From contig CALRBA010000004.1 of the NCBI GenBank assembly GCA_943353835.1, forward strand, positions 1-54,839: a stretch of 54,839 bases of DNA, written 5' to 3'. Source of the stretch: Candidatus Nomurabacteria bacterium. Lineage in GTDB: Bacteria; Patescibacteriota; Minisyncoccia; Phycocordibacterales; Phycocordibacteraceae. A program made the translations under genes and the position numbers. Within the stretch, counting starts at the first letter, position 1; every line of letters begins with the position of its first letter. Under the pieces are notes generated by a model. That model was not told the DNA's origin and did no database searches. It worked only from the letters and a program-made list of their open reading frames with translations. Positions 1 through 54,839 of the stretch are shown in pieces.

Positions 1-86
1 GCGGCGTCAACGACCGAGATGCCGTCGTTCTTGATGCGATTGATAATCTGCTCCTTCACGTCCTTGGCGATGCGGTGCTTCTTCAT
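1..86 (-). mobile_element. 5' end of IS transposase ORF (HTH/orfA-like), runs off window edge
   Basis: Minus-strand translation MKKHRIAKDVKEQIINRIKNDGISVVDA resembles transposase N-terminal HTH proteins. A hairpin (90-119) sits just before the start codon. Confidence 0.6.
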
Positions 87-89
87 ATG

Positions 90-119
90 CTTGTATGTTA
101 GTGTGGCTAATCATACAAG
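90..119. repeat. Hairpin upstream of transposase start (CTTGTATG-TTAG/CTAA-CATACAAG)
   Basis: Inverted arms of 8+4 bp with a single bulge, 5-nt loop. Confidence 0.7.
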
Positions 120-476
120 GTTGGTATGCAAATTTTGGGGTCCAGGCCAGGAGTGAGGCCTGGCATTACTAAGAATATTTCGTGATTTCACAAACCCATG
201 AACTGACAATCGTGGTCGGTAAATCAGTGTAAGAATACGATTCAGTTTTCTCTGAATAATTTTGAGAGTTGACACTGGTGCGAATATTTCCCGAATTCCT
301 CCACTCTTCTTTTGTATTTCAAACTTTTTATATGCTTGTGGCTTGTCTGCTCTGTAAAGCAGATAAACAAACGTCGAATACTTAACTTCGAGCAGATCTG
401 CCAATTCCAGCTTTGAGGCTAGTCTTAAAAATCGACTTTTCAACTCTTCATCAGTTAGTGTCAGGTTCGTTTTCAT
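111..476 (-). pseudogene. Retron-type reverse transcriptase, N-terminal fragment, truncated at probable IS boundary
   Basis: YKKFEIQKKSGGIREIFAPVSTLKIIQRKLNRILTLIYRPRLSVHGFVKSRNILSNARPH matches the N-terminal pattern of retron/bacterial RTs; the ORF stops before the catalytic core, next to the IS end. Confidence 0.75.
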
Positions 477-485
477 TATTCTGTT

Positions 486-646
486 CAGGAGAGAGGGTGG
501 AAAAATTCTTCATACTGCCCATACAGGTACATAGGAACCTGAAGATAGGAGGACATAAATACTTATATCCACTACAGCACGTATACCAGACCTTCTTAAC
601 ATCGCCGCGAATACACAGCGAAAAGCAATTCCCACCCTCTCTTCTG
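486..646 (-). ncRNA. Candidate retron msr-msd ncRNA bounded by a1/a2 inverted repeats
   Basis: CAGGAGAGAGGGTGG (486-500) pairs with CCACCCTCTCTTCTG (632-646). Internal hairpins include TCGCTG/CGGCGA and GGATATAA/TTATGTCC. TATAAT lies upstream at 667-672 and the RT start directly downstream. Confidence 0.55.
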
Positions 647-666
647 GATAGAAGTGACCTGGCCCT

Positions 667-672
667 ATTATA
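667..672 (-). promoter_or_regulatory. -10 element (TATAAT) of candidate retron transcript
   Basis: Perfect TATAAT on the minus strand about 20 bp before the a1 repeat. Confidence 0.5.
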
Positions 673-679
673 CTCTTCA

Positions 680-714
680 TACGCAAAAGCCGCCCTTCGG
701 GCGGCTTTTGCGTA
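680..714. terminator. Perfect 16-bp hairpin, terminator-like
   Basis: TACGCAAAAGCCGCCC-TTC-GGGCGGCTTTTGCGTA. Confidence 0.75.
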
Positions 715-782
715 CGTGATGCCGGGCGGTACTGTACTGGTCTTGATGGGGGACGGTACTGGTTCCTGGCGTCACAACCGTG

Positions 783-853
783 TTGCGGGGGCCAGAATCG
801 AACTGGCGTCTGGAGGTTATGAGCCTCCCGAGGTACCTCTCCTCTACCCCGCT
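783..853 (-). tRNA. tRNA-Met(CAT), initiator-like
   Basis: AGCGGGGTAGAGG...GGAGGCTCATAACCTCC...CCAGTTCGATTCTGGCCCCCGCA. Close to fMet tRNA, A1:A72 unpaired, anticodon CAT, CCA not encoded. Confidence 0.85.
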
Positions 854-884
854 AATTTAGTTTACTCTCCTCTAGCGAACTTGG

Positions 885-1460
885 CTAGATGGCTTTAAGC
901 TCGCGGAAGACGGCTGCGTAACGCGCGATGGTGCGATGTGCCAATTCCTCGGATAGATTGAAAGCGGAGCCCTCGTGCGCAATCTGGTTACGTACCTTGT
1001 GCGCCTCCCACGCGTCATTAAGCGTAGAGAGACTTTCAGACTCTACGGCTTTTAACTTCTCACCTACTCCGTCGCCGACATACCCATTGCGTGATAATAC
1101 GTCGTCAAGCATTATGTCCGCTTCAATAATCGCCTCGCGCCACTGGCTCGTGCCCGCGCCATCTGCGAGCGACTCAATGTGTTGCCAGCGTGGATTAATT
1201 CCGCCTTCAGCTTCAGGCGTGTGTACAAGCGTGTTGTAATAAACTTCTTCGCGCTTACGCAATTCAAATAGTTTTACCGTTGCATAAACTATAACGAACA
1301 GTCCTATAACCGACAGCATATATCCTATGACGATAATCCAGAGCCAGATATGAGCGATTGCGGATTCTAATCCGGCATAATTGAAAACTGCGTGCGGTCC
1401 GTAAATCCACTCGTATAAAAGGCGGAAAAAGTATTCTACGTTTGCCTGATTGCCTGACAT
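885..1460 (-). CDS. Hypothetical membrane protein (two N-terminal TM segments)
   Basis: 191-aa ORF with hydrophobic N-terminal half; TATACT -10 just upstream of the start. Confidence 0.75.
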   Translation of the reverse strand: MSGNQANVEYFFRLLYEWIYGPHAVFNYAGLESAIAHIWLWIIVIGYMLSVIGLFVIVYATVKLFELRKREEVYYNTLVHTPEAEGGINPRWQHIESLADGAGTSQWREAIIEADIMLDDVLSRNGYVGDGVGEKLKAVESESLSTLNDAWEAHKVRNQIAHEGSAFNLSEELAHRTIARYAAVFRELKAI

Positions 1461-1466
1461 ATAAAC

Positions 1467-2879
1467 TTAGTATACCGCTTCTCCAATGGCGAAAAGCGAG
1501 TTTTCAGATTGATGCGGGGCGGTGAAATGTATGCCGACCGGAAGATTCTTCCCTTCTCTCTCTACCATACCCATCGGGACGGATATAGCCGGCATACCAG
1601 TTAAGTTCGCAGTCACAGTGAAGATGTCTTCAAGATACATAGAGAGCGGGTCGCTCTTCTGCCCAAATTTGAAAGCCGGAGACGGAGTCGTCGGAAATGC
1701 GATAACATCACAGGACTCAAACGCTTTCTCATATTCACGACGCAATACGGCGCGCGCCGCATCCGCCTTTTTATAATACGCGTCAATATAACCTGAAGAG
1801 AGGACAAATGTACCGAGCAGGATGCGACGGCGAGTTTCTTCTCCAAAACCTTCAGTACGAGATTTTATGTAATCCTCAAGCAGAGTGTCGCCGCGCTCCG
1901 CGAGCCCGTAACGCATACCGTCCAGACGCGCGAGATTCGTGGAAACTTCGGCTGGCATGATGACATAATAAGCGGCGAGCGCGTGAGAGCTCATCGGCAA
2001 TTCTACATCCACTAGAGTGTGTCCTGTGTCTGTCAGATGTGCGAGTGTTGTATTAAAAGTCGTGAGTACGTCTGCATCAACGCCATTCTCTAGAAGACGC
2101 CACGGCACGCCTACACGAAGATGCTTCGGAGACGCAAGAACTCCATACAAACCGTCAGGAATAGTTGTTGAATCTAATATGTCTATTCCGCGAATTGTCT
2201 CGTAGAGAACGTGTGCATCTTCAATTGTTTTTGTTAGAGGACCAATCTGATCAAGTGAAGAGCCCATCGCTATGAGCCCCGAGCGCGAGACGGCGCCGTA
2301 AGTCGGCTTCAGTCCCACAAGACCGGTATAGGCCGCTGGTTGGCGGACAGAGCCGCCGGTGTCGGAGCCGAGCGCAGCGATACAGAGATGCGCGGCAACG
2401 GCCACAGCGGAGCCGCCGGAGGAGCCACCAGGCACTCGCGATATATCGTGCGAATTCTTCGTCGGGCCAAAAGCAGAATGCTCGGTAGAAGAGCCCATCG
2501 CGAACTCGTCCATGTTGGTACGCCCAATAAAAAGTGTTCCTGTATTTTTTAATTTCTTAATCACCGTCGCATCATAGGTCGCGCGATAATTCGCGAGCAT
2601 CTTACTCGCGGCGCTCGCGATCTTTCCTTCTATCAAAATATTGTCTTTTATTGCGATAGGAATTCCGCAGAGAAGTGGTGCGTCTCCATCGCCAATGCGT
2701 TTTTGCGCGGAGTTAATTGCCGTATCGTCTGCATCAAAAATTTCCAGATAGGCATTCAGCTCCGGATTCTTCGCACGCGCGGCCGCCGAGCACGCGTCCC
2801 AGAGCTCGCGCACGGTAAGCTCGCGGGCGCGAAGCGCCCGCACAGCCTCTACTATTGTCATCTCGTTCGCTTTAGTCAT
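1467..2879 (-). CDS. gatA: Aspartyl/glutamyl-tRNA amidotransferase subunit A
   Basis: Amidase signature GGSSGGSAVAVAA...ALGSDTGGSVRQPAAYTGLVGLKPTYG. Confidence 0.97.
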   Translation of the reverse strand: MTKANEMTIVEAVRALRARELTVRELWDACSAAARAKNPELNAYLEIFDADDTAINSAQKRIGDGDAPLLCGIPIAIKDNILIEGKIASAASKMLANYRATYDATVIKKLKNTGTLFIGRTNMDEFAMGSSTEHSAFGPTKNSHDISRVPGGSSGGSAVAVAAHLCIAALGSDTGGSVRQPAAYTGLVGLKPTYGAVSRSGLIAMGSSLDQIGPLTKTIEDAHVLYETIRGIDILDSTTIPDGLYGVLASPKHLRVGVPWRLLENGVDADVLTTFNTTLAHLTDTGHTLVDVELPMSSHALAAYYVIMPAEVSTNLARLDGMRYGLAERGDTLLEDYIKSRTEGFGEETRRRILLGTFVLSSGYIDAYYKKADAARAVLRREYEKAFESCDVIAFPTTPSPAFKFGQKSDPLSMYLEDIFTVTANLTGMPAISVPMGMVEREGKNLPVGIHFTAPHQSENSLFAIGEAVY

Positions 2880-3162
2880 GGGTGATGATCTGCTTCACGA
2901 CGAGCGCGTCGCCATCACGCGCAGGAAATTGTTCAGCAAGTTTTTCGGTATACTTGCCAGCCGCGTGCGGCTCACCGTCAACGCGCATGACATTACGCAA
3001 TGTGGGCTTCACTTTCTCTCCCTTTGGCAGTTCCAATTTCTCCAGCTGTCCAACGTAATCAAGAATAGCGTCAAACTCGCTCGTGAACTTCTCCAGTTCC
3101 GAATCCTCAACTCGTATACGCGCTAGCGCGGCTAACTTCTTCACGTCTTCGGTCGTCGCCAT
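2872..3162 (-). CDS. gatC: Aspartyl/glutamyl-tRNA amidotransferase subunit C
   Basis: VKKLAALARIRVEDSELEKFTSEFDAILDYVGQLEKL; overlaps gatA. Confidence 0.93.
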   Translation of the reverse strand: MATTEDVKKLAALARIRVEDSELEKFTSEFDAILDYVGQLEKLELPKGEKVKPTLRNVMRVDGEPHAAGKYTEKLAEQFPARDGDALVVKQIITHD

Positions 3163-3174
3163 TGTTAAACTCTA

Positions 3175-5184
3175 TCACGCCGACAGTTTTTTGAGGAATT
3201 CAGCTTCGGTAATGACTGAAACGCCAAGCTGTTTCGCCTTGTTGAACTTGCTACCGGGGTTTTCACCCGCGACAACAAAAGACGTCTTCGCCGATACTGT
3301 CCCCGTAGCTTTACCGCCCGCTCTCCGTACGCGCGTCTCCGCTTCTTCGCGCGAGAGTGTCGGCAGAGTACCTGTAATTACGACCGTCTGACCAGTTAAC
3401 GAGCCTTTTGAGGGTGCAACGACTTTTTGTATCTTCAAATGTTTCTGTAGACGCGAGAGAAGTACGCGGTTATTCGCATCCTTAAACCAATCAGCAACTG
3501 ATTTTCCGATGATCGGTCCAACGCCTTCTATTTTTGACAGAGACTCTTCAGTTGCTTTTCCAAGCGCGGCTAGCGTACCGAGGCGTGTTGCCAGAAGGAA
3601 CGCCATTTCTCCTCCAACATGCAGTATTCCGAGACCGATTAGCAACCTATCAAATGAAACTTTCTTTGCGACTTCAATCGCTGTAATAAGATTGTCTGCT
3701 TTCTTTTCTTCAAACCCTTCTAGCGCGAATAGTTCGTCTTTTGTCAGATCAAAGATGTCATCAAAATCTGAAATGAGATTTTGCTCCATGAGAAGCCGTA
3801 CCGTCTCCTTCCCCATGCCGGCGATATCCAGCGCGCTCTTGCTGGCGAAATGGATAAGTCGACGCGCCTGAATCTCAAAAGAGCCCGCGATTTTGCACCG
3901 GTGTGCGGCTTCTCCAGGAACTCTTTCAATCTTGCCGTCACCGCCACAAAGTGGCGAATGGGTCGGGAATTTCCAAACTTTTGCATTTTTTGGTCGCAAT
4001 TCTTTTATAACCATCACGATTTCTGGAATTACATCACCGGCCTTCTGGAGGATAACCGTGTCGCCGATACGAATATCCTTCTCTTTTATAAAATCTTCAT
4101 TGTGGAGCGTGGCGCGAGCGACGGTCGAGCCCGCAACCAGCACCGGCTTCAAGTGGGCGACGGGGGTGAGTTTACCGGTCCTGCCAACCTGTAGCGTAAT
4201 GTCCTCAACAATAGTTTGCACCTGCTCGGCCGGGAACTTGTATGCGAGCGCGAAGCGAGGTGCCTTACCGGTATAGCCGAGTTGCTCTTGCAGATCGCGA
4301 CTCTCAACCTTTATAACGATACCGTCCAGCTGATAATCAACTTTCTCTCTCCCGATGCGCCACTTCTCCCAGTAGGCGAACACGTCTTCAAGCGAGTCGG
4401 CGTGTTTATGTTCCGGATTGACCGGTAATCCAAGCTCCGCGAGATACGCGAGCTCTTCGCTCTGCGTCTGTGGCAACGATTCAGAGGTGCGAGCTACATC
4501 ATAGAGAAATGCCCCGAGCGGCCTACTCGCTGCAATCTTCGGGTCTAATTGGCGCACGGAGCCCGCGGCGGCATTGCGAGGATTCGCGAACAACGGCTCG
4601 CTATTTTTTTCACGAAGAGCATTTAATTTTAAAAATCCCGAGCGAGTTAGATACACCTCGCCCTCTGCAATTAAATCTATCGGTCTTGATAATCGTTCTG
4701 GTACGTGAGATATAGTGCGGACATTGTGTGTGACATCTTCGCCGATAACGCCGTCGCCGCGCGTCGCCGCACACACTAACCTTCCCTTTTCATACGTAAA
4801 AACTATTTTAAGCCCATCAATCTTTAACTCAATATCATATCCTGAATGTCGGGACGTACTACGTCCCGACATGAATTTATGTACACGTTCGTCAAAAGCA
4901 CGAATTTCCTCTTCAGAAAACGCATCATTGAATGACCATTGGGGTACTTCATGTTTAATTTTTTTTAAAAACTGCACCGCATCCCCTACGACTTTCTGTG
5001 TAACAGAATCAGCACGTGCAAGCTCTGGATATTTCTCCTCAATTTCTTTTAGTTCGCGATGAATGGCGTCGTACGCATCATCAGATATTTCCGGCGCATC
5101 TAGCGTGTAGTATTGGTTGGCGTGATGCACGAGAAACTCTTGAAGTTTCTTCGCGCGTTCTATAATCTCACTTGATACAGACAT
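3175..5184 (-). CDS. ligA: NAD-dependent DNA ligase LigA
   Basis: ELKIDGLKI, TRGDG, BRCT C-terminus; probable start MSVSSEIIERAKKL at 5184 rather than the ORF-track start at 5253. Confidence 0.97.
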   Translation of the reverse strand: MSVSSEIIERAKKLQEFLVHHANQYYTLDAPEISDDAYDAIHRELKEIEEKYPELARADSVTQKVVGDAVQFLKKIKHEVPQWSFNDAFSEEEIRAFDERVHKFMSGRSTSRHSGYDIELKIDGLKIVFTYEKGRLVCAATRGDGVIGEDVTHNVRTISHVPERLSRPIDLIAEGEVYLTRSGFLKLNALREKNSEPLFANPRNAAAGSVRQLDPKIAASRPLGAFLYDVARTSESLPQTQSEELAYLAELGLPVNPEHKHADSLEDVFAYWEKWRIGREKVDYQLDGIVIKVESRDLQEQLGYTGKAPRFALAYKFPAEQVQTIVEDITLQVGRTGKLTPVAHLKPVLVAGSTVARATLHNEDFIKEKDIRIGDTVILQKAGDVIPEIVMVIKELRPKNAKVWKFPTHSPLCGGDGKIERVPGEAAHRCKIAGSFEIQARRLIHFASKSALDIAGMGKETVRLLMEQNLISDFDDIFDLTKDELFALEGFEEKKADNLITAIEVAKKVSFDRLLIGLGILHVGGEMAFLLATRLGTLAALGKATEESLSKIEGVGPIIGKSVADWFKDANNRVLLSRLQKHLKIQKVVAPSKGSLTGQTVVITGTLPTLSREEAETRVRRAGGKATGTVSAKTSFVVAGENPGSKFNKAKQLGVSVITEAEFLKKLSA
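4846..4872. repeat. 27-bp palindrome inside ligA
   Basis: ATGTCGGGACGTA-C-TACGTCCCGACAT, perfect 13-bp arms; encodes MSGRSTSRH in frame. Confidence 0.9.
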
Positions 5185-5186
5185 GA

Positions 5187-5666
5187 TTAATAGCGAACGT
5201 TTAGACCACGTGCTACAAAACGCGCTCCGCCTGGACTCTCTACCGTACTGCACGAAACATCGTATCCCTGCGAGAAAATATACGTCATACCGGCACCATT
5301 AGGCTTGTAAACGGTTATGTCCGCACATCGTTTATTTGAATCCAGAGAAATGCGGTTGAAAACGATGAATTGGCTTGCCGTATACGAGAATGTGGCGGAA
5401 ATCGAAGAATCACAGGTCATTGCAGGCGCAGATGAAGGTGCGCTTGACGGATACGCAAAACGATTCTCTTTCTGGTCGGCGTATAAAGCACATTCAAGTC
5501 CTGCGTCTGCCGCATAAAACGAATACTGTGATTGTATCGCCGATGACGCGATTACTTGTTGCTTGTACGAGAGCGAGCCGAGCGCCAGCCCAAAGGAGAG
5601 CATTACCGACATAAATATGACGGCGATAAGAAGTGCGAACCCGCGCTGTGTATTTTTTATTGCCAT
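5187..5666 (-). CDS. PilX-like prepilin/T4P assembly protein
   Basis: QRGFALLIAVIFMSVMLSFGLALG N-terminus; start MAIKN at 5666. Confidence 0.75.
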   Translation of the reverse strand: MAIKNTQRGFALLIAVIFMSVMLSFGLALGSLSYKQQVIASSAIQSQYSFYAADAGLECALYADQKENRFAYPSSAPSSAPAMTCDSSISATFSYTASQFIVFNRISLDSNKRCADITVYKPNGAGMTYIFSQGYDVSCSTVESPGGARFVARGLNVRY

Positions 5667-6085
5667 GGAGTTAAATGGTTGCTGATGGTTACCGAATACG
5701 GAGTGCCGTGATAGCTCCACGACACCGTTGAGACAACCTTCTCATCTTTATCAGTTACCATGGTTGCTTGAACCGTACGAGTGAACGGTGTAGAGCCAAG
5801 ATTCGGAGCGGGATAACTTACAGTCCCAGTACCAAGCTGGGAGAGAAAATTAGACCACGCGGAACCCTCGTTCGGAGTATTATATACGGCAAGATAATTG
5901 TCATCACGCATCGCGCGCACGTATTCAATACCCTCTTGTGCTAGATACGAGGCGGTGAGCTGGTCTCTGGATATTCTCGCAGCAACAATGGCGCTATTCG
6001 CGGTGACGAGAGGCCCAGCGATAGCGAGCGTAATAATAGTTATCGCAACCATTGTTTCAATAAGAGTAAATCCTTTCATATTCAT
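5657..6085 (-). CDS. Type IV minor prepilin (PilV-like)
   Basis: MKGFTLIETMVAITIITLAIAGP. Confidence 0.85.
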   Translation of the reverse strand: MNMKGFTLIETMVAITIITLAIAGPLVTANSAIVAARISRDQLTASYLAQEGIEYVRAMRDDNYLAVYNTPNEGSAWSNFLSQLGTGTVSYPAPNLGSTPFTRTVQATMVTDKDEKVVSTVSWSYHGTPYSVTISNHLTPWQ

Positions 6086-6579
6086 ATATCAGAACCGCGC
6101 ATGGTCGCGCCGGTCTGTATTGTAAAGTTTTCATTCTTACCAGCCGCATACGGAACCGTACCGGACACTATAATGGTAACGCGAGCCTGTTGTCTATCGC
6201 CAGTAGCACGAAATGATCCAATACCGGACACAGAGAACACAAGCGAAGAAATCTCCACAGACGGGTCCGTGATAGCAATATTGTTTTGAACAATAGAGTT
6301 ATCGCGAAGCGCATAGGTTACGCTGGAACTTCCGTCTGCAGAAGTAAAGGTGAAAGATCCTCCTACTCCACTATAGTTGGTGCCCGTACGAATATCGCGT
6401 GTCATAGTCTCCAGAGCGAAAGAGAGATTATTTATTCCTGTCGCGATGCCCTGCGTCTGACGATTGATGCCTATCATCACCAAATACGCTCCAGAGGCGA
6501 GCGTCATAACGAGCGCGAAAAGTCCCACCGCGATTATGAGTTCTATGAGCGTGTATCCTCTGTTATTTTTCATGGACAT
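6082..6579 (-). CDS. Type IV minor prepilin (PilW-like)
   Basis: NRGYTLIELIIAVGLFALVMTLASGAYLVM. Confidence 0.8.
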   Translation of the reverse strand: MSMKNNRGYTLIELIIAVGLFALVMTLASGAYLVMIGINRQTQGIATGINNLSFALETMTRDIRTGTNYSGVGGSFTFTSADGSSSVTYALRDNSIVQNNIAITDPSVEISSLVFSVSGIGSFRATGDRQQARVTIIVSGTVPYAAGKNENFTIQTGATMRGSDI

Positions 6580-7193
6580 GAGACTGCATTCGCTATTATC
6601 TGTCCGGATTTAGAGACCGAAACATATTTCTCACCGCCCTGTGGCGAGGTGACTGTAATACATGCCTTCGCATTATTCACAGAATAATATCCATCTGCAC
6701 TTATAAATGCGTTTGGATTTGGGCGCTCGAATACAACGTCTAGCGACGACAGGTTGCATGTTGAATCAACGCATAATTTGCTTATGGTCATAACATTTCC
6801 GAGAGTGTACGTCTGTACAACCGAATCAGATCCATTTGTGTACGTATGATCTCCGGATTTGCAGTTAGGCTGACTACATGATGCAGTGGGCGATGTGTCG
6901 GCAAAGAATATAAAAGAGCTAGAAGGATTGCTCTGGAAACGTATACCATGCCCAGCGTTGACAGTCGTGCCGACCGCGCGACTGGCAATCCCATAAGTTT
7001 GAGCTGATCGTATTGAAAGAGCGATGTCGTACGCGGTATTCGCGAGTATGAGAGTCTTATTAAAAGAACTCTGACTGGTTATCACTACCATAGAAATGAT
7101 AACAATAATCGTGAGCACGACCATTAGTTCTACTAGAGTGAAGCCCTTCGACAGGCTCAGGATAAAACCGCGATTAGGACGAATATGTTCCAT
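6570..7193 (-). CDS. Type IV minor prepilin (GspH/FimT-like)
   Basis: KGFTLVELMVVLTIIVIISMVV. Confidence 0.85.
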   Translation of the reverse strand: MEHIRPNRGFILSLSKGFTLVELMVVLTIIVIISMVVITSQSSFNKTLILANTAYDIALSIRSAQTYGIASRAVGTTVNAGHGIRFQSNPSSSFIFFADTSPTASCSQPNCKSGDHTYTNGSDSVVQTYTLGNVMTISKLCVDSTCNLSSLDVVFERPNPNAFISADGYYSVNNAKACITVTSPQGGEKYVSVSKSGQIIANAVSCP

Positions 7194-7921
7194 TGGGTAA
7201 AATATGCGAGTAGAAATCCAGCCGCAAGATATGGCGCGAACGGCACCTCAACTCCCATTCTAGAGCCACGAGGCCTTCTATACAACATAGCCACTCCAAT
7301 AAGAGCGCCTATCCAGAATGAGAAAATGAATCCGGAGAGAGCGCTCTGGCCGACAAGAAGCGATAGACCGAAAGAGAGAGGAGCGTCAGCGAGGCCCATA
7401 GCGCGTCCGCGCGAGAAATAGTGAATTAAGACTAAACTAGTTCCAATGAGAACGGCGGTAACAAGCGAAGGGAAAAATTCGGAAATTGAAGGAGAGATAA
7501 GAAAACGTGTTAATCCACTCAATATAACGAATACAATAAGAAGCGATGATGGAAGTATCTGGTGGGAAATATCGTAGAGTACAAGCGCGAGAAGCACAGA
7601 GAGCGAAACAAGTAAGAACGGAAGTGCGATGGTGAGCCCGAGAGTGAGGTAGGAGAGTACGAAGAGTACGCCGAGTAGAACTTCAGTAATTGGAGAAAAC
7701 GGAGATATTCTGGCCCCGCAACAAAGAGACTTTCCGCTTGATGCGAAGAACGAAAAAACAGGAACGAGTGCGGACGGAGGAAGCGGAGAATTACACGCAT
7801 CACAATGAGAACGTCCAGTTAAAAAACCTTGACCGGTGTGTAGACGCACTGAAAGTACACCGACAAAGCTCGCGAGAATCATTCCGAGAATGAATAGCGC
7901 GACAGGAATGAGAAAAAGCAT
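7157..7921 (-). CDS. pilD: Prepilin peptidase
   Basis: Multi-TM protein with CDACNSPLPPSALVPVFSFF and GRAMGLADAPLSFGLSLLVG; start MLFLIPV at 7921. Confidence 0.9.
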   Translation of the reverse strand: MLFLIPVALFILGMILASFVGVLSVRLHTGQGFLTGRSHCDACNSPLPPSALVPVFSFFASSGKSLCCGARISPFSPITEVLLGVLFVLSYLTLGLTIALPFLLVSLSVLLALVLYDISHQILPSSLLIVFVILSGLTRFLISPSISEFFPSLVTAVLIGTSLVLIHYFSRGRAMGLADAPLSFGLSLLVGQSALSGFIFSFWIGALIGVAMLYRRPRGSRMGVEVPFAPYLAAGFLLAYFTQWNIFVLIAVLS

Positions 7922-7933
7922 ATGAGCATCATA

Positions 7934-7973
7934 GCAGGATCCCACCCGTTCTTATGAACGGGCGGGATCCTGC
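7934..7973. terminator. 18-bp-arm hairpin between pilA1 and pilD
   Basis: GCAGGATCCCACCCGTTC-TTAT-GAACGGGCGGGATCCTGC (one G:U). Confidence 0.7.
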
Positions 7974-7998
7974 TTCGTTAGCCAACTTGAGAGAAGAA

Positions 7999-8490
7999 CT
8001 AGATACAAGCTGTAGCGCCAGCGACCATCGCGACAGCTTCTGACTTCGCATTACCAGTGCTGTCAACGCACCAATACATATTACCACTTACACCAGATAA
8101 CAAACCTGCTTGCACTGCATAGGTAGTCGCCGAGCTATTACAAGTAACCATACCAGCGCCATTGGCCGTATCTGCGGCGGCAATTGCCTTTGCAATCGTC
8201 GGTTCGGCAAAGATAGTGCCTGCAGTGGCTGCACAGCTATTGTTCACTACTGCAACACCGTATGTATTTGAATTGTCGCCGTAGAAGATGGCCGCCTGCG
8301 TCTTAATCGTTGATAAGTCAGCTTGAACCGCCGCATCATTACCCTTAGAGCGTGCCGTGTTCAAAGAAGCGAGCACGACTGCAGAAAGGATGCCTATGAT
8401 GGCGATGACGACGAGTAACTCAATGAGGGTGAACCCGCTTCGACTTGATGTCTTCAGCGAGGCGAGGCCTTGTGAACGATTTTTGTACAT
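7999..8490 (-). CDS. Major type IV pilin-like protein, paralog 1
   Basis: SGFTLIELLVVIAIIGILSAVVLASLNTARSKGNDAA. Confidence 0.9.
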   Translation of the reverse strand: MYKNRSQGLASLKTSSRSGFTLIELLVVIAIIGILSAVVLASLNTARSKGNDAAVQADLSTIKTQAAIFYGDNSNTYGVAVVNNSCAATAGTIFAEPTIAKAIAAADTANGAGMVTCNSSATTYAVQAGLLSGVSGNMYWCVDSTGNAKSEAVAMVAGATACI

Positions 8491-8495
8491 AATTT

Positions 8496-8501
8496 ATTAT
8501 A
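8496..8501 (-). promoter_or_regulatory. -10 TATAAT, 5 nt from pilin ATG
   Basis: TATAAT-AAATT-ATG. Confidence 0.6.
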
Positions 8502-8531
8502 TTTAACTTTTAACTCAATCAAGAACTATGA

Positions 8532-9020
8532 TTATGGGCAGGCCGTAATACCGCTACCGAGCGCCGATGGGTGCGCTTTCGCATTACCAGTACTATCAAC
8601 ACACCAGAACATGTTAGTACCAATGCCCGCTAGTAGCGCAGACGAAACTGCATATGCTTGAGTGGTGCTGTTGCAAACAACATTACCGGCGCCATTCGTG
8701 ACATCGGTTGCTGTAACCGATCTTGCAATCGTAGTGTCAGCCCACAGAGTGCCTGCGTTCGCAGTGCAAGCACTCTGTGGGGTGCCGTAGGTATTATTGC
8801 CTGTGCTTCCGTAATAAATCTCGGCTTGTGTACGGATGGCTGACAAGTTGGATTGAATCGCCGCATCATTACCCTTAGAGCGTGCTGCGTTCAGAGAAGC
8901 GAGCACGACTGCAGAAAGGATGCCGATGATGGCAATGACGACGAGTAACACAATGAGGGTGAACCCGCTTCGACTTGATGTCTTCAGCGAGGCGAGGCCT
9001 TGTGAACGATTTTTGTACAT
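8532..9020 (-). CDS. Type IV pilin-like protein, paralog 2 with Glu5 to Val
   Basis: SGFTLIVLLVVIAIIGILSAVVLASLNAARSKGNDAA; tandem duplicate of 7999-8490. Confidence 0.88.
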   Translation of the reverse strand: MYKNRSQGLASLKTSSRSGFTLIVLLVVIAIIGILSAVVLASLNAARSKGNDAAIQSNLSAIRTQAEIYYGSTGNNTYGTPQSACTANAGTLWADTTIARSVTATDVTNGAGNVVCNSTTQAYAVSSALLAGIGTNMFWCVDSTGNAKAHPSALGSGITACP

Positions 9021-9025
9021 AATTT

Positions 9026-9031
9026 ATTATA
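9026..9031 (-). promoter_or_regulatory. -10 TATAAT, 5 nt from pilin ATG
   Basis: TATAAT-AAATT-ATG, identical to paralog 1. Confidence 0.6.
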
Positions 9032-9091
9032 TTCAGTTAATGCGTCTATTGTACGCCTTGTAAACATTAATAGAAAGTAGGCTGTGGATAT

Positions 9092-9120
9092 CCCCGCCCC
9101 TTCTCCAAGAAAGGGCGGGG
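9092..9120. terminator. Hairpin directly downstream of pilC
   Basis: CCCCGCCC-c-TTCT-CCA-AGAA-a-GGGCGGGG. Confidence 0.65.
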
Positions 9121-10326
9121 CTAGAGAGCGCCGGCGAGGTTGTAGATAGGCACTAAGACGGCGGCGAGAAGCGTTCCGACGCCGAGACCGAGCATAACTA
9201 TCATAATAGGCTCTATAAGGCCGACAAGCGTGTCAACGGCGTTCGTCACCTCGCGATTATAGAACTTCGCGAGAGTCGTAAGAATCTTACCCAGTTCTCC
9301 CGTCTCCTCACCGACCTTGGTCATCGCGACCATAATACTCGGAATTTCCGGGTGCTTTCCGAGCGCTCCTGAAATGGACGAACCTCCCTTTACGTCCTTA
9401 CCGACTTCTACAAGAACCGCCTCATATACGGCATTGTCGACGACAGAGCCCGTAATCTCTATCGCTTCAACAACCGAGACTCCTGATAGAAGCATTGTGG
9501 AGAAATTGTCCGCTATGCGCGATAGATACAGCTTCTTATAGAGGTCGCCGACATACGGAACGGATAGCTTAATGCTATCCAGAACGAGTTTACCTCTCTC
9601 GGTCTTACCTAATTGCCAAATATAGAAACCGCCTACCGCAAGCGCGATAAGCACGAAGATGCCGTAACTGACAAGGAAGTTAGAAAATCCTATGACTATC
9701 TTGGTATAAATCGGTATTTCTTGGCCGGAGTCTACCAATATCGCACTAATTTTTGGAATAACGAGGGTTAACATAAGTCCCATCACGCCGAAGAAGACCA
9801 CAATGACGAAAATAGGATAGATAAGAGCGTTCTCGGCTTTACTGACGATGTCGTAAGAACGGTCAAGATAATCGGCGAGGTATACGAATGTTTCAGACAA
9901 CTTACCGGACTCTTCTCCCGAACGGACCATATTCACATAAAACGAGGTAAAGACCTTCGGGTGACGAGCGAGTGCGGAACTAATCGGACTTCCGCCCTGC
10001 AAGTCGTCTCCGACCGCTGACAGAACCGTCGCGAGTTGTTTGTTGTAAACCTCTGCGGCGAGAAGTCGAAATACGCGAAGAGCTGATACCTGCGCTTCAA
10101 AGAGTGTCGCTATCTGGCGAGAGAGTATGACGACATCCTTGTTGGAAACACGACCGAAGAACGACAAGTCAATGTCCAGCAGAGAGCGCTTCTCTGCGGA
10201 TTCAATCACAGAAATTATCAGATTGCGTCTCTGAAGTGCCGAGACAGCAACCTCCTGCGACGGAGCTTCTATGGTCCCGTCCCTCTCATGCCCGTCTTGG
10301 TCAATCGCGTGGTATTTGAAAAGCAT
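9121..10326 (-). CDS. pilC: Type IV pilus inner-membrane platform protein PilC
   Basis: Two GspF domains; FEAQVSALRVFRLLAAE and GEETGELGKILTTLAKFYNREV. Confidence 0.95.
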   Translation of the reverse strand: MLFKYHAIDQDGHERDGTIEAPSQEVAVSALQRRNLIISVIESAEKRSLLDIDLSFFGRVSNKDVVILSRQIATLFEAQVSALRVFRLLAAEVYNKQLATVLSAVGDDLQGGSPISSALARHPKVFTSFYVNMVRSGEESGKLSETFVYLADYLDRSYDIVSKAENALIYPIFVIVVFFGVMGLMLTLVIPKISAILVDSGQEIPIYTKIVIGFSNFLVSYGIFVLIALAVGGFYIWQLGKTERGKLVLDSIKLSVPYVGDLYKKLYLSRIADNFSTMLLSGVSVVEAIEITGSVVDNAVYEAVLVEVGKDVKGGSSISGALGKHPEIPSIMVAMTKVGEETGELGKILTTLAKFYNREVTNAVDTLVGLIEPIMIVMLGLGVGTLLAAVLVPIYNLAGAL

Positions 10327-10329
10327 ATT

Positions 10330-11391
10330 TTAAAGATACCGCTCAAAGGTCTTAGGGTCCATCGCGTGTTCATATGCATGCTCAACCGTCACTTCTCCTC
10401 TGTGCAACAGCTCTGAAAGTGAACGGTCCATATCAATCATTCCCTCTTGCGAAGAAGTCTGGATGACGACACTGATTTCGTGCGTGCGCGCATCGCGGAT
10501 GAGCGTACTGATGGCGTTATTGTTTATGAGAAGCTCATACGCAGGAATAAGTCCACCGGAGACGCGCGGAATAAGTCTTTGGGAGAAGATACCTATGAGT
10601 GAACCTGCGAGCTGAACGCGCACTTGAGATTGCTGTTCGGCTGGGAACATATCAATGATGCGGTCTATGGTCTGTGCGGCATTATTGGTATTGAGTGTGG
10701 AGAATACGAGGTGGCCGGTCTCGGCGGCAGTCACGGCAGAAGAAATAGTCTCATAATCGCGCATCTCGCCGACCATGATAACGTCCACATCTTCGCGGAA
10801 CGCGCTCTGTAAAGCGGTGTGGAAATCAGGCGTGTCAATATGAACTTCACGCTGATGGATAAGCGATCGCTTCGGTGTAAAGAGATATTCAACAGGGTCT
10901 TCAATAGTGAGAATGTGTTCTGCGCGCGACTCGTTAATGCGGTCAATCATCGCGGCGAGCGTTGTGGACTTACCCTGTCCAACTGGTCCGACACAGAGAA
11001 AGAACCCTTGTTCGCGCTGTGTAAAGACTTCAAGTACAGGGGGTAGATTCAACTCGGTGAAAGTGTGTATATCGCGCGGAACAAGTCGTATGGCGAGAGC
11101 GGTCGCGCCCTGCACGCGATAACCGTTGACGCGGAAACGAGCATCAACCTTGTGCGTATAAGAAAGGTCAATGGTCTGCTTATCCTGGAATGAATTCCAT
11201 CGCGCTTCAGGGACGATGCTTTTAAGCATTGATTCTGTTTCTTCGCTCGTGATGGACGGATATTTCGCGATCGGTACGAGAGCTCCGGCGACTCGGAGAA
11301 TAGGCGTACCGCCGACGAAGATGTGTAGGTCGGAACCACCCTCTTTAACGACGATATCCAGAAGTTCTCCTAGACGTTTATCAACAGCCAT
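10330..11391 (-). CDS. pilT: Type IV pilus retraction ATPase PilT
   Basis: GPVGQGKSTTLAAMIDRIN, VGEMRDYETISSAVTAAETGHLVFSTLNTNNAAQTIDRIIDMFP. Confidence 0.95.
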   Translation of the reverse strand: MAVDKRLGELLDIVVKEGGSDLHIFVGGTPILRVAGALVPIAKYPSITSEETESMLKSIVPEARWNSFQDKQTIDLSYTHKVDARFRVNGYRVQGATALAIRLVPRDIHTFTELNLPPVLEVFTQREQGFFLCVGPVGQGKSTTLAAMIDRINESRAEHILTIEDPVEYLFTPKRSLIHQREVHIDTPDFHTALQSAFREDVDVIMVGEMRDYETISSAVTAAETGHLVFSTLNTNNAAQTIDRIIDMFPAEQQSQVRVQLAGSLIGIFSQRLIPRVSGGLIPAYELLINNNAISTLIRDARTHEISVVIQTSSQEGMIDMDRSLSELLHRGEVTVEHAYEHAMDPKTFERYL

Positions 11392-11395
11392 AACA

Positions 11396-11791
11396 TTAAC
11401 GAGGCTTGCCTGTCGCCTCAACGGTACGAAGAGTTTCTGCGAGAACTTCAGAAGGAATTGCCGACGCTTTTATTATATATCCGTCGGCTGATAACTGCTT
11501 GGCTCTTTCAATGTCGGAATCTTGACCCTGGTTGGAAAGAATAATTATTTTCGTACCCTTCGCGAGATTCTCCTTTCTTATCGTTACAAGAACTTCAAAA
11601 CCGCCTATGCCAGGCATAATAAGGTCCAACAGAATAACATCCGGAGAATCTGACCCGCTTTTTCTAAGTGCCAACAGAAGGTCATCACCGCTACCGAACA
11701 CGCTCACTTCGTGACCGGCACCGCGAAATTTTACCGCGTATAAGTCCAATAAAAATCTGTCATCATCAACTAGGTATACTTTGTAGGCCAT
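11396..11791 (-). CDS. CheY-like response regulator
   Basis: VYLVDDDRFLLDLYAVKFRGAGHEV...DVILLDLIMPGIGGFEVL. Confidence 0.9.
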   Translation of the reverse strand: MAYKVYLVDDDRFLLDLYAVKFRGAGHEVSVFGSGDDLLLALRKSGSDSPDVILLDLIMPGIGGFEVLVTIRKENLAKGTKIIILSNQGQDSDIERAKQLSADGYIIKASAIPSEVLAETLRTVEATGKPR

Positions 11792-11818
11792 ATGTCAATC
11801 AGTATAGTACATAAATCG

Positions 11819-13483
11819 TCAATTAATGTCCCCTTCGTGGAAAAGTTCACCTCCGAGCGTATTTACTTCTTCAAACGGTATTTCGCCGGAGAGGGCTTTC
11901 ACGATGGCATCCTCCCTCATGGTGAACATACCGCCTGCACGCGCGACCTCATGAATTTTTTCATCAACTGGGTTCTTAAGAATAACCTCTTCCAATTTCT
12001 TGTTCATACGGAGTATTTCAAAGACGGCAGTACGACCGCGGGTACCGTTTGGACATTCCGACGTCGGGCTCGCGTGATAAAACTCCTTGAACGGCGGCAA
12101 CGTCTTCCGATACTCGTCAGGCAAATCGGCGAACTCTCTTTCAAGAAATAACTTGATGCTGTCTTTTATCGGGAAGGGCTTCCCTGCCCCGGGACAAAGC
12201 CTGCGTACGAGACGCTGGCCAATGACTGCTACAAGAGTAGGCGCGATAAGAAACGGGTCAACGCCCATGCTAATAAGGCGAGGGATAGCGCCGACTGCGG
12301 TGTTGGTGTGTATGGTTGAGAATACAAGGTGACCGGTGAGCGCAGCCTGCACCGCGAGCACGGCAGTCTCTTTATCACGAATTTCTCCGACCATAATTAC
12401 ATCGGGGTCCTGACGCAAGATTGAACGAAGGCCGTTGGCGAATGTGTATTCAATCTCCGGACGCACTTGACTCTGCGAGACACCTGGAATCTGATATTCA
12501 ATAGGGTCCTCAAGAGAAACAATGTTTAACGCCTCGCGGTCAAGCTCGGAGAGCATCGCAAATAGAGTTGTTGACTTACCGGAACCCGTAGGGCCGGCGA
12601 TAAGAACGATGCCGTACGGAATCTTCATTATTTCGCGTACAGAAGCGAGGTTGGCACCGGTAAATCCTACAGACTCCATAGTCGCAGTCGCGTCGGATTG
12701 GTCCAGGATACGCATCACTACCTTTTCTCCGTGTTCAGTCGGGAATGTGGAAACGCGGAAGTCTATCCTGCGCTTCTCAACCGTAGCGGAAAATCGCCCG
12801 TCCTGTGGCTTTCTCTTCTCGTCAAGTCGCAGTTTCGCGAGTATCTTTATGCGCGCAACGACGGCTTCATGAACCTTGTTCGGGAGTTCAAGCGACGTAT
12901 GCAGGTCGCCGTCCATGCGGAAACGGACACGACTCTTGGTCGGTGACGGCTCAATGTGTATATCGGATGAATGTCCTTCAATCGCATACCGGAGTATCGT
13001 GGAAACGATTTTTGTCACAGGAGCATCCTCCTTCAAAGTTTGGTGTGGGCCGGCTAGATTGAGTGATTCCTCGCCAGAAACTTCTTCGGCTTCTGCTGAA
13101 AATTGTGTCTCTGAAGATGGTGTGGCCGCAGTCTCATATTCGGACAACGCTCTTCCTACTTCGCCAGAGATATTCTGATATGCGTCAATTACGCGTTCAA
13201 AATCCTGTTTCGTAATAAGAAAAATTTTATATGGAATGCCGATTTTCCCGGAAATGAACTGGAGCGCATCCAATGCTTCAATGTTGTCAGGGTCGGTAAT
13301 GCCGACCTCAAGCGCTCCGTCAACTTCATCTAACGGTACAAACCCATAGTGTCGTGCCGAGTCAATCGGAATATACTTGAACACACTTTCGTCAGCTGGA
13401 GGATCGCCGAGAGCACGAACGGAAATGCCGTATTTTTTACCGGTTTCTTCAAGCGTACCAGTCTCGGACGGTTCTGTGCTCAT
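11819..13483 (-). CDS. pilB: Type IV pilus assembly ATPase PilB
   Basis: GPTGSGKSTTLFAMLSELD, VGEIRDKETAVLAVQAALTGHLVFSTIHTNTAVGAIPRL. Confidence 0.95.
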   Translation of the reverse strand: MSTEPSETGTLEETGKKYGISVRALGDPPADESVFKYIPIDSARHYGFVPLDEVDGALEVGITDPDNIEALDALQFISGKIGIPYKIFLITKQDFERVIDAYQNISGEVGRALSEYETAATPSSETQFSAEAEEVSGEESLNLAGPHQTLKEDAPVTKIVSTILRYAIEGHSSDIHIEPSPTKSRVRFRMDGDLHTSLELPNKVHEAVVARIKILAKLRLDEKRKPQDGRFSATVEKRRIDFRVSTFPTEHGEKVVMRILDQSDATATMESVGFTGANLASVREIMKIPYGIVLIAGPTGSGKSTTLFAMLSELDREALNIVSLEDPIEYQIPGVSQSQVRPEIEYTFANGLRSILRQDPDVIMVGEIRDKETAVLAVQAALTGHLVFSTIHTNTAVGAIPRLISMGVDPFLIAPTLVAVIGQRLVRRLCPGAGKPFPIKDSIKLFLEREFADLPDEYRKTLPPFKEFYHASPTSECPNGTRGRTAVFEILRMNKKLEEVILKNPVDEKIHEVARAGGMFTMREDAIVKALSGEIPFEEVNTLGGELFHEGDIN

Positions 13484-13776
13484 TTTTCACTTACTCCTGG
13501 AACTACCGCGAATGGGTCAAGTCGTCCTGCAGTTTCAGGAGTGATAGGGGTCGCGAGGTCTACAAGCGCCATAAAACGTGCATCCGAAAAAATGTTTGTA
13601 TTGAAGGATATTGACTGTAATCCGCTCACGAGCGTTTGAAAACGCGTTTGCGACTTATTCTCGGATGAGAGCACAGACAAAGGCGGTTCGTTCCCTGTTT
13701 TTGTTGAGTAATACCAGAAGACTCCGGCAACAACGATTACGCTGACGACAATCAAAATAATAGTGTTGGATTTCAT
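13480..13776 (-). CDS. Hypothetical T4P-operon membrane-anchored protein
   Basis: Single N-terminal TM; between pilO and pilB. Confidence 0.7.
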   Translation of the reverse strand: MKSNTIILIVVSVIVVAGVFWYYSTKTGNEPPLSVLSSENKSQTRFQTLVSGLQSISFNTNIFSDARFMALVDLATPITPETAGRLDPFAVVPGVSEK

Positions 13777-13787
13777 AGTTCAAATCG

Positions 13788-14330
13788 TTAACGAAGCCAA
13801 TAGAGGCGCATTATCATCTTGTAATTGTATACTCCAGTTTCCGAACCATTTACAGTTATATCCAGTACATCCAGAAGACGCGCGCTCTTTTCTATCCCGA
13901 CGAGAAATGCCTGTAATGCAGAGTATGTGCCAATAGCGGAGAGCGACAGGTCAACAGACCCGACGGGATTTGCCTTCCCGATACCGTCATTGCCGGTTGT
14001 TGAATCATTTATTACGACGTCAATGTTCGCGAGAGACAGACCTGAGCGCGCCGCTAAAGCGTTGATGTCAAGAATGAGGCTCACATTATCAACAGAGTCC
14101 GGCAGAAATACGGACAGCCTGTTTAGATTTTCTTGGTCTATCGCGTTACGCGCCGAAGTAAGTGCATTCTGTTTTTTCTTATATTCGTCCGCGGCGACGA
14201 GCGCCTGTTCGTAATTTACTATTGCGACTTTTGTCTCCTTCAATGGACCTGACCACGTCGGTTTAACGTAGACGAAGAATATACCTACGGAAAGTATGAG
14301 AGCGAGAGCTGGTAAGACGCGGCTATTCAT
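13788..14330 (-). CDS. pilO: PilO-like pilus assembly protein
   Basis: N-terminal TM plus coiled segment; position and architecture. Confidence 0.7.
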   Translation of the reverse strand: MNSRVLPALALILSVGIFFVYVKPTWSGPLKETKVAIVNYEQALVAADEYKKKQNALTSARNAIDQENLNRLSVFLPDSVDNVSLILDINALAARSGLSLANIDVVINDSTTGNDGIGKANPVGSVDLSLSAIGTYSALQAFLVGIEKSARLLDVLDITVNGSETGVYNYKMIMRLYWLR

Positions 14331-14902
14331 GGCGAAAAGACGATAATCTCGCGATCCAAAGTCGCGAAGAGCGAGAACGAGACTGAATTGTCTTTCTTGA
14401 TGTTTATTTTTGAGAAGATAGCGTCCTTTATCCGTCCGTCTCCGGCAAATGCGGTGGAAGCAGAGGCGAGAGCATTAAAGCTTTTTGCGACTCCTTCTCC
14501 TTCAACCTTTGACATTCCGTTCTTCCCTATGGAGATATGCAACGCTGTAAAACGAACAGTTGCCGGCAGAATCTTCTCCAAAGAAGAAAAGAAACCAGAA
14601 AATGCCACATGCCCTTCAAGAAGCGTCTCGCCTGAAGAGAGAAGGTTACGCAGGCGTACGAAACTCTCAACTGTCTTTGCATCTATTTCCGCTTCGGCTA
14701 CGGTAAGTTTTTTATACTTTGAAGCTTCGTCCGCCACAAGAATCCGTCCGTAGAAGAATACGCCGAGGGCCATAAGAAAAACGATTCCAAGAACCGCATA
14801 CGCGAAGAAGCCGAACGCGCCGGTGAAGTCGGAACTAAACTTACGCGGAGCCACGTTTGAATGAGGGACGAATGATGTTGGTATTGTCGGTGGAAGAGCC
14901 AT
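14327..14902 (-). CDS. pilN: PilN-like pilus assembly protein
   Basis: N-terminal TM; between pilM and pilO. Confidence 0.65.
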   Translation of the reverse strand: MALPPTIPTSFVPHSNVAPRKFSSDFTGAFGFFAYAVLGIVFLMALGVFFYGRILVADEASKYKKLTVAEAEIDAKTVESFVRLRNLLSSGETLLEGHVAFSGFFSSLEKILPATVRFTALHISIGKNGMSKVEGEGVAKSFNALASASTAFAGDGRIKDAIFSKINIKKDNSVSFSLFATLDREIIVFSP

Positions 14903-14965
14903 TTCAATATCTAGTATACGCTACTCACGCAAGGGGCGTGCATGTCATCTGTGCAAAACGTTGCT

Positions 14966-16051
14966 TTATATCTCTTCAAGCTTCCGTAGGGCGAGACCTA
15001 CCGCCACCGCGAACTCCGGGCCGATTCCTTCAAGAACAGGACGCATGAAAGCAGGTGCTTCAGTCTTTGTAAACGGGTCTGCTATGCGCACATCTATTGA
15101 GAATGTACTTTTCGCATACGCACCAAGCTCCTTGGTAACTCCGCCTCCGCCGGTAAATACGATGGAAGTGACGGACTTCTTATGTTCCGTTTCATATTGA
15201 ATCAGAACTCTGCGCACTTCGGAGAAAATGCGCGAAAAAACAAGCTCCGGACTTCCTAGCGTATCGCTCCCGCCAATTCCCTCTTCTTTCTTTAACGCTT
15301 CCGCTCTTGCGATAGACATGTTGCTGGATATGGCTATGGCGCGGGTTATGTCTTGACTGCCGGTACCTATTGAATGCGATAGCGCCACTACGCCGTGTTC
15401 AACAACGTACGTCTTGGTGGAAGCCGCTCCTACGTCAATAACCATGACCGGTTTTACATGTTCTTCAACTACGGCACGAATGGTACTGAAAATCTCAATC
15501 TCATAAAAGCTTGAGTACAATCCGGCGTCTGTCGTAACCTTCTGAAGCAAAGAGAGCTCATCGTTGTGAACGGCGACTAGAAGCACTTCAACCGTTCCTC
15601 CGGTCACAGGCTGTTCTGCGCTATTCTGCGAAGGACTCATTTTAGGCACGATAAACCAATCCAACTGCACTTCGCCAAGGGGAACCGGGATATACTTGCG
15701 AGCCTCCAGTTCTATAACCGTTTTCTGCTCCTCCGGACTCGCACGATACGGCAAATTAACTAATGTGAGAAAAGAACGCGCAAACGGTATTGAAACACCG
15801 CAATTATTCGTCGTTACCTTCGCCTCGCGCAATAAATCTTTCAGAGTTTCGGTAATCTGCTCCGCGGGGAGATTAGTCGCCTGACCCACTTCTCCTCCGC
15901 CGTATGGGCCGAGCGCGAGCTCTCCGTAGGTCTCTAGTACGGCCTTACCGTGTTCTTTACGCAACTGCACGACCTTCAATGACGAAGAACCGATATCAAC
16001 GCCAAGAACACTTTTTTCTTTCTTCGCGAATAAATTACTTAAAAAAGACAT
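14966..16051 (-). CDS. pilM: PilM actin-like pilus assembly ATPase
   Basis: VLGVDIGSSSLKVVQL...VIDVGAASTKTYVV...VFTGGGGVTKELGAY. Confidence 0.95.
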   Translation of the reverse strand: MSFLSNLFAKKEKSVLGVDIGSSSLKVVQLRKEHGKAVLETYGELALGPYGGGEVGQATNLPAEQITETLKDLLREAKVTTNNCGVSIPFARSFLTLVNLPYRASPEEQKTVIELEARKYIPVPLGEVQLDWFIVPKMSPSQNSAEQPVTGGTVEVLLVAVHNDELSLLQKVTTDAGLYSSFYEIEIFSTIRAVVEEHVKPVMVIDVGAASTKTYVVEHGVVALSHSIGTGSQDITRAIAISSNMSIARAEALKKEEGIGGSDTLGSPELVFSRIFSEVRRVLIQYETEHKKSVTSIVFTGGGGVTKELGAYAKSTFSIDVRIADPFTKTEAPAFMRPVLEGIGPEFAVAVGLALRKLEEI

Positions 16052-16057
16052 ATAAGA

Positions 16058-16065
16058 TATATACT
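16058..16065. promoter_or_regulatory. Overlapping divergent -10 elements for pilM (-) and comF-like (+)
   Basis: + TATACT (16060-16065), ACCACG, ATG; - TATATA (16058-16063), TCTTAT, ATG. Confidence 0.5.
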
Positions 16066-16071
16066 ACCACG

Positions 16072-16689
16072 ATGAGTCTCTTTGACTTCCTTTTTCCTCC
16101 GCGTGTGGACGAGCTCGCACTTCGCGGTATTTCTGACGATGATTTCCTCGCATTAGTAAAGCCAAGAATCGTACCGGAGACACGGCCGAGTACAGTCGCT
16201 CTTTTATCATTTGGTGATGCTTCAGTAAGAGCGGCTATTCACGAAGCCAAGTATCACGGGAGCGAACGAGCCTTCCGACTTCTCGGCTACGCCCTCGCCG
16301 ACTACCTTCGCGATGCCGACGACATCAGCGCAACAAGGTTAAACCTTGTTTCGCTCGTACCTATACCGCTTGGTATAGAAAGGCAAAAAGAAAGAGGATT
16401 TAATCAAGTAGAAGAAGTGGCGAAGCGCGCTGTACAAGAATTAAAAATTAAAATAGAAACCTGCCTGCTTATCAGAACACGCGAAACAATCTCACAAATA
16501 TCTCTCGCGCGAGAGAAGCGTAAAGAAAACATGCGTGGCGCGTTCAAAGCAACGCGCCACGCTGACCCTGCATACACGTACATAGTCATAGATGATGTAA
16601 TCACTACCGGTGCTACGCTTCAATCTGCTGTTGACGCACTCAAAGATGCCGGTGCCGAGCACATTATTCCGCTCGCTCTCGCACACTAA
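16072..16689 (+). CDS. ComF-family phosphoribosyltransferase
   Basis: RQKERGFNQVEEVA...YIVIDDVITTGATLQSAVDALKDAGA; start MSLFDFLFPP at 16072. Confidence 0.9.
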   Translation: MSLFDFLFPPRVDELALRGISDDDFLALVKPRIVPETRPSTVALLSFGDASVRAAIHEAKYHGSERAFRLLGYALADYLRDADDISATRLNLVSLVPIPLGIERQKERGFNQVEEVAKRAVQELKIKIETCLLIRTRETISQISLAREKRKENMRGAFKATRHADPAYTYIVIDDVITTGATLQSAVDALKDAGAEHIIPLALAH

Positions 16690-16711
16690 ATTTGATATGG
16701 TGACGAAATAC

Positions 16712-16803
16712 GGATGGGTCGCATAGAGGCCTAGTGCGGCGGGTTGCTAACTCGCTATACGAGTAAAATCGTATCGAGGGTTCGAATCCCTCCCCATCCG
16801 CCA
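16712..16803 (+). tRNA. tRNA-Ser(GCT)
   Basis: GGATGGG/CCCATCC acceptor, TTGCTAA anticodon loop, long variable arm ATACGA/TCGTAT, GTTCGAATC, CCA encoded. Confidence 0.93.
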
Positions 16804-16858
16804 TGCTAGAATTGAAGTTGTAGAACAATCTTTATTTATCAAGTAAAGAATACACGCA

Positions 16859-18010
16859 ATGAAAATTGAACAAAAATTTTGGACAAAAGTCGACGGTTGG
16901 GTTGATGTACCAAAAGGAAAGTTGTCCGAAACTCCACAGTGGGTACTGGTATTCGGAGGACGAAAACTCCTAGAAGAAGGAGAAAGGTTCAAAGAGGTGA
17001 AAGCGATGTATCCAAAGTCGCGTATTCTCTCCTGCTCCACCGCCGGCGAGATTTTAGATACGCGAGTGCGCAACGATTCGATTGCGCTGTCGGCTGTATT
17101 TTTCGAGAAAACTACGCTTACGTTCTCTGAAGTTACAGTAGAAAAGGGAGAGGATAGCTATGAAGCTGGCCGAAAACTTGCGAATGACCTTAAAAAAGAT
17201 GGACTGACGCATGTTATGGTATTTTCCGACGGTCTGAGGGTGAACGGAACGAAACTGGTGAGGGGCTTCAACGATGTTCTCCCGAGCGACGTATCGGTTA
17301 CGGGGGGACTCGTCGGCGACGGCGCCGACTTCAAAAAAACGCTGGTCGGTCTCGACGAGAGTGGAAAGGAAGGCAAAATAGTGGCAGTTGGATTTTATGG
17401 CCATGCGCTAAAGATTGGGTACGGATCTCTCGGAGGATGGGATCCTTTTGGAATTGAGCGCACTATTACAAAGTCAAAAGATAATGTTCTCTATGAGCTC
17501 GACGGTCAGCCCGCGCTCAAACTCTACAAAGAATACCTTGGAGAGCAGGCAAATGGTCTGCCAGGCACTGGACTTCTTTTCCCATTGCGTCTGCGCCTTA
17601 AAAACGTGGGAAAAGAAGTAGAGGTCGTTCGAACCATTTTGGGAATCAGCGAAGCAGATCAAAGCATGACGTTTGCCGGAGATATGCCCGAGGGAACGCC
17701 CGCGATGCTCATGAAGGCGAATTTTGAACGACTCATTGATGGCGCCTCCGGAGCCGGCAGTATGAGTATAGAATCGCTTGGCTCCGGGAAGGCCGAGCTC
17801 GCGATTCTCATCAGTTGCGTCGGAAGAATAATGGTGCTTAAAGAACGCGTGGAGGAAGAGATAGAAGCGGTTCGGGCCAAAATAGGAAACGAAGCGGCGA
17901 TTGTGGGATTCTACTCGTACGGCGAACTTTGTCCGGTAGCACCGACGGAAAAGCAGTGCGAATTGCACAACCAAACGATGACAATCACCACCTTCCGAGA
18001 AGAGTCCTAA
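16859..18010 (+). CDS. FIST N/C domain sensor protein
   Basis: SRILSCSTAGEI...VTGGLVGDGADFKKTLVGLD...VGFYSYGELCPV. Confidence 0.88.
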   Translation: MKIEQKFWTKVDGWVDVPKGKLSETPQWVLVFGGRKLLEEGERFKEVKAMYPKSRILSCSTAGEILDTRVRNDSIALSAVFFEKTTLTFSEVTVEKGEDSYEAGRKLANDLKKDGLTHVMVFSDGLRVNGTKLVRGFNDVLPSDVSVTGGLVGDGADFKKTLVGLDESGKEGKIVAVGFYGHALKIGYGSLGGWDPFGIERTITKSKDNVLYELDGQPALKLYKEYLGEQANGLPGTGLLFPLRLRLKNVGKEVEVVRTILGISEADQSMTFAGDMPEGTPAMLMKANFERLIDGASGAGSMSIESLGSGKAELAILISCVGRIMVLKERVEEEIEAVRAKIGNEAAIVGFYSYGELCPVAPTEKQCELHNQTMTITTFREES

Positions 18011-18015
18011 CCGTG

Positions 18016-18975
18016 ATGCACCAAGTTCTAGAACGCCAGCTCAAACGTTTTCTTGGAACGTCGGAATTAGAGAAAATTCCGACGGAATTGAGGGCGTTTC
18101 TACAAGCTGTGAACGATACGTATTCTCACTCTGATGAAGACCGAGCATTAGTGTTGCGCTCACTGGAGTTAAGTTCTGGGGAGTTTGCAGAACTAAACAA
18201 AAGACTCCATTCGGAGAACGAGATCATTGAGAAGAAAGTGCGGGACCGAACAGAGGCACTCACGAAAGCAAATGAGGAGCTCCAGACACTTGATAAACGC
18301 AAGTCGGAATTCCTCTCGGTAGTGGCGCATCAGCTTCGCACGCCACTCACGGGGATTAAATGGGCCCTCTCTATGCTCGTGCAGAGTCAGTCGGAACCGC
18401 TTTCAGCAAAGCAGAAGAAACTCATCATATCCTGTGAGGATGGGAATGAGCGCATGATTACCATTGTGAACGAGATGTTGCACGCTGATAGAATAGGCAC
18501 TGGAACCTTTGAACTAGCGCTCGTGGCGACGGATATTGTAGCTCTTATTTCTGATGTTATTGAAGAAATGAGTCTCTTAACGACTGAGCGCGCTATCACT
18601 ATTACCTTTACCCACGACACGCCAATTCCTACACTGATGGTTGACCCTGAAATGATACGTTTTGCATTCCAAAATCTACTCGATAATGCCATAAAGTACA
18701 GCCAGCCACACGGCACCGTTGAGGTACGAACCGAGGTACGAAACGCACGGGTGACCTGTTCCATCACTGATCACGGTATCGGTATTCCTCTCGATCAGCA
18801 GCCCTATATTTTCTCGCGCTTCTTCCGCGCTCAAAACGCCATTTCCGCTGAACCAAATGGAAACGGGTTGGGATTATCTATCGTGAAGAGTATACTGGAG
18901 AAGCACGGAGGCACGATTCGGTTTACAAGCGAAGAAAAGAAAGAAACGACGTTTTACTGTGTCTTTACCGTATAA
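18016..18975 (+). CDS. Soluble sensor histidine kinase
   Basis: HQLRTPLTGIKWALSML, NLLDNAIKYSQPHGTV, NGLGLSIVKSILEKHGG. Confidence 0.93.
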   Translation: MHQVLERQLKRFLGTSELEKIPTELRAFLQAVNDTYSHSDEDRALVLRSLELSSGEFAELNKRLHSENEIIEKKVRDRTEALTKANEELQTLDKRKSEFLSVVAHQLRTPLTGIKWALSMLVQSQSEPLSAKQKKLIISCEDGNERMITIVNEMLHADRIGTGTFELALVATDIVALISDVIEEMSLLTTERAITITFTHDTPIPTLMVDPEMIRFAFQNLLDNAIKYSQPHGTVEVRTEVRNARVTCSITDHGIGIPLDQQPYIFSRFFRAQNAISAEPNGNGLGLSIVKSILEKHGGTIRFTSEEKKETTFYCVFTV

Positions 18976-18986
18976 CACTATTCATC

Positions 18987-19403
18987 ATGATTCCAAACAT
19001 TCCTGCACGTGAAGAAAATCATCCAGTTCCCGCCAAGAAAAAGATTCTGTGGGTGGAAGATGACTCTTTTCTTAACAACATCATCGCGCAAAAGTTATCA
19101 GAACAACATTGGGAACTTCTGTATGCACGCGAGGGGGTCAGTGCACTTCAGATGGCGCACAAAGAACAGCCAGACGCTATCGTGCTCGACATTCTCCTGC
19201 CGGGTATGGATGGCTTAGAGCTGCTTACACAATTGAAAGCAGATGAAAAAACGAAGCACATTCCAGTACTAATGTTCTCCAACCTCGACGATCAGGAAAA
19301 AATCGCGCAGAGTAAAACGCTCGGTGCGGAGGGCTTCTTTATAAAGGCAGTGACTACCTTGGAGACAATCATTGCAGAGATACAGAAGGTCATTTCTCGC
19401 TAG
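18987..19403 (+). CDS. Response regulator receiver protein
   Basis: KILWVEDDSFLNNII...DAIVLDILLPGMDGLELL. Confidence 0.93.
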   Translation: MIPNIPAREENHPVPAKKKILWVEDDSFLNNIIAQKLSEQHWELLYAREGVSALQMAHKEQPDAIVLDILLPGMDGLELLTQLKADEKTKHIPVLMFSNLDDQEKIAQSKTLGAEGFFIKAVTTLETIIAEIQKVISR

Positions 19404-19451
19404 AAATCGGATTTTTCATATAATTGCCATAAGATATAGTCATTCAAAGAA

Positions 19452-19480
19452 ATCGCCGCCCGAAGGGCGGCGATTTCTTT
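19452..19480 (+). terminator. Intrinsic terminator after FIST-HK-RR
   Basis: AAATCGCCGCCC-GAA-GGGCGGCGATTT followed by CTTTGCGTTTT. Confidence 0.75.
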
Positions 19481-19501
19481 GCGTTTTGCGTAACGCAAAC
19501 T

Positions 19502-19729
19502 TTACATTCCAGAGCCGCAGGTTCTGCAGTCGTCCTTGTGTCCGACGAGAAGCACGATTGCTGATAGGCCGACAAGCAGGTAGACGAGATTCTCAACTCC
19601 CGACAACTTGCCGAGGAGGAGATTCACGACATTCCAGTTATTGCCCATATAGTTACCGAGTGCGACGAGACCCCAGTTGAGCGCACCGACGACTACGAGG
19701 ATTAACACGATACGGTGCAATGATTTCAT
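19502..19729 (-). CDS. DUF378-family small membrane protein
   Basis: LHRIVLILVVVGALNWGLVALGNYMGNNWNVVNLLLG. Confidence 0.85.
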   Translation of the reverse strand: MKSLHRIVLILVVVGALNWGLVALGNYMGNNWNVVNLLLGKLSGVENLVYLLVGLSAIVLLVGHKDDCRTCGSGM

Positions 19730-19840
19730 GCAGATGAATAAAGATGGTTAAAGCGGTGGCTGTGGTCCGCTACTCTCTATTATGCCTCTTTTTTAGACTG
19801 TCTAGAGGCAGCCTGTGCAAAACTTTTTTACGTCCTGAAC

Positions 19841-20335
19841 CTATCTGGCGGACGGTTCCGGTGATTTGTTTCGGTTAGCCTCAATGAATGCCCGTATCGC
19901 CTGCTCATCTAGCGTCTGGAATTTCTGCAATCTGCCCCACGACGCGAGAACAATCGGCGCATCATTTTTAAAACGAGGTGTAACAATTATTTTTGAGTTT
20001 GATTTTGCGATTTTTTCTAGAGCTGACTTTGTCGCGTCATCAATCCCTGTATACAAGATCCATATGCCGCCATGTTCAAGGTTATGTATCACTTGTTCGT
20101 CAGGTAACTCAGTTTGATATACTCCCCAATTCGCCGGTTGCGCATAATGTGAGCCTGATGTTGGAGGATTTGAGTTATATTCCGGATGACTCGCTCCGAC
20201 AGCGATATGCTCTTGACCTTGATTAGCAAAGGCTTCACCAAGCTGTGGCTTCTGATCCTTGTTCGCAAAAACTACTGCGCCATAAACAATAGCGATGCTC
20301 AATAATATAATTCTGATAATCAATTTCATAGTCAT
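19841..20335 (-). CDS. DUF3105-family protein
   Basis: YNSNPPTSGSHYAQPANWGVYQTELPDEQVIHNLEHGGIWILY. Confidence 0.88.
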   Translation of the reverse strand: MTMKLIIRIILLSIAIVYGAVVFANKDQKPQLGEAFANQGQEHIAVGASHPEYNSNPPTSGSHYAQPANWGVYQTELPDEQVIHNLEHGGIWILYTGIDDATKSALEKIAKSNSKIIVTPRFKNDAPIVLASWGRLQKFQTLDEQAIRAFIEANRNKSPEPSAR

Positions 20336-20356
20336 TCTACTTCTGTTAATGAATTT

Positions 20357-20950
20357 TTACTTATACCAACTCTTATACCACGATTGCATATCTTGTATTT
20401 CTTTAGATTGCGATTCAATAATGGCGTCGGCCAGAGACAGCATCTCCGGTCTGCTAGTACCAGACCTTAGCATTTGCGCCATCATAACAGCCAATTGATG
20501 GTGTGGAATCATCGCTTCTATAAATGCCTTGTCAAAGTCATTTGCATTTTCTAGTGTCCGAACCTCTTCCTGTCCTCCCATATGCATCCCACTTCCCGAC
20601 ATCATTCCTCCTTCCATCATAGAATGGTCTCCCTTTGGAACTTCTGTTTGGAACCAGTTTTTATACCAGTTTCTCATATCTCCTATTTCCTTGTTTTGGT
20701 CCTTAACAATAGTCGCCGCAAGAGTTTTAATTTCAGGACGAGTAGCTTTTGTAAGGGCTAATGTTGCCATTGCTACAGCCCCATCATGATGCTGGATCAT
20801 CTGTTCAATAAAGTGCCTATCTATATTGCCCATCATTCCGATATTCCCACTGCGAACTTCTGGAAACACCGCTCCAGCAAAGAGGAGCCCTAGAAGTAAC
20901 CCGCCGATAACTCCTCCTGTCACAAACAAAATTTTGTTGTTCATATGCAT
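20357..20950 (-). CDS. DUF305-family protein
   Basis: MDRHF-type IDRHFIEQMIQHHDGAVAMATLAL...DFDKAFIEAMIPHHQLAVMMAQML. Confidence 0.9.
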   Translation of the reverse strand: MHMNNKILFVTGGVIGGLLLGLLFAGAVFPEVRSGNIGMMGNIDRHFIEQMIQHHDGAVAMATLALTKATRPEIKTLAATIVKDQNKEIGDMRNWYKNWFQTEVPKGDHSMMEGGMMSGSGMHMGGQEEVRTLENANDFDKAFIEAMIPHHQLAVMMAQMLRSGTSRPEMLSLADAIIESQSKEIQDMQSWYKSWYK

Positions 20951-20981
20951 TTTAAGTTGATGATAATAATTTAATCTAAAA

Positions 20982-21368
20982 CTATGCTCCGCAACTACCT
21001 CCATCACTTCCCTGCTGTTGCATCTTTCTGTTATGTGAGGTAAAAGGCGGAGAACTATATGAGACAGGAACAATGGGTCTGTATAAGAGCGAATGGAACA
21101 AAAATACGAAAACTACAGATACTAGAATAAGAAGAACGGTGATGAGATTTAATGCGGCGCTCATAAATGACTGATATGCAGAGAGATGATGAACGACACT
21201 TGGAAGAGCGGTTGACGGACACAGAGATGTTCCCGTCGTAGAAAACGGACAGTTGCCCTGCATATCTCCGTTCACTCCATACGTCATACTGGCGAAGCCG
21301 AAGAACGCCATCGCCAGAAATGACAGCAGTACGAATGTTGTGGTGATTTTTTTAGATACGAACAACAT
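20982..21368 (-). CDS. Hypothetical membrane protein of copper island
   Basis: Signal/TM N-terminus, NCPFSTTGTSLCPS, second TM. Confidence 0.7.
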   Translation of the reverse strand: MLFVSKKITTTFVLLSFLAMAFFGFASMTYGVNGDMQGNCPFSTTGTSLCPSTALPSVVHHLSAYQSFMSAALNLITVLLILVSVVFVFLFHSLLYRPIVPVSYSSPPFTSHNRKMQQQGSDGGSCGA

Positions 21369-21378
21369 ACAATATATA

Positions 21379-23631
21379 TTACAACTTTTTTGTCTTAAGG
21401 CGAAGCGAATTGCCCACTACCGAGATGCTTGAAAATGCCATTGCAACCCCAGCGAAAATTGGGTTGAGGAGGACCCCGAAGAATGGATACAACGCCCCTG
21501 CCGCAACGGGGATAAATGCTATGTTGTAGAAGAACGCCCAGAAGAGATTCTGTTTGATTATCTTCATCGTGTGCCTTGAGAGTTTTATTACTTCCGGGAT
21601 AAGCGTGAGGTCTCCTCTCATAAGTGTGATGTTTGCTGACTCCATAGCTATGTCAGTGCCCTCTCCCATGGCGATGCCAATATCGGCCTGCGTTAGAGCA
21701 GGAGCATCGTTAATGCCGTCGCCGATCATTGCCACGATTTTCCCTTGCGCTTGAAGCTCCCGTACTTTTTCTGACTTCTTGTCCGGCAACACCTCGCTCA
21801 TAACATTTTCTATCCCAGCCTGTTTCGCAATAGCCCTGGCGGTTCGGTCATTGTCTCCGGTAAGCATCCAAACCTCAATATTATTTTCTCTAAGCGTGCG
21901 CACCACTTCAACTGATTCTTTCTTTAATACATCGGCAACGGCGATTAAACCGGCCATCTTTTTATCAACCGCTACTATTATTACAGTCTTGCCTTGATTT
22001 TCAAGATTCGTTATTTTTTCTTCCCATTCCTCGGTATTAATTTTATTATCAGCCATCAATTTTCTTGTACCAAGTAGAACTTTCCCATTATTTAATTCTG
22101 CTGAAACTCCATGCCCTGGAATGGCTTGAAAATTTTCAATCTGCAATATATTAACTTTTTCTTCTTTTGCCTTATTCACTATTGCCCAGGCGATGGAGTG
22201 TTCTGATTTGTTTTCTATACTCGCGCCGATTTGTAGCACATCACCAAAAATATCGGTAACAACCGGTTTTCCATAGGTGAGCGTGCCTGTTTTATCTAAA
22301 ATAATAGCGTTTATCTTATTTGCAATTTCAAGCGATGCGGCGTCCTTAATCAATATACCCTTACCCGCGGCGTTACCCGAAGCGACCATGATTGCCATCG
22401 GCGTAGCGAGACCGAGAGCACACGGGCACGCGATTATCAGGACAGCGACAAAATTGACAAGAGCGAACGTAAACGCTGGTGCAGGCCCGAAGAAGAACCA
22501 AACAATGAAAGTCAAAGCGGCAACGGCGAAAACCGATGGAACGAAATACGATGAAACCATATCGGCCAATCTCTGAATTGGCGCCTTAGAGCCCTGGGCA
22601 TCCTCAACCATTTTAATAATCTGCGAGAGCACAGTGTCTTTGCCGACTTTTGTCGCCTGAAATGTAAAGGTACCGAATTTATTTATGGTACTGCCGATAA
22701 CGACACTCTCGGCCTTCTTATGAACCGGCATTGACTCGCCAGTAATCATTGATTCGTCTATCTCTGATTCTCCTTCTATTATCTTTCCGTCCACAGGAAT
22801 TCTCTCTCCTGGGCGGACAATTATCATATCTCCTACCTGCACGTCTATAATAGATACTTCAATCTCTTTTCTCTCCCGCAAAATTTTTGCCGTCTTGGGC
22901 TGTAAGCCGATAAGTTTCTTAATCGCTTCTGACGCTCTACCTTTCATAAGGACTTCGAGATACTTCCCAAGAAGAACTAGCACTATGATAATCGCCGAGG
23001 TGTCAAAATAGATAGCCGGCGTTATCCCGCTACTTGAAAAATAAATAGGAAATACTGTAACTGCTACGCTGTAGAAATATGCCGCCAACGTTCCGATGGC
23101 GATGAGCGTATTCATATCGGCGGTACGATATTTCACGAGCAGTTTTATCCCGCTGTAGAATTGAGAGCCTACCCAGAACTGGACTGGAGTGGTCAAGATA
23201 AGCAACATCCAATTATTGTTGAGGATTTTCGGTATAAATGAGAACCACTCCGAGAAACTGCCGAAGAATATGAAAACGGATAGTATACCGCCGATAATAA
23301 GTTTGAGCTTCATATCTTTCATTTGGTCCTCGCGTTCCATATCCATATGATTATGCTGTGGGGCATTCATATCCATACCCATATCTGGCATTTTATTTGA
23401 CATTGCGATTTCCTTTTCTGGACTAATTTCAAGCTTGTAACCGACAGAATCAACAATCTTCGCGAGGTCCGCTACAGAGACAACATTTTCATCAAATTCA
23501 ACTAGCGCTGTTTCTGTGGCAAAATTGACAGTTGCCGAATAAACTCCTATTGTCTTTAAAAGCGCATTTTCAATAACTGCTACACAACTGGCGCAATGTA
23601 TGCCGTAAATTTTGTACGTTTCTTTTTTCAT
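21379..23631 (-). CDS. copA: Copper-translocating P1B-type ATPase
   Basis: HMA GIHCASCV, CPC in IIACPCALGLATP, DKTGTLT, MIGDGINDAPAL; Met/His-rich linker. Confidence 0.95.
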   Translation of the reverse strand: MKKETYKIYGIHCASCVAVIENALLKTIGVYSATVNFATETALVEFDENVVSVADLAKIVDSVGYKLEISPEKEIAMSNKMPDMGMDMNAPQHNHMDMEREDQMKDMKLKLIIGGILSVFIFFGSFSEWFSFIPKILNNNWMLLILTTPVQFWVGSQFYSGIKLLVKYRTADMNTLIAIGTLAAYFYSVAVTVFPIYFSSSGITPAIYFDTSAIIIVLVLLGKYLEVLMKGRASEAIKKLIGLQPKTAKILRERKEIEVSIIDVQVGDMIIVRPGERIPVDGKIIEGESEIDESMITGESMPVHKKAESVVIGSTINKFGTFTFQATKVGKDTVLSQIIKMVEDAQGSKAPIQRLADMVSSYFVPSVFAVAALTFIVWFFFGPAPAFTFALVNFVAVLIIACPCALGLATPMAIMVASGNAAGKGILIKDAASLEIANKINAIILDKTGTLTYGKPVVTDIFGDVLQIGASIENKSEHSIAWAIVNKAKEEKVNILQIENFQAIPGHGVSAELNNGKVLLGTRKLMADNKINTEEWEEKITNLENQGKTVIIVAVDKKMAGLIAVADVLKKESVEVVRTLRENNIEVWMLTGDNDRTARAIAKQAGIENVMSEVLPDKKSEKVRELQAQGKIVAMIGDGINDAPALTQADIGIAMGEGTDIAMESANITLMRGDLTLIPEVIKLSRHTMKIIKQNLFWAFFYNIAFIPVAAGALYPFFGVLLNPIFAGVAMAFSSISVVGNSLRLKTKKL

Positions 23632-23690
23632 TTTCTCTTCAATTTATAAACTTTCAGTTGCATCAATTCGTAGTCTACCACTCGGGTATA

Positions 23691-24404
23691 ATGAATGCCA
23701 CTATGTCGCCGTTATTCTTCGGACTTACCATTCTCGCCGTTTTTGGGGTCGTTCTGCTTATGCGGCCGCGAAGGTTCTATTTTGTTCGTCATGGAGAGAC
23801 TGTCTTAAATCAACAACATATTCGTCAGGGCGACGACGGCGGACTTTCTGAGAACGGTAAGCATCAGGCCAAAACGGTCGGCACGTATCTAAAACGCTTT
23901 CCAATAGAACGGATCATTTCAAGCACGTATCCGCGCGCGAAAGAAACTTCAGAAATCATCAACAAACATCTGAACGTACCTATACTGTATTCTCCACTTC
24001 TCGCGGAGCGGAGGAATCCGAAAGAAATCATCGGGAAGAGCACCAATGACTCTGAAGTCGTGCGCATCGTAGACCAGATGGACAATGCATATCACGAAGA
24101 TGAGTACCGCTTCTCTGACGAAGAAAATTTCATTGACTTGAAGAAACGTGCGAGAAAATGTTTAAATCTGCTCGCTCTGCAGGGAGCGAACGAGACGGTC
24201 GTCATCACGCATCACGTATTTCTTAAAATGCTCGTCGCGTATCTGCTCTACCGCGAGCAACTTCGCTCCAAAGACTTCACAAAACTCTCGTTCTTTAACT
24301 ATTCTGACAACGCAGGCATCACCGTCTGCGAATTCAGTCCTTTAAATATTTTCTCTCCGACCCGTGGCTGGCGCGTAATCTCCTACAACGAACAACCTCA
24401 ATAA
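23691..24404 (+). CDS. Histidine phosphatase (phosphoglycerate mutase-like), membrane-anchored
   Basis: FYFVRHGETVLNQQHIRQGDDGGLSENGKHQA; N-terminal TM. Confidence 0.85.
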   Translation: MNATMSPLFFGLTILAVFGVVLLMRPRRFYFVRHGETVLNQQHIRQGDDGGLSENGKHQAKTVGTYLKRFPIERIISSTYPRAKETSEIINKHLNVPILYSPLLAERRNPKEIIGKSTNDSEVVRIVDQMDNAYHEDEYRFSDEENFIDLKKRARKCLNLLALQGANETVVITHHVFLKMLVAYLLYREQLRSKDFTKLSFFNYSDNAGITVCEFSPLNIFSPTRGWRVISYNEQPQ

Positions 24405-24565
24405 ATTTAAATCTCACTATCTTTGACGACCGTCAATTATAGGGAGATTGACATTTTGGTGAGAAAGAGGAATATGACTCTTGGAAGTGAGCGCGCCTGA
24501 TTTAGGCGTTTTGTAGTACAACCGTAAGGCGATTCCTTCAATGGATAGCCGATAAGGAGATTGGA

Positions 24566-25177
24566 ATGACAATCAAACTGAAAGATCGGAAAGTTGGTTC
24601 ACCCGAGTGGTTTACCGCGTGGCAGAGAATTCTTGAGAATGATTTCATCATGCGGTGCATGCTGGAAACATCCCTTCATGAGTTGCGTTTTTGGATGGAG
24701 ATATTTCTGATGAGTGAATCGGGCGTAATATACCAAATTCGAATGGAAAGGTTCCTGGGCGAAACGATTAAGCTACCGAGAGTAACGCTTCGCGGATTTG
24801 ATGTTTCGCTCGAAAACCTCATTCGTGACCTTCAACACTTCTGGTTCGATGACAGGATGTCGAATTATCTGACAATCCCAAAACTTGAGCTTGCCGTGCC
24901 GCATCGAGGGTTCATCAGGCAGTACGGTAGCGCCGATGTCGTCCTCCTATCGACCAACAACGCCCTGCTAATGGATGGCTATGGTGCCGTGAGAGAATGG
25001 CTCTACCAAGCGAAAAGAGGTCGCGTCAAATCTGATACCGACAGCGGTGTGTCTACGGAGAATGAAAAGATCTTATGGAAGCTACTTGAGCAACGCTTCA
25101 GAGCATTTCTGTATCGGCAGAAGGTATCGCTGATAAAAGAAACGCTCGGAGTGGCTGTCGAAGCCATACACGGTTAG
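24566..25177 (+). CDS. Hypothetical protein, no recognised family
   Basis: 203-aa ORF preceded by AAGGAG ribosome-binding site. Confidence 0.65.
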   Translation: MTIKLKDRKVGSPEWFTAWQRILENDFIMRCMLETSLHELRFWMEIFLMSESGVIYQIRMERFLGETIKLPRVTLRGFDVSLENLIRDLQHFWFDDRMSNYLTIPKLELAVPHRGFIRQYGSADVVLLSTNNALLMDGYGAVREWLYQAKRGRVKSDTDSGVSTENEKILWKLLEQRFRAFLYRQKVSLIKETLGVAVEAIHG

Positions 25178-25195
25178 TTGATCTTCCGTACGAAA

Positions 25196-25222
25196 AAGCC
25201 GGGCAACGCCCGGCTTTTTTTA
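25196..25222. terminator. Bidirectional-type intrinsic terminator
   Basis: AAGCCGGGC-AAC-GCCCGGCTTTTTTT. Confidence 0.85.
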
Positions 25223-25226
25223 TTTC

Positions 25227-25247
25227 TACCGAAGTTAAACTTCGGTA
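25227..25247. repeat. 21-bp palindrome at groEL 3' end
   Basis: TACCGAAGTT-A-AACTTCGGTA. Confidence 0.85.
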
Positions 25248-25248
25248 A

Positions 25249-26880
25249 TTAGTAGTCCATTCCCATTCCGCCGCCGGGGGCGGGAGGAACTTTCGGTTCG
25301 GGGATGTCGGCGATGGCGGCTTCTGTGGTGAGGAGAAGTGCAGCAGCGGAGACGGCGTTCTCGAGCGCCATCCTCGGCATCTTCACCGGGTCTACGATGC
25401 CAGCGGCGAGCATGTCTTCTACTATCTCGTCGGTGAGTGCGTTGTAGCCGGCATTCGCCTTACCAGACTGCACTTTTGAGACAATAAGTGACGCGTCATC
25501 TTTACCTGCATTAATCGCGATCTGCGCAAGAGGTGTCTCCAAGGCGCGCACGACAATGTCATAGCCGGCTTTTTCATCGGCAGACATCTTTCCGTCATGA
25601 TTCGCCAATTTCTTCGCGACTTTTGCGAGCGCTGTGCCTCCACCAGCTACTATTCCCTCTTCAATAGAAGCCTTCGTCGCCTTCACTGCGTCATCAATCT
25701 TATCTTTCAAATATTTCATCTCCGTTTCTGTAGCGGCTCCGACAGAAATAACCGCGACTCCGCCAGAAAGCTTCGCGATGCGCTCTTCAAACTTCTCTTT
25801 ATCAAACTTAGAGTCGCTGTTCTCCATCTGCGTCTTCAGCTGGGCGACGCGCGCAGAGATGTCCGCCTTCTTACCCCTTCCTCCCACAATCGTGGTTGAA
25901 TCTTTTGTAGAAACAACGCGATTTGCCTTACCGAGCATAGCGAGTGTCGCATTCTCAAACGTCATGCCAACCTCGCTCGTGATAACCGTACCTCCAACTA
26001 CAGTGGCGATGTCTGCAAGCATCTCTTTCTTCCTGTCGCCGTAGCCCGGAGCTTTGATTGCGAGCACTGAGAACGCTCCGCGGAGCTTGTTCACAATAAA
26101 AGTGGAGAGCGCGTCGCCTTCAACATCTTCGGCGATGATGACAAGCTCTTTCTTCCCCGACTGCACGACTTTTTCCAGAAGTGGGAGAATTTCTTGCACG
26201 TTCCCGATCTTCTTGTCAGTGAGAAGCACGAGAGCATCCTTCATCTCGGCCTCCATTCTCTCCGGATTCGTAACCATATAGGCCGACACATAGCCCTTTT
26301 CTATTTGGAGACCCTCCACAATGTCATACGAGAGTTCCATGCCCTGCGACTCTTCAACTGTAACGACACCAGAAGAGCCGACTTTTTCTACAGCTTCGGC
26401 AATAATAGTGCCCAACACTTCAGACTCCGCCGAGATAGAGGCGACCTGCTTAATCTCTGCCTTACCGTTTATCGGCTTACCCATCTTCTTGAGCTCCGCG
26501 AGCGCAGCGAGCTTTGCCTTCTCCATCCCGCTTCGGATACCCATCGCGTTGGCACCCTTCATCACGTGCGACATACCTTCTTCAACAAGCGCCTCAAACA
26601 GGACTACTGATGTAGTTGTTCCGTCGCCAGCCGTATCATTCGTTTTGTTCGCCACCTCCTTCACTATCTCGGCGCCCATATTTTCAAATCGGTCTTTGAG
26701 CGAAATCTCCTTGGCGATAGAGACGCCGTCGTTGGTTATACGCGGGCCACCATATGACTTTTCAATAATCACGTTCCTCCCTTTTGGACCGAGCGTCCCC
26801 TTCACAGCGCGAGCCGCGAGCGCGATACCCCTCGCTATCGCCTTCCTAGCATCTTCTGAAAATAGAATTTGTTTTGCCAT
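25249..26880 (-). CDS. groL: 60 kDa chaperonin GroEL
   Basis: MAKQILFSEDARKAIARGI...GPKGRNVII...GDGTTTSVVL; GGGMGMDY tail. Confidence 0.98.
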   Translation of the reverse strand: MAKQILFSEDARKAIARGIALAARAVKGTLGPKGRNVIIEKSYGGPRITNDGVSIAKEISLKDRFENMGAEIVKEVANKTNDTAGDGTTTSVVLFEALVEEGMSHVMKGANAMGIRSGMEKAKLAALAELKKMGKPINGKAEIKQVASISAESEVLGTIIAEAVEKVGSSGVVTVEESQGMELSYDIVEGLQIEKGYVSAYMVTNPERMEAEMKDALVLLTDKKIGNVQEILPLLEKVVQSGKKELVIIAEDVEGDALSTFIVNKLRGAFSVLAIKAPGYGDRKKEMLADIATVVGGTVITSEVGMTFENATLAMLGKANRVVSTKDSTTIVGGRGKKADISARVAQLKTQMENSDSKFDKEKFEERIAKLSGGVAVISVGAATETEMKYLKDKIDDAVKATKASIEEGIVAGGGTALAKVAKKLANHDGKMSADEKAGYDIVVRALETPLAQIAINAGKDDASLIVSKVQSGKANAGYNALTDEIVEDMLAAGIVDPVKMPRMALENAVSAAALLLTTEAAIADIPEPKVPPAPGGGMGMDY

Positions 26881-26886
26881 GATAAT

Positions 26887-27192
26887 TTATTTAACGATGC
26901 CCAAAATGTTTGATTCCGAGAGGATGTAGTACTCAACTCCCTCTATCTTCACTTCGTCGTAGCCGTACTTGCTAAACAAGACCGTATCACCGACTTTAAC
27001 TTGTAACGGCACGCGCTTTCCGTCTTCGTATTTGCCTGGACCAACTGCAATAACCTCGCCCTTCGCAGGTTTCTCCTTATCTACTGTTTCTGGAATGATA
27101 ATGCCGGATGCTAACTTTTTCTCGCCTTCCTTCTCGCTAGGTAACACCACTATCCGGTCGCCCAAGGGCACGAGTGAAAGCTTCTTAGCCAT
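26887..27192 (-). CDS. groS: 10 kDa chaperonin GroES
   Basis: LVPLGDRIVVLPSEKEGEKKLASGIIIPETVDKEKPAKGEVIAVGPGK; start at 27192. Confidence 0.96.
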   Translation of the reverse strand: MAKKLSLVPLGDRIVVLPSEKEGEKKLASGIIIPETVDKEKPAKGEVIAVGPGKYEDGKRVPLQVKVGDTVLFSKYGYDEVKIEGVEYYILSESNILGIVK

Positions 27193-27250
27193 AGTCTTTA
27201 TATATAAATTAATAATCGCTCTCCTTCTCTTTAGCTCCCTATGTGGGATG

Positions 27251-27278
27251 AGTATACCCAGCACTCAAAGTTTTGCAA
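27251..27278 (-). promoter_or_regulatory. Sigma-70-like promoter for groESL
   Basis: TTGCAA-N16-TATACT on minus strand. Confidence 0.6.
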
Positions 27279-27319
27279 CTTGCGCGGATTAACCTGTCCG
27301 TGCTAGTGTAGGAGTACAG

Positions 27320-27559
27320 ATGGAGGCACTCGTATCGGCACTGCCGTACGCGATTATCATCCTCTCTATACTCCTCATCGTCGGCATCGTGCTACAACAG
27401 CGCGGAGCCAGCCTAGGTGGAGCATTCGGGGGCGACAACTTCGCGTCGACGTTTTATAAGCGCAGAGGCGCCGAGAAATTTCTATTCAATGCAACGATCG
27501 TTATCGCTATTCTCCTGGTGCTTTTGGCGATAATGAACTTCCTTCTGGAGAGATCATGA
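27320..27559 (+). CDS. secG: Preprotein translocase subunit SecG
   Basis: LLIVGIVLQQRGASLGGAFGGDNFASTFYKRRGAEKFL. Confidence 0.9.
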   Translation: MEALVSALPYAIIILSILLIVGIVLQQRGASLGGAFGGDNFASTFYKRRGAEKFLFNATIVIAILLVLLAIMNFLLERS

Positions 27560-29289
27560 ACGATGAGATGAGAGAGAGGCTGACGCGTCTGCGGAGCATA
27601 CCTGCTCTTGAGCGAGTGCGAGAACGCGTTAGCACATTCTCGTCCGGCGACAGAGTTATCTTCTATTTGTTCGCGATACTCTTCAGTGCCATTTCTCTTT
27701 TAGGATTCTACGCTCTTGAACAATCGCTTCTGGTAGAAGTGCCTGCTTATGGGGGAACTCTTGTAGAGGGTGTACTAGGGAGCCCGCGATTCATAAATCC
27801 GCTCATCGCTATCAGTGATGTGGACCGCGACCTGTCAGCACTCACTTATGCGGGGCTCATGGGCCTGTCGGGAACAGGAGGACTGATACTTGTGCTTGCG
27901 CAATATTACGATCTATCTGCAGACGGTAAAATATACACATTCACCCTAAGAGAAAACATAAAATTCTCAGACGGTTCGCCGGTTACTGCAGACGATGTAA
28001 TTTTCACAGTACAGAAGGCGCAGGACCCGGCACTTAAAAGCCCTAAATACGCAGACTGGTCCGGCGTGAGAGTTGTCGCTATTGACCAGAAGACGATACA
28101 ATTCACGCTCGCGAAGCCGTACGCGCCTTTCCTCGGACTAACTACTCTCGGTATTCTACCTTCTAGACTCTGGAATAAGATATCCGATGAAGAATTTCCA
28201 TTCTCAATTCTGCAGACAAATCCTATCGGAGCCGGACCGTTTAAAGTAACTGACGTTTCAAGAGGAGTATCAGGGCTCATAGAGAGCGTGTACCTGTCCG
28301 AGAACCAATATTATACAAATGGGCGTCCGTATCTTGACGGCATTCGCTTCAACTTCTACTCGCGTTCTGAAGACCTGACGAACGATCTGGAAAATGGTTC
28401 CATAGAAAGTGCATACGACCTGCCTGCCGGCAGACAGGTGTCCAGAATAATGACAGCGCCATATGCCAGAGTCTTCGGTGTATTCTGGAACCAGAGTGAG
28501 AAGCGAGTTTACGCTAGGATAGAAGTTAGAAAGGCACTCTCACTGGCTCTTGATCGTCAGTTAATCATAGACGAAGTTCTTGGCGGATATGCGACTGCGA
28601 TTATGGGTCCCGTCCCTTCCGGAGGTTCTGTTCAACAGTTTCCTATTCCACAGTTTGAAAATAGAACGGCGGCGGCTGCAAAAATGCTTGCATCTGCCGG
28701 ATGGGCGTATGACGGTTCAAGAAGAGTTTGGGAGAACAAGTCTGCAAAACAAACATTGGACGGTATAACACTGCGCACATCAAACGTACCCGAATTAAAG
28801 AGCGTGGCGAGCGCGGTGAAAGAGAATTGGGAAAAACTCGGCATTCCTGTAAACATAGAGCTATACGGACCTGGAGACCTCTCGCAGAATGTCATACGAC
28901 CGCGCAAGTATGAGGCACTTCTGTACGGTATGGTGATAGGACGTGACCAAGACCTCTACGCATTCTGGAGTTCACAGGAGAGAAACGACCCTGGTCTCAA
29001 CATCGCGCTATATGCTAATAAAACAGTGGACGCTCTGCTGGATAACGTGCGGGGCTCTACTGACCAAAAGGTGCGGGCAGACAATTTGCAAAAAATTGAA
29101 GACATTATTTCTGCAGATTATCCGGCCGCATTTATCTACTCGCCGAACTTCACTTATAACGTACCGAACAATTTGCGCGGAGTTGAACTACCACAAATCA
29201 TTGTGCCGGCAGACCGCTTTGCGACGGTAGCGTCTTGGTATCGTTCCACCGATGCTGTCTGGCCGATTTTCGTAAATCAAAGTCGTTAA
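27556..29289 (+). CDS. Membrane-anchored peptide ABC-type solute-binding protein (SBP_bac_5)
   Basis: YDLSADGKIYTFTLRENIKFSDGSPVTADDVIFTVQKAQDP. Confidence 0.9.
   Translation: MNDEMRERLTRLRSIPALERVRERVSTFSSGDRVIFYLFAILFSAISLLGFYALEQSLLVEVPAYGGTLVEGVLGSPRFINPLIAISDVDRDLSALTYAGLMGLSGTGGLILVLAQYYDLSADGKIYTFTLRENIKFSDGSPVTADDVIFTVQKAQDPALKSPKYADWSGVRVVAIDQKTIQFTLAKPYAPFLGLTTLGILPSRLWNKISDEEFPFSILQTNPIGAGPFKVTDVSRGVSGLIESVYLSENQYYTNGRPYLDGIRFNFYSRSEDLTNDLENGSIESAYDLPAGRQVSRIMTAPYARVFGVFWNQSEKRVYARIEVRKALSLALDRQLIIDEVLGGYATAIMGPVPSGGSVQQFPIPQFENRTAAAAKMLASAGWAYDGSRRVWENKSAKQTLDGITLRTSNVPELKSVASAVKENWEKLGIPVNIELYGPGDLSQNVIRPRKYEALLYGMVIGRDQDLYAFWSSQERNDPGLNIALYANKTVDALLDNVRGSTDQKVRADNLQKIEDIISADYPAAFIYSPNFTYNVPNNLRGVELPQIIVPADRFATVASWYRSTDAVWPIFVNQSR
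28419..28438. repeat. 20-bp near-palindrome inside SBP gene
   Basis: CCTGCCTGCCGGCAGACAGG; encodes LPAGRQ. Confidence 0.85.
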
Positions 29290-29349
29290 TTATTTTAGTA
29301 CGGGTTTCAGTTTATTTATTAACCACAAGCCCATTAACCAACCAAACTT

Positions 29350-31263
29350 ATGAATTCAGCCCCTGCGCCAGCACCAGCTCCGGCACCGGCAAATCCGCGT
29401 CCGACTCCTTCAAGAGAAGCACTACCAACAGGTCCAAGACGATATGAGCGCGGGAATCGTCCTCCAAGCAGAGGGGCGCTACGACCAGGCAGCGCATCTC
29501 GTCGCATACAACGCATACTCCGCAGACCGTCGTCCAATCCAACACGTATTAATCGCACTGTAGATTATTTCCCAGAACCTGTCGGGCCTACATCAGTTCG
29601 TATAATCCCGCTCGGTGGAGTGGAGGAGGTCGGACGCAATATGTGTGCAATTGAAGTTGGAGCGACCGGCGATATTCTCGTCTTTGACGCGGGATTCCAG
29701 TTCGTCTCTGAAGATACTTCTCCTGGCGTTGACTATATCCTCCCGAATACAAAATATTTAGAGAAGAACGCTTCTCGTGTGAAGGGCGTCATTATTACGC
29801 ACGGCCACTTGGACCACATCGGAGGTATTCCATTCACTCTCCCGCGATTCGGTACTCCGCCGATATATACGCAGAATCTAACATCCATCATGATTCAGCG
29901 CAGACAGGAAGAGTATCCGGATGTGCCAAAGTCCGAAATTGTGGTTGTTGAAGTCGGGCAATCCGTCACAATCGGGTCAACGAAAGTGAAGTTTTTTCCA
30001 GTCACTCACTCTATCCCCGACTCGATGGGCTGTTCGGTTGAAACTCCGCAGGGCAATGTCGTCATTACAGGCGACCTGAAGCTTGACCACGACGACGGTA
30101 CTCCGAGCGAGCGAGAGGTGAAGACATGGGGAGAGCTCGGTAAGGATAAAAATATATTCTTCATCTCTGATTCAACAAATGCAGAAAAAGACGGGTTCTC
30201 AATTCCTGAAAAACGCGTTATTCAGACACTGGAAGATATAATCAAGACTGTTTCTGGCCGTCTCATCATTGGTACCTTCGCTTCGCAGTTTGAACGCATG
30301 ATTCACATTATGGAAACCGCGGAGAAGCTCGGGAAGAAAATAGTTACTGAAGGCCGCTCTATCAAGAACAATCTGGAGATTGCGGAGAAGACAGGTCTGC
30401 TTACAATCAAAAAAGATACTATTATTCAGGCGCAGGATATCGGCAATTATCCGCCTGATAAAATTGTCATTCTTTCTACAGGTGCACAGGGCGAGGAGTT
30501 CGCCGCGCTGATGCGCATAGCGACAAAACAGCATAAAAACATCACTCTTACCGAGCGCGATACTATTGTGCTTTCCTCCTCTGTCATTCCGGGCAACGAG
30601 ATTGCCGTGCAGAAGTTGAAGGATAATCTCTATCGACACGGCGTTACGCTCATTCATTATCGTTCAAGCGACGTCCACTCTACCGGCCACGGCAACACAG
30701 GCGAGCTCGTCTGGATTAATAAGCAAGTCCATCCGAAATTCTTCATGCCGGCTTACGGTTATCACTCAATGCTCCGATGCCACGCGAAGGCCGTAGAACA
30801 GTCTGGATTCCCGAAGGAGAACATTATTGTTCCAGATAACGGCACCGTAATTGACATTGAAGATGGCGAGCGGATGAACGTACATAAGCAGAAAGTGCCA
30901 TCCGCTCCGATGGTCGTTGACGGCTTCACCATTGGCGACATACAGGAGGTCGTCATCCGCGATCGCCAGTCGCTCGCCAAGGACGGTATGTTCGTCATTA
31001 TCGCGAGTGTGAACCTGAAGACCGGTAAGTTGCGTAAGTCGCCGGACATCATCAGTCGCGGATTTGTCTACCTGCGCGAATCACAGAATCTCCTGAACGA
31101 GGGGCGCATACTAATTAAGAAAACTATTGAGGAAACAACGCGTAATATGAATCCGATTGATTTAGATTATGTTAAGAATAATCTGACCGATGTTATGGCT
31201 GGATTCCTCTTCCAGCGCACCAACAAAGCTCCGATGGTAATCCCTGTGCTGATTGGAATGTGA
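29350..31263 (+). CDS. Ribonuclease J with Pro/Ala-rich N-terminal extension
   Basis: ITHGHLDHIGGIPF, STGAQGEE, DVHSTGHG; N-terminus APAPAPAPAPANPRPTP. Confidence 0.95.
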   Translation: MNSAPAPAPAPAPANPRPTPSREALPTGPRRYERGNRPPSRGALRPGSASRRIQRILRRPSSNPTRINRTVDYFPEPVGPTSVRIIPLGGVEEVGRNMCAIEVGATGDILVFDAGFQFVSEDTSPGVDYILPNTKYLEKNASRVKGVIITHGHLDHIGGIPFTLPRFGTPPIYTQNLTSIMIQRRQEEYPDVPKSEIVVVEVGQSVTIGSTKVKFFPVTHSIPDSMGCSVETPQGNVVITGDLKLDHDDGTPSEREVKTWGELGKDKNIFFISDSTNAEKDGFSIPEKRVIQTLEDIIKTVSGRLIIGTFASQFERMIHIMETAEKLGKKIVTEGRSIKNNLEIAEKTGLLTIKKDTIIQAQDIGNYPPDKIVILSTGAQGEEFAALMRIATKQHKNITLTERDTIVLSSSVIPGNEIAVQKLKDNLYRHGVTLIHYRSSDVHSTGHGNTGELVWINKQVHPKFFMPAYGYHSMLRCHAKAVEQSGFPKENIIVPDNGTVIDIEDGERMNVHKQKVPSAPMVVDGFTIGDIQEVVIRDRQSLAKDGMFVIIASVNLKTGKLRKSPDIISRGFVYLRESQNLLNEGRILIKKTIEETTRNMNPIDLDYVKNNLTDVMAGFLFQRTNKAPMVIPVLIGM

Positions 31264-31283
31264 TTTCAGTATCACTGAAATCA
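31261..31283. repeat. Palindrome overlapping RNase J stop codon
   Basis: TGATTTCAGT-ATC-ACTGAAATCA. Confidence 0.85.
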
Positions 31284-31299
31284 TGACGTTTATTCTAGC

Positions 31300-31959
31300 T
31301 TACTTAGTCTTTGGCCACTTATTTGCGGCTGGTGGATAGAGTTTAGTGAGCGGGTGGGTGATGCAATCGTGCGGGCGGGCTGGGCAGACGTAACGACCGT
31401 AGAGGACGAAACCGTTATTCACATATTTCCAATCTTTTTTCGGAATGAGCGCTTCCAAATCTTTTGAAATCTTCTTTAAGTCAGTGTTGCTGGTCAGGTC
31501 AAAGCGCTTTGCGAAGCGTTTTACATGCGTATCTGTCGCGATTCCCTCCCAAATACTGTAAAGGTCTCCGAGAATTACGTGCGCTGTTTTATAGCCAACG
31601 CCAGGTAACTCAACAAGTGTTGTTTCGGTTTTTGGCACAACTCCGTTAAATTTTTCTTGAACCATCTTTGCTGAGCCGATAATCGCCTTGGCCTTGTTGC
31701 GATAAAAAGTAACAGAAGATATTTCTTTCGTGAATGTTGCGGGTTTAGCTCGAGCGAAATCTCTTACTGTTTTATATTTCTTAAAAAGCGTCGTGGTGAG
31801 TTTATTTACTGCCTTATCGGTGCATTGCGCAGAGAGAATGACGGCGGCAACAAGCTGAAACGGCGTTGTGCGCGCGAGCTCGCTCTTCGGCTCCGGATAC
31901 GTTTTTTTCAAATACGCGATTATCTTTTCCGCGCGATCGATACGTTCTTTATGGCTCAT
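31300..31959 (-). CDS. nth: Endonuclease III
   Basis: LSAQCTDKAVNKLT...VELPGVGYKTAHVILG...IATDTHVKRFAKRF. Confidence 0.93.
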   Translation of the reverse strand: MSHKERIDRAEKIIAYLKKTYPEPKSELARTTPFQLVAAVILSAQCTDKAVNKLTTTLFKKYKTVRDFARAKPATFTKEISSVTFYRNKAKAIIGSAKMVQEKFNGVVPKTETTLVELPGVGYKTAHVILGDLYSIWEGIATDTHVKRFAKRFDLTSNTDLKKISKDLEALIPKKDWKYVNNGFVLYGRYVCPARPHDCITHPLTKLYPPAANKWPKTK

Positions 31960-33122
31960 AATAATTCTGGCGTATCACTTTCCTGCGGGAAGGAGAAATG
32001 AAAGAAAATAAGAAGAAGCGCGCCGGCAGTAAATGTGGTGAGCAAGAGAACTATAAAAATGCCGATGTACGGAACAAGAGCGATGAGAGAAAGAGCGAGC
32101 ATCCCGAGAACGCCATCGTGCCACAGAACCGTTTCCCGATTCATATAACGGCGCGAGAAGAGGCTTCCGAGAAGAATTCCAGCATACGCGAGAGACAGAA
32201 GCACAATAAAAGAGTAGGAGATGAAAAGAAGCAATGCGAGACCGATACCGACGAACGTAAGTGCGAGTATTAGGAATAATACAGGCGTTACTACAAACAC
32301 TGCGAAACCTAGCAGGATTATCAGCAGAATCTTGCTCGGACGCGCCGTATATGCACGTTTTGTAACTGCCTCTGCAAGTCTAGGGAAAAGGCCTGCGAGA
32401 AGACCTGCCAAGATTAGAGCGCCTAGTATACGCACGAAGAGGAAGAACCCTATACTCATAAACGAGAGTATGCGCGAAGTGCCAGCGTCCGGCAGATATG
32501 AGGCACTCGTATACTGAACGCCGCCGATTATCACGGCGGATTTATGAATTGTCGCCGGTTCAGGCGCCTGATAAGAAAATTTGCCGATAATCGTCGTACT
32601 TGCCGAGAGAGATACGCGCCCGCTCGCGACGACATCAACATTGCCTGCAAAATTTCCGGCAAGAGAGACATTGTTGCCGTATATCGTGACCGATCCTGAA
32701 GCACCGTTTGATATAGTTGCGTTAGCGGCAATGATAAAAACACTTCCTCCGACCTTGCCTGAGTCGTTAACTGAATATCCAAAGGCGACCAAATCGCCTT
32801 TAATCGGCTCCTCAACAGAAATACTCCCGCCGAACGCCCGGAAATCGCCACCGACCGGCGCGCGCGAATATACTGACCCTGCAAAAAGAAGTTCGTCGCC
32901 CTGCACCGGTCCCGCGGTGACGATAGAACCGCCGAACGCAGAGAAATCGCCAGCCACCGGCGCGGTTCGCACGACTGAAAGACCTGCAGCGTATGCGTTC
33001 CCCGGCGACGAACTCGCAGAAAGGACGGAACGCGCTATGGAGAAGGATGCAGGCGCGCGCGCTGCATAAGAGTTAGTTGGCAATAGGAGTGCAACGAGCA
33101 GTGCGGAAATAATGTAGCGCAT
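31956..33122 (-). CDS. Bactofilin-like beta-helix protein with C-terminal TM region
   Basis: Repeats VAGDFSAFGGSI, VQGDELLFAGSV, VGGDFRAFGGSI; multiple TMs. Confidence 0.7.
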   Translation of the reverse strand: MRYIISALLVALLLPTNSYAARAPASFSIARSVLSASSSPGNAYAAGLSVVRTAPVAGDFSAFGGSIVTAGPVQGDELLFAGSVYSRAPVGGDFRAFGGSISVEEPIKGDLVAFGYSVNDSGKVGGSVFIIAANATISNGASGSVTIYGNNVSLAGNFAGNVDVVASGRVSLSASTTIIGKFSYQAPEPATIHKSAVIIGGVQYTSASYLPDAGTSRILSFMSIGFFLFVRILGALILAGLLAGLFPRLAEAVTKRAYTARPSKILLIILLGFAVFVVTPVLFLILALTFVGIGLALLLFISYSFIVLLSLAYAGILLGSLFSRRYMNRETVLWHDGVLGMLALSLIALVPYIGIFIVLLLTTFTAGALLLIFFHFSFPQESDTPELL

Positions 33123-33127
33123 ACAGT

Positions 33128-33628
33128 TCAGGAAATCGGCGGCATCATAAGATGCTTGGCAGGCTGAGATGGAGGAGGATTCACTGGTGGAGGACTGTGG
33201 AGTTCTTTAATTCTCACAGGCTCAATAAAACTTGCGAATACAAGTATTAGAAATGAAATTACAGCGGAAGTGAAACAGTAGATACAGAATGCGCCTATGA
33301 AGAAAACTTGAACAAATATGAAATAAATAGAAAAGATAACACCTATAAACGAAATCACCTGCAGGAAGCGACGTAGTAATCTGTCAAATATGACGAGCTC
33401 AAGAGCAGCCAAAACAAACAGAATGCCGTAGAAGAGAACTCCATATTCTGCCAGAGGTATGCCGAAGAGTTTTGAATACTCGCTGGCAGTAACAATATTG
33501 CACCCAAAGAAGCTTTGTATATTGCAGATAAGCGGTTCCCCGCTCGCCTTCTGCTGAGCCAGATAAGCCGAATTCGCTAGTCCGAAAAAGGCCAGAATAA
33601 GAATGCACACTACTCCTATTCGCTTCAT
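33128..33628 (-). CDS. Vitamin K epoxide reductase (VKOR) family protein
   Basis: CNIQSFFGCNIVTASEYSKLFGIPLAEYGVLFYG and FCIYC. Confidence 0.88.
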   Translation of the reverse strand: MKRIGVVCILILAFFGLANSAYLAQQKASGEPLICNIQSFFGCNIVTASEYSKLFGIPLAEYGVLFYGILFVLAALELVIFDRLLRRFLQVISFIGVIFSIYFIFVQVFFIGAFCIYCFTSAVISFLILVFASFIEPVRIKELHSPPPVNPPPSQPAKHLMMPPIS

Positions 33629-33685
33629 AAAGACTAGAATACGCGCTGTCCAGCCCGTGCGCAAGCGAATAAATGATAGACTGGA

Positions 33686-34309
33686 ATGATTAATATGTTG
33701 TTAAATTTCTTATCTAATTTCACAGCTAGCACGGTTAGTAGCGAGATTCTGCTGTCTCTCGCGATAATAGTGTGTGCAATTTTTATTGAGGATATAACAA
33801 CCGTGGTTGTAGGCGTACTCGCGGCTGACGGGTTAATTGCGGTACCGATTGCGTTTATTTCAATATATATTGGTATAGCTATCGGAGATACCGTGCTTTA
33901 TTCTCTTGGAAGACTCGCTCGGACGTACCAACGTCTCGCGCATTACATAGACCACGATTTCACGGCGCCATTTCGTTCCTGGCTTGAAAATAACTATTCA
34001 TTTAAAGTTTTTTCAAGTCATTTCGTGCCTGGACTTCGCTTCACCACATTTGTAGCAAGCGGATTCTTCCGCTTTCCGCTTTCAAAATACATACCTATGG
34101 CTGTAGCTGGCGGTTTAGTTCTGGAGACTGTCCTCTTTTCCGTTTCCTATTGGTTCGGTAGTTTCTCTTCTAAATGGGCGGGGGAAGTTCGTTGGGGCAT
34201 CGCAGGAGTATTCCTCTTCGTACTTTTCCTTATTGCAAGACACAATGTTCTTACGTATCGCGCACAGAAAAATTCTCTAAAAGTAACAGATAGCAGCGAT
34301 GGTATATGA
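33686..34309 (+). CDS. DedA-family (SNARE-associated) membrane protein
   Basis: YIGIAIGDTVLYSLGRLA...FKVFSSHFVPGLRFTTFVASGFFR. Confidence 0.85.
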   Translation: MINMLLNFLSNFTASTVSSEILLSLAIIVCAIFIEDITTVVVGVLAADGLIAVPIAFISIYIGIAIGDTVLYSLGRLARTYQRLAHYIDHDFTAPFRSWLENNYSFKVFSSHFVPGLRFTTFVASGFFRFPLSKYIPMAVAGGLVLETVLFSVSYWFGSFSSKWAGEVRWGIAGVFLFVLFLIARHNVLTYRAQKNSLKVTDSSDGI

Positions 34310-35220
34310 CCGCACGTCTCCCTCGTCTTATCGCAGCACTCGTCCTCACTCTCGCGGCAGGCGGAGCGGGATATATGGCGGGCGGGAGTGGAGCGCAGAC
34401 CGCGAGTGTGAGTATTCCCGCACAGACTGTCACGGCGCCGGCCGCCAATTCAGTGCGTGTAATCTATAGTCTGGATCAAAAGAAAAACGACCAAGAACTC
34501 ATAGCTCTCATCAACGAGGCAGAGGATTACATCTACTTCGCGATTTATACATTTACCCTTCCTAGCATCGCCGACGCTCTCGTCAATGCTAAAAAACGCG
34601 GAGTGGACGTGCGTGGCATAGTTGATTCAAAACAGAGTTCAAACAGTTATGGTGCGCCAATTATTAAGACGCTTCTTGACGGTGGTGTTTCGGTCGTGAC
34701 CGAGAAGCATGCGAGCGGCAACGGTATTATGCACCTCAAGACGCTTATTACTGAATCGGCATACGCAACCGGCAGTTATAATTGGACCAAATCTGCAACG
34801 ATCATCAACGATGAGGTTTTGGAAATTGGCACCGATCCTGCGCTCCGACAAGTATATGAAAATATTCTGAAGAGATTGCTTGAGGCCTACAAAGGCAACA
34901 GCGCGGCCGCGGGAGCGGCCGCGCTCATTTCTATCGGAACCATTGATTACACCGATTCTTTAGCGAGAGTCGGCTCGCTCGCCTCTGTGCGTGGAACGCT
35001 TGTAAAGACCTACACATCTAAAACCAGCACCGTCTTTCTCAACTTCTGCGAGAACTATAAAACCTGTCCCTTTTCTGGCGTCATCTTCGCCGACGATGTG
35101 AAGAAATTCGGCGACCTCTCCCGCTACGTTGGACAGACCATTACCCTCACCGGCAAGATATCTTCCTACCAAGGCAAAGCCGAAATCATTCTTTCTTCTC
35201 CCAGCCAGCTTTCCAATTAG
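34306..35220 (+). CDS. Phospholipase D-like nuclease/hydrolase
   Basis: MHLKTLITESAYATGSYNWTKSATIINDEVLEI. Confidence 0.88.
   Translation: MTARLPRLIAALVLTLAAGGAGYMAGGSGAQTASVSIPAQTVTAPAANSVRVIYSLDQKKNDQELIALINEAEDYIYFAIYTFTLPSIADALVNAKKRGVDVRGIVDSKQSSNSYGAPIIKTLLDGGVSVVTEKHASGNGIMHLKTLITESAYATGSYNWTKSATIINDEVLEIGTDPALRQVYENILKRLLEAYKGNSAAAGAAALISIGTIDYTDSLARVGSLASVRGTLVKTYTSKTSTVFLNFCENYKTCPFSGVIFADDVKKFGDLSRYVGQTITLTGKISSYQGKAEIILSSPSQLSN
34900..34925. repeat. GC palindrome inside PLD gene
   Basis: AGCGCGGCCGC-GGGA-GCGGCCGCGCT, perfect 11-bp arms. Confidence 0.85.
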
Positions 35221-35265
35221 TTGCGTAGTTTAGTCTTTTTGTGCTATATTGAGCAATAACTTCCA

Positions 35266-35826
35266 GTGGCTACAGACCGACTCCGCATCAATAATGAGAT
35301 ACGCGCGCTTGAGTTGCGTGTTATAAGCCATGATGGGAGTAACCTAGGTGTTCTTCCGCTTGCCTCCGCGCTTGCGGCGGCGAAGGCCGCTGGGCTGGAC
35401 CTCATAGAGATCTCGCCATCGGCCATCCCGCCCATTGCGAAGATCATAGATTATGGTAAATTTGAATACGAGCGAAGCAAGAAGGAAAAGGCCGTTAAGG
35501 CTAAAGTTAAGGTCTCTGAGACCAAGGAGGTTCAAATTAAGGTCGGCACAGGTGACCACGATATGGACTTGAAGGCCAGAAAGGCAGCTGAGTGGCTCTC
35601 TCAAGGCCACAGAGTTCGTGCCGAACTCTTCCTGAAGGGCCGCTATAAGGGAATGGAAGAGAAGTTTCTGAAGGACCGTCTTGAGAAGTTTCTCCTACGA
35701 ATCCCATATGCATACAAGATTGCTGAGCCTGTCGCGAGGAGTCCGAAGGGCTTTGCCGGCGTGATAGAGAGAGACCTTATAGCACAAGCGAAACGGGAGA
35801 AGGAATCAAAACATGAAAACAAATAA
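35266..35826 (+). CDS. infC: Translation initiation factor IF-3 (GTG start)
   Basis: [25 protein letters not shown]...[13 protein letters not shown]. Confidence 0.96.
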
Positions 35827-36007
35827 ATCTTATACAAAGAGAATTCGCGTGACTCGTAATGGGAAGCTGATGGCGCGCCCGAAGGGTCAGAACCACTTCA
35901 ACGCGAAACAGAGCGGGAACAGCCGCCGCGACAAGCGCGGTTTCGTCGCTATAGCTCTCTCAATGAGAGTTCGCCGACGTTTCTTGCCTGGCAGTGGTGC
36001 GAAGTAA
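35813..36007 (+). CDS. rpmI: 50S ribosomal protein L35
   Basis: [31 protein letters not shown]. Confidence 0.93.
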
Positions 36008-36031
36008 TTAATTTTTAATACTCATTTCTGT

Positions 36032-36379
36032 ATGACAAGAATCAAAGGTGGAGTACTGGCGAACAAGCGCCGTAAGAATATTCTGGAACGAGCCAAGGGC
36101 TATCGCGGTATCCGTTCTAAGAAGCTTCACGCCGCACACGAGGCCTTGATGCGCGCTGGTCGTTACGCCTTCGCTCACCGTCGCGATAAAAAGACTGATT
36201 TCCGCCAGCTCTGGATAGTGCGCCTAAACGCGGCTCTACGCGACAATGGTCATAAGTCTTACTCCACCTTCATCAACAAATTAAAAAAGTCCGGCATCAA
36301 GCTTGATAGAAAAGTTCTCGCGCAGTTTGCCTCCGAACATCCCGCCATCTTCTCCCGCATCGCAAAGCAAGTAATATAA
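36032..36379 (+). CDS. rplT: 50S ribosomal protein L20
   Basis: MTRIKGGVLANKRRKNILERAKGYRGIRSKKLHAAHEALMRAGRYAF. Confidence 0.97.
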   Translation: MTRIKGGVLANKRRKNILERAKGYRGIRSKKLHAAHEALMRAGRYAFAHRRDKKTDFRQLWIVRLNAALRDNGHKSYSTFINKLKKSGIKLDRKVLAQFASEHPAIFSRIAKQVI

Positions 36380-36409
36380 AACCAATGCTTCATACTTTTT
36401 GATAAGTAT

Positions 36410-36652
36410 CTATATCTTCATTTCTAGTGCCGTTGTGAGTTCGTGGTCTTTTGAAGTTACCTTATTGCCGTTATCATGTGTCGTGGTTGAGATGAATACA
36501 TTTTTATAATCCTTGATACATATGTCTGGATGATGTTGTAGACGCTCGGCAATTTCGCCTACCTTGTTCACAAACATAAGTGCTTCTTTAAAATCACGGA
36601 ATTGAAACGTCTTTTGTAGACTATTATCAAGTTCAGTCCAATTGGTTGTCAT
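36410..36652 (-). CDS. 4a-hydroxytetrahydrobiopterin dehydratase-like (PCD)
   Basis: FKEALMFVNKVGEIAERLQHHPDICIKDYKNVFISTTTHD. Confidence 0.85.
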   Translation of the reverse strand: MTTNWTELDNSLQKTFQFRDFKEALMFVNKVGEIAERLQHHPDICIKDYKNVFISTTTHDNGNKVTSKDHELTTALEMKI

Positions 36653-36668
36653 ATTATTATGATGACTT

Positions 36669-38066
36669 TTAAATCTTCTTCACCGAGTCTTTCGTTATCT
36701 CCCACGTCTGGCCTAGCTCGGGGACGATAGCGTTGCCACCTAAGTAGTCGTGGATGCGCTGGGCGAGGAAGCGCTCGGCAGATGGTTCACCAATTGCGGT
36801 AAAAATAGTCTTAGTACGACCACCAGCCTGCGGAAGCGAGGCTTCCGCAAATTTCAGGAGCTCGTCGCGGTCGGCGTGCGCCGACCAGCCATGAAGATTT
36901 TCAACTTTCGCCTTAATCTTTACTTCAATGCCATTGAGGCGAACGCTCGTCGCACCCTCCATCATTCGTCGTCCAGGACTGCCGGGCGCCTGATAACCGA
37001 CTATTATGAGCGTCGTAGTTGGGTCTGGTAGATACTTGACCTCCCACTTCCCTATCCTGCCGCCATGACTCATCCCCGCTCCGGCGATGATAATCTTCGG
37101 ACCCGGAACTTTATCTATCGCGAGCGACTCGTCACGCGAGAGAGTTTGCTTCAAGAATGGGAATTTAAAAATACTGCCCTCTCTTTTTATTTCATCTTCT
37201 ATACTTTTTTTAAAATACGTTGGGCCCCACTTCTCATACACTGCCGTCACATGTATCGCGAGTGGCGAATCTAAGAATATTGGAATTTCGGGCAATTCTT
37301 TTGCAGAGAAAAAGTTGGAGAGTTCATAGAGCATTAGCTGTGTGCGCTCCAGAGAGAAGGCTGGGATGAGGATAGTGCCACCGCGCGCTATCGCACGCTT
37401 TAGAGTATCGCGCAGTGTATTCACACGCTCTGCGTGCGGCGGGTGGAGGCGATCGCCATAGACGCTCTCCATAACAATCGCGTCTGAATCTGTAATTGGT
37501 TCCCAGTCTGGCAGAAGCGGCGACGGCGAGTTACCGATGTCCCCGGTGAGAGCGACCGCCACACCATCTTCGTCTTTTATCCGCACGCTCGCGGAACCGA
37601 GTATGTGGCCCGTGTTACGCAGATAGACTGAGAGTCCTGGTGCCACTTCTTTTTCAGTATGATAATCAAGAGTTTCAATGAGGGCGAAAGTTTTTTCAAC
37701 ATCCTGTTCTTCATAGAGTGGCGCGATACCTCTGCGTCGCGCTTCTTCTCCAAGAATACCAAGCGAATCACGCAAAATGAGCTCGGCGAGATCTCTCGTA
37801 GGTGGTGTCATATATATCTTCCCGCGGAATCCGTCTCTGACTAACTTTGGAATACGTCCGACGTGGTCAAGATGCGCGTGAGTGAGCACGAGCGCGTCAA
37901 CACTCTTAACGTCGTAATGAAAATCCCCATAGTTATGTTCTTCAACAAAGTCTGCCCCCTGTTCAATACCGCAATCTATTAAAATTTTTCCACGTACACC
38001 TTCTATTAAAAAATTGGAGCCGGTCACCTTACCTGCTCCGCCGTAGAAACTTAAGCGTAGTGCCAT
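36669..38066 (-). CDS. MBL-fold RNA-processing exonuclease (beta-CASP)
   Basis: LTHAHLDHVGRIPKL, NTGHILGSASV, NLHGWSAHADRDELL; start MALRLSFYGG at 38066. Confidence 0.92.
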   Translation of the reverse strand: MALRLSFYGGAGKVTGSNFLIEGVRGKILIDCGIEQGADFVEEHNYGDFHYDVKSVDALVLTHAHLDHVGRIPKLVRDGFRGKIYMTPPTRDLAELILRDSLGILGEEARRRGIAPLYEEQDVEKTFALIETLDYHTEKEVAPGLSVYLRNTGHILGSASVRIKDEDGVAVALTGDIGNSPSPLLPDWEPITDSDAIVMESVYGDRLHPPHAERVNTLRDTLKRAIARGGTILIPAFSLERTQLMLYELSNFFSAKELPEIPIFLDSPLAIHVTAVYEKWGPTYFKKSIEDEIKREGSIFKFPFLKQTLSRDESLAIDKVPGPKIIIAGAGMSHGGRIGKWEVKYLPDPTTTLIIVGYQAPGSPGRRMMEGATSVRLNGIEVKIKAKVENLHGWSAHADRDELLKFAEASLPQAGGRTKTIFTAIGEPSAERFLAQRIHDYLGGNAIVPELGQTWEITKDSVKKI

Positions 38067-38072
38067 ACTCAC

Positions 38073-38078
38073 ATCATA
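38073..38078 (-). promoter_or_regulatory. -10 TATGAT, 6 nt from ATG
   Basis: TATGAT-GTGAGT-ATG next to hairpin. Confidence 0.45.
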
Positions 38079-38079
38079 A

Positions 38080-38119
38080 CGCCAATCGCCCTGTTTCCGA
38101 AGAAACAGGGCGATTGGCG
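38080..38119. repeat. Perfect 18-bp hairpin upstream of MBL gene
   Basis: CGCCAATCGCCCTGTTTC-CGAA-GAAACAGGGCGATTGGCG. Confidence 0.9.
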
Positions 38120-38309
38120 GAGCCGTCCTCTTAAGCAACTTTATCTTGCCAGGTGGGATAAGCAACGATAGCTATCGGATCTCCTTGCGGAATTCACCAA
38201 GCACATCTTAATGCATAATTTCCCTAATGATGAGCAAGTTGCGTTTTTAAGAACAGCTCCTAGATTCATTATACTCCCGTTCCACAAACTGCAAGTGGAT
38301 AACTTAAAA

Positions 38310-38915
38310 TTATCTAATAATACTGTGTATATCGTCGTCGTATAGCGTCGCCTCGTGAGGAACTTTATAGCTAATAACCTCCTTGGATCCAAACCAGTGA
38401 GGAATCTCCTTCTCTGCTTCAGAGACCGTACCGGAAGCGTGTATAAGATTACGAATCGCACGATCGGCTGTATCAGCCATCTGATATGAATCAAGAACGA
38501 AGTCACCACGGATTGTACCAATGCTGGCACTTCGCGGCTCTGTGCCGCCAGTTATCTTACGCACGAGTTCAACCGCATGCGCCCCCTCCCAAACCATTGC
38601 GATAACTGGACCGCTGGTCATGTATTTCTTCAAACGCTCTACAACTAGATTTCCCACTTCAATCGGGTCGTTTGACGGCGGTGTCTCACCCTTCTTCTCA
38701 TAACTAGAAATCGCTTTCTCGCCTACATTCTTCTTCCATTCTGAATCAAGCAGGTAATGTTCTTCTATCATCTTTTCTGTCGGGACGAACATCTTGAGTG
38801 CGACTAGTTTTAAGCCTATGCGTTCATATCGCTTCAAGATTTCACCGATGAGAGCGCGCTGGATACCGTCTGGCTTCACTATAACGAGCGTTCTTTCAGT
38901 TTTAGGATGTGGCAT
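38310..38915 (-). CDS. ndk: Nucleoside diphosphate kinase
   Basis: ERTLVIVKPDGIQRALIGEIL...MVWEGAHAVELVRKITGGTEPRSASIGTIRGDF. Confidence 0.95.
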   Translation of the reverse strand: MPHPKTERTLVIVKPDGIQRALIGEILKRYERIGLKLVALKMFVPTEKMIEEHYLLDSEWKKNVGEKAISSYEKKGETPPSNDPIEVGNLVVERLKKYMTSGPVIAMVWEGAHAVELVRKITGGTEPRSASIGTIRGDFVLDSYQMADTADRAIRNLIHASGTVSEAEKEIPHWFGSKEVISYKVPHEATLYDDDIHSIIR

Positions 38916-38944
38916 AGTTTTAAAAATAATCCGCACACAGCAGA

Positions 38945-39727
38945 TTATATGGTTATGATACGCGCTCCGGACTTTTCTATCAAGATGGTGTGTTCAAAGT
39001 GTGCCGAACGTGAGCCATCACGAGTGCGATACGTGTAGCCATCGGGAGATAGGACGACCGAGGCCTTGCCGATAGTTGATATCGGCTCAAGTGCTAATAC
39101 CATACCTTCTGTGAGCTCAGTCCCAGTGCCCGCGTGACCGAAGTTTGGAATAAATGGCTCTTCGTGCACGAGCTCTCCAACGCCGTGACCACCGAGCTCT
39201 CTCACAACCCTAAATCCCGCACTCTCAATCTCGTTTTGAATAGCAGAAGAAATGTCGCCGACATAATTCCCCGGTACTGCTTGTTCAATTCCAGCCGCTA
39301 GCGCGCGCTCTGTTGCTATGAGCAGTTTATTCGTCTGTTCATCAACGTCACCGACAGGTACGGTAATAGCAGCGTCAACAATAATTCCGTTGTGCGCGAG
39401 ACCCAAATCTAGCCCGACAATGTCGCCTTCTCGAAGCGTCTTCACGCCTTCGTTCGGTATGCCGTGCACGACTTCGTCATTAATAGAAACGCAGAGTGTC
39501 GCCGGATATGGCCTATTCGCGCCCTCCGGCGTATAGCCGAGGAACGCAGGCGTGTCAGCGCCTGCGAGCGAGCCACCGCCGGCGCGGATCATCCATTCCG
39601 CTAGATCATCAAGCTCTTGCGCCGTTACTCCAGGTGCGACCTTGGCGCGTAATGCTGTGAGTACTGTTGCAAGGCGTTTACCGCCTTCAATAAGATTCGC
39701 ACGCTCTGTATCGTTTTTAATAGTCAT
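38945..39727 (-). CDS. map: Methionine aminopeptidase type I
   Basis: TLCVSINDEVVHGIPNEG, GHGVGELVHEEPFIPNFG. Confidence 0.97.
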   Translation of the reverse strand: MTIKNDTERANLIEGGKRLATVLTALRAKVAPGVTAQELDDLAEWMIRAGGGSLAGADTPAFLGYTPEGANRPYPATLCVSINDEVVHGIPNEGVKTLREGDIVGLDLGLAHNGIIVDAAITVPVGDVDEQTNKLLIATERALAAGIEQAVPGNYVGDISSAIQNEIESAGFRVVRELGGHGVGELVHEEPFIPNFGHAGTGTELTEGMVLALEPISTIGKASVVLSPDGYTYRTRDGSRSAHFEHTILIEKSGARIITI

Positions 39728-40290
39728 CAGATATTGAGTACTGAACGGATATTCTCAGCAATTTTTTCCGGCGACGGCTCGCCGTCTATTTCTATTAGCA
39801 TTCCTTCTTTCCTGAAGAATTCTATCGCGGGCTCGGTATGTGCGTAATATTCTTTAAGACGCTCATCAACTACTCCGTCATCGGCGCGACCGGCTTTCTG
39901 CGAGCGTAGCACGAGTCGTCGTCGTACCGATTCATCAGAAACTGAAATGGAAATCACGCGGAACGAGCGTAGAAGCCACGTGAGCGACTTCAAAATAAGT
40001 TTTGCCTGTGAGAGTTCACGACTGAAGCCGTCAAAAATAACACCTTGTTCCTCCGACACACCAAAAATGGATTTCAAGTAGAGATGTAGAGCTATCCAAT
40101 CCGGCGCGAGCGCGCCCGAGTCAATTTCTTTTTTTATTTTTCGGCCTAAAACGCTTTCCTCCTCTGCAAGCGTACGGAACTGATCTCCTGCGGAGATGAC
40201 CGGCCAACCGGTCGTTCCTGACAGAAGTTCGGCCTGCGTATCCTTCCCGCACCCGGGCTTCCCGATAAAAAATATCGTACGTGTTTCCAT
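39727..40290 (-). CDS. adk: Adenylate kinase
   Basis: FFIGKPGCGKDTQAELLS...VIFDGFSRELSQAKLI. Confidence 0.9.
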   Translation of the reverse strand: METRTIFFIGKPGCGKDTQAELLSGTTGWPVISAGDQFRTLAEEESVLGRKIKKEIDSGALAPDWIALHLYLKSIFGVSEEQGVIFDGFSRELSQAKLILKSLTWLLRSFRVISISVSDESVRRRLVLRSQKAGRADDGVVDERLKEYYAHTEPAIEFFRKEGMLIEIDGEPSPEKIAENIRSVLNI

Positions 40291-40309
40291 TAAACTACTC
40301 TAACATCTT

Positions 40310-41584
40310 TTAATATTCGCGCAGAGAAACTTGGGCTTCAATTTTGCGGGCGAGGTCCAGAGCGACTTGGACCGCGATGAGTAGCGCCGTACCGCCTAGA
40401 ATAAGAGTTGTAACGCCAGTAAGACCCTGGATGATTGAGGGCGAGACAGCTATAAGGCCAAGAAAGCAGGCGCCGGGAAGCGTAACGCGGTTTACGACGT
40501 TACTGATGAACTCCTCAGTCTCACGGCCGGGGCGCACTCCAGGGACGAAGGCGCCGGACTTCTGTAGATTCTCCGCGACTCTATGCGGTTCAAAGGTGAC
40601 TGAAGTATAGAAATAGGTAAAGAGAATAACCAGAAGGAAGTAGACCGTGCCGTAATTCCACGTGTTTGACAAGAATCCCGTGTACCAGAGAGCGGCGCTT
40701 GAAGCAAAAGAAATTTTAAGTGCACCGAGCATAGACAGAACCATCTGTGGTACTAGGAGTAACGAGAGGGCGAAAATAATAGGAATAACACCGGCCTGCA
40801 GGAGACGAATCGGAAGATACGTTGCCGCATTCTGCGCCATAGCAGCACCACGCACTGCGCGCGCGTACGCGATTGGTATTGAACGTTCGGCATCAGATAC
40901 CACAACGACCGCATACATCATTGCAAGCGCGAGCACAATAAATCCTAGATAGCTCGGAATATTCGCGGCAGTCGCTGCAAAAAGAGTCTGCGAGATGCTG
41001 GAGGGCAGACCGGCGAGAATACCAGCGAGAATGATTAACGACACACCGTTGCCGATGCCGAATTCGGTCACCAACTCACCGAGCCACATAAGGAGAAGGG
41101 AGCCTGCGGTAATAAGTGCGATATTCGCAATGAGAGTAGTCGCGTCCAACTGCGGAATAACCCCCTGACTTTGAAGCAGGAATAGGAAGCCGACTCCCTG
41201 AAGAACAGCCATCGGAATTGTCAGAATTCTGCTCCACCCGATAAATTTAGCGCGGCCTGCTTCACCCTCCTCATGATACGCTTGTTTAATCTGCGGGAAA
41301 ATAATCGTACCCAATTGCATGATAATTGATGCGGTGATATAAGGACCGACTCCAAGCATCACTATTGAGAGTCGTTCCAGACCTCCGCCGGAAAATATGT
41401 TTAGGAGGCCTAGAAATTGGTTATTCGCGAAGAATGACGCGAGAGCTGTTTTATCAACACCAGGAATCGGTATCGCTGCGAGCACGCGGAAGAGAGCTAG
41501 GGCTCCTACAAGAAACAGTATGCGAAAGCGGATTTCAGGGTCGCTGAATGCGAGTTTTAGTTTGCGGATGAAAGTATTAATCAT
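40310..41584 (-). CDS. secY: Preprotein translocase subunit SecY
   Basis: IPIPGVDKTAL...IFSGGGLERLSIVMLGVGPYITASIIMQL. Confidence 0.97.
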   Translation of the reverse strand: MINTFIRKLKLAFSDPEIRFRILFLVGALALFRVLAAIPIPGVDKTALASFFANNQFLGLLNIFSGGGLERLSIVMLGVGPYITASIIMQLGTIIFPQIKQAYHEEGEAGRAKFIGWSRILTIPMAVLQGVGFLFLLQSQGVIPQLDATTLIANIALITAGSLLLMWLGELVTEFGIGNGVSLIILAGILAGLPSSISQTLFAATAANIPSYLGFIVLALAMMYAVVVVSDAERSIPIAYARAVRGAAMAQNAATYLPIRLLQAGVIPIIFALSLLLVPQMVLSMLGALKISFASSAALWYTGFLSNTWNYGTVYFLLVILFTYFYTSVTFEPHRVAENLQKSGAFVPGVRPGRETEEFISNVVNRVTLPGACFLGLIAVSPSIIQGLTGVTTLILGGTALLIAVQVALDLARKIEAQVSLREY

Positions 41585-42029
41585 GAATAGTTCCTCCTGC
41601 CTTTTGAATCGCGGTACGAGCGGATACGGAAAGAGTGCAACCTTTTACTATTAGCGCTTTCGTTAACTCTCCGGTACCGAGAATTTTCACAACAGGCGCA
41701 CGACCCTTCGCTCTACGCACCAAATCTCTGGCGAGAAGTGACGCCGGCGAAACGGTCTCGCCTGTCTTATACATCACCTCAAGTGCTGAAAGATTCACTG
41801 CCGAGACGGCTATGCGATTCGTTCTGACGGTGCGTGCGCGATTCTTGCCGTGTCCGCGGAGCTTTGGGAGCTTCTTGATTAGGTCGCGAACTTCCGGACG
41901 AATCTTGTGTCCGGCGCGCGCAGTCTGACCTTTTCCTCCTCTGCCGGATGTCTTACCACGCTTGCCTCCACGCCCTACCGGAGGGTTCTTCTTATTCTTA
42001 GTTCGCGGAGAAAATGAATGTAATTGCAT
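41577..42029 (-). CDS. rplO: 50S ribosomal protein L15
   Basis: GRGGKRGKTSGRGGKGQTARAGHKIRPE. Confidence 0.96.
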   Translation of the reverse strand: MQLHSFSPRTKNKKNPPVGRGGKRGKTSGRGGKGQTARAGHKIRPEVRDLIKKLPKLRGHGKNRARTVRTNRIAVSAVNLSALEVMYKTGETVSPASLLARDLVRRAKGRAPVVKILGTGELTKALIVKGCTLSVSARTAIQKAGGTIHD

Positions 42030-42039
42030 GTTAAAAATA

Positions 42040-42708
42040 TTAAGATGCGCGAAGCTTCGCGAGCGCCTCTACTGTAGCTCTGGCGATTGTGAGTTTATTC
42101 TTGGAGCGTGTGTGAATCTTGGTTACGACGTCCGTTACGCCTGCGAGGTCAAGCACAGTGCGCACAGCTGAGCCGGCGACAAGACCACGTCCCTTTGAAG
42201 GAATAATTTCTACTGTGGAAGAGGCGTACTTAGTTGAAACCTGGTGTGGAATTGAGCCAGACTTGGTGCGGAGAACTGTGATAAGGTGACGTTTCGCATC
42301 GCGCACCGCTTTATCAATAGCGAGAGCGGTATCAATACCCTTCCCTAGACCTACGCCGACGCGACCCTTTTTGTCGCCGATAACGACGACGAGACTGAAG
42401 TTGAATCGCCGTCCGCCCGCCATGACACGTGCCACGCGTCGCGCGTCAATCGTGACCTGTTCAAACTCTCCGCGTTCGCGCGGAGCTCGACTACGATTAC
42501 CTCCTCTCGGCGAACGTCCGCGAATCGCTCCTCGGCCACCACCGCGTGCAATTACAGTCTTCGCCGCTGGTTCTGCGCCGACGCTTTCGGTCGGCGCTTC
42601 TATTTCTGACGTCGTAGCTGTTTCAACCTCCTCTTCCACGACAGATTCTGATGTCACGATCACATCTGCGACCTCTTGTATTATTTCTTTTTCCACTGGT
42701 GTAGTCAT
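42040..42708 (-). CDS. rpsE: 30S ribosomal protein S5 with acidic N-terminal extension
   Basis: RRFNFSLVVVIGDKKGRVGVGLGKGIDTALAIDKAVRDAKRHL. Confidence 0.96.
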   Translation of the reverse strand: MTTPVEKEIIQEVADVIVTSESVVEEEVETATTSEIEAPTESVGAEPAAKTVIARGGGRGAIRGRSPRGGNRSRAPRERGEFEQVTIDARRVARVMAGGRRFNFSLVVVIGDKKGRVGVGLGKGIDTALAIDKAVRDAKRHLITVLRTKSGSIPHQVSTKYASSTVEIIPSKGRGLVAGSAVRTVLDLAGVTDVVTKIHTRSKNKLTIARATVEALAKLRAS

Positions 42709-42717
42709 ATTATGTAT

Positions 42718-43068
42718 TTAAAATGTGAGACCGCCTTCGCGAGCCGCATCGGCAAGAGATTTCACCTGGCCTCCGTAACGGTAGCCGCCACGATCAAAAA
42801 CGACTGCCTTGATTCCCGCCACCTTCGCCTTCTCTGCGATAGCAGAGCCGACAGAAGTTGCCTGCTTGGACTGCGCTCCGGGAAACTCTCGGCCATGTGC
42901 GGCGGCAAGCGTCTTACCGACGGTGTCGTCTATGAGCTGTGCAGAGACAAAGCGATTACTACGGAATACCGCGAGGCGCGGTCGCTCCAATGTTCCCTTA
43001 ATCGTCGCACGCACGCGTGCGTGCCTACGTTTTCGCAATTCGCTATTTGATTTTGGTTTGTGGTTCAT
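42718..43068 (-). CDS. rplR: 50S ribosomal protein L18
   Basis: [29 protein letters not shown]. Confidence 0.95.
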
Positions 43069-43071
43069 ATA

Positions 43072-43602
43072 TTAAACGGCTTTCTTGCCCTGCTTACGGC
43101 GGATTACTTCACCATCGTAGTGAATCCCCTTGCCGAGATACGGTTCCGGTGGCTTCACTCTACGAACGTTCGCGGCGAACTGTCCGACCGACTCTTTGTT
43201 TGAACTCGTGATAGTCATATTATTTTTCTCAACCGTCACCGTAACATCCTCCGGTATCGCGAGTGGTACCGTGTGCGAGAACCCGACCGTGAGCACAAAG
43301 TCTTTACCTTTGACCTCCATTCTATATCCAACGCCATCAAGTATGAGTTTCTTCATATACGGCGTCTCTACTCCATGTACCATATTCTTCACGTGCGATG
43401 CGAATGTGCCGGTGAGAGCTTTGGCGAGGCGTGAACTATTCTTCGGTGTGACCATCACTCCATCCTCTACAACAGCGATATCAATAGAAGGGTGCACGCG
43501 TTTCGTGAGGGTACCCTTCGTACCTTTTACAGAAAGCACCCCACCATCTACTGAAACAGCAGTCTTTCCTATTGATATCGGTTTCTTTGCGAGACGGCTC
43601 AT
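43072..43602 (-). CDS. rplF: 50S ribosomal protein L6
   Basis: MSRLAKKPISIGKTAVSVDGGVLSVKGTKG...RRVKPPEPYLGKGIHYDGE. Confidence 0.96.
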   Translation of the reverse strand: MSRLAKKPISIGKTAVSVDGGVLSVKGTKGTLTKRVHPSIDIAVVEDGVMVTPKNSSRLAKALTGTFASHVKNMVHGVETPYMKKLILDGVGYRMEVKGKDFVLTVGFSHTVPLAIPEDVTVTVEKNNMTITSSNKESVGQFAANVRRVKPPEPYLGKGIHYDGEVIRRKQGKKAV

Positions 43603-43604
43603 AA

Positions 43605-44009
43605 TTACCAAATTTCAAACAACTCTTCTCCGCCGACCCGCATCTTACGCGCTTCCGCGTCAGAAATTATTCCTGAGGGAGAGGATATAATACGCGCGCC
43701 AGTCCCTCCCTTTACCTTGTGTACAGAAGTATGTGGAGCGTAGAGCCGTCGACCCGGCTTACTGATGCGCTTCACACCGCGCAACTTTGCATTATCTCGC
43801 TCATCGTAGGCGAGAGTGACGACCAGTGTCTTCTTCACACTCTCTTCGTCCTTCACATCCGTTGTGACAGTCGCTATGAATCCTAGCTCCTTCAATTTTT
43901 TCGCGATAGCGAGCAGGTGACCCGAGTACGGTGCCGAGACATCGCGCTTACCGATCATAGCGGCATTCTGCAAACGAATTATGAAGTCTCCAACGCGGTC
44001 AGTTACCAT
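43605..44009 (-). CDS. rpsH: 30S ribosomal protein S8
   Basis: MVTDRVGDFIIRLQNAAMIGKRDVSAPYS; start at 44009. Confidence 0.95.
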   Translation of the reverse strand: MVTDRVGDFIIRLQNAAMIGKRDVSAPYSGHLLAIAKKLKELGFIATVTTDVKDEESVKKTLVVTLAYDERDNAKLRGVKRISKPGRRLYAPHTSVHKVKGGTGARIISSPSGIISDAEARKMRVGGEELFEIW

Positions 44010-44013
44010 ACAA

Positions 44014-44283
44014 TTACCAAGATGCTTTCTTAACCCCTGGGATCTTCCCCTCTCGGGCGAGCTCTCTGAACTGAATGCGAGACAGGCCGAAGGTACGCAT
44101 ATAGCCACGAGAGCGACCTGTTATCGCACAGCGGTTCTTAAGCCGTACCGGCGAGGAATTCCTCGGGAGCGCTTGCAGACCTTCAGAGTCACCAGCCAAT
44201 TTCAAAGCCGCACGCTTAACCGCGTACTTCTTAACGAGTTTCTGCTTCTTAGCAAGTCTCGCCAATTGGGATGCTTTTGCCAT
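44014..44283 (-). CDS. rpsN: 30S ribosomal protein S14 (zinc-independent type)
   Basis: [51 protein letters not shown]. Confidence 0.95.
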
Positions 44284-44328
44284 AGGATGAGTAAAAATAA
44301 AGCCCCTGAGGAGCGTCATTACAGACTA

Positions 44329-44880
44329 TCAGCGTTTTACGTCCAAGTCAACGATAAGCGGCATGCCGAGGTGGCGGAAGAACGCTTCGGCCTCTGGCTT
44401 GCTCTTGGCATTGGTCACGAGGGTGACCGCGAGGCCGAAGACATCCTTAAGGTCTTCGTCAGAGGTCTCGGGGAATATTGTGTTCTCCTTGAGTCCAATC
44501 GTCATGTTACCCATATAATCAATAGACGAGGCCTTGAGCCCGCGGAAGTCGCGCGTGCGCGGAAGGGCGATGTGGATTAGCTTATCTACAAAGTAGTACA
44601 TGCGAGCTCCACGGAGCGTAACCTGCATTCCAACAGTGTCACCTTCGCGAACTTTAAAAGATGCGATGGAAATGCGTGATGGTCGAAGAGATGGCTTCTG
44701 ACCAGTAATCTTAGCGAGGCGGTTTTCAATAATCTCTAATTGTTTCTTGTCGCGTTTCGAACCCACTCCAGAAGAAACGACGACTTTTACTATGCGCGGA
44801 CCCTGCATCGTGCTCGTGTAGCCGAATGTATCCGCGAGTGCCTGATATGCTTCTTGCTGTCTTTGTTTAGTGATAGACAT
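44329..44880 (-). CDS. rplE: 50S ribosomal protein L5
   Basis: MQGPRIVKVVVSSGVG...ISIASFKVREGDTVGMQVTLRG. Confidence 0.95.
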   Translation of the reverse strand: MSITKQRQQEAYQALADTFGYTSTMQGPRIVKVVVSSGVGSKRDKKQLEIIENRLAKITGQKPSLRPSRISIASFKVREGDTVGMQVTLRGARMYYFVDKLIHIALPRTRDFRGLKASSIDYMGNMTIGLKENTIFPETSDEDLKDVFGLAVTLVTNAKSKPEAEAFFRHLGMPLIVDLDVKR

Positions 44881-44883
44881 AAA

Positions 44884-45102
44884 TTATTTATCTATTTTTG
44901 CGACATTCGAGACGTTGATTGGACGAGACTTTTCTATTATTCGACCAACCTTTCCAGCAGAACCCTTCATATGACGCTTGTATAGTGCAATGCCTTCTAC
45001 AATAATTGTATTTTTGCGAGGGAACGCGCGCAGAACAACACCAGACTTGTTCTTATCCTTTCCTGATATCACTCTCACCTTGTCTCCTTTTTTAATTTTC
45101 AT
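44884..45102 (-). CDS. rplX: 50S ribosomal protein L24
   Basis: [37 protein letters not shown]. Confidence 0.94.
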
Positions 45103-45128
45103 AGCTTTAATTTACCAGGGCTTCGCGG

Positions 45129-45506
45129 TTATACGACCTCAGGAGCGAGAGACACGATATTGTGCCACCCCATCAAGGAGAGCTCTCGAGGTACCGGACC
45201 GAAGATACGGTTTCCTTTTGGTCCCATCTCCTTACCCTGCTTCTCAATAAGCACGACCGCATTCTCATCAAAGCGGATGTATGAGCCATCCTTTCGTGCG
45301 AATGGCTTCGTCTGGCGTACTACAACAGCGCGGAAGATGTCTTTTTTCTTTACCGCCTTGCGCGGCTCGGCTGTCTGAATTGATAGAACGACCACATCTC
45401 CAATTCCCGAGTAGCGACGCTTGGACCCACCAAGCACTTTGAAGATGCGCCCGATTTTACCGCCGGAATTATCTGCTATCGCTACGATGGATCGGTCCTG
45501 CAACAT
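45129..45506 (-). CDS. rplN: 50S ribosomal protein L14
   Basis: MLQDRSIVAIADNSGGKIGRIFKVLGG. Confidence 0.96.
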   Translation of the reverse strand: MLQDRSIVAIADNSGGKIGRIFKVLGGSKRRYSGIGDVVVLSIQTAEPRKAVKKKDIFRAVVVRQTKPFARKDGSYIRFDENAVVLIEKQGKEMGPKGNRIFGPVPRELSLMGWHNIVSLAPEVV

Positions 45507-45508
45507 AT

Positions 45509-45787
45509 TTAATTGTCGGTACCGGTTTCAACCGGTACGGTCTTCGTCGCATCAATCGCGAAGCTCTTCAGCTTGGAGATTGGCCGTGTCGCCACTATGG
45601 TAACGGTGTCGCCAACTTTTACAGAGTTCCCTGGGTCATGTGCGAGATACTTCTTGGAACGTACGAAATATTTCTTGTACTTCGCGTTCTTCACATATCG
45701 GTCCACGCGAACCGTGGCAGTATCCTTCATAGCCGTCTTCACGACGATTCCGACGAATGATTGGGGACGAGTAGTTTTTTGTTCCAT
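45509..45787 (-). CDS. rpsQ: 30S ribosomal protein S17
   Basis: FVGIVVKTAMKDTATVRVDRYVKNAKYKKYFVRSKKYLAHDP; start at 45787. Confidence 0.94.
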   Translation of the reverse strand: MEQKTTRPQSFVGIVVKTAMKDTATVRVDRYVKNAKYKKYFVRSKKYLAHDPGNSVKVGDTVTIVATRPISKLKSFAIDATKTVPVETGTDN

Positions 45788-45791
45788 AAAT

Positions 45792-45986
45792 TTATTTGGT
45801 CGCACGTGCGTGCTGTTCAGTAAGTACACGAGCTATCGCTATACGGTGATTGCGCTTCGCGTTCGGATTCTTGGCGCGCGCGCCAGCCGCAGAGAATCGT
45901 TCTGTGCGTAACGTCTCACGCGTATCAGCGAGAATTTTGATAAGCTCCGCGTCTGTTCTTGTTGTCATAGTATCTTTTTTTGTCAT
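45792..45986 (-). CDS. rpmC: 50S ribosomal protein L29
   Basis: Position and L29-like ELIKILADTRETLRTERFSAAGARAKNPNAKRNHRIAIARVLTEQ. Confidence 0.9.
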   Translation of the reverse strand: MTKKDTMTTRTDAELIKILADTRETLRTERFSAAGARAKNPNAKRNHRIAIARVLTEQHARATK

Positions 45987-46007
45987 ACAAATGGAGAAAA
46001 AGCAAAT

Positions 46008-46427
46008 TTATCGTGCGATTATTGACGTTCTGACCGGCAGTTTCATCCCAGCCTGACGCAGATGTGCGCGAGCGATATCTTCTGGAACACCGTCAATTTC
46101 AAAGAGGACACGGCCAGGGCGCACCTCAAAGACGTAGTGCTTCGGGTCGCCCTTACCGCTACCCATTCCAACTTCTGCCGGTTTGGCTGTAACCGGACGG
46201 TCGGGGAAGATGCGTATCCAAAACTTACCAGTCTTCGCAGTCGCGCGCGTGATGACCTTGCGAGCAGATTCAATCTGGTTGCTGGTGATGCGTGCGCTCG
46301 TGAGCGCCTTAAGCCCGAAGGAGCCGAAGGCGACCGTGGTGCCGCGCGTCTCGGGACGACTGAGACGCTTAAGGCTCTTCCGCTGTGTCTGCCACTTTCT
46401 GTGCTTAACTTTTTTGGGAAATAACAT
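46008..46427 (-). CDS. rplP: 50S ribosomal protein L16
   Basis: MLFPKKVKHRKWQTQRKS...TRATAKTGKFWIRIFPDRPVTAKPAEVGMGSGKG. Confidence 0.96.
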   Translation of the reverse strand: MLFPKKVKHRKWQTQRKSLKRLSRPETRGTTVAFGSFGLKALTSARITSNQIESARKVITRATAKTGKFWIRIFPDRPVTAKPAEVGMGSGKGDPKHYVFEVRPGRVLFEIDGVPEDIARAHLRQAGMKLPVRTSIIAR

Positions 46428-46437
46428 ACAAAAATAA

Positions 46438-47118
46438 TTAGCTCGCTACCTTTGCCTTCTTTTCTTCATACTTATCACCACGGTATATCCATACCTTGAT
46501 GCCAATGACACCATACGGAAGGTATGCCTGCTCATGTGCGAAATCTATGTCGGCGCGAAAGGTCTGGAGCGGGATTCTGCCCTTCTTCAATTCCTCCTTA
46601 CGACTCATCTCTGCACCGCCGAGACGGCCCGAGAGCGCGATTCGCACTCCCTCTACCTCGCGCGCAGCTATAACCTTCTCCACCGTCTGCTTAAGCACAC
46701 GGCGGAAGGGCATGCGCTTCTCCAACCCTTCAGCAATCATGTATGCAACTATGGCAGCATCAGTCTCTGGCTGGCGCACTTCAACAATATCAAACTTCAA
46801 TACGCGGCGATCAGTCGGTGCTATTTTACGCACCATATTGGAAAGCTCCTTGCGCAACTTCACCGCGTTCTCGCCAGAACGCCCGATAACGAGACCCGGA
46901 CGACCAGTAGCTAGAATAACGCGCAACTCGCTCGCAGAGCGCTCTATCTCAATACCGCTCGTGTAGGTACCACGCAATTTCTTCGTGAGGAAACGGCGAA
47001 GAAGTTCGTCCACCTTGATGTTCTCGCGATAACTCTTTTTGTCAGCGGCGAACCATCGGCTCTTCCAGTCTCGGATGATGCCGAGACGGTGCGCATACGG
47101 ATGTACAATGTGTGTCAT
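46438..47118 (-). CDS. rpsC: 30S ribosomal protein S3
   Basis: HPYAHRLGIIRDWKSRWFA...ATGRPGLVIGRSGENAVKLRKEL. Confidence 0.96.
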   Translation of the reverse strand: MTHIVHPYAHRLGIIRDWKSRWFAADKKSYRENIKVDELLRRFLTKKLRGTYTSGIEIERSASELRVILATGRPGLVIGRSGENAVKLRKELSNMVRKIAPTDRRVLKFDIVEVRQPETDAAIVAYMIAEGLEKRMPFRRVLKQTVEKVIAAREVEGVRIALSGRLGGAEMSRKEELKKGRIPLQTFRADIDFAHEQAYLPYGVIGIKVWIYRGDKYEEKKAKVAS

Positions 47119-47119
47119 A

Positions 47120-47479
47120 TTATTTTTCGGATTTCGTGCTTCGTGCTTCGTGCTTTTGTGACGCGAGCGTCACAATCATACGGCTCTTACGACGACGAAT
47201 CATAGAGGCGCGACCAAATGCTCTCGGCATATACTTCTTCAACATTCCGGCACTTTCAACAGTAATTGCTTTCACAATCATGTCGTCAGGATTTTCTCCC
47301 TTCTCTTTTGCATTGGCTACTGCACTCTTGATGAGTTTCGCGATAGGTTCTGACGCGCGCTTCGGTAGAAACTGGAGAATCGCGAGCGCCGACTGAATCT
47401 TCTTACCCTTCACAAGCTCCGTCACTAGACGTACCTTGCGCGGTGGTTGATTATGACTCTTGAGAGTTGCCGTCGTCAT
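47120..47479 (-). CDS. rplV: 50S ribosomal protein L22
   Basis: PPRKVRLVTELVKGKKIQSALAILQFLPKRASEPIAKLIKSAVANA. Confidence 0.95.
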   Translation of the reverse strand: MTTATLKSHNQPPRKVRLVTELVKGKKIQSALAILQFLPKRASEPIAKLIKSAVANAKEKGENPDDMIVKAITVESAGMLKKYMPRAFGRASMIRRRKSRMIVTLASQKHEARSTKSEK

Positions 47480-47482
47480 ATA

Positions 47483-47836
47483 TTATTTTTTCGCGACTGG
47501 TGCAACAGCTGCTGGAGTCTTCGCGGCATTTGCAGAAGCAATTTCAGCCTCCTGCTTCTTCATCTCCATCTCCTTCTGCATCTTACCGCCGTGACGTACG
47601 AACTTTTTGGTCGGCGAGAACTCGCCGAGGCGGTGCCCCACCATCTCTTCAGACACGAGTACCTCCAGGTGCGACTTACCGTTATGGACACCGAGCGTGA
47701 ACCCGATCATCTCGGGGCTTATCTGGCTCCGGCGCGCCCACGTCTTAATAACCCCTGCCGTGGCGGGCTTTAAATTTTTGACCTTCTTGAGGAGCTTGGC
47801 GTCCACAAAGGGCCCTTTCTTAAGTGAGCGACTCAT
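47483..47836 (-). CDS. rpsS: 30S ribosomal protein S19
   Basis: [18 protein letters not shown]...[22 protein letters not shown]. Confidence 0.96.
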
Positions 47837-47868
47837 GTAATTAAAAACGCGCTGTGCGCGGTAGTTCA

Positions 47869-47897
47869 AAGATACAGGAAGTCATATCCAGAGTCAA
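47869..47897 (-). promoter_or_regulatory. Internal promoter upstream of rpsS
   Basis: TTGACT-N17-TATCTT on minus strand within a 139-bp gap between rplB and rpsS. Confidence 0.5.
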
Positions 47898-47975
47898 TGT
47901 ACCGTCACCAAACACCCTCATAATTCCTACTCAATTCCAGAACCTTGACAGATTGCGTAATGCATGTGAGTGGCG

Positions 47976-48824
47976 TTACGCCTTTCTATTCTTCCCCACT
48001 TTGCGGCGGGTGACGATGAAGACGTTACTGTACTTCTTCGGCGTTCGGGTCTTCTGACCTTTACCAGAGGGCTTACCCCACGCAGTTTTCGCGCGGCGGA
48101 GCCCGCGGCCCTGCTTGCCTTCACCACCGCCGTGCGGGTGGTCAACAGGGTTCATAGCCGTACCGCGCACGGTCGGGCGGATACCCATCCAGCGCGAGCG
48201 ACCGGCCTTGCCGATGACGACGAGATTATTCTCTTCGTTGCCGACCGTACCGATAGATGCATAGCAGAGATCAGAGACTTTACGAATTTCAGTTGAAGGC
48301 AGTTTTATTTGGGCATAACCGGCGTCGTGCGCGACGACCTCGGCGAAGTTACCCGCAGAACGGACGAGATTCGCGCCCGCGCCTGGAGAGAGTTCAATAT
48401 TGTATACAAAGGTGCCAACCGGTATCTTACCGAGCGGCATACGATTCCCCACCGTGAGTGGTACGTCTTCGCCAACTAGAAATGTAGAACCTACTTTCAC
48501 TTCCTTCGGCAAGATGACATAGCGTCGCTCACCATCGCGGTAGAGCGCGAGCCCAATGAAAGCCGAGCGAAACGGATCATATTCAACGGTCTCTATCTTC
48601 GCCGGAACGTTTTTCTTATTGTACTTAAAATCAACGTCGCGGAAACGCTTCTTGTGCCCGCCGCCCTGGTGACGCGTCGTTATACGGCCAAATGCGTTTC
48701 TACCGCCTTGGCTACTCTTCTTCTTCAATAACGGCTTATGTGGAGAATCGCCAGAGAGGAGTTCTCTGTACGGAAGAGTTGTCATGTGACGACGGCTTTT
48801 GGATGTTGGTTTGTATGTCTTCAT
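47976..48824 (-). CDS. rplB: 50S ribosomal protein L2
   Basis: GRNAFGRITTRHQGGGHKKRFRDVDF...MNPVDHPHGGGEGK. Confidence 0.97.
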   Translation of the reverse strand: MKTYKPTSKSRRHMTTLPYRELLSGDSPHKPLLKKKSSQGGRNAFGRITTRHQGGGHKKRFRDVDFKYNKKNVPAKIETVEYDPFRSAFIGLALYRDGERRYVILPKEVKVGSTFLVGEDVPLTVGNRMPLGKIPVGTFVYNIELSPGAGANLVRSAGNFAEVVAHDAGYAQIKLPSTEIRKVSDLCYASIGTVGNEENNLVVIGKAGRSRWMGIRPTVRGTAMNPVDHPHGGGEGKQGRGLRRAKTAWGKPSGKGQKTRTPKKYSNVFIVTRRKVGKNRKA

Positions 48825-48830
48825 AAAATA

Positions 48831-49208
48831 TTAGGAAAATTTTATCGTCTCACCCTTGTTCAGATACACATATGCCTTACGGCGTGCGACGCGAGAGCCG
48901 ACACCGCGCTTGGTGCGCATCGCCTTCTTCTTCGCCGGCAGATTCACTATGCGAATCTTCTTTGGAGTTACCTTGTATATCTCCTTGATCGCACCAGCAA
49001 TTTCAGCCTTAGTCGCGCGAGTAGAGACGCCAAATGTATAGACGCCCTTCTCTGTTACGATAAGCGCCTTCTCCGAGAACCACGGGGCACGAATTATGTC
49101 ATGTGCTACTCCGTCAGCAGATATCTTCGCACGAGCAACATGCTTCTTCGCATCTGCTTTCGCAGATTTCTCTTTCTTACTACCTATTTTTTTACCGAAG
49201 AGTGCCAT
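48831..49208 (-). CDS. rplW: 50S ribosomal protein L23
   Basis: YTFGVSTRATKAEIAGAIKEIYKVTPKKIRIVNLPAKKKAMRTKRG. Confidence 0.93.
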   Translation of the reverse strand: MALFGKKIGSKKEKSAKADAKKHVARAKISADGVAHDIIRAPWFSEKALIVTEKGVYTFGVSTRATKAEIAGAIKEIYKVTPKKIRIVNLPAKKKAMRTKRGVGSRVARRKAYVYLNKGETIKFS

Positions 49209-49214
49209 ACAAAA

Positions 49215-49922
49215 TTATTTAGATGACTTTATGCGCGCAAGAAGTGTGGCGAACGCCACTTCCGGGTCCTCAATTATGAGATACTTGTGCGTGAGCACAT
49301 CAACTGGGTTGAGGCTGCGTGTCTCCTCCGTCATCACGTTGCCGAAATTGTGAAAGCTTTTTGTTACATTTGTGCTGTATGTGGAGAGTGCGATAAGTGC
49401 TGTATTTTTCTTCTTCGTGACGAGTGCTCCAGAATCTGAGCCCTTTGCGAGCTTCGCGAGCGTTACCTTGGCCACGCTCGTCTTCGGATTGTTCATCAAG
49501 AACTTATCAACGAGAATAATCTCGCCGTCCTTCGCTTTTCGCGACAGCACCGAGAGGAGAGCACCGATGCGCATCTTCTTGTTGATTTTCTCGCTGTAAT
49601 CGCGAGTTGAGCGCGGACCGAAGGTGATGCCGCCGTGGCGCCAAATAGGCGAGCGACTGGAGCCGTGACGCGCCTGGCCGGTACCCTTCTGCGCCCACGG
49701 CTTTTTACCACCACCCGAGACCTCGGCACGGTCCTTGGTGTGTGCGCGATTCTGGCGCAAGTTAGCTTGCATCGCGGTCGTAACCTGGTGCACTAGGTCA
49801 CTCCGCCACTGCACGCCAAAGATGCTTTCTGGGAGAGCAATACTACCGATCTTCTTGCCGTCCATAGAGAAGATAGGTGCCTCAATCGGTATGTATTCTT
49901 TTTTAATCTTTTTTGTGGCCAT
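49215..49922 (-). CDS. rplD: 50S ribosomal protein L4
   Basis: AEVSGGGKKPWAQKGTGQARHGSSRSPIWRHGGITFGPRSTRDY. Confidence 0.96.
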   Translation of the reverse strand: MATKKIKKEYIPIEAPIFSMDGKKIGSIALPESIFGVQWRSDLVHQVTTAMQANLRQNRAHTKDRAEVSGGGKKPWAQKGTGQARHGSSRSPIWRHGGITFGPRSTRDYSEKINKKMRIGALLSVLSRKAKDGEIILVDKFLMNNPKTSVAKVTLAKLAKGSDSGALVTKKKNTALIALSTYSTNVTKSFHNFGNVMTEETRSLNPVDVLTHKYLIIEDPEVAFATLLARIKSSK

Positions 49923-49932
49923 AGTATTTAAA

Positions 49933-50547
49933 TTACGTGGAGACTACTTCAAGCAACGTGCCACGGCGACCTGGCACCGCGCCGGAGACGATAATCTTCC
50001 CCTCCAAGGCATCCACAACGAGGATTTTCAGATTCGTGACGGTCACACGGTCAGTACCCAAACGACCAGCCATACGCATACCCTTCGCTACGCGACCGCC
50101 CGCGCGCCCTCCCGAGCCACCAATAGAGCCAGGGGAGCGTTCTGTGTGTTTCTGACCGTGTGTGCGCGGGCCACCATGGAAGCCGTGGCGCTTCACAACG
50201 CCCGAGAAACCTTTGCCTTTTGAAATCCCAGAAACTTGCACGGTGTCGCCGACAGCAAAGACTGAAGCGTCAATCGTATCGCCCACCGCGACGCCTTCGG
50301 CGTCGCGAAATTCGCGAATATCAGTGTATCCCTTACCTTTTGTATGTCCCAAAACTGCTTTACTTATATTCTTCGTCTTACGAATGCCGACACCGACCTG
50401 AATGGCTGAATATGCGTCCTTGCCATCTGCAGTCTTAACCTGTGTAACCGTGATTGGCTCGGCAAGAAGCACCGTGCCGGCATAGGCGCGACCATCATCC
50501 GCAAAGACACGGGTCATTCTTTCTTTCTTGGCGAGGATGAATTTCAT
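49933..50547 (-). CDS. rplC: 50S ribosomal protein L3
   Basis: KGKGFSGVVKRHGFHGGPRTHGQKHTERSPGSIGG; start MKFILAKKERMTRVF at 50547. Confidence 0.96.
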   Translation of the reverse strand: MKFILAKKERMTRVFADDGRAYAGTVLLAEPITVTQVKTADGKDAYSAIQVGVGIRKTKNISKAVLGHTKGKGYTDIREFRDAEGVAVGDTIDASVFAVGDTVQVSGISKGKGFSGVVKRHGFHGGPRTHGQKHTERSPGSIGGSGGRAGGRVAKGMRMAGRLGTDRVTVTNLKILVVDALEGKIIVSGAVPGRRGTLLEVVST

Positions 50548-50579
50548 GTGGTATTTATGGTGAGCACCGTCGAATCCAA

Positions 50580-50648
50580 AGCAAATCGCGCCACAGCAAT
50601 CGCTGTGCGCGATTTGCTGGAGGTCCCGCATCGGGACGTCCGAAGGGA
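50580..50648 (-). promoter_or_regulatory. Structured 5' leader of rplC (tandem hairpins)
   Basis: 17-bp hairpin with one bulge 50580-50618; GTCCCG-CAT-CGGGAC 50623-50637; GTCC/GGAC 50638-50648. Confidence 0.6.
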
Positions 50649-50710
50649 CGCCGACCGAGGAGGTACGTAGCTTTAACAGCACTCTACACGAGGGGCCAAA
50701 AAGATGCAAG

Positions 50711-50740
50711 AAAAACCGCGCACTCAAAAGAGCGCGCGGT
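50711..50740 (-). terminator. Intrinsic terminator of sugar transferase
   Basis: Minus strand CCGCGCGCTC-TTTT-GAGTGCGCGG followed by TTTTTC. Confidence 0.8.
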
Positions 50741-51309
50741 TAGATTCCCTTGCATCGCAGAACCGTTGAAACGGTTCTGCAGAGAATGCGCAAATCAAGC
50801 CAGATGCAGTGGTGGCTGATATAGAAGATGTCAAGACGAAGACCGCATCGGATGCCACGCCTCAGTGACCACATGCGTCCTTGAATCTGCTCAAGCCCGG
50901 TAAGGCCAGGCCGAATATCAAGACGATGCGCATAAGCAGAAACTTCCTGAATACGCTTTTCAATTATTTCAGCCTGAAGAGGGCGCGGTCCGACCATGCT
51001 CATCTGCCCTAAAAGCACGTTGACGAGCTGTGGCAATTCATCCAGATGCGTCTTCCGCAGGAATCTCCCTGGTTCCGTCACACGATCGTCGCCTGATAAA
51101 ACAACATCAAACGGCTGCCATGTTTTATCCTCCATAGTTCGGAATTTGAACATAGTGAATGGTGCGCCGCGATAACCGAGACGTACCTGCCGAAAAATGA
51201 TCGGCCCCGAGGATGTTGCTTTGATCCAAACCGCGATGAAAGGAACGACCGGTACGATAATTACCAAGAAAGCCAATGCTGCGAGAAAATCAAAGATCCT
51301 TTTTTCCAT
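50740..51309 (-). CDS. Undecaprenyl-phosphate sugar phosphotransferase-like (bacterial sugar transferase)
   Basis: KRIFDFLAALAFLVIIVPVV...RQVRLGYRGAPFTMFKFRTM...LRKTHLDELPQLVNVLLGQMSMVGPRP. Confidence 0.93.
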   Translation of the reverse strand: MEKRIFDFLAALAFLVIIVPVVPFIAVWIKATSSGPIIFRQVRLGYRGAPFTMFKFRTMEDKTWQPFDVVLSGDDRVTEPGRFLRKTHLDELPQLVNVLLGQMSMVGPRPLQAEIIEKRIQEVSAYAHRLDIRPGLTGLEQIQGRMWSLRRGIRCGLRLDIFYISHHCIWLDLRILCRTVSTVLRCKGI

Positions 51310-51345
51310 CTCTTACTCCTTCTAAGTAGCGAGAGCGATAGGAGT

Positions 51346-51374
51346 TGTATACCATCGAATATCGAGTATGTCAA
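51346..51374 (-). promoter_or_regulatory. Near-consensus promoter for sugar transferase
   Basis: TTGACA-N17-TATACA on minus strand. Confidence 0.7.
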
Positions 51375-51377
51375 AAA

Positions 51378-51409
51378 CACACAACCGCCCTTGCGGGCGG
51401 TTGTGTGTC
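51378..51409 (-). terminator. Intrinsic terminator after rpsJ
   Basis: ACACACAACCGCCC-GCAA-GGGCGGTTGTGTGT then TTTTT. Confidence 0.85.
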
Positions 51410-51436
51410 TTGGCGATCCGAGCGGTTTCAAAAGCG

Positions 51437-51889
51437 CTACACCATTTTGACGTCGATTGTCACACCGGAAGGAAGATTGAGGTTCGTGAGGGCCTCTATC
51501 ACCTTCGGCGATGGGTTCATGATATCTATGAGGCGCTTGTGCACGCGCATCTCGAACTGCTCTCGTGCGTCCTTGTAGACGAAGGTGGAGCGGTTCACCG
51601 TCCAGCGCTTAATCTCAGTCGGGAGCGGGACCGGGCCCACGACGACTGCGTCAAAGCGCGCCGCGGTGTCCATAATCTGCTTCACCGATAAGTCCAGAAT
51701 CTTGTGTTCATACGCCTTCACGCGAATGCGGAGCTTGTGCTCGGTTATCGGAGCGGCGGGCGCCGTTTTCTTTCTGCTCCCCTTCGGGAGTCCCGATGCG
51801 GGAGGTGCGGCCTTAGTGCGCGGCGCTTTGGGCGCCGCGACTTTTTTAATTCTTGGCTTTGCTTTTGGCTTAATCGCCTTTGTGGGCAT
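51437..51889 (-). CDS. rpsJ: 30S ribosomal protein S10 with Lys/Pro/Ala-rich N-terminal extension
   Basis: KLRIRVKAYEHKILDLSVKQIMDTAARFDAVVVGPVPLPTEIKRWTVNRSTFVYKDAREQFEMRVHKRLIDI. Confidence 0.95.
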   Translation of the reverse strand: MPTKAIKPKAKPRIKKVAAPKAPRTKAAPPASGLPKGSRKKTAPAAPITEHKLRIRVKAYEHKILDLSVKQIMDTAARFDAVVVGPVPLPTEIKRWTVNRSTFVYKDAREQFEMRVHKRLIDIMNPSPKVIEALTNLNLPSGVTIDVKMV

Positions 51890-51929
51890 GTTGTTGTTAG
51901 TTGGAACTTGGTTGTTGGAAGTTCGAAAA

Positions 51930-53129
51930 TTACGCTGTAATCTTCGTGACGACTCCAGCACCGACAGTCTTGCCTCCTTCGCGAATAGCGAAACGTTGCT
52001 GCTCTTCTAGCGCGACAGGCGCGACAAGCTTCACGTTGAAGGTCACCGTATCGCCCGGCATCACCATCTCCTTACCCTCGGCGAGCATCACTTCTCCCGT
52101 GACGTCGGTGGTACGGATATAGAACTGCGGCTTGTAGCCCGAGAAGAACGGCGTGTGTCGTCCTCCCTCGTCCTTGGAGAGAATGTACACTTCCGCGATA
52201 AAGTCGGTGTGAGGCGTGACTGAACCGCTCTTCGCCAGGACTTGGCCGCGATGCACATCTTCTTTCTTAGTTCCACGAAGGAGAATACCAGCGTTGTCTC
52301 CAGCTTGGCCCTCCTGCAACTGCTTGTTGAACATTTCAATGCCGGTGACGGTGGACTTCACCGTCGGCTTAATACCGACGATTTCAACTTCCTCGCCGAC
52401 CTTCACCTGCCCGCGTTCAATACGACCGGTGACGACAGTCCCGCGACCTTCAATAGAGAATATGTCTTCAATCGGCATGAGGAACGGCTTCGTGAGCTCG
52501 CGCTCTGGCATATCAAAGTATGTGTCCAGCGTATCCGCAAGCTCTTTTACCTTAAGTGCCCATTCATCGTCCACTGTCTTGGCGTCAAGCGCCTTGAGGC
52601 CAGAACCGCGGATAATCGGTGTAGCTACACCATCGTAACCCTGCTTTGTGAGTAGCTCGCGGATCTCCTCTTCGACGAGGTCGATGAGGTCCTGCTCGTC
52701 CACCATATCTACCTTGTTCAAGAATACGATGAGCTTCTTGAGACCCACCTGCTTGGCGAGGAGGATGTGTTCACGAGTCTGAGGCATTACGCCGTCAGTG
52801 GCGGCTACCACTAGTACTGCTCCGTCCATTTGGGCGGCGCCGGTAATCATGTTTTTGATGTAGTCTGCGTGTCCCGGCGCGTCAATGTGCGCGTAGTGAC
52901 GATTCGGCGTCTCATACTCCGAGTGGTGGAGCGCAATAGTAATACCGCGCGCCTTCTCCTCTGGCGCACTGTCAATCTTATCAACGCCTTCAACGCGGGC
53001 GCTGTATCCCTTGTCCGTCAACATAGAGAGGACATGTAGGATGCCGGCGGTGAGGGTCGTCTTCCCGTGGTCAACGTGACCGATGGTGCCCACATTCATG
53101 TGCGGCTTCGCACGATTAAATTCTGCCAT
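51930..53129 (-). CDS. tuf: Elongation factor Tu
   Basis: [23 protein letters not shown]...[24 protein letters not shown]. Confidence 0.98.
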
Positions 53130-53297
53130 AGTGTTCGGTTAAATTAATAAATCACGAATTAATATCCGACACGAGTCGGAAAACACTCCGGCTCGCCACT
53201 AATAACAGCAGAAAGCCAAAGAGCGACGCCAAGATGCGTTACATATGAATGTACCCGACTCTATATAAAAGCGCAAGACGGTGTGCATAAAATAAAA

Positions 53298-53335
53298 CGG
53301 CCACCGATTCGCCTTGTGGGCGAAGGGCGGCCGTA
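53298..53335 (-). terminator. Terminator-like hairpin downstream of 46-aa ORF
   Basis: Minus ACGGCCGCCCTTCGCCC-ACAA-GGCGAATCGGTGGCCGTTTTATTTTA. Confidence 0.7.
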
Positions 53336-53371
53336 CGAGCTGTGCGAGTGGTGTCACACAGCGCTCGTTCG

Positions 53372-53512
53372 TTAGGCGAGATACGGGTCGCGCTCCTGGT
53401 ACCACAGTTGGTTTACTTGCTCAACAGTGGGTGGAGGGGTCTTTTGCTCCTCGCTAGTCTTTGTGAGTGCCTGCAGCTCGGGCTCCGTACTTTCCTGTGC
53501 CGTACTCTCCAT
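53372..53512 (-). CDS. 46-aa small protein between fusA and tuf
   Basis: MESTAQESTEPELQALTKTSEEQKTPPPTVEQVNQLWYQERDPYLA with AGGAGG ribosome-binding site 5 nt upstream. Confidence 0.6.
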   Translation of the reverse strand: MESTAQESTEPELQALTKTSEEQKTPPPTVEQVNQLWYQERDPYLA

Positions 53513-53671
53513 TTCATCCTCCTGTAAAAGATCAAAACGGACCGAGGCCTCCGGTGGAGACCTCGTGTGTATCTGGTTTCGTTAGAATCTAGACACAAGC
53601 GAGGGCTCCACCATGGGTGGTAATGAGGAGTCCGAGAAGGTTCTGTCTGTGCGACATACGTGAATGATAAC

Positions 53672-53700
53672 ACACAAGCCACCCTTGGGGCGACCTGTGT
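53672..53700 (-). terminator. Hairpin downstream of fusA
   Basis: Minus RNA ACACAGGUCGCCC-CAA-GGGUGGCUUGUGU, 13 bp including wobbles. Confidence 0.65.
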
Positions 53701-53720
53701 ATATAGCACTTTTCTATGGA

Positions 53721-54839
53721 TTATTTACGACTTGCAATGATGTCGTCGGCGATATTTTTAGGGACGGTGTCGTAGTGGTCAAACTCCATCGTCATAGAGC
53801 CACGGCCCTCGGTCATAGAGCGGAGCGTCGTGGTGTAGCCGAACATTTCAGAGAGCGGCACTTTCGCTTTCACGACTTTGTTCAATCCTCGTTCGTCCAT
53901 GCCATCTATCTGTCCGCGCTTGCCCGAGATGTTGCCGGTGATGTCGCCCATGAACTGCTCCGGCACTATAACTTCAATGCGCATAATCGGTTCAAGGATA
54001 ACGGCCTTCGCTCTGCCGGCCGCCTCTTGGAAGGCCATTGAAGCAGCGATTTTGTAGGCGATTTCTGAAGAGTCCACATCGTGGTAGGAGCCGTCGTATA
54101 GGTCGACAGAAATGTCTACCATCGGGAAGCCAGCGAGGAATCCTCTCGCCATCGCTTCGCGAAGACCCTTCTCAACAGGGTTAATAAATTCCTGTGGAAT
54201 GGCGCCACCCTTGATGTTGTTGATGAACTCGAAGTGGTCTTCACGTGTGACGTTCTTGGCCACCTTCTTCTCCGGATCCACAGGTTCCATCTTCTTCATG
54301 CGGATCTTCACGTGACCGTACTGACCTTTACCTCCTGTCTGCTTAATGTACTTCCCCTCTGCCTCGGCACTTCCGAGAATCGTTTCGCGATACGCCACCT
54401 GCGGCTTCCCTACATCCGCGACGACATTGAACTCACGCTTCATGCGGTCCACGAGAATTTCTAGATGCAGTTCACCCATGCCCGAGATAATAGTCTCACC
54501 GGTCTCTTCGTCAGTCTTAATGCGGAATGTCGGGTCCTCGTCTGAGAGCTTGTGGAGCGCGACGCCCATCTTCTCTTGGTCGGCCTTGGTCTTAGGCTCT
54601 ATGCGGAGAGATACCACCGGCTCCGGGAATTTAATTTCTTCTAGAATAATCGGATTATCTTCGTCACAGAGTGTGTGTGAGGTCCTCGTATCCTTCAACC
54701 CAACCGCGGCGGCGATTTCTCCTGTGAACACTTGTTCAACCTCTTCGCGCTTGTTCGCTTGGAGACGCACGATGCGACCAACACGTTCTTTAGATCCGGT
54801 AGTTGAATTGTAAACGTATGAACCGGATGCGAGCGTGCC
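53721..54839 (-). CDS. fusA: Elongation factor G, C-terminal part (continues past window end)
   Basis: [20 protein letters not shown]...[50 protein letters not shown]; reading frame open to 54839. Confidence 0.97.

Follow-up and report, generated by a model that had tools for sequence, protein, structure and literature searches.

The minus-strand segment at positions 486–646 of the window (the whole stretch of 54,839 nucleotides analysed here) very probably belongs to a retron of the reverse-transcriptase (RT) clade of types I-C, XI and XII, which was gained at a variable site behind a tRNA-Met gene and has since been disrupted by the insertion of an IS3-family element. Retrons are anti-phage elements whose own RT makes a DNA copy of a structured RNA. 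In those that have been characterised, the RT binds the msr and primes from a branching G that is brought to the template by the inverted repeats a1 and a2, and the RT–msDNA complex keeps an effector in check until a phage infects. Types I-C, XI and XII are single-gene RT–effector fusions, with a Toprim domain in Retron-Eco2 (Ec67; type I-C), a trypsin-like protease in type XI and a TIR domain in type XII.

Inverted repeats and fold upstream of the RT fragment

The features of the locus are, in window coordinates:

1–149, minus strand: 5' end of an IS3-family element, with terminal TGGCCTGGACCCC and the OrfA start at 86, from identity to contig 12:1-149 and from comparison with the full-length relative L087
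150–476, minus strand: N-terminal 109 aa of a retron RT, truncated by the insertion sequence, from PADLOC and identity to full RTs
153–167, minus strand: retron RT motif NAxxH (NARPH), the last conserved motif before the insertion sequence, from alignment with homologues
486–646, minus strand: retron ncRNA core (msr-msd) from a1 to a2, from the fold (z −3.9), the covariance-model match and homologous anatomy
486–500, minus strand: a2 arm CCACCCTCTCTCCTG, from the sequence check and inverted-repeat scan
501–580, minus strand: approximate extent of the msd template, which contains two inner hairpins, from the fold and the a2-proximal comparison; borders predicted
578–594, minus strand: conserved linker AAGGTCTGGTATACGTG, 3' of the msr hairpin and near the msr/msd border, from R1 alignment to the AAGGTTAGCTTTACGTG-type sequence of relatives
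602–621, minus strand: msr hairpin UCGCUGUG-UAUU-CGCGGCGA, from the fold, compensatory changes at 4/6 pairs and the R1 match at 631–578
626, minus strand: predicted branching (priming) guanosine, from homologous position (rG15 of Eco2)
632–646, minus strand: a1 arm CAGAAGAGAGGGTGG, from the sequence check and inverted-repeat scan
667–672, minus strand: candidate −10 box TATAAT, from the sequence check, without a convincing −35
680–714, no strand assigned: hairpin or terminator-like inverted repeat closing the tRNA unit, the last sequence in common with relatives before the retron
782–853, minus strand: tRNA-Met(CAT), the upstream neighbour with the variable site behind it, from Rfam and same-genus comparison

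A structured ncRNA bounded by a1 and a2 lies directly upstream of the RT. Reading from 646 to 632 and from 500 to 486, the two arms pair at 14 of 15 positions with one A·C mismatch, in agreement with the initial annotation, and the interval between them, described there as about 130 nt of hairpin-rich sequence, is folded and measures ~125–131 nt. The RT ATG, said to follow soon after the second repeat, is found at 476–474 with a spacer of 9 nt between it and a2, and the inner elements that had been named, including TCGCTG/CGGCGA and GGATATAA/TTATGTCC, are all located within the candidate ncRNA. The minus-strand segment 477–660 folds to −65.3 kcal/mol (z = −3.9), a value that none of 200 shuffles equalled. 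The TATAAT claimed upstream is present at 672–667; no matching −35 box was found for it, and the promoter scan did not list it.

Taken alone, the repeat is only moderately surprising: ~1.75 inverted repeats of its class (14/16 Watson–Crick, same spacing) are expected by chance per composition-matched 54.8 kb sequence, and the window has two others besides a1/a2. A repeat of the a1/a2 type at exactly this place upstream of an RT is, by our own estimate, roughly a 0.5% event by chance, and in the 360 nt upstream region a1/a2 scores 37.8, compared with 27.4 for the best of 15 shuffles. Inverted repeats of this kind are not unusual in a sequence of 55 kb, and the question was therefore put to homologues, which provide the strong evidence.

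Relatives of the RT fragment and of the ncRNA

The highest-ranking PADLOC matches of the 109 aa fragment are the RT–TIR XII (2.7e-30), RT–protease XI (3.5e-28) and RT–Toprim I-C (2.6e-25) models, with XIII (4e-20) and III-A (3e-15) behind them; the matches listed are retron RTs, and the best PDB sequence match is Retron Ec67 (6e-7). The fragment thus falls among retron RTs, and the first of two outcomes that the initial annotation named as refuting, placement outside retron clades, did not occur. Over its length it shares 44–53% identity with full-length RTs of cyanobacteria, Anaerolineae (TIR), Clostridiales (protease) and Syntrophobacteraceae, the similarity ending just past NARPH. NAXXH is named as a conserved retron motif (PMC12405507). 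The YADD catalytic site and the VTG motif belong to the half of the RT missing from the assembly. Pfam RVT_1 has no match in the fragment, because the fragment ends ahead of most of that domain, and none in the whole genome. By sequence the fragment groups in the XI/XII/I-C clade; a tree of RT N-termini does not separate the three types for it, and the type call is based on 109 residues. In scans of viral contigs the fragment had no relative, and an alignment query gave one short match.

The homologous loci carry the same arrangement. An a1/a2 pair is found upstream of the RT in 22/22 loci measured (the window and 21 others from several phyla), with arms of the same locus pairing at 98% on average and mismatched arms at 55%; the loop is 113 ± 15 nt across loci and the spacing is 70–140 nt. 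The second refuting outcome, RT homologues with no inverted repeats upstream, is thereby also contradicted. Just inside a1, most close relatives carry ATTGATTTYCGTTG..GATCCTGCGACG. The msd sequences are unrelated, which made a whole-ncRNA MAFFT alignment unusable, and the msr core alone was therefore modelled, as a covariance model (R1) built from eight relatives with the window left out. In each of the eight the msr hairpin is fully paired, and four of its six pairs show double-sided changes. R1 has one match in the whole window, at 631–578 on the minus strand (27.6 bits) with all pairs kept; the match is moderate, its E value of 0.003 being roughly calibrated. The held-out loci L006, L011, L071 and L008 are recovered, each upstream of its RT, and the ncRNAs of more diverged members (L040, L074 and L078–L086) score poorly, so that R1 covers a sub-group.

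Among 380 genomes of the phylum, that of the window is alone in carrying the core, with no other R1 match at E ≤ 0.1; the further RTs that profiles detected in the phylum (L041–L054) mostly belong elsewhere and are without it. Apart from tRNA-Met, nothing passed the Rfam gathering score. The R1 match and the 22 a1/a2 pairs support the msr–msd reading of the initial annotation. Its phrase 'uncharacterised retron' stands for the retron and falls for the kind of ncRNA, which on sequence comparison is an existing one, with conserved sequence common to the type XI/XII/I-C-like retron ncRNAs of cyanobacteria, Chloroflexota, Clostridia and Desulfobacterota.

Two alternatives lose nearly all their ground at this point. 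A terminator, an attenuator or a chance repeat upstream of an RT remnant can draw on the expectation of about one or two repeats of such length per 55 kb, but it is refuted by the R1 match inside the repeat and by homologous RNAs at the same place in other phyla, and a loop of this length is wrong for a terminator; we regard it as scarcely credible. Equally improbable is an RT system of another kind (a DRT or group II-like RT), preceded by a structured RNA that has nothing to do with retrons. The fragment is without the catalytic half of the RT, and ncRNAs are reported near the RT in DRT systems too; however, NAxxH is present, the listed PADLOC matches are to retron RTs, and the a1/a2 and branching-G anatomy is a retron feature common to the relatives, which largely refutes such an origin.

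Within the retron of the I-C/XI/XII clade favoured here, an msr stem-loop and a predicted branching G lie just 3' of a1. The layout of a G, four nucleotides and a hairpin reads GATTT in relatives, including the Ec67-like L085, and GCTTT in the window; Retron-Eco2, as resolved by cryo-EM, has A16–U19 directly after its branching rG15 and then a single msr stem-loop (PMC12405507). By homology, the branching G of the window is predicted at 626 and the msr hairpin at 621–602; the G of AATTGC, offered earlier as a candidate for the branching G, is the one homologous to rG15. The msd template probably lies roughly between 580 and 501 and ends, directly before a2, with GAAGAAT; several relatives have a similar GAAT at that place.

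Among known systems, the type XI retron of a Clostridiales member (L007) has an RT N-terminus ~50% identical to that of the window, a1 and a2 114 nt apart, a similar msr (AATTGATTTTCGTTG...GCGACG, compared with AATTGCTTTTCGCTG...GCGGCGA in the window) and similar sequence just before a2 (AGTAAGCAGAAT / AGTATGAAGAAT), but its msd sequence is unrelated and the effector half of the window protein is missing. The type XII retron of an Anaerolineae member (L005) shares the ncRNA anatomy, and XII has the best PADLOC score; however, no TIR domain is visible in the window, and an assignment to XII rather than XI or I-C would be tentative. Retron-Eco2, the best PDB match, shares the G + 4 nt + single msr hairpin layout and a1/a2 but differs in msr hairpin sequence and msd, and the window RT is truncated before YADD. 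The closest RT N-termini, with the msr core in common, are those of cyanobacterial RTs (L003, L004, L006, L071 and L072; 52–53% identity to the fragment for L003 and L004). In contrast to the fusions of the clade, these RTs are unfused, being followed in L071 and L072 by a hypothetical protein and an ATPase. A Syntrophobacteraceae RT of the clade (L008) has the msr core upstream at 1530–1585 (32.1 bits), and beyond AMLHAWEKFG its frame no longer shows the conserved C-terminal part; it is perhaps another disrupted retron. The comparison thus provides a sequence-and-structure model of the msr core for type XI/XII and some I-C retrons, for which Rfam had no match here, and predicts the branching G in uncharacterised members of the clade.

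By analogy with characterised retrons, the intact ancestor would have produced a transcript from near 660 carrying a1–msr–msd–a2 and then the RT. The a1/a2 stem would have placed the branching G beside the 3' end of the msd template. Bound to the single msr hairpin, the RT would have used the 2'-OH of this G as primer in copying ~70–80 nt of msd into branched msDNA. The RT–msDNA complex may then have kept a toxic effector, fused or adjacent, from acting until a phage infected the cell, leading to abortive infection. Both the msDNA chemistry and the defence role ascribed to this retron are inferred from the characterised ones.

The IS3-family insertion and the interrupted gene

The initial annotation recognised the RT as a fragment and missed the cause, an IS3-family element that cuts the gene at 149/150. 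Positions 1–149 of the window are identical to positions 1–149 of contig 12 of the same genome. On the minus strand the end of the element starts at 149 with TGGCCTGGACCCCAAAATTTG, and the start of the transposase OrfA, MKKHRIAKDVKEQIINRIKNDGISVVDA, lies 63 nt deeper. A full-length relative in a same-genus genome (L087) has a left end of the same kind, an HTH_Tnp_1 OrfA and an rve OrfB, which assigns the element to the IS3 family. The contig ends within the insertion sequence, the interior of which is missing from the assembly, and OrfB is absent from the assembled genome. Contig 12 (L023:1-149) opens with a second copy of the end of the element, beside a 222 aa gene of unknown function.

In the assembled genotype the RT is interrupted after residue 109, ahead of the catalytic motif; the population may be mixed. 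A search of all contigs did not find the C-terminal half of the RT anywhere in the assembled genome, and no effector gene lies beside the retron on the contig, the region beyond the insertion sequence being missing from the assembly. As the RT ends before the catalytic YADD, msDNA cannot be made and the ncRNA is a relic; the retron in the window is probably dead, and we infer the same state for the whole population.

Since the genome probably represents a metagenome bin, other members of the population may have an intact allele. It is nevertheless rather unlikely that part of the population has kept an intact retron that still works in some cells, with the insertion a strain variant or an assembly artefact. 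That several contig pairs share exactly 149 bases at their ends, as breaks at the assembler overlap length would produce, and that the contig ends inside the insertion sequence, are in favour of this. Against it, the contig crosses the RT junction into the insertion sequence without branching at 150, the RT stays in frame as far as the terminus of the element, as expected of a real insertion, and the missing RT half was not recovered. The lack of decay in a1/a2, in the msr hairpin and in the RT frame up to the insertion could also hint at an ncRNA kept after RT loss for another role, for example as a decoy or regulator. This is very improbable: the missing decay is just as well accounted for by an insertion that happened recently, and no orphan copy of the ncRNA occurs in the 379 other genomes of the phylum. 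Disruption of a once complete retron remains the preferred reading.

Genomic site and retrons elsewhere in the phylum

In same-genus relatives, conservation runs from the neighbouring 191 aa gene across tRNA-Met and in several of them reaches the hairpin that closes the tRNA unit; beyond this, the sequence differs from genome to genome. No RT homologue was found among 58 same-genus genomes. Given this conserved and then divergent flank and the missing homologues, the retron was most likely acquired at a variable site behind the tRNA gene and broken later by the insertion sequence. The tRNA-Met(CAT) gene itself is split near the anticodon loop in many same-genus genomes by an insert of mostly ~200–280 nt (L106:2606-2858 in genome G023, with similar gaps in L095, L097, L103, L107 and L109). 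Rfam calls the L106 insert a group I intron (73 bits); the tRNA-Met of the window is intronless.

The genome is 534 kb (98.5% complete) and genomes of the phylum are small, both of which fit the label 'CPR' given by the initial annotation. Little is documented about retrons in bacteria whose genomes measure half a megabase, and a full-text literature search found no paper devoted to them. The present locus suggests that very reduced genomes too gain and lose costly abortive-infection systems, here via a tRNA-flanked site and an IS insertion.

A second retron of the RT clade, apparently intact, is found in the same phylum (L040:1349-2809 in genome G342, with a1/a2 at 1194–1328). Profiles for TIR, protease and Toprim all fail to match its C-terminal region, which has a weak match to a pPIWI-associated nuclease family (E = 0.007, below the cut-off). 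It is conceivable, albeit unlikely, that sister strains have an intact allele of the window retron whose C-terminal effector is likewise new to characterised retrons. The effectors of such an allele and of L040 are the most interesting lead from this analysis.

Two further RTs of the phylum (L050 and L054, in genomes G210 and G268) have YADN in place of YADD at the active site, with near-identical long inverted repeats (TGCCGCCAGTCA...TGATTGGCGGCA, loop of 90–94 nt) upstream or at the gene start; by these sequence features, they possibly represent a further retron-like family.
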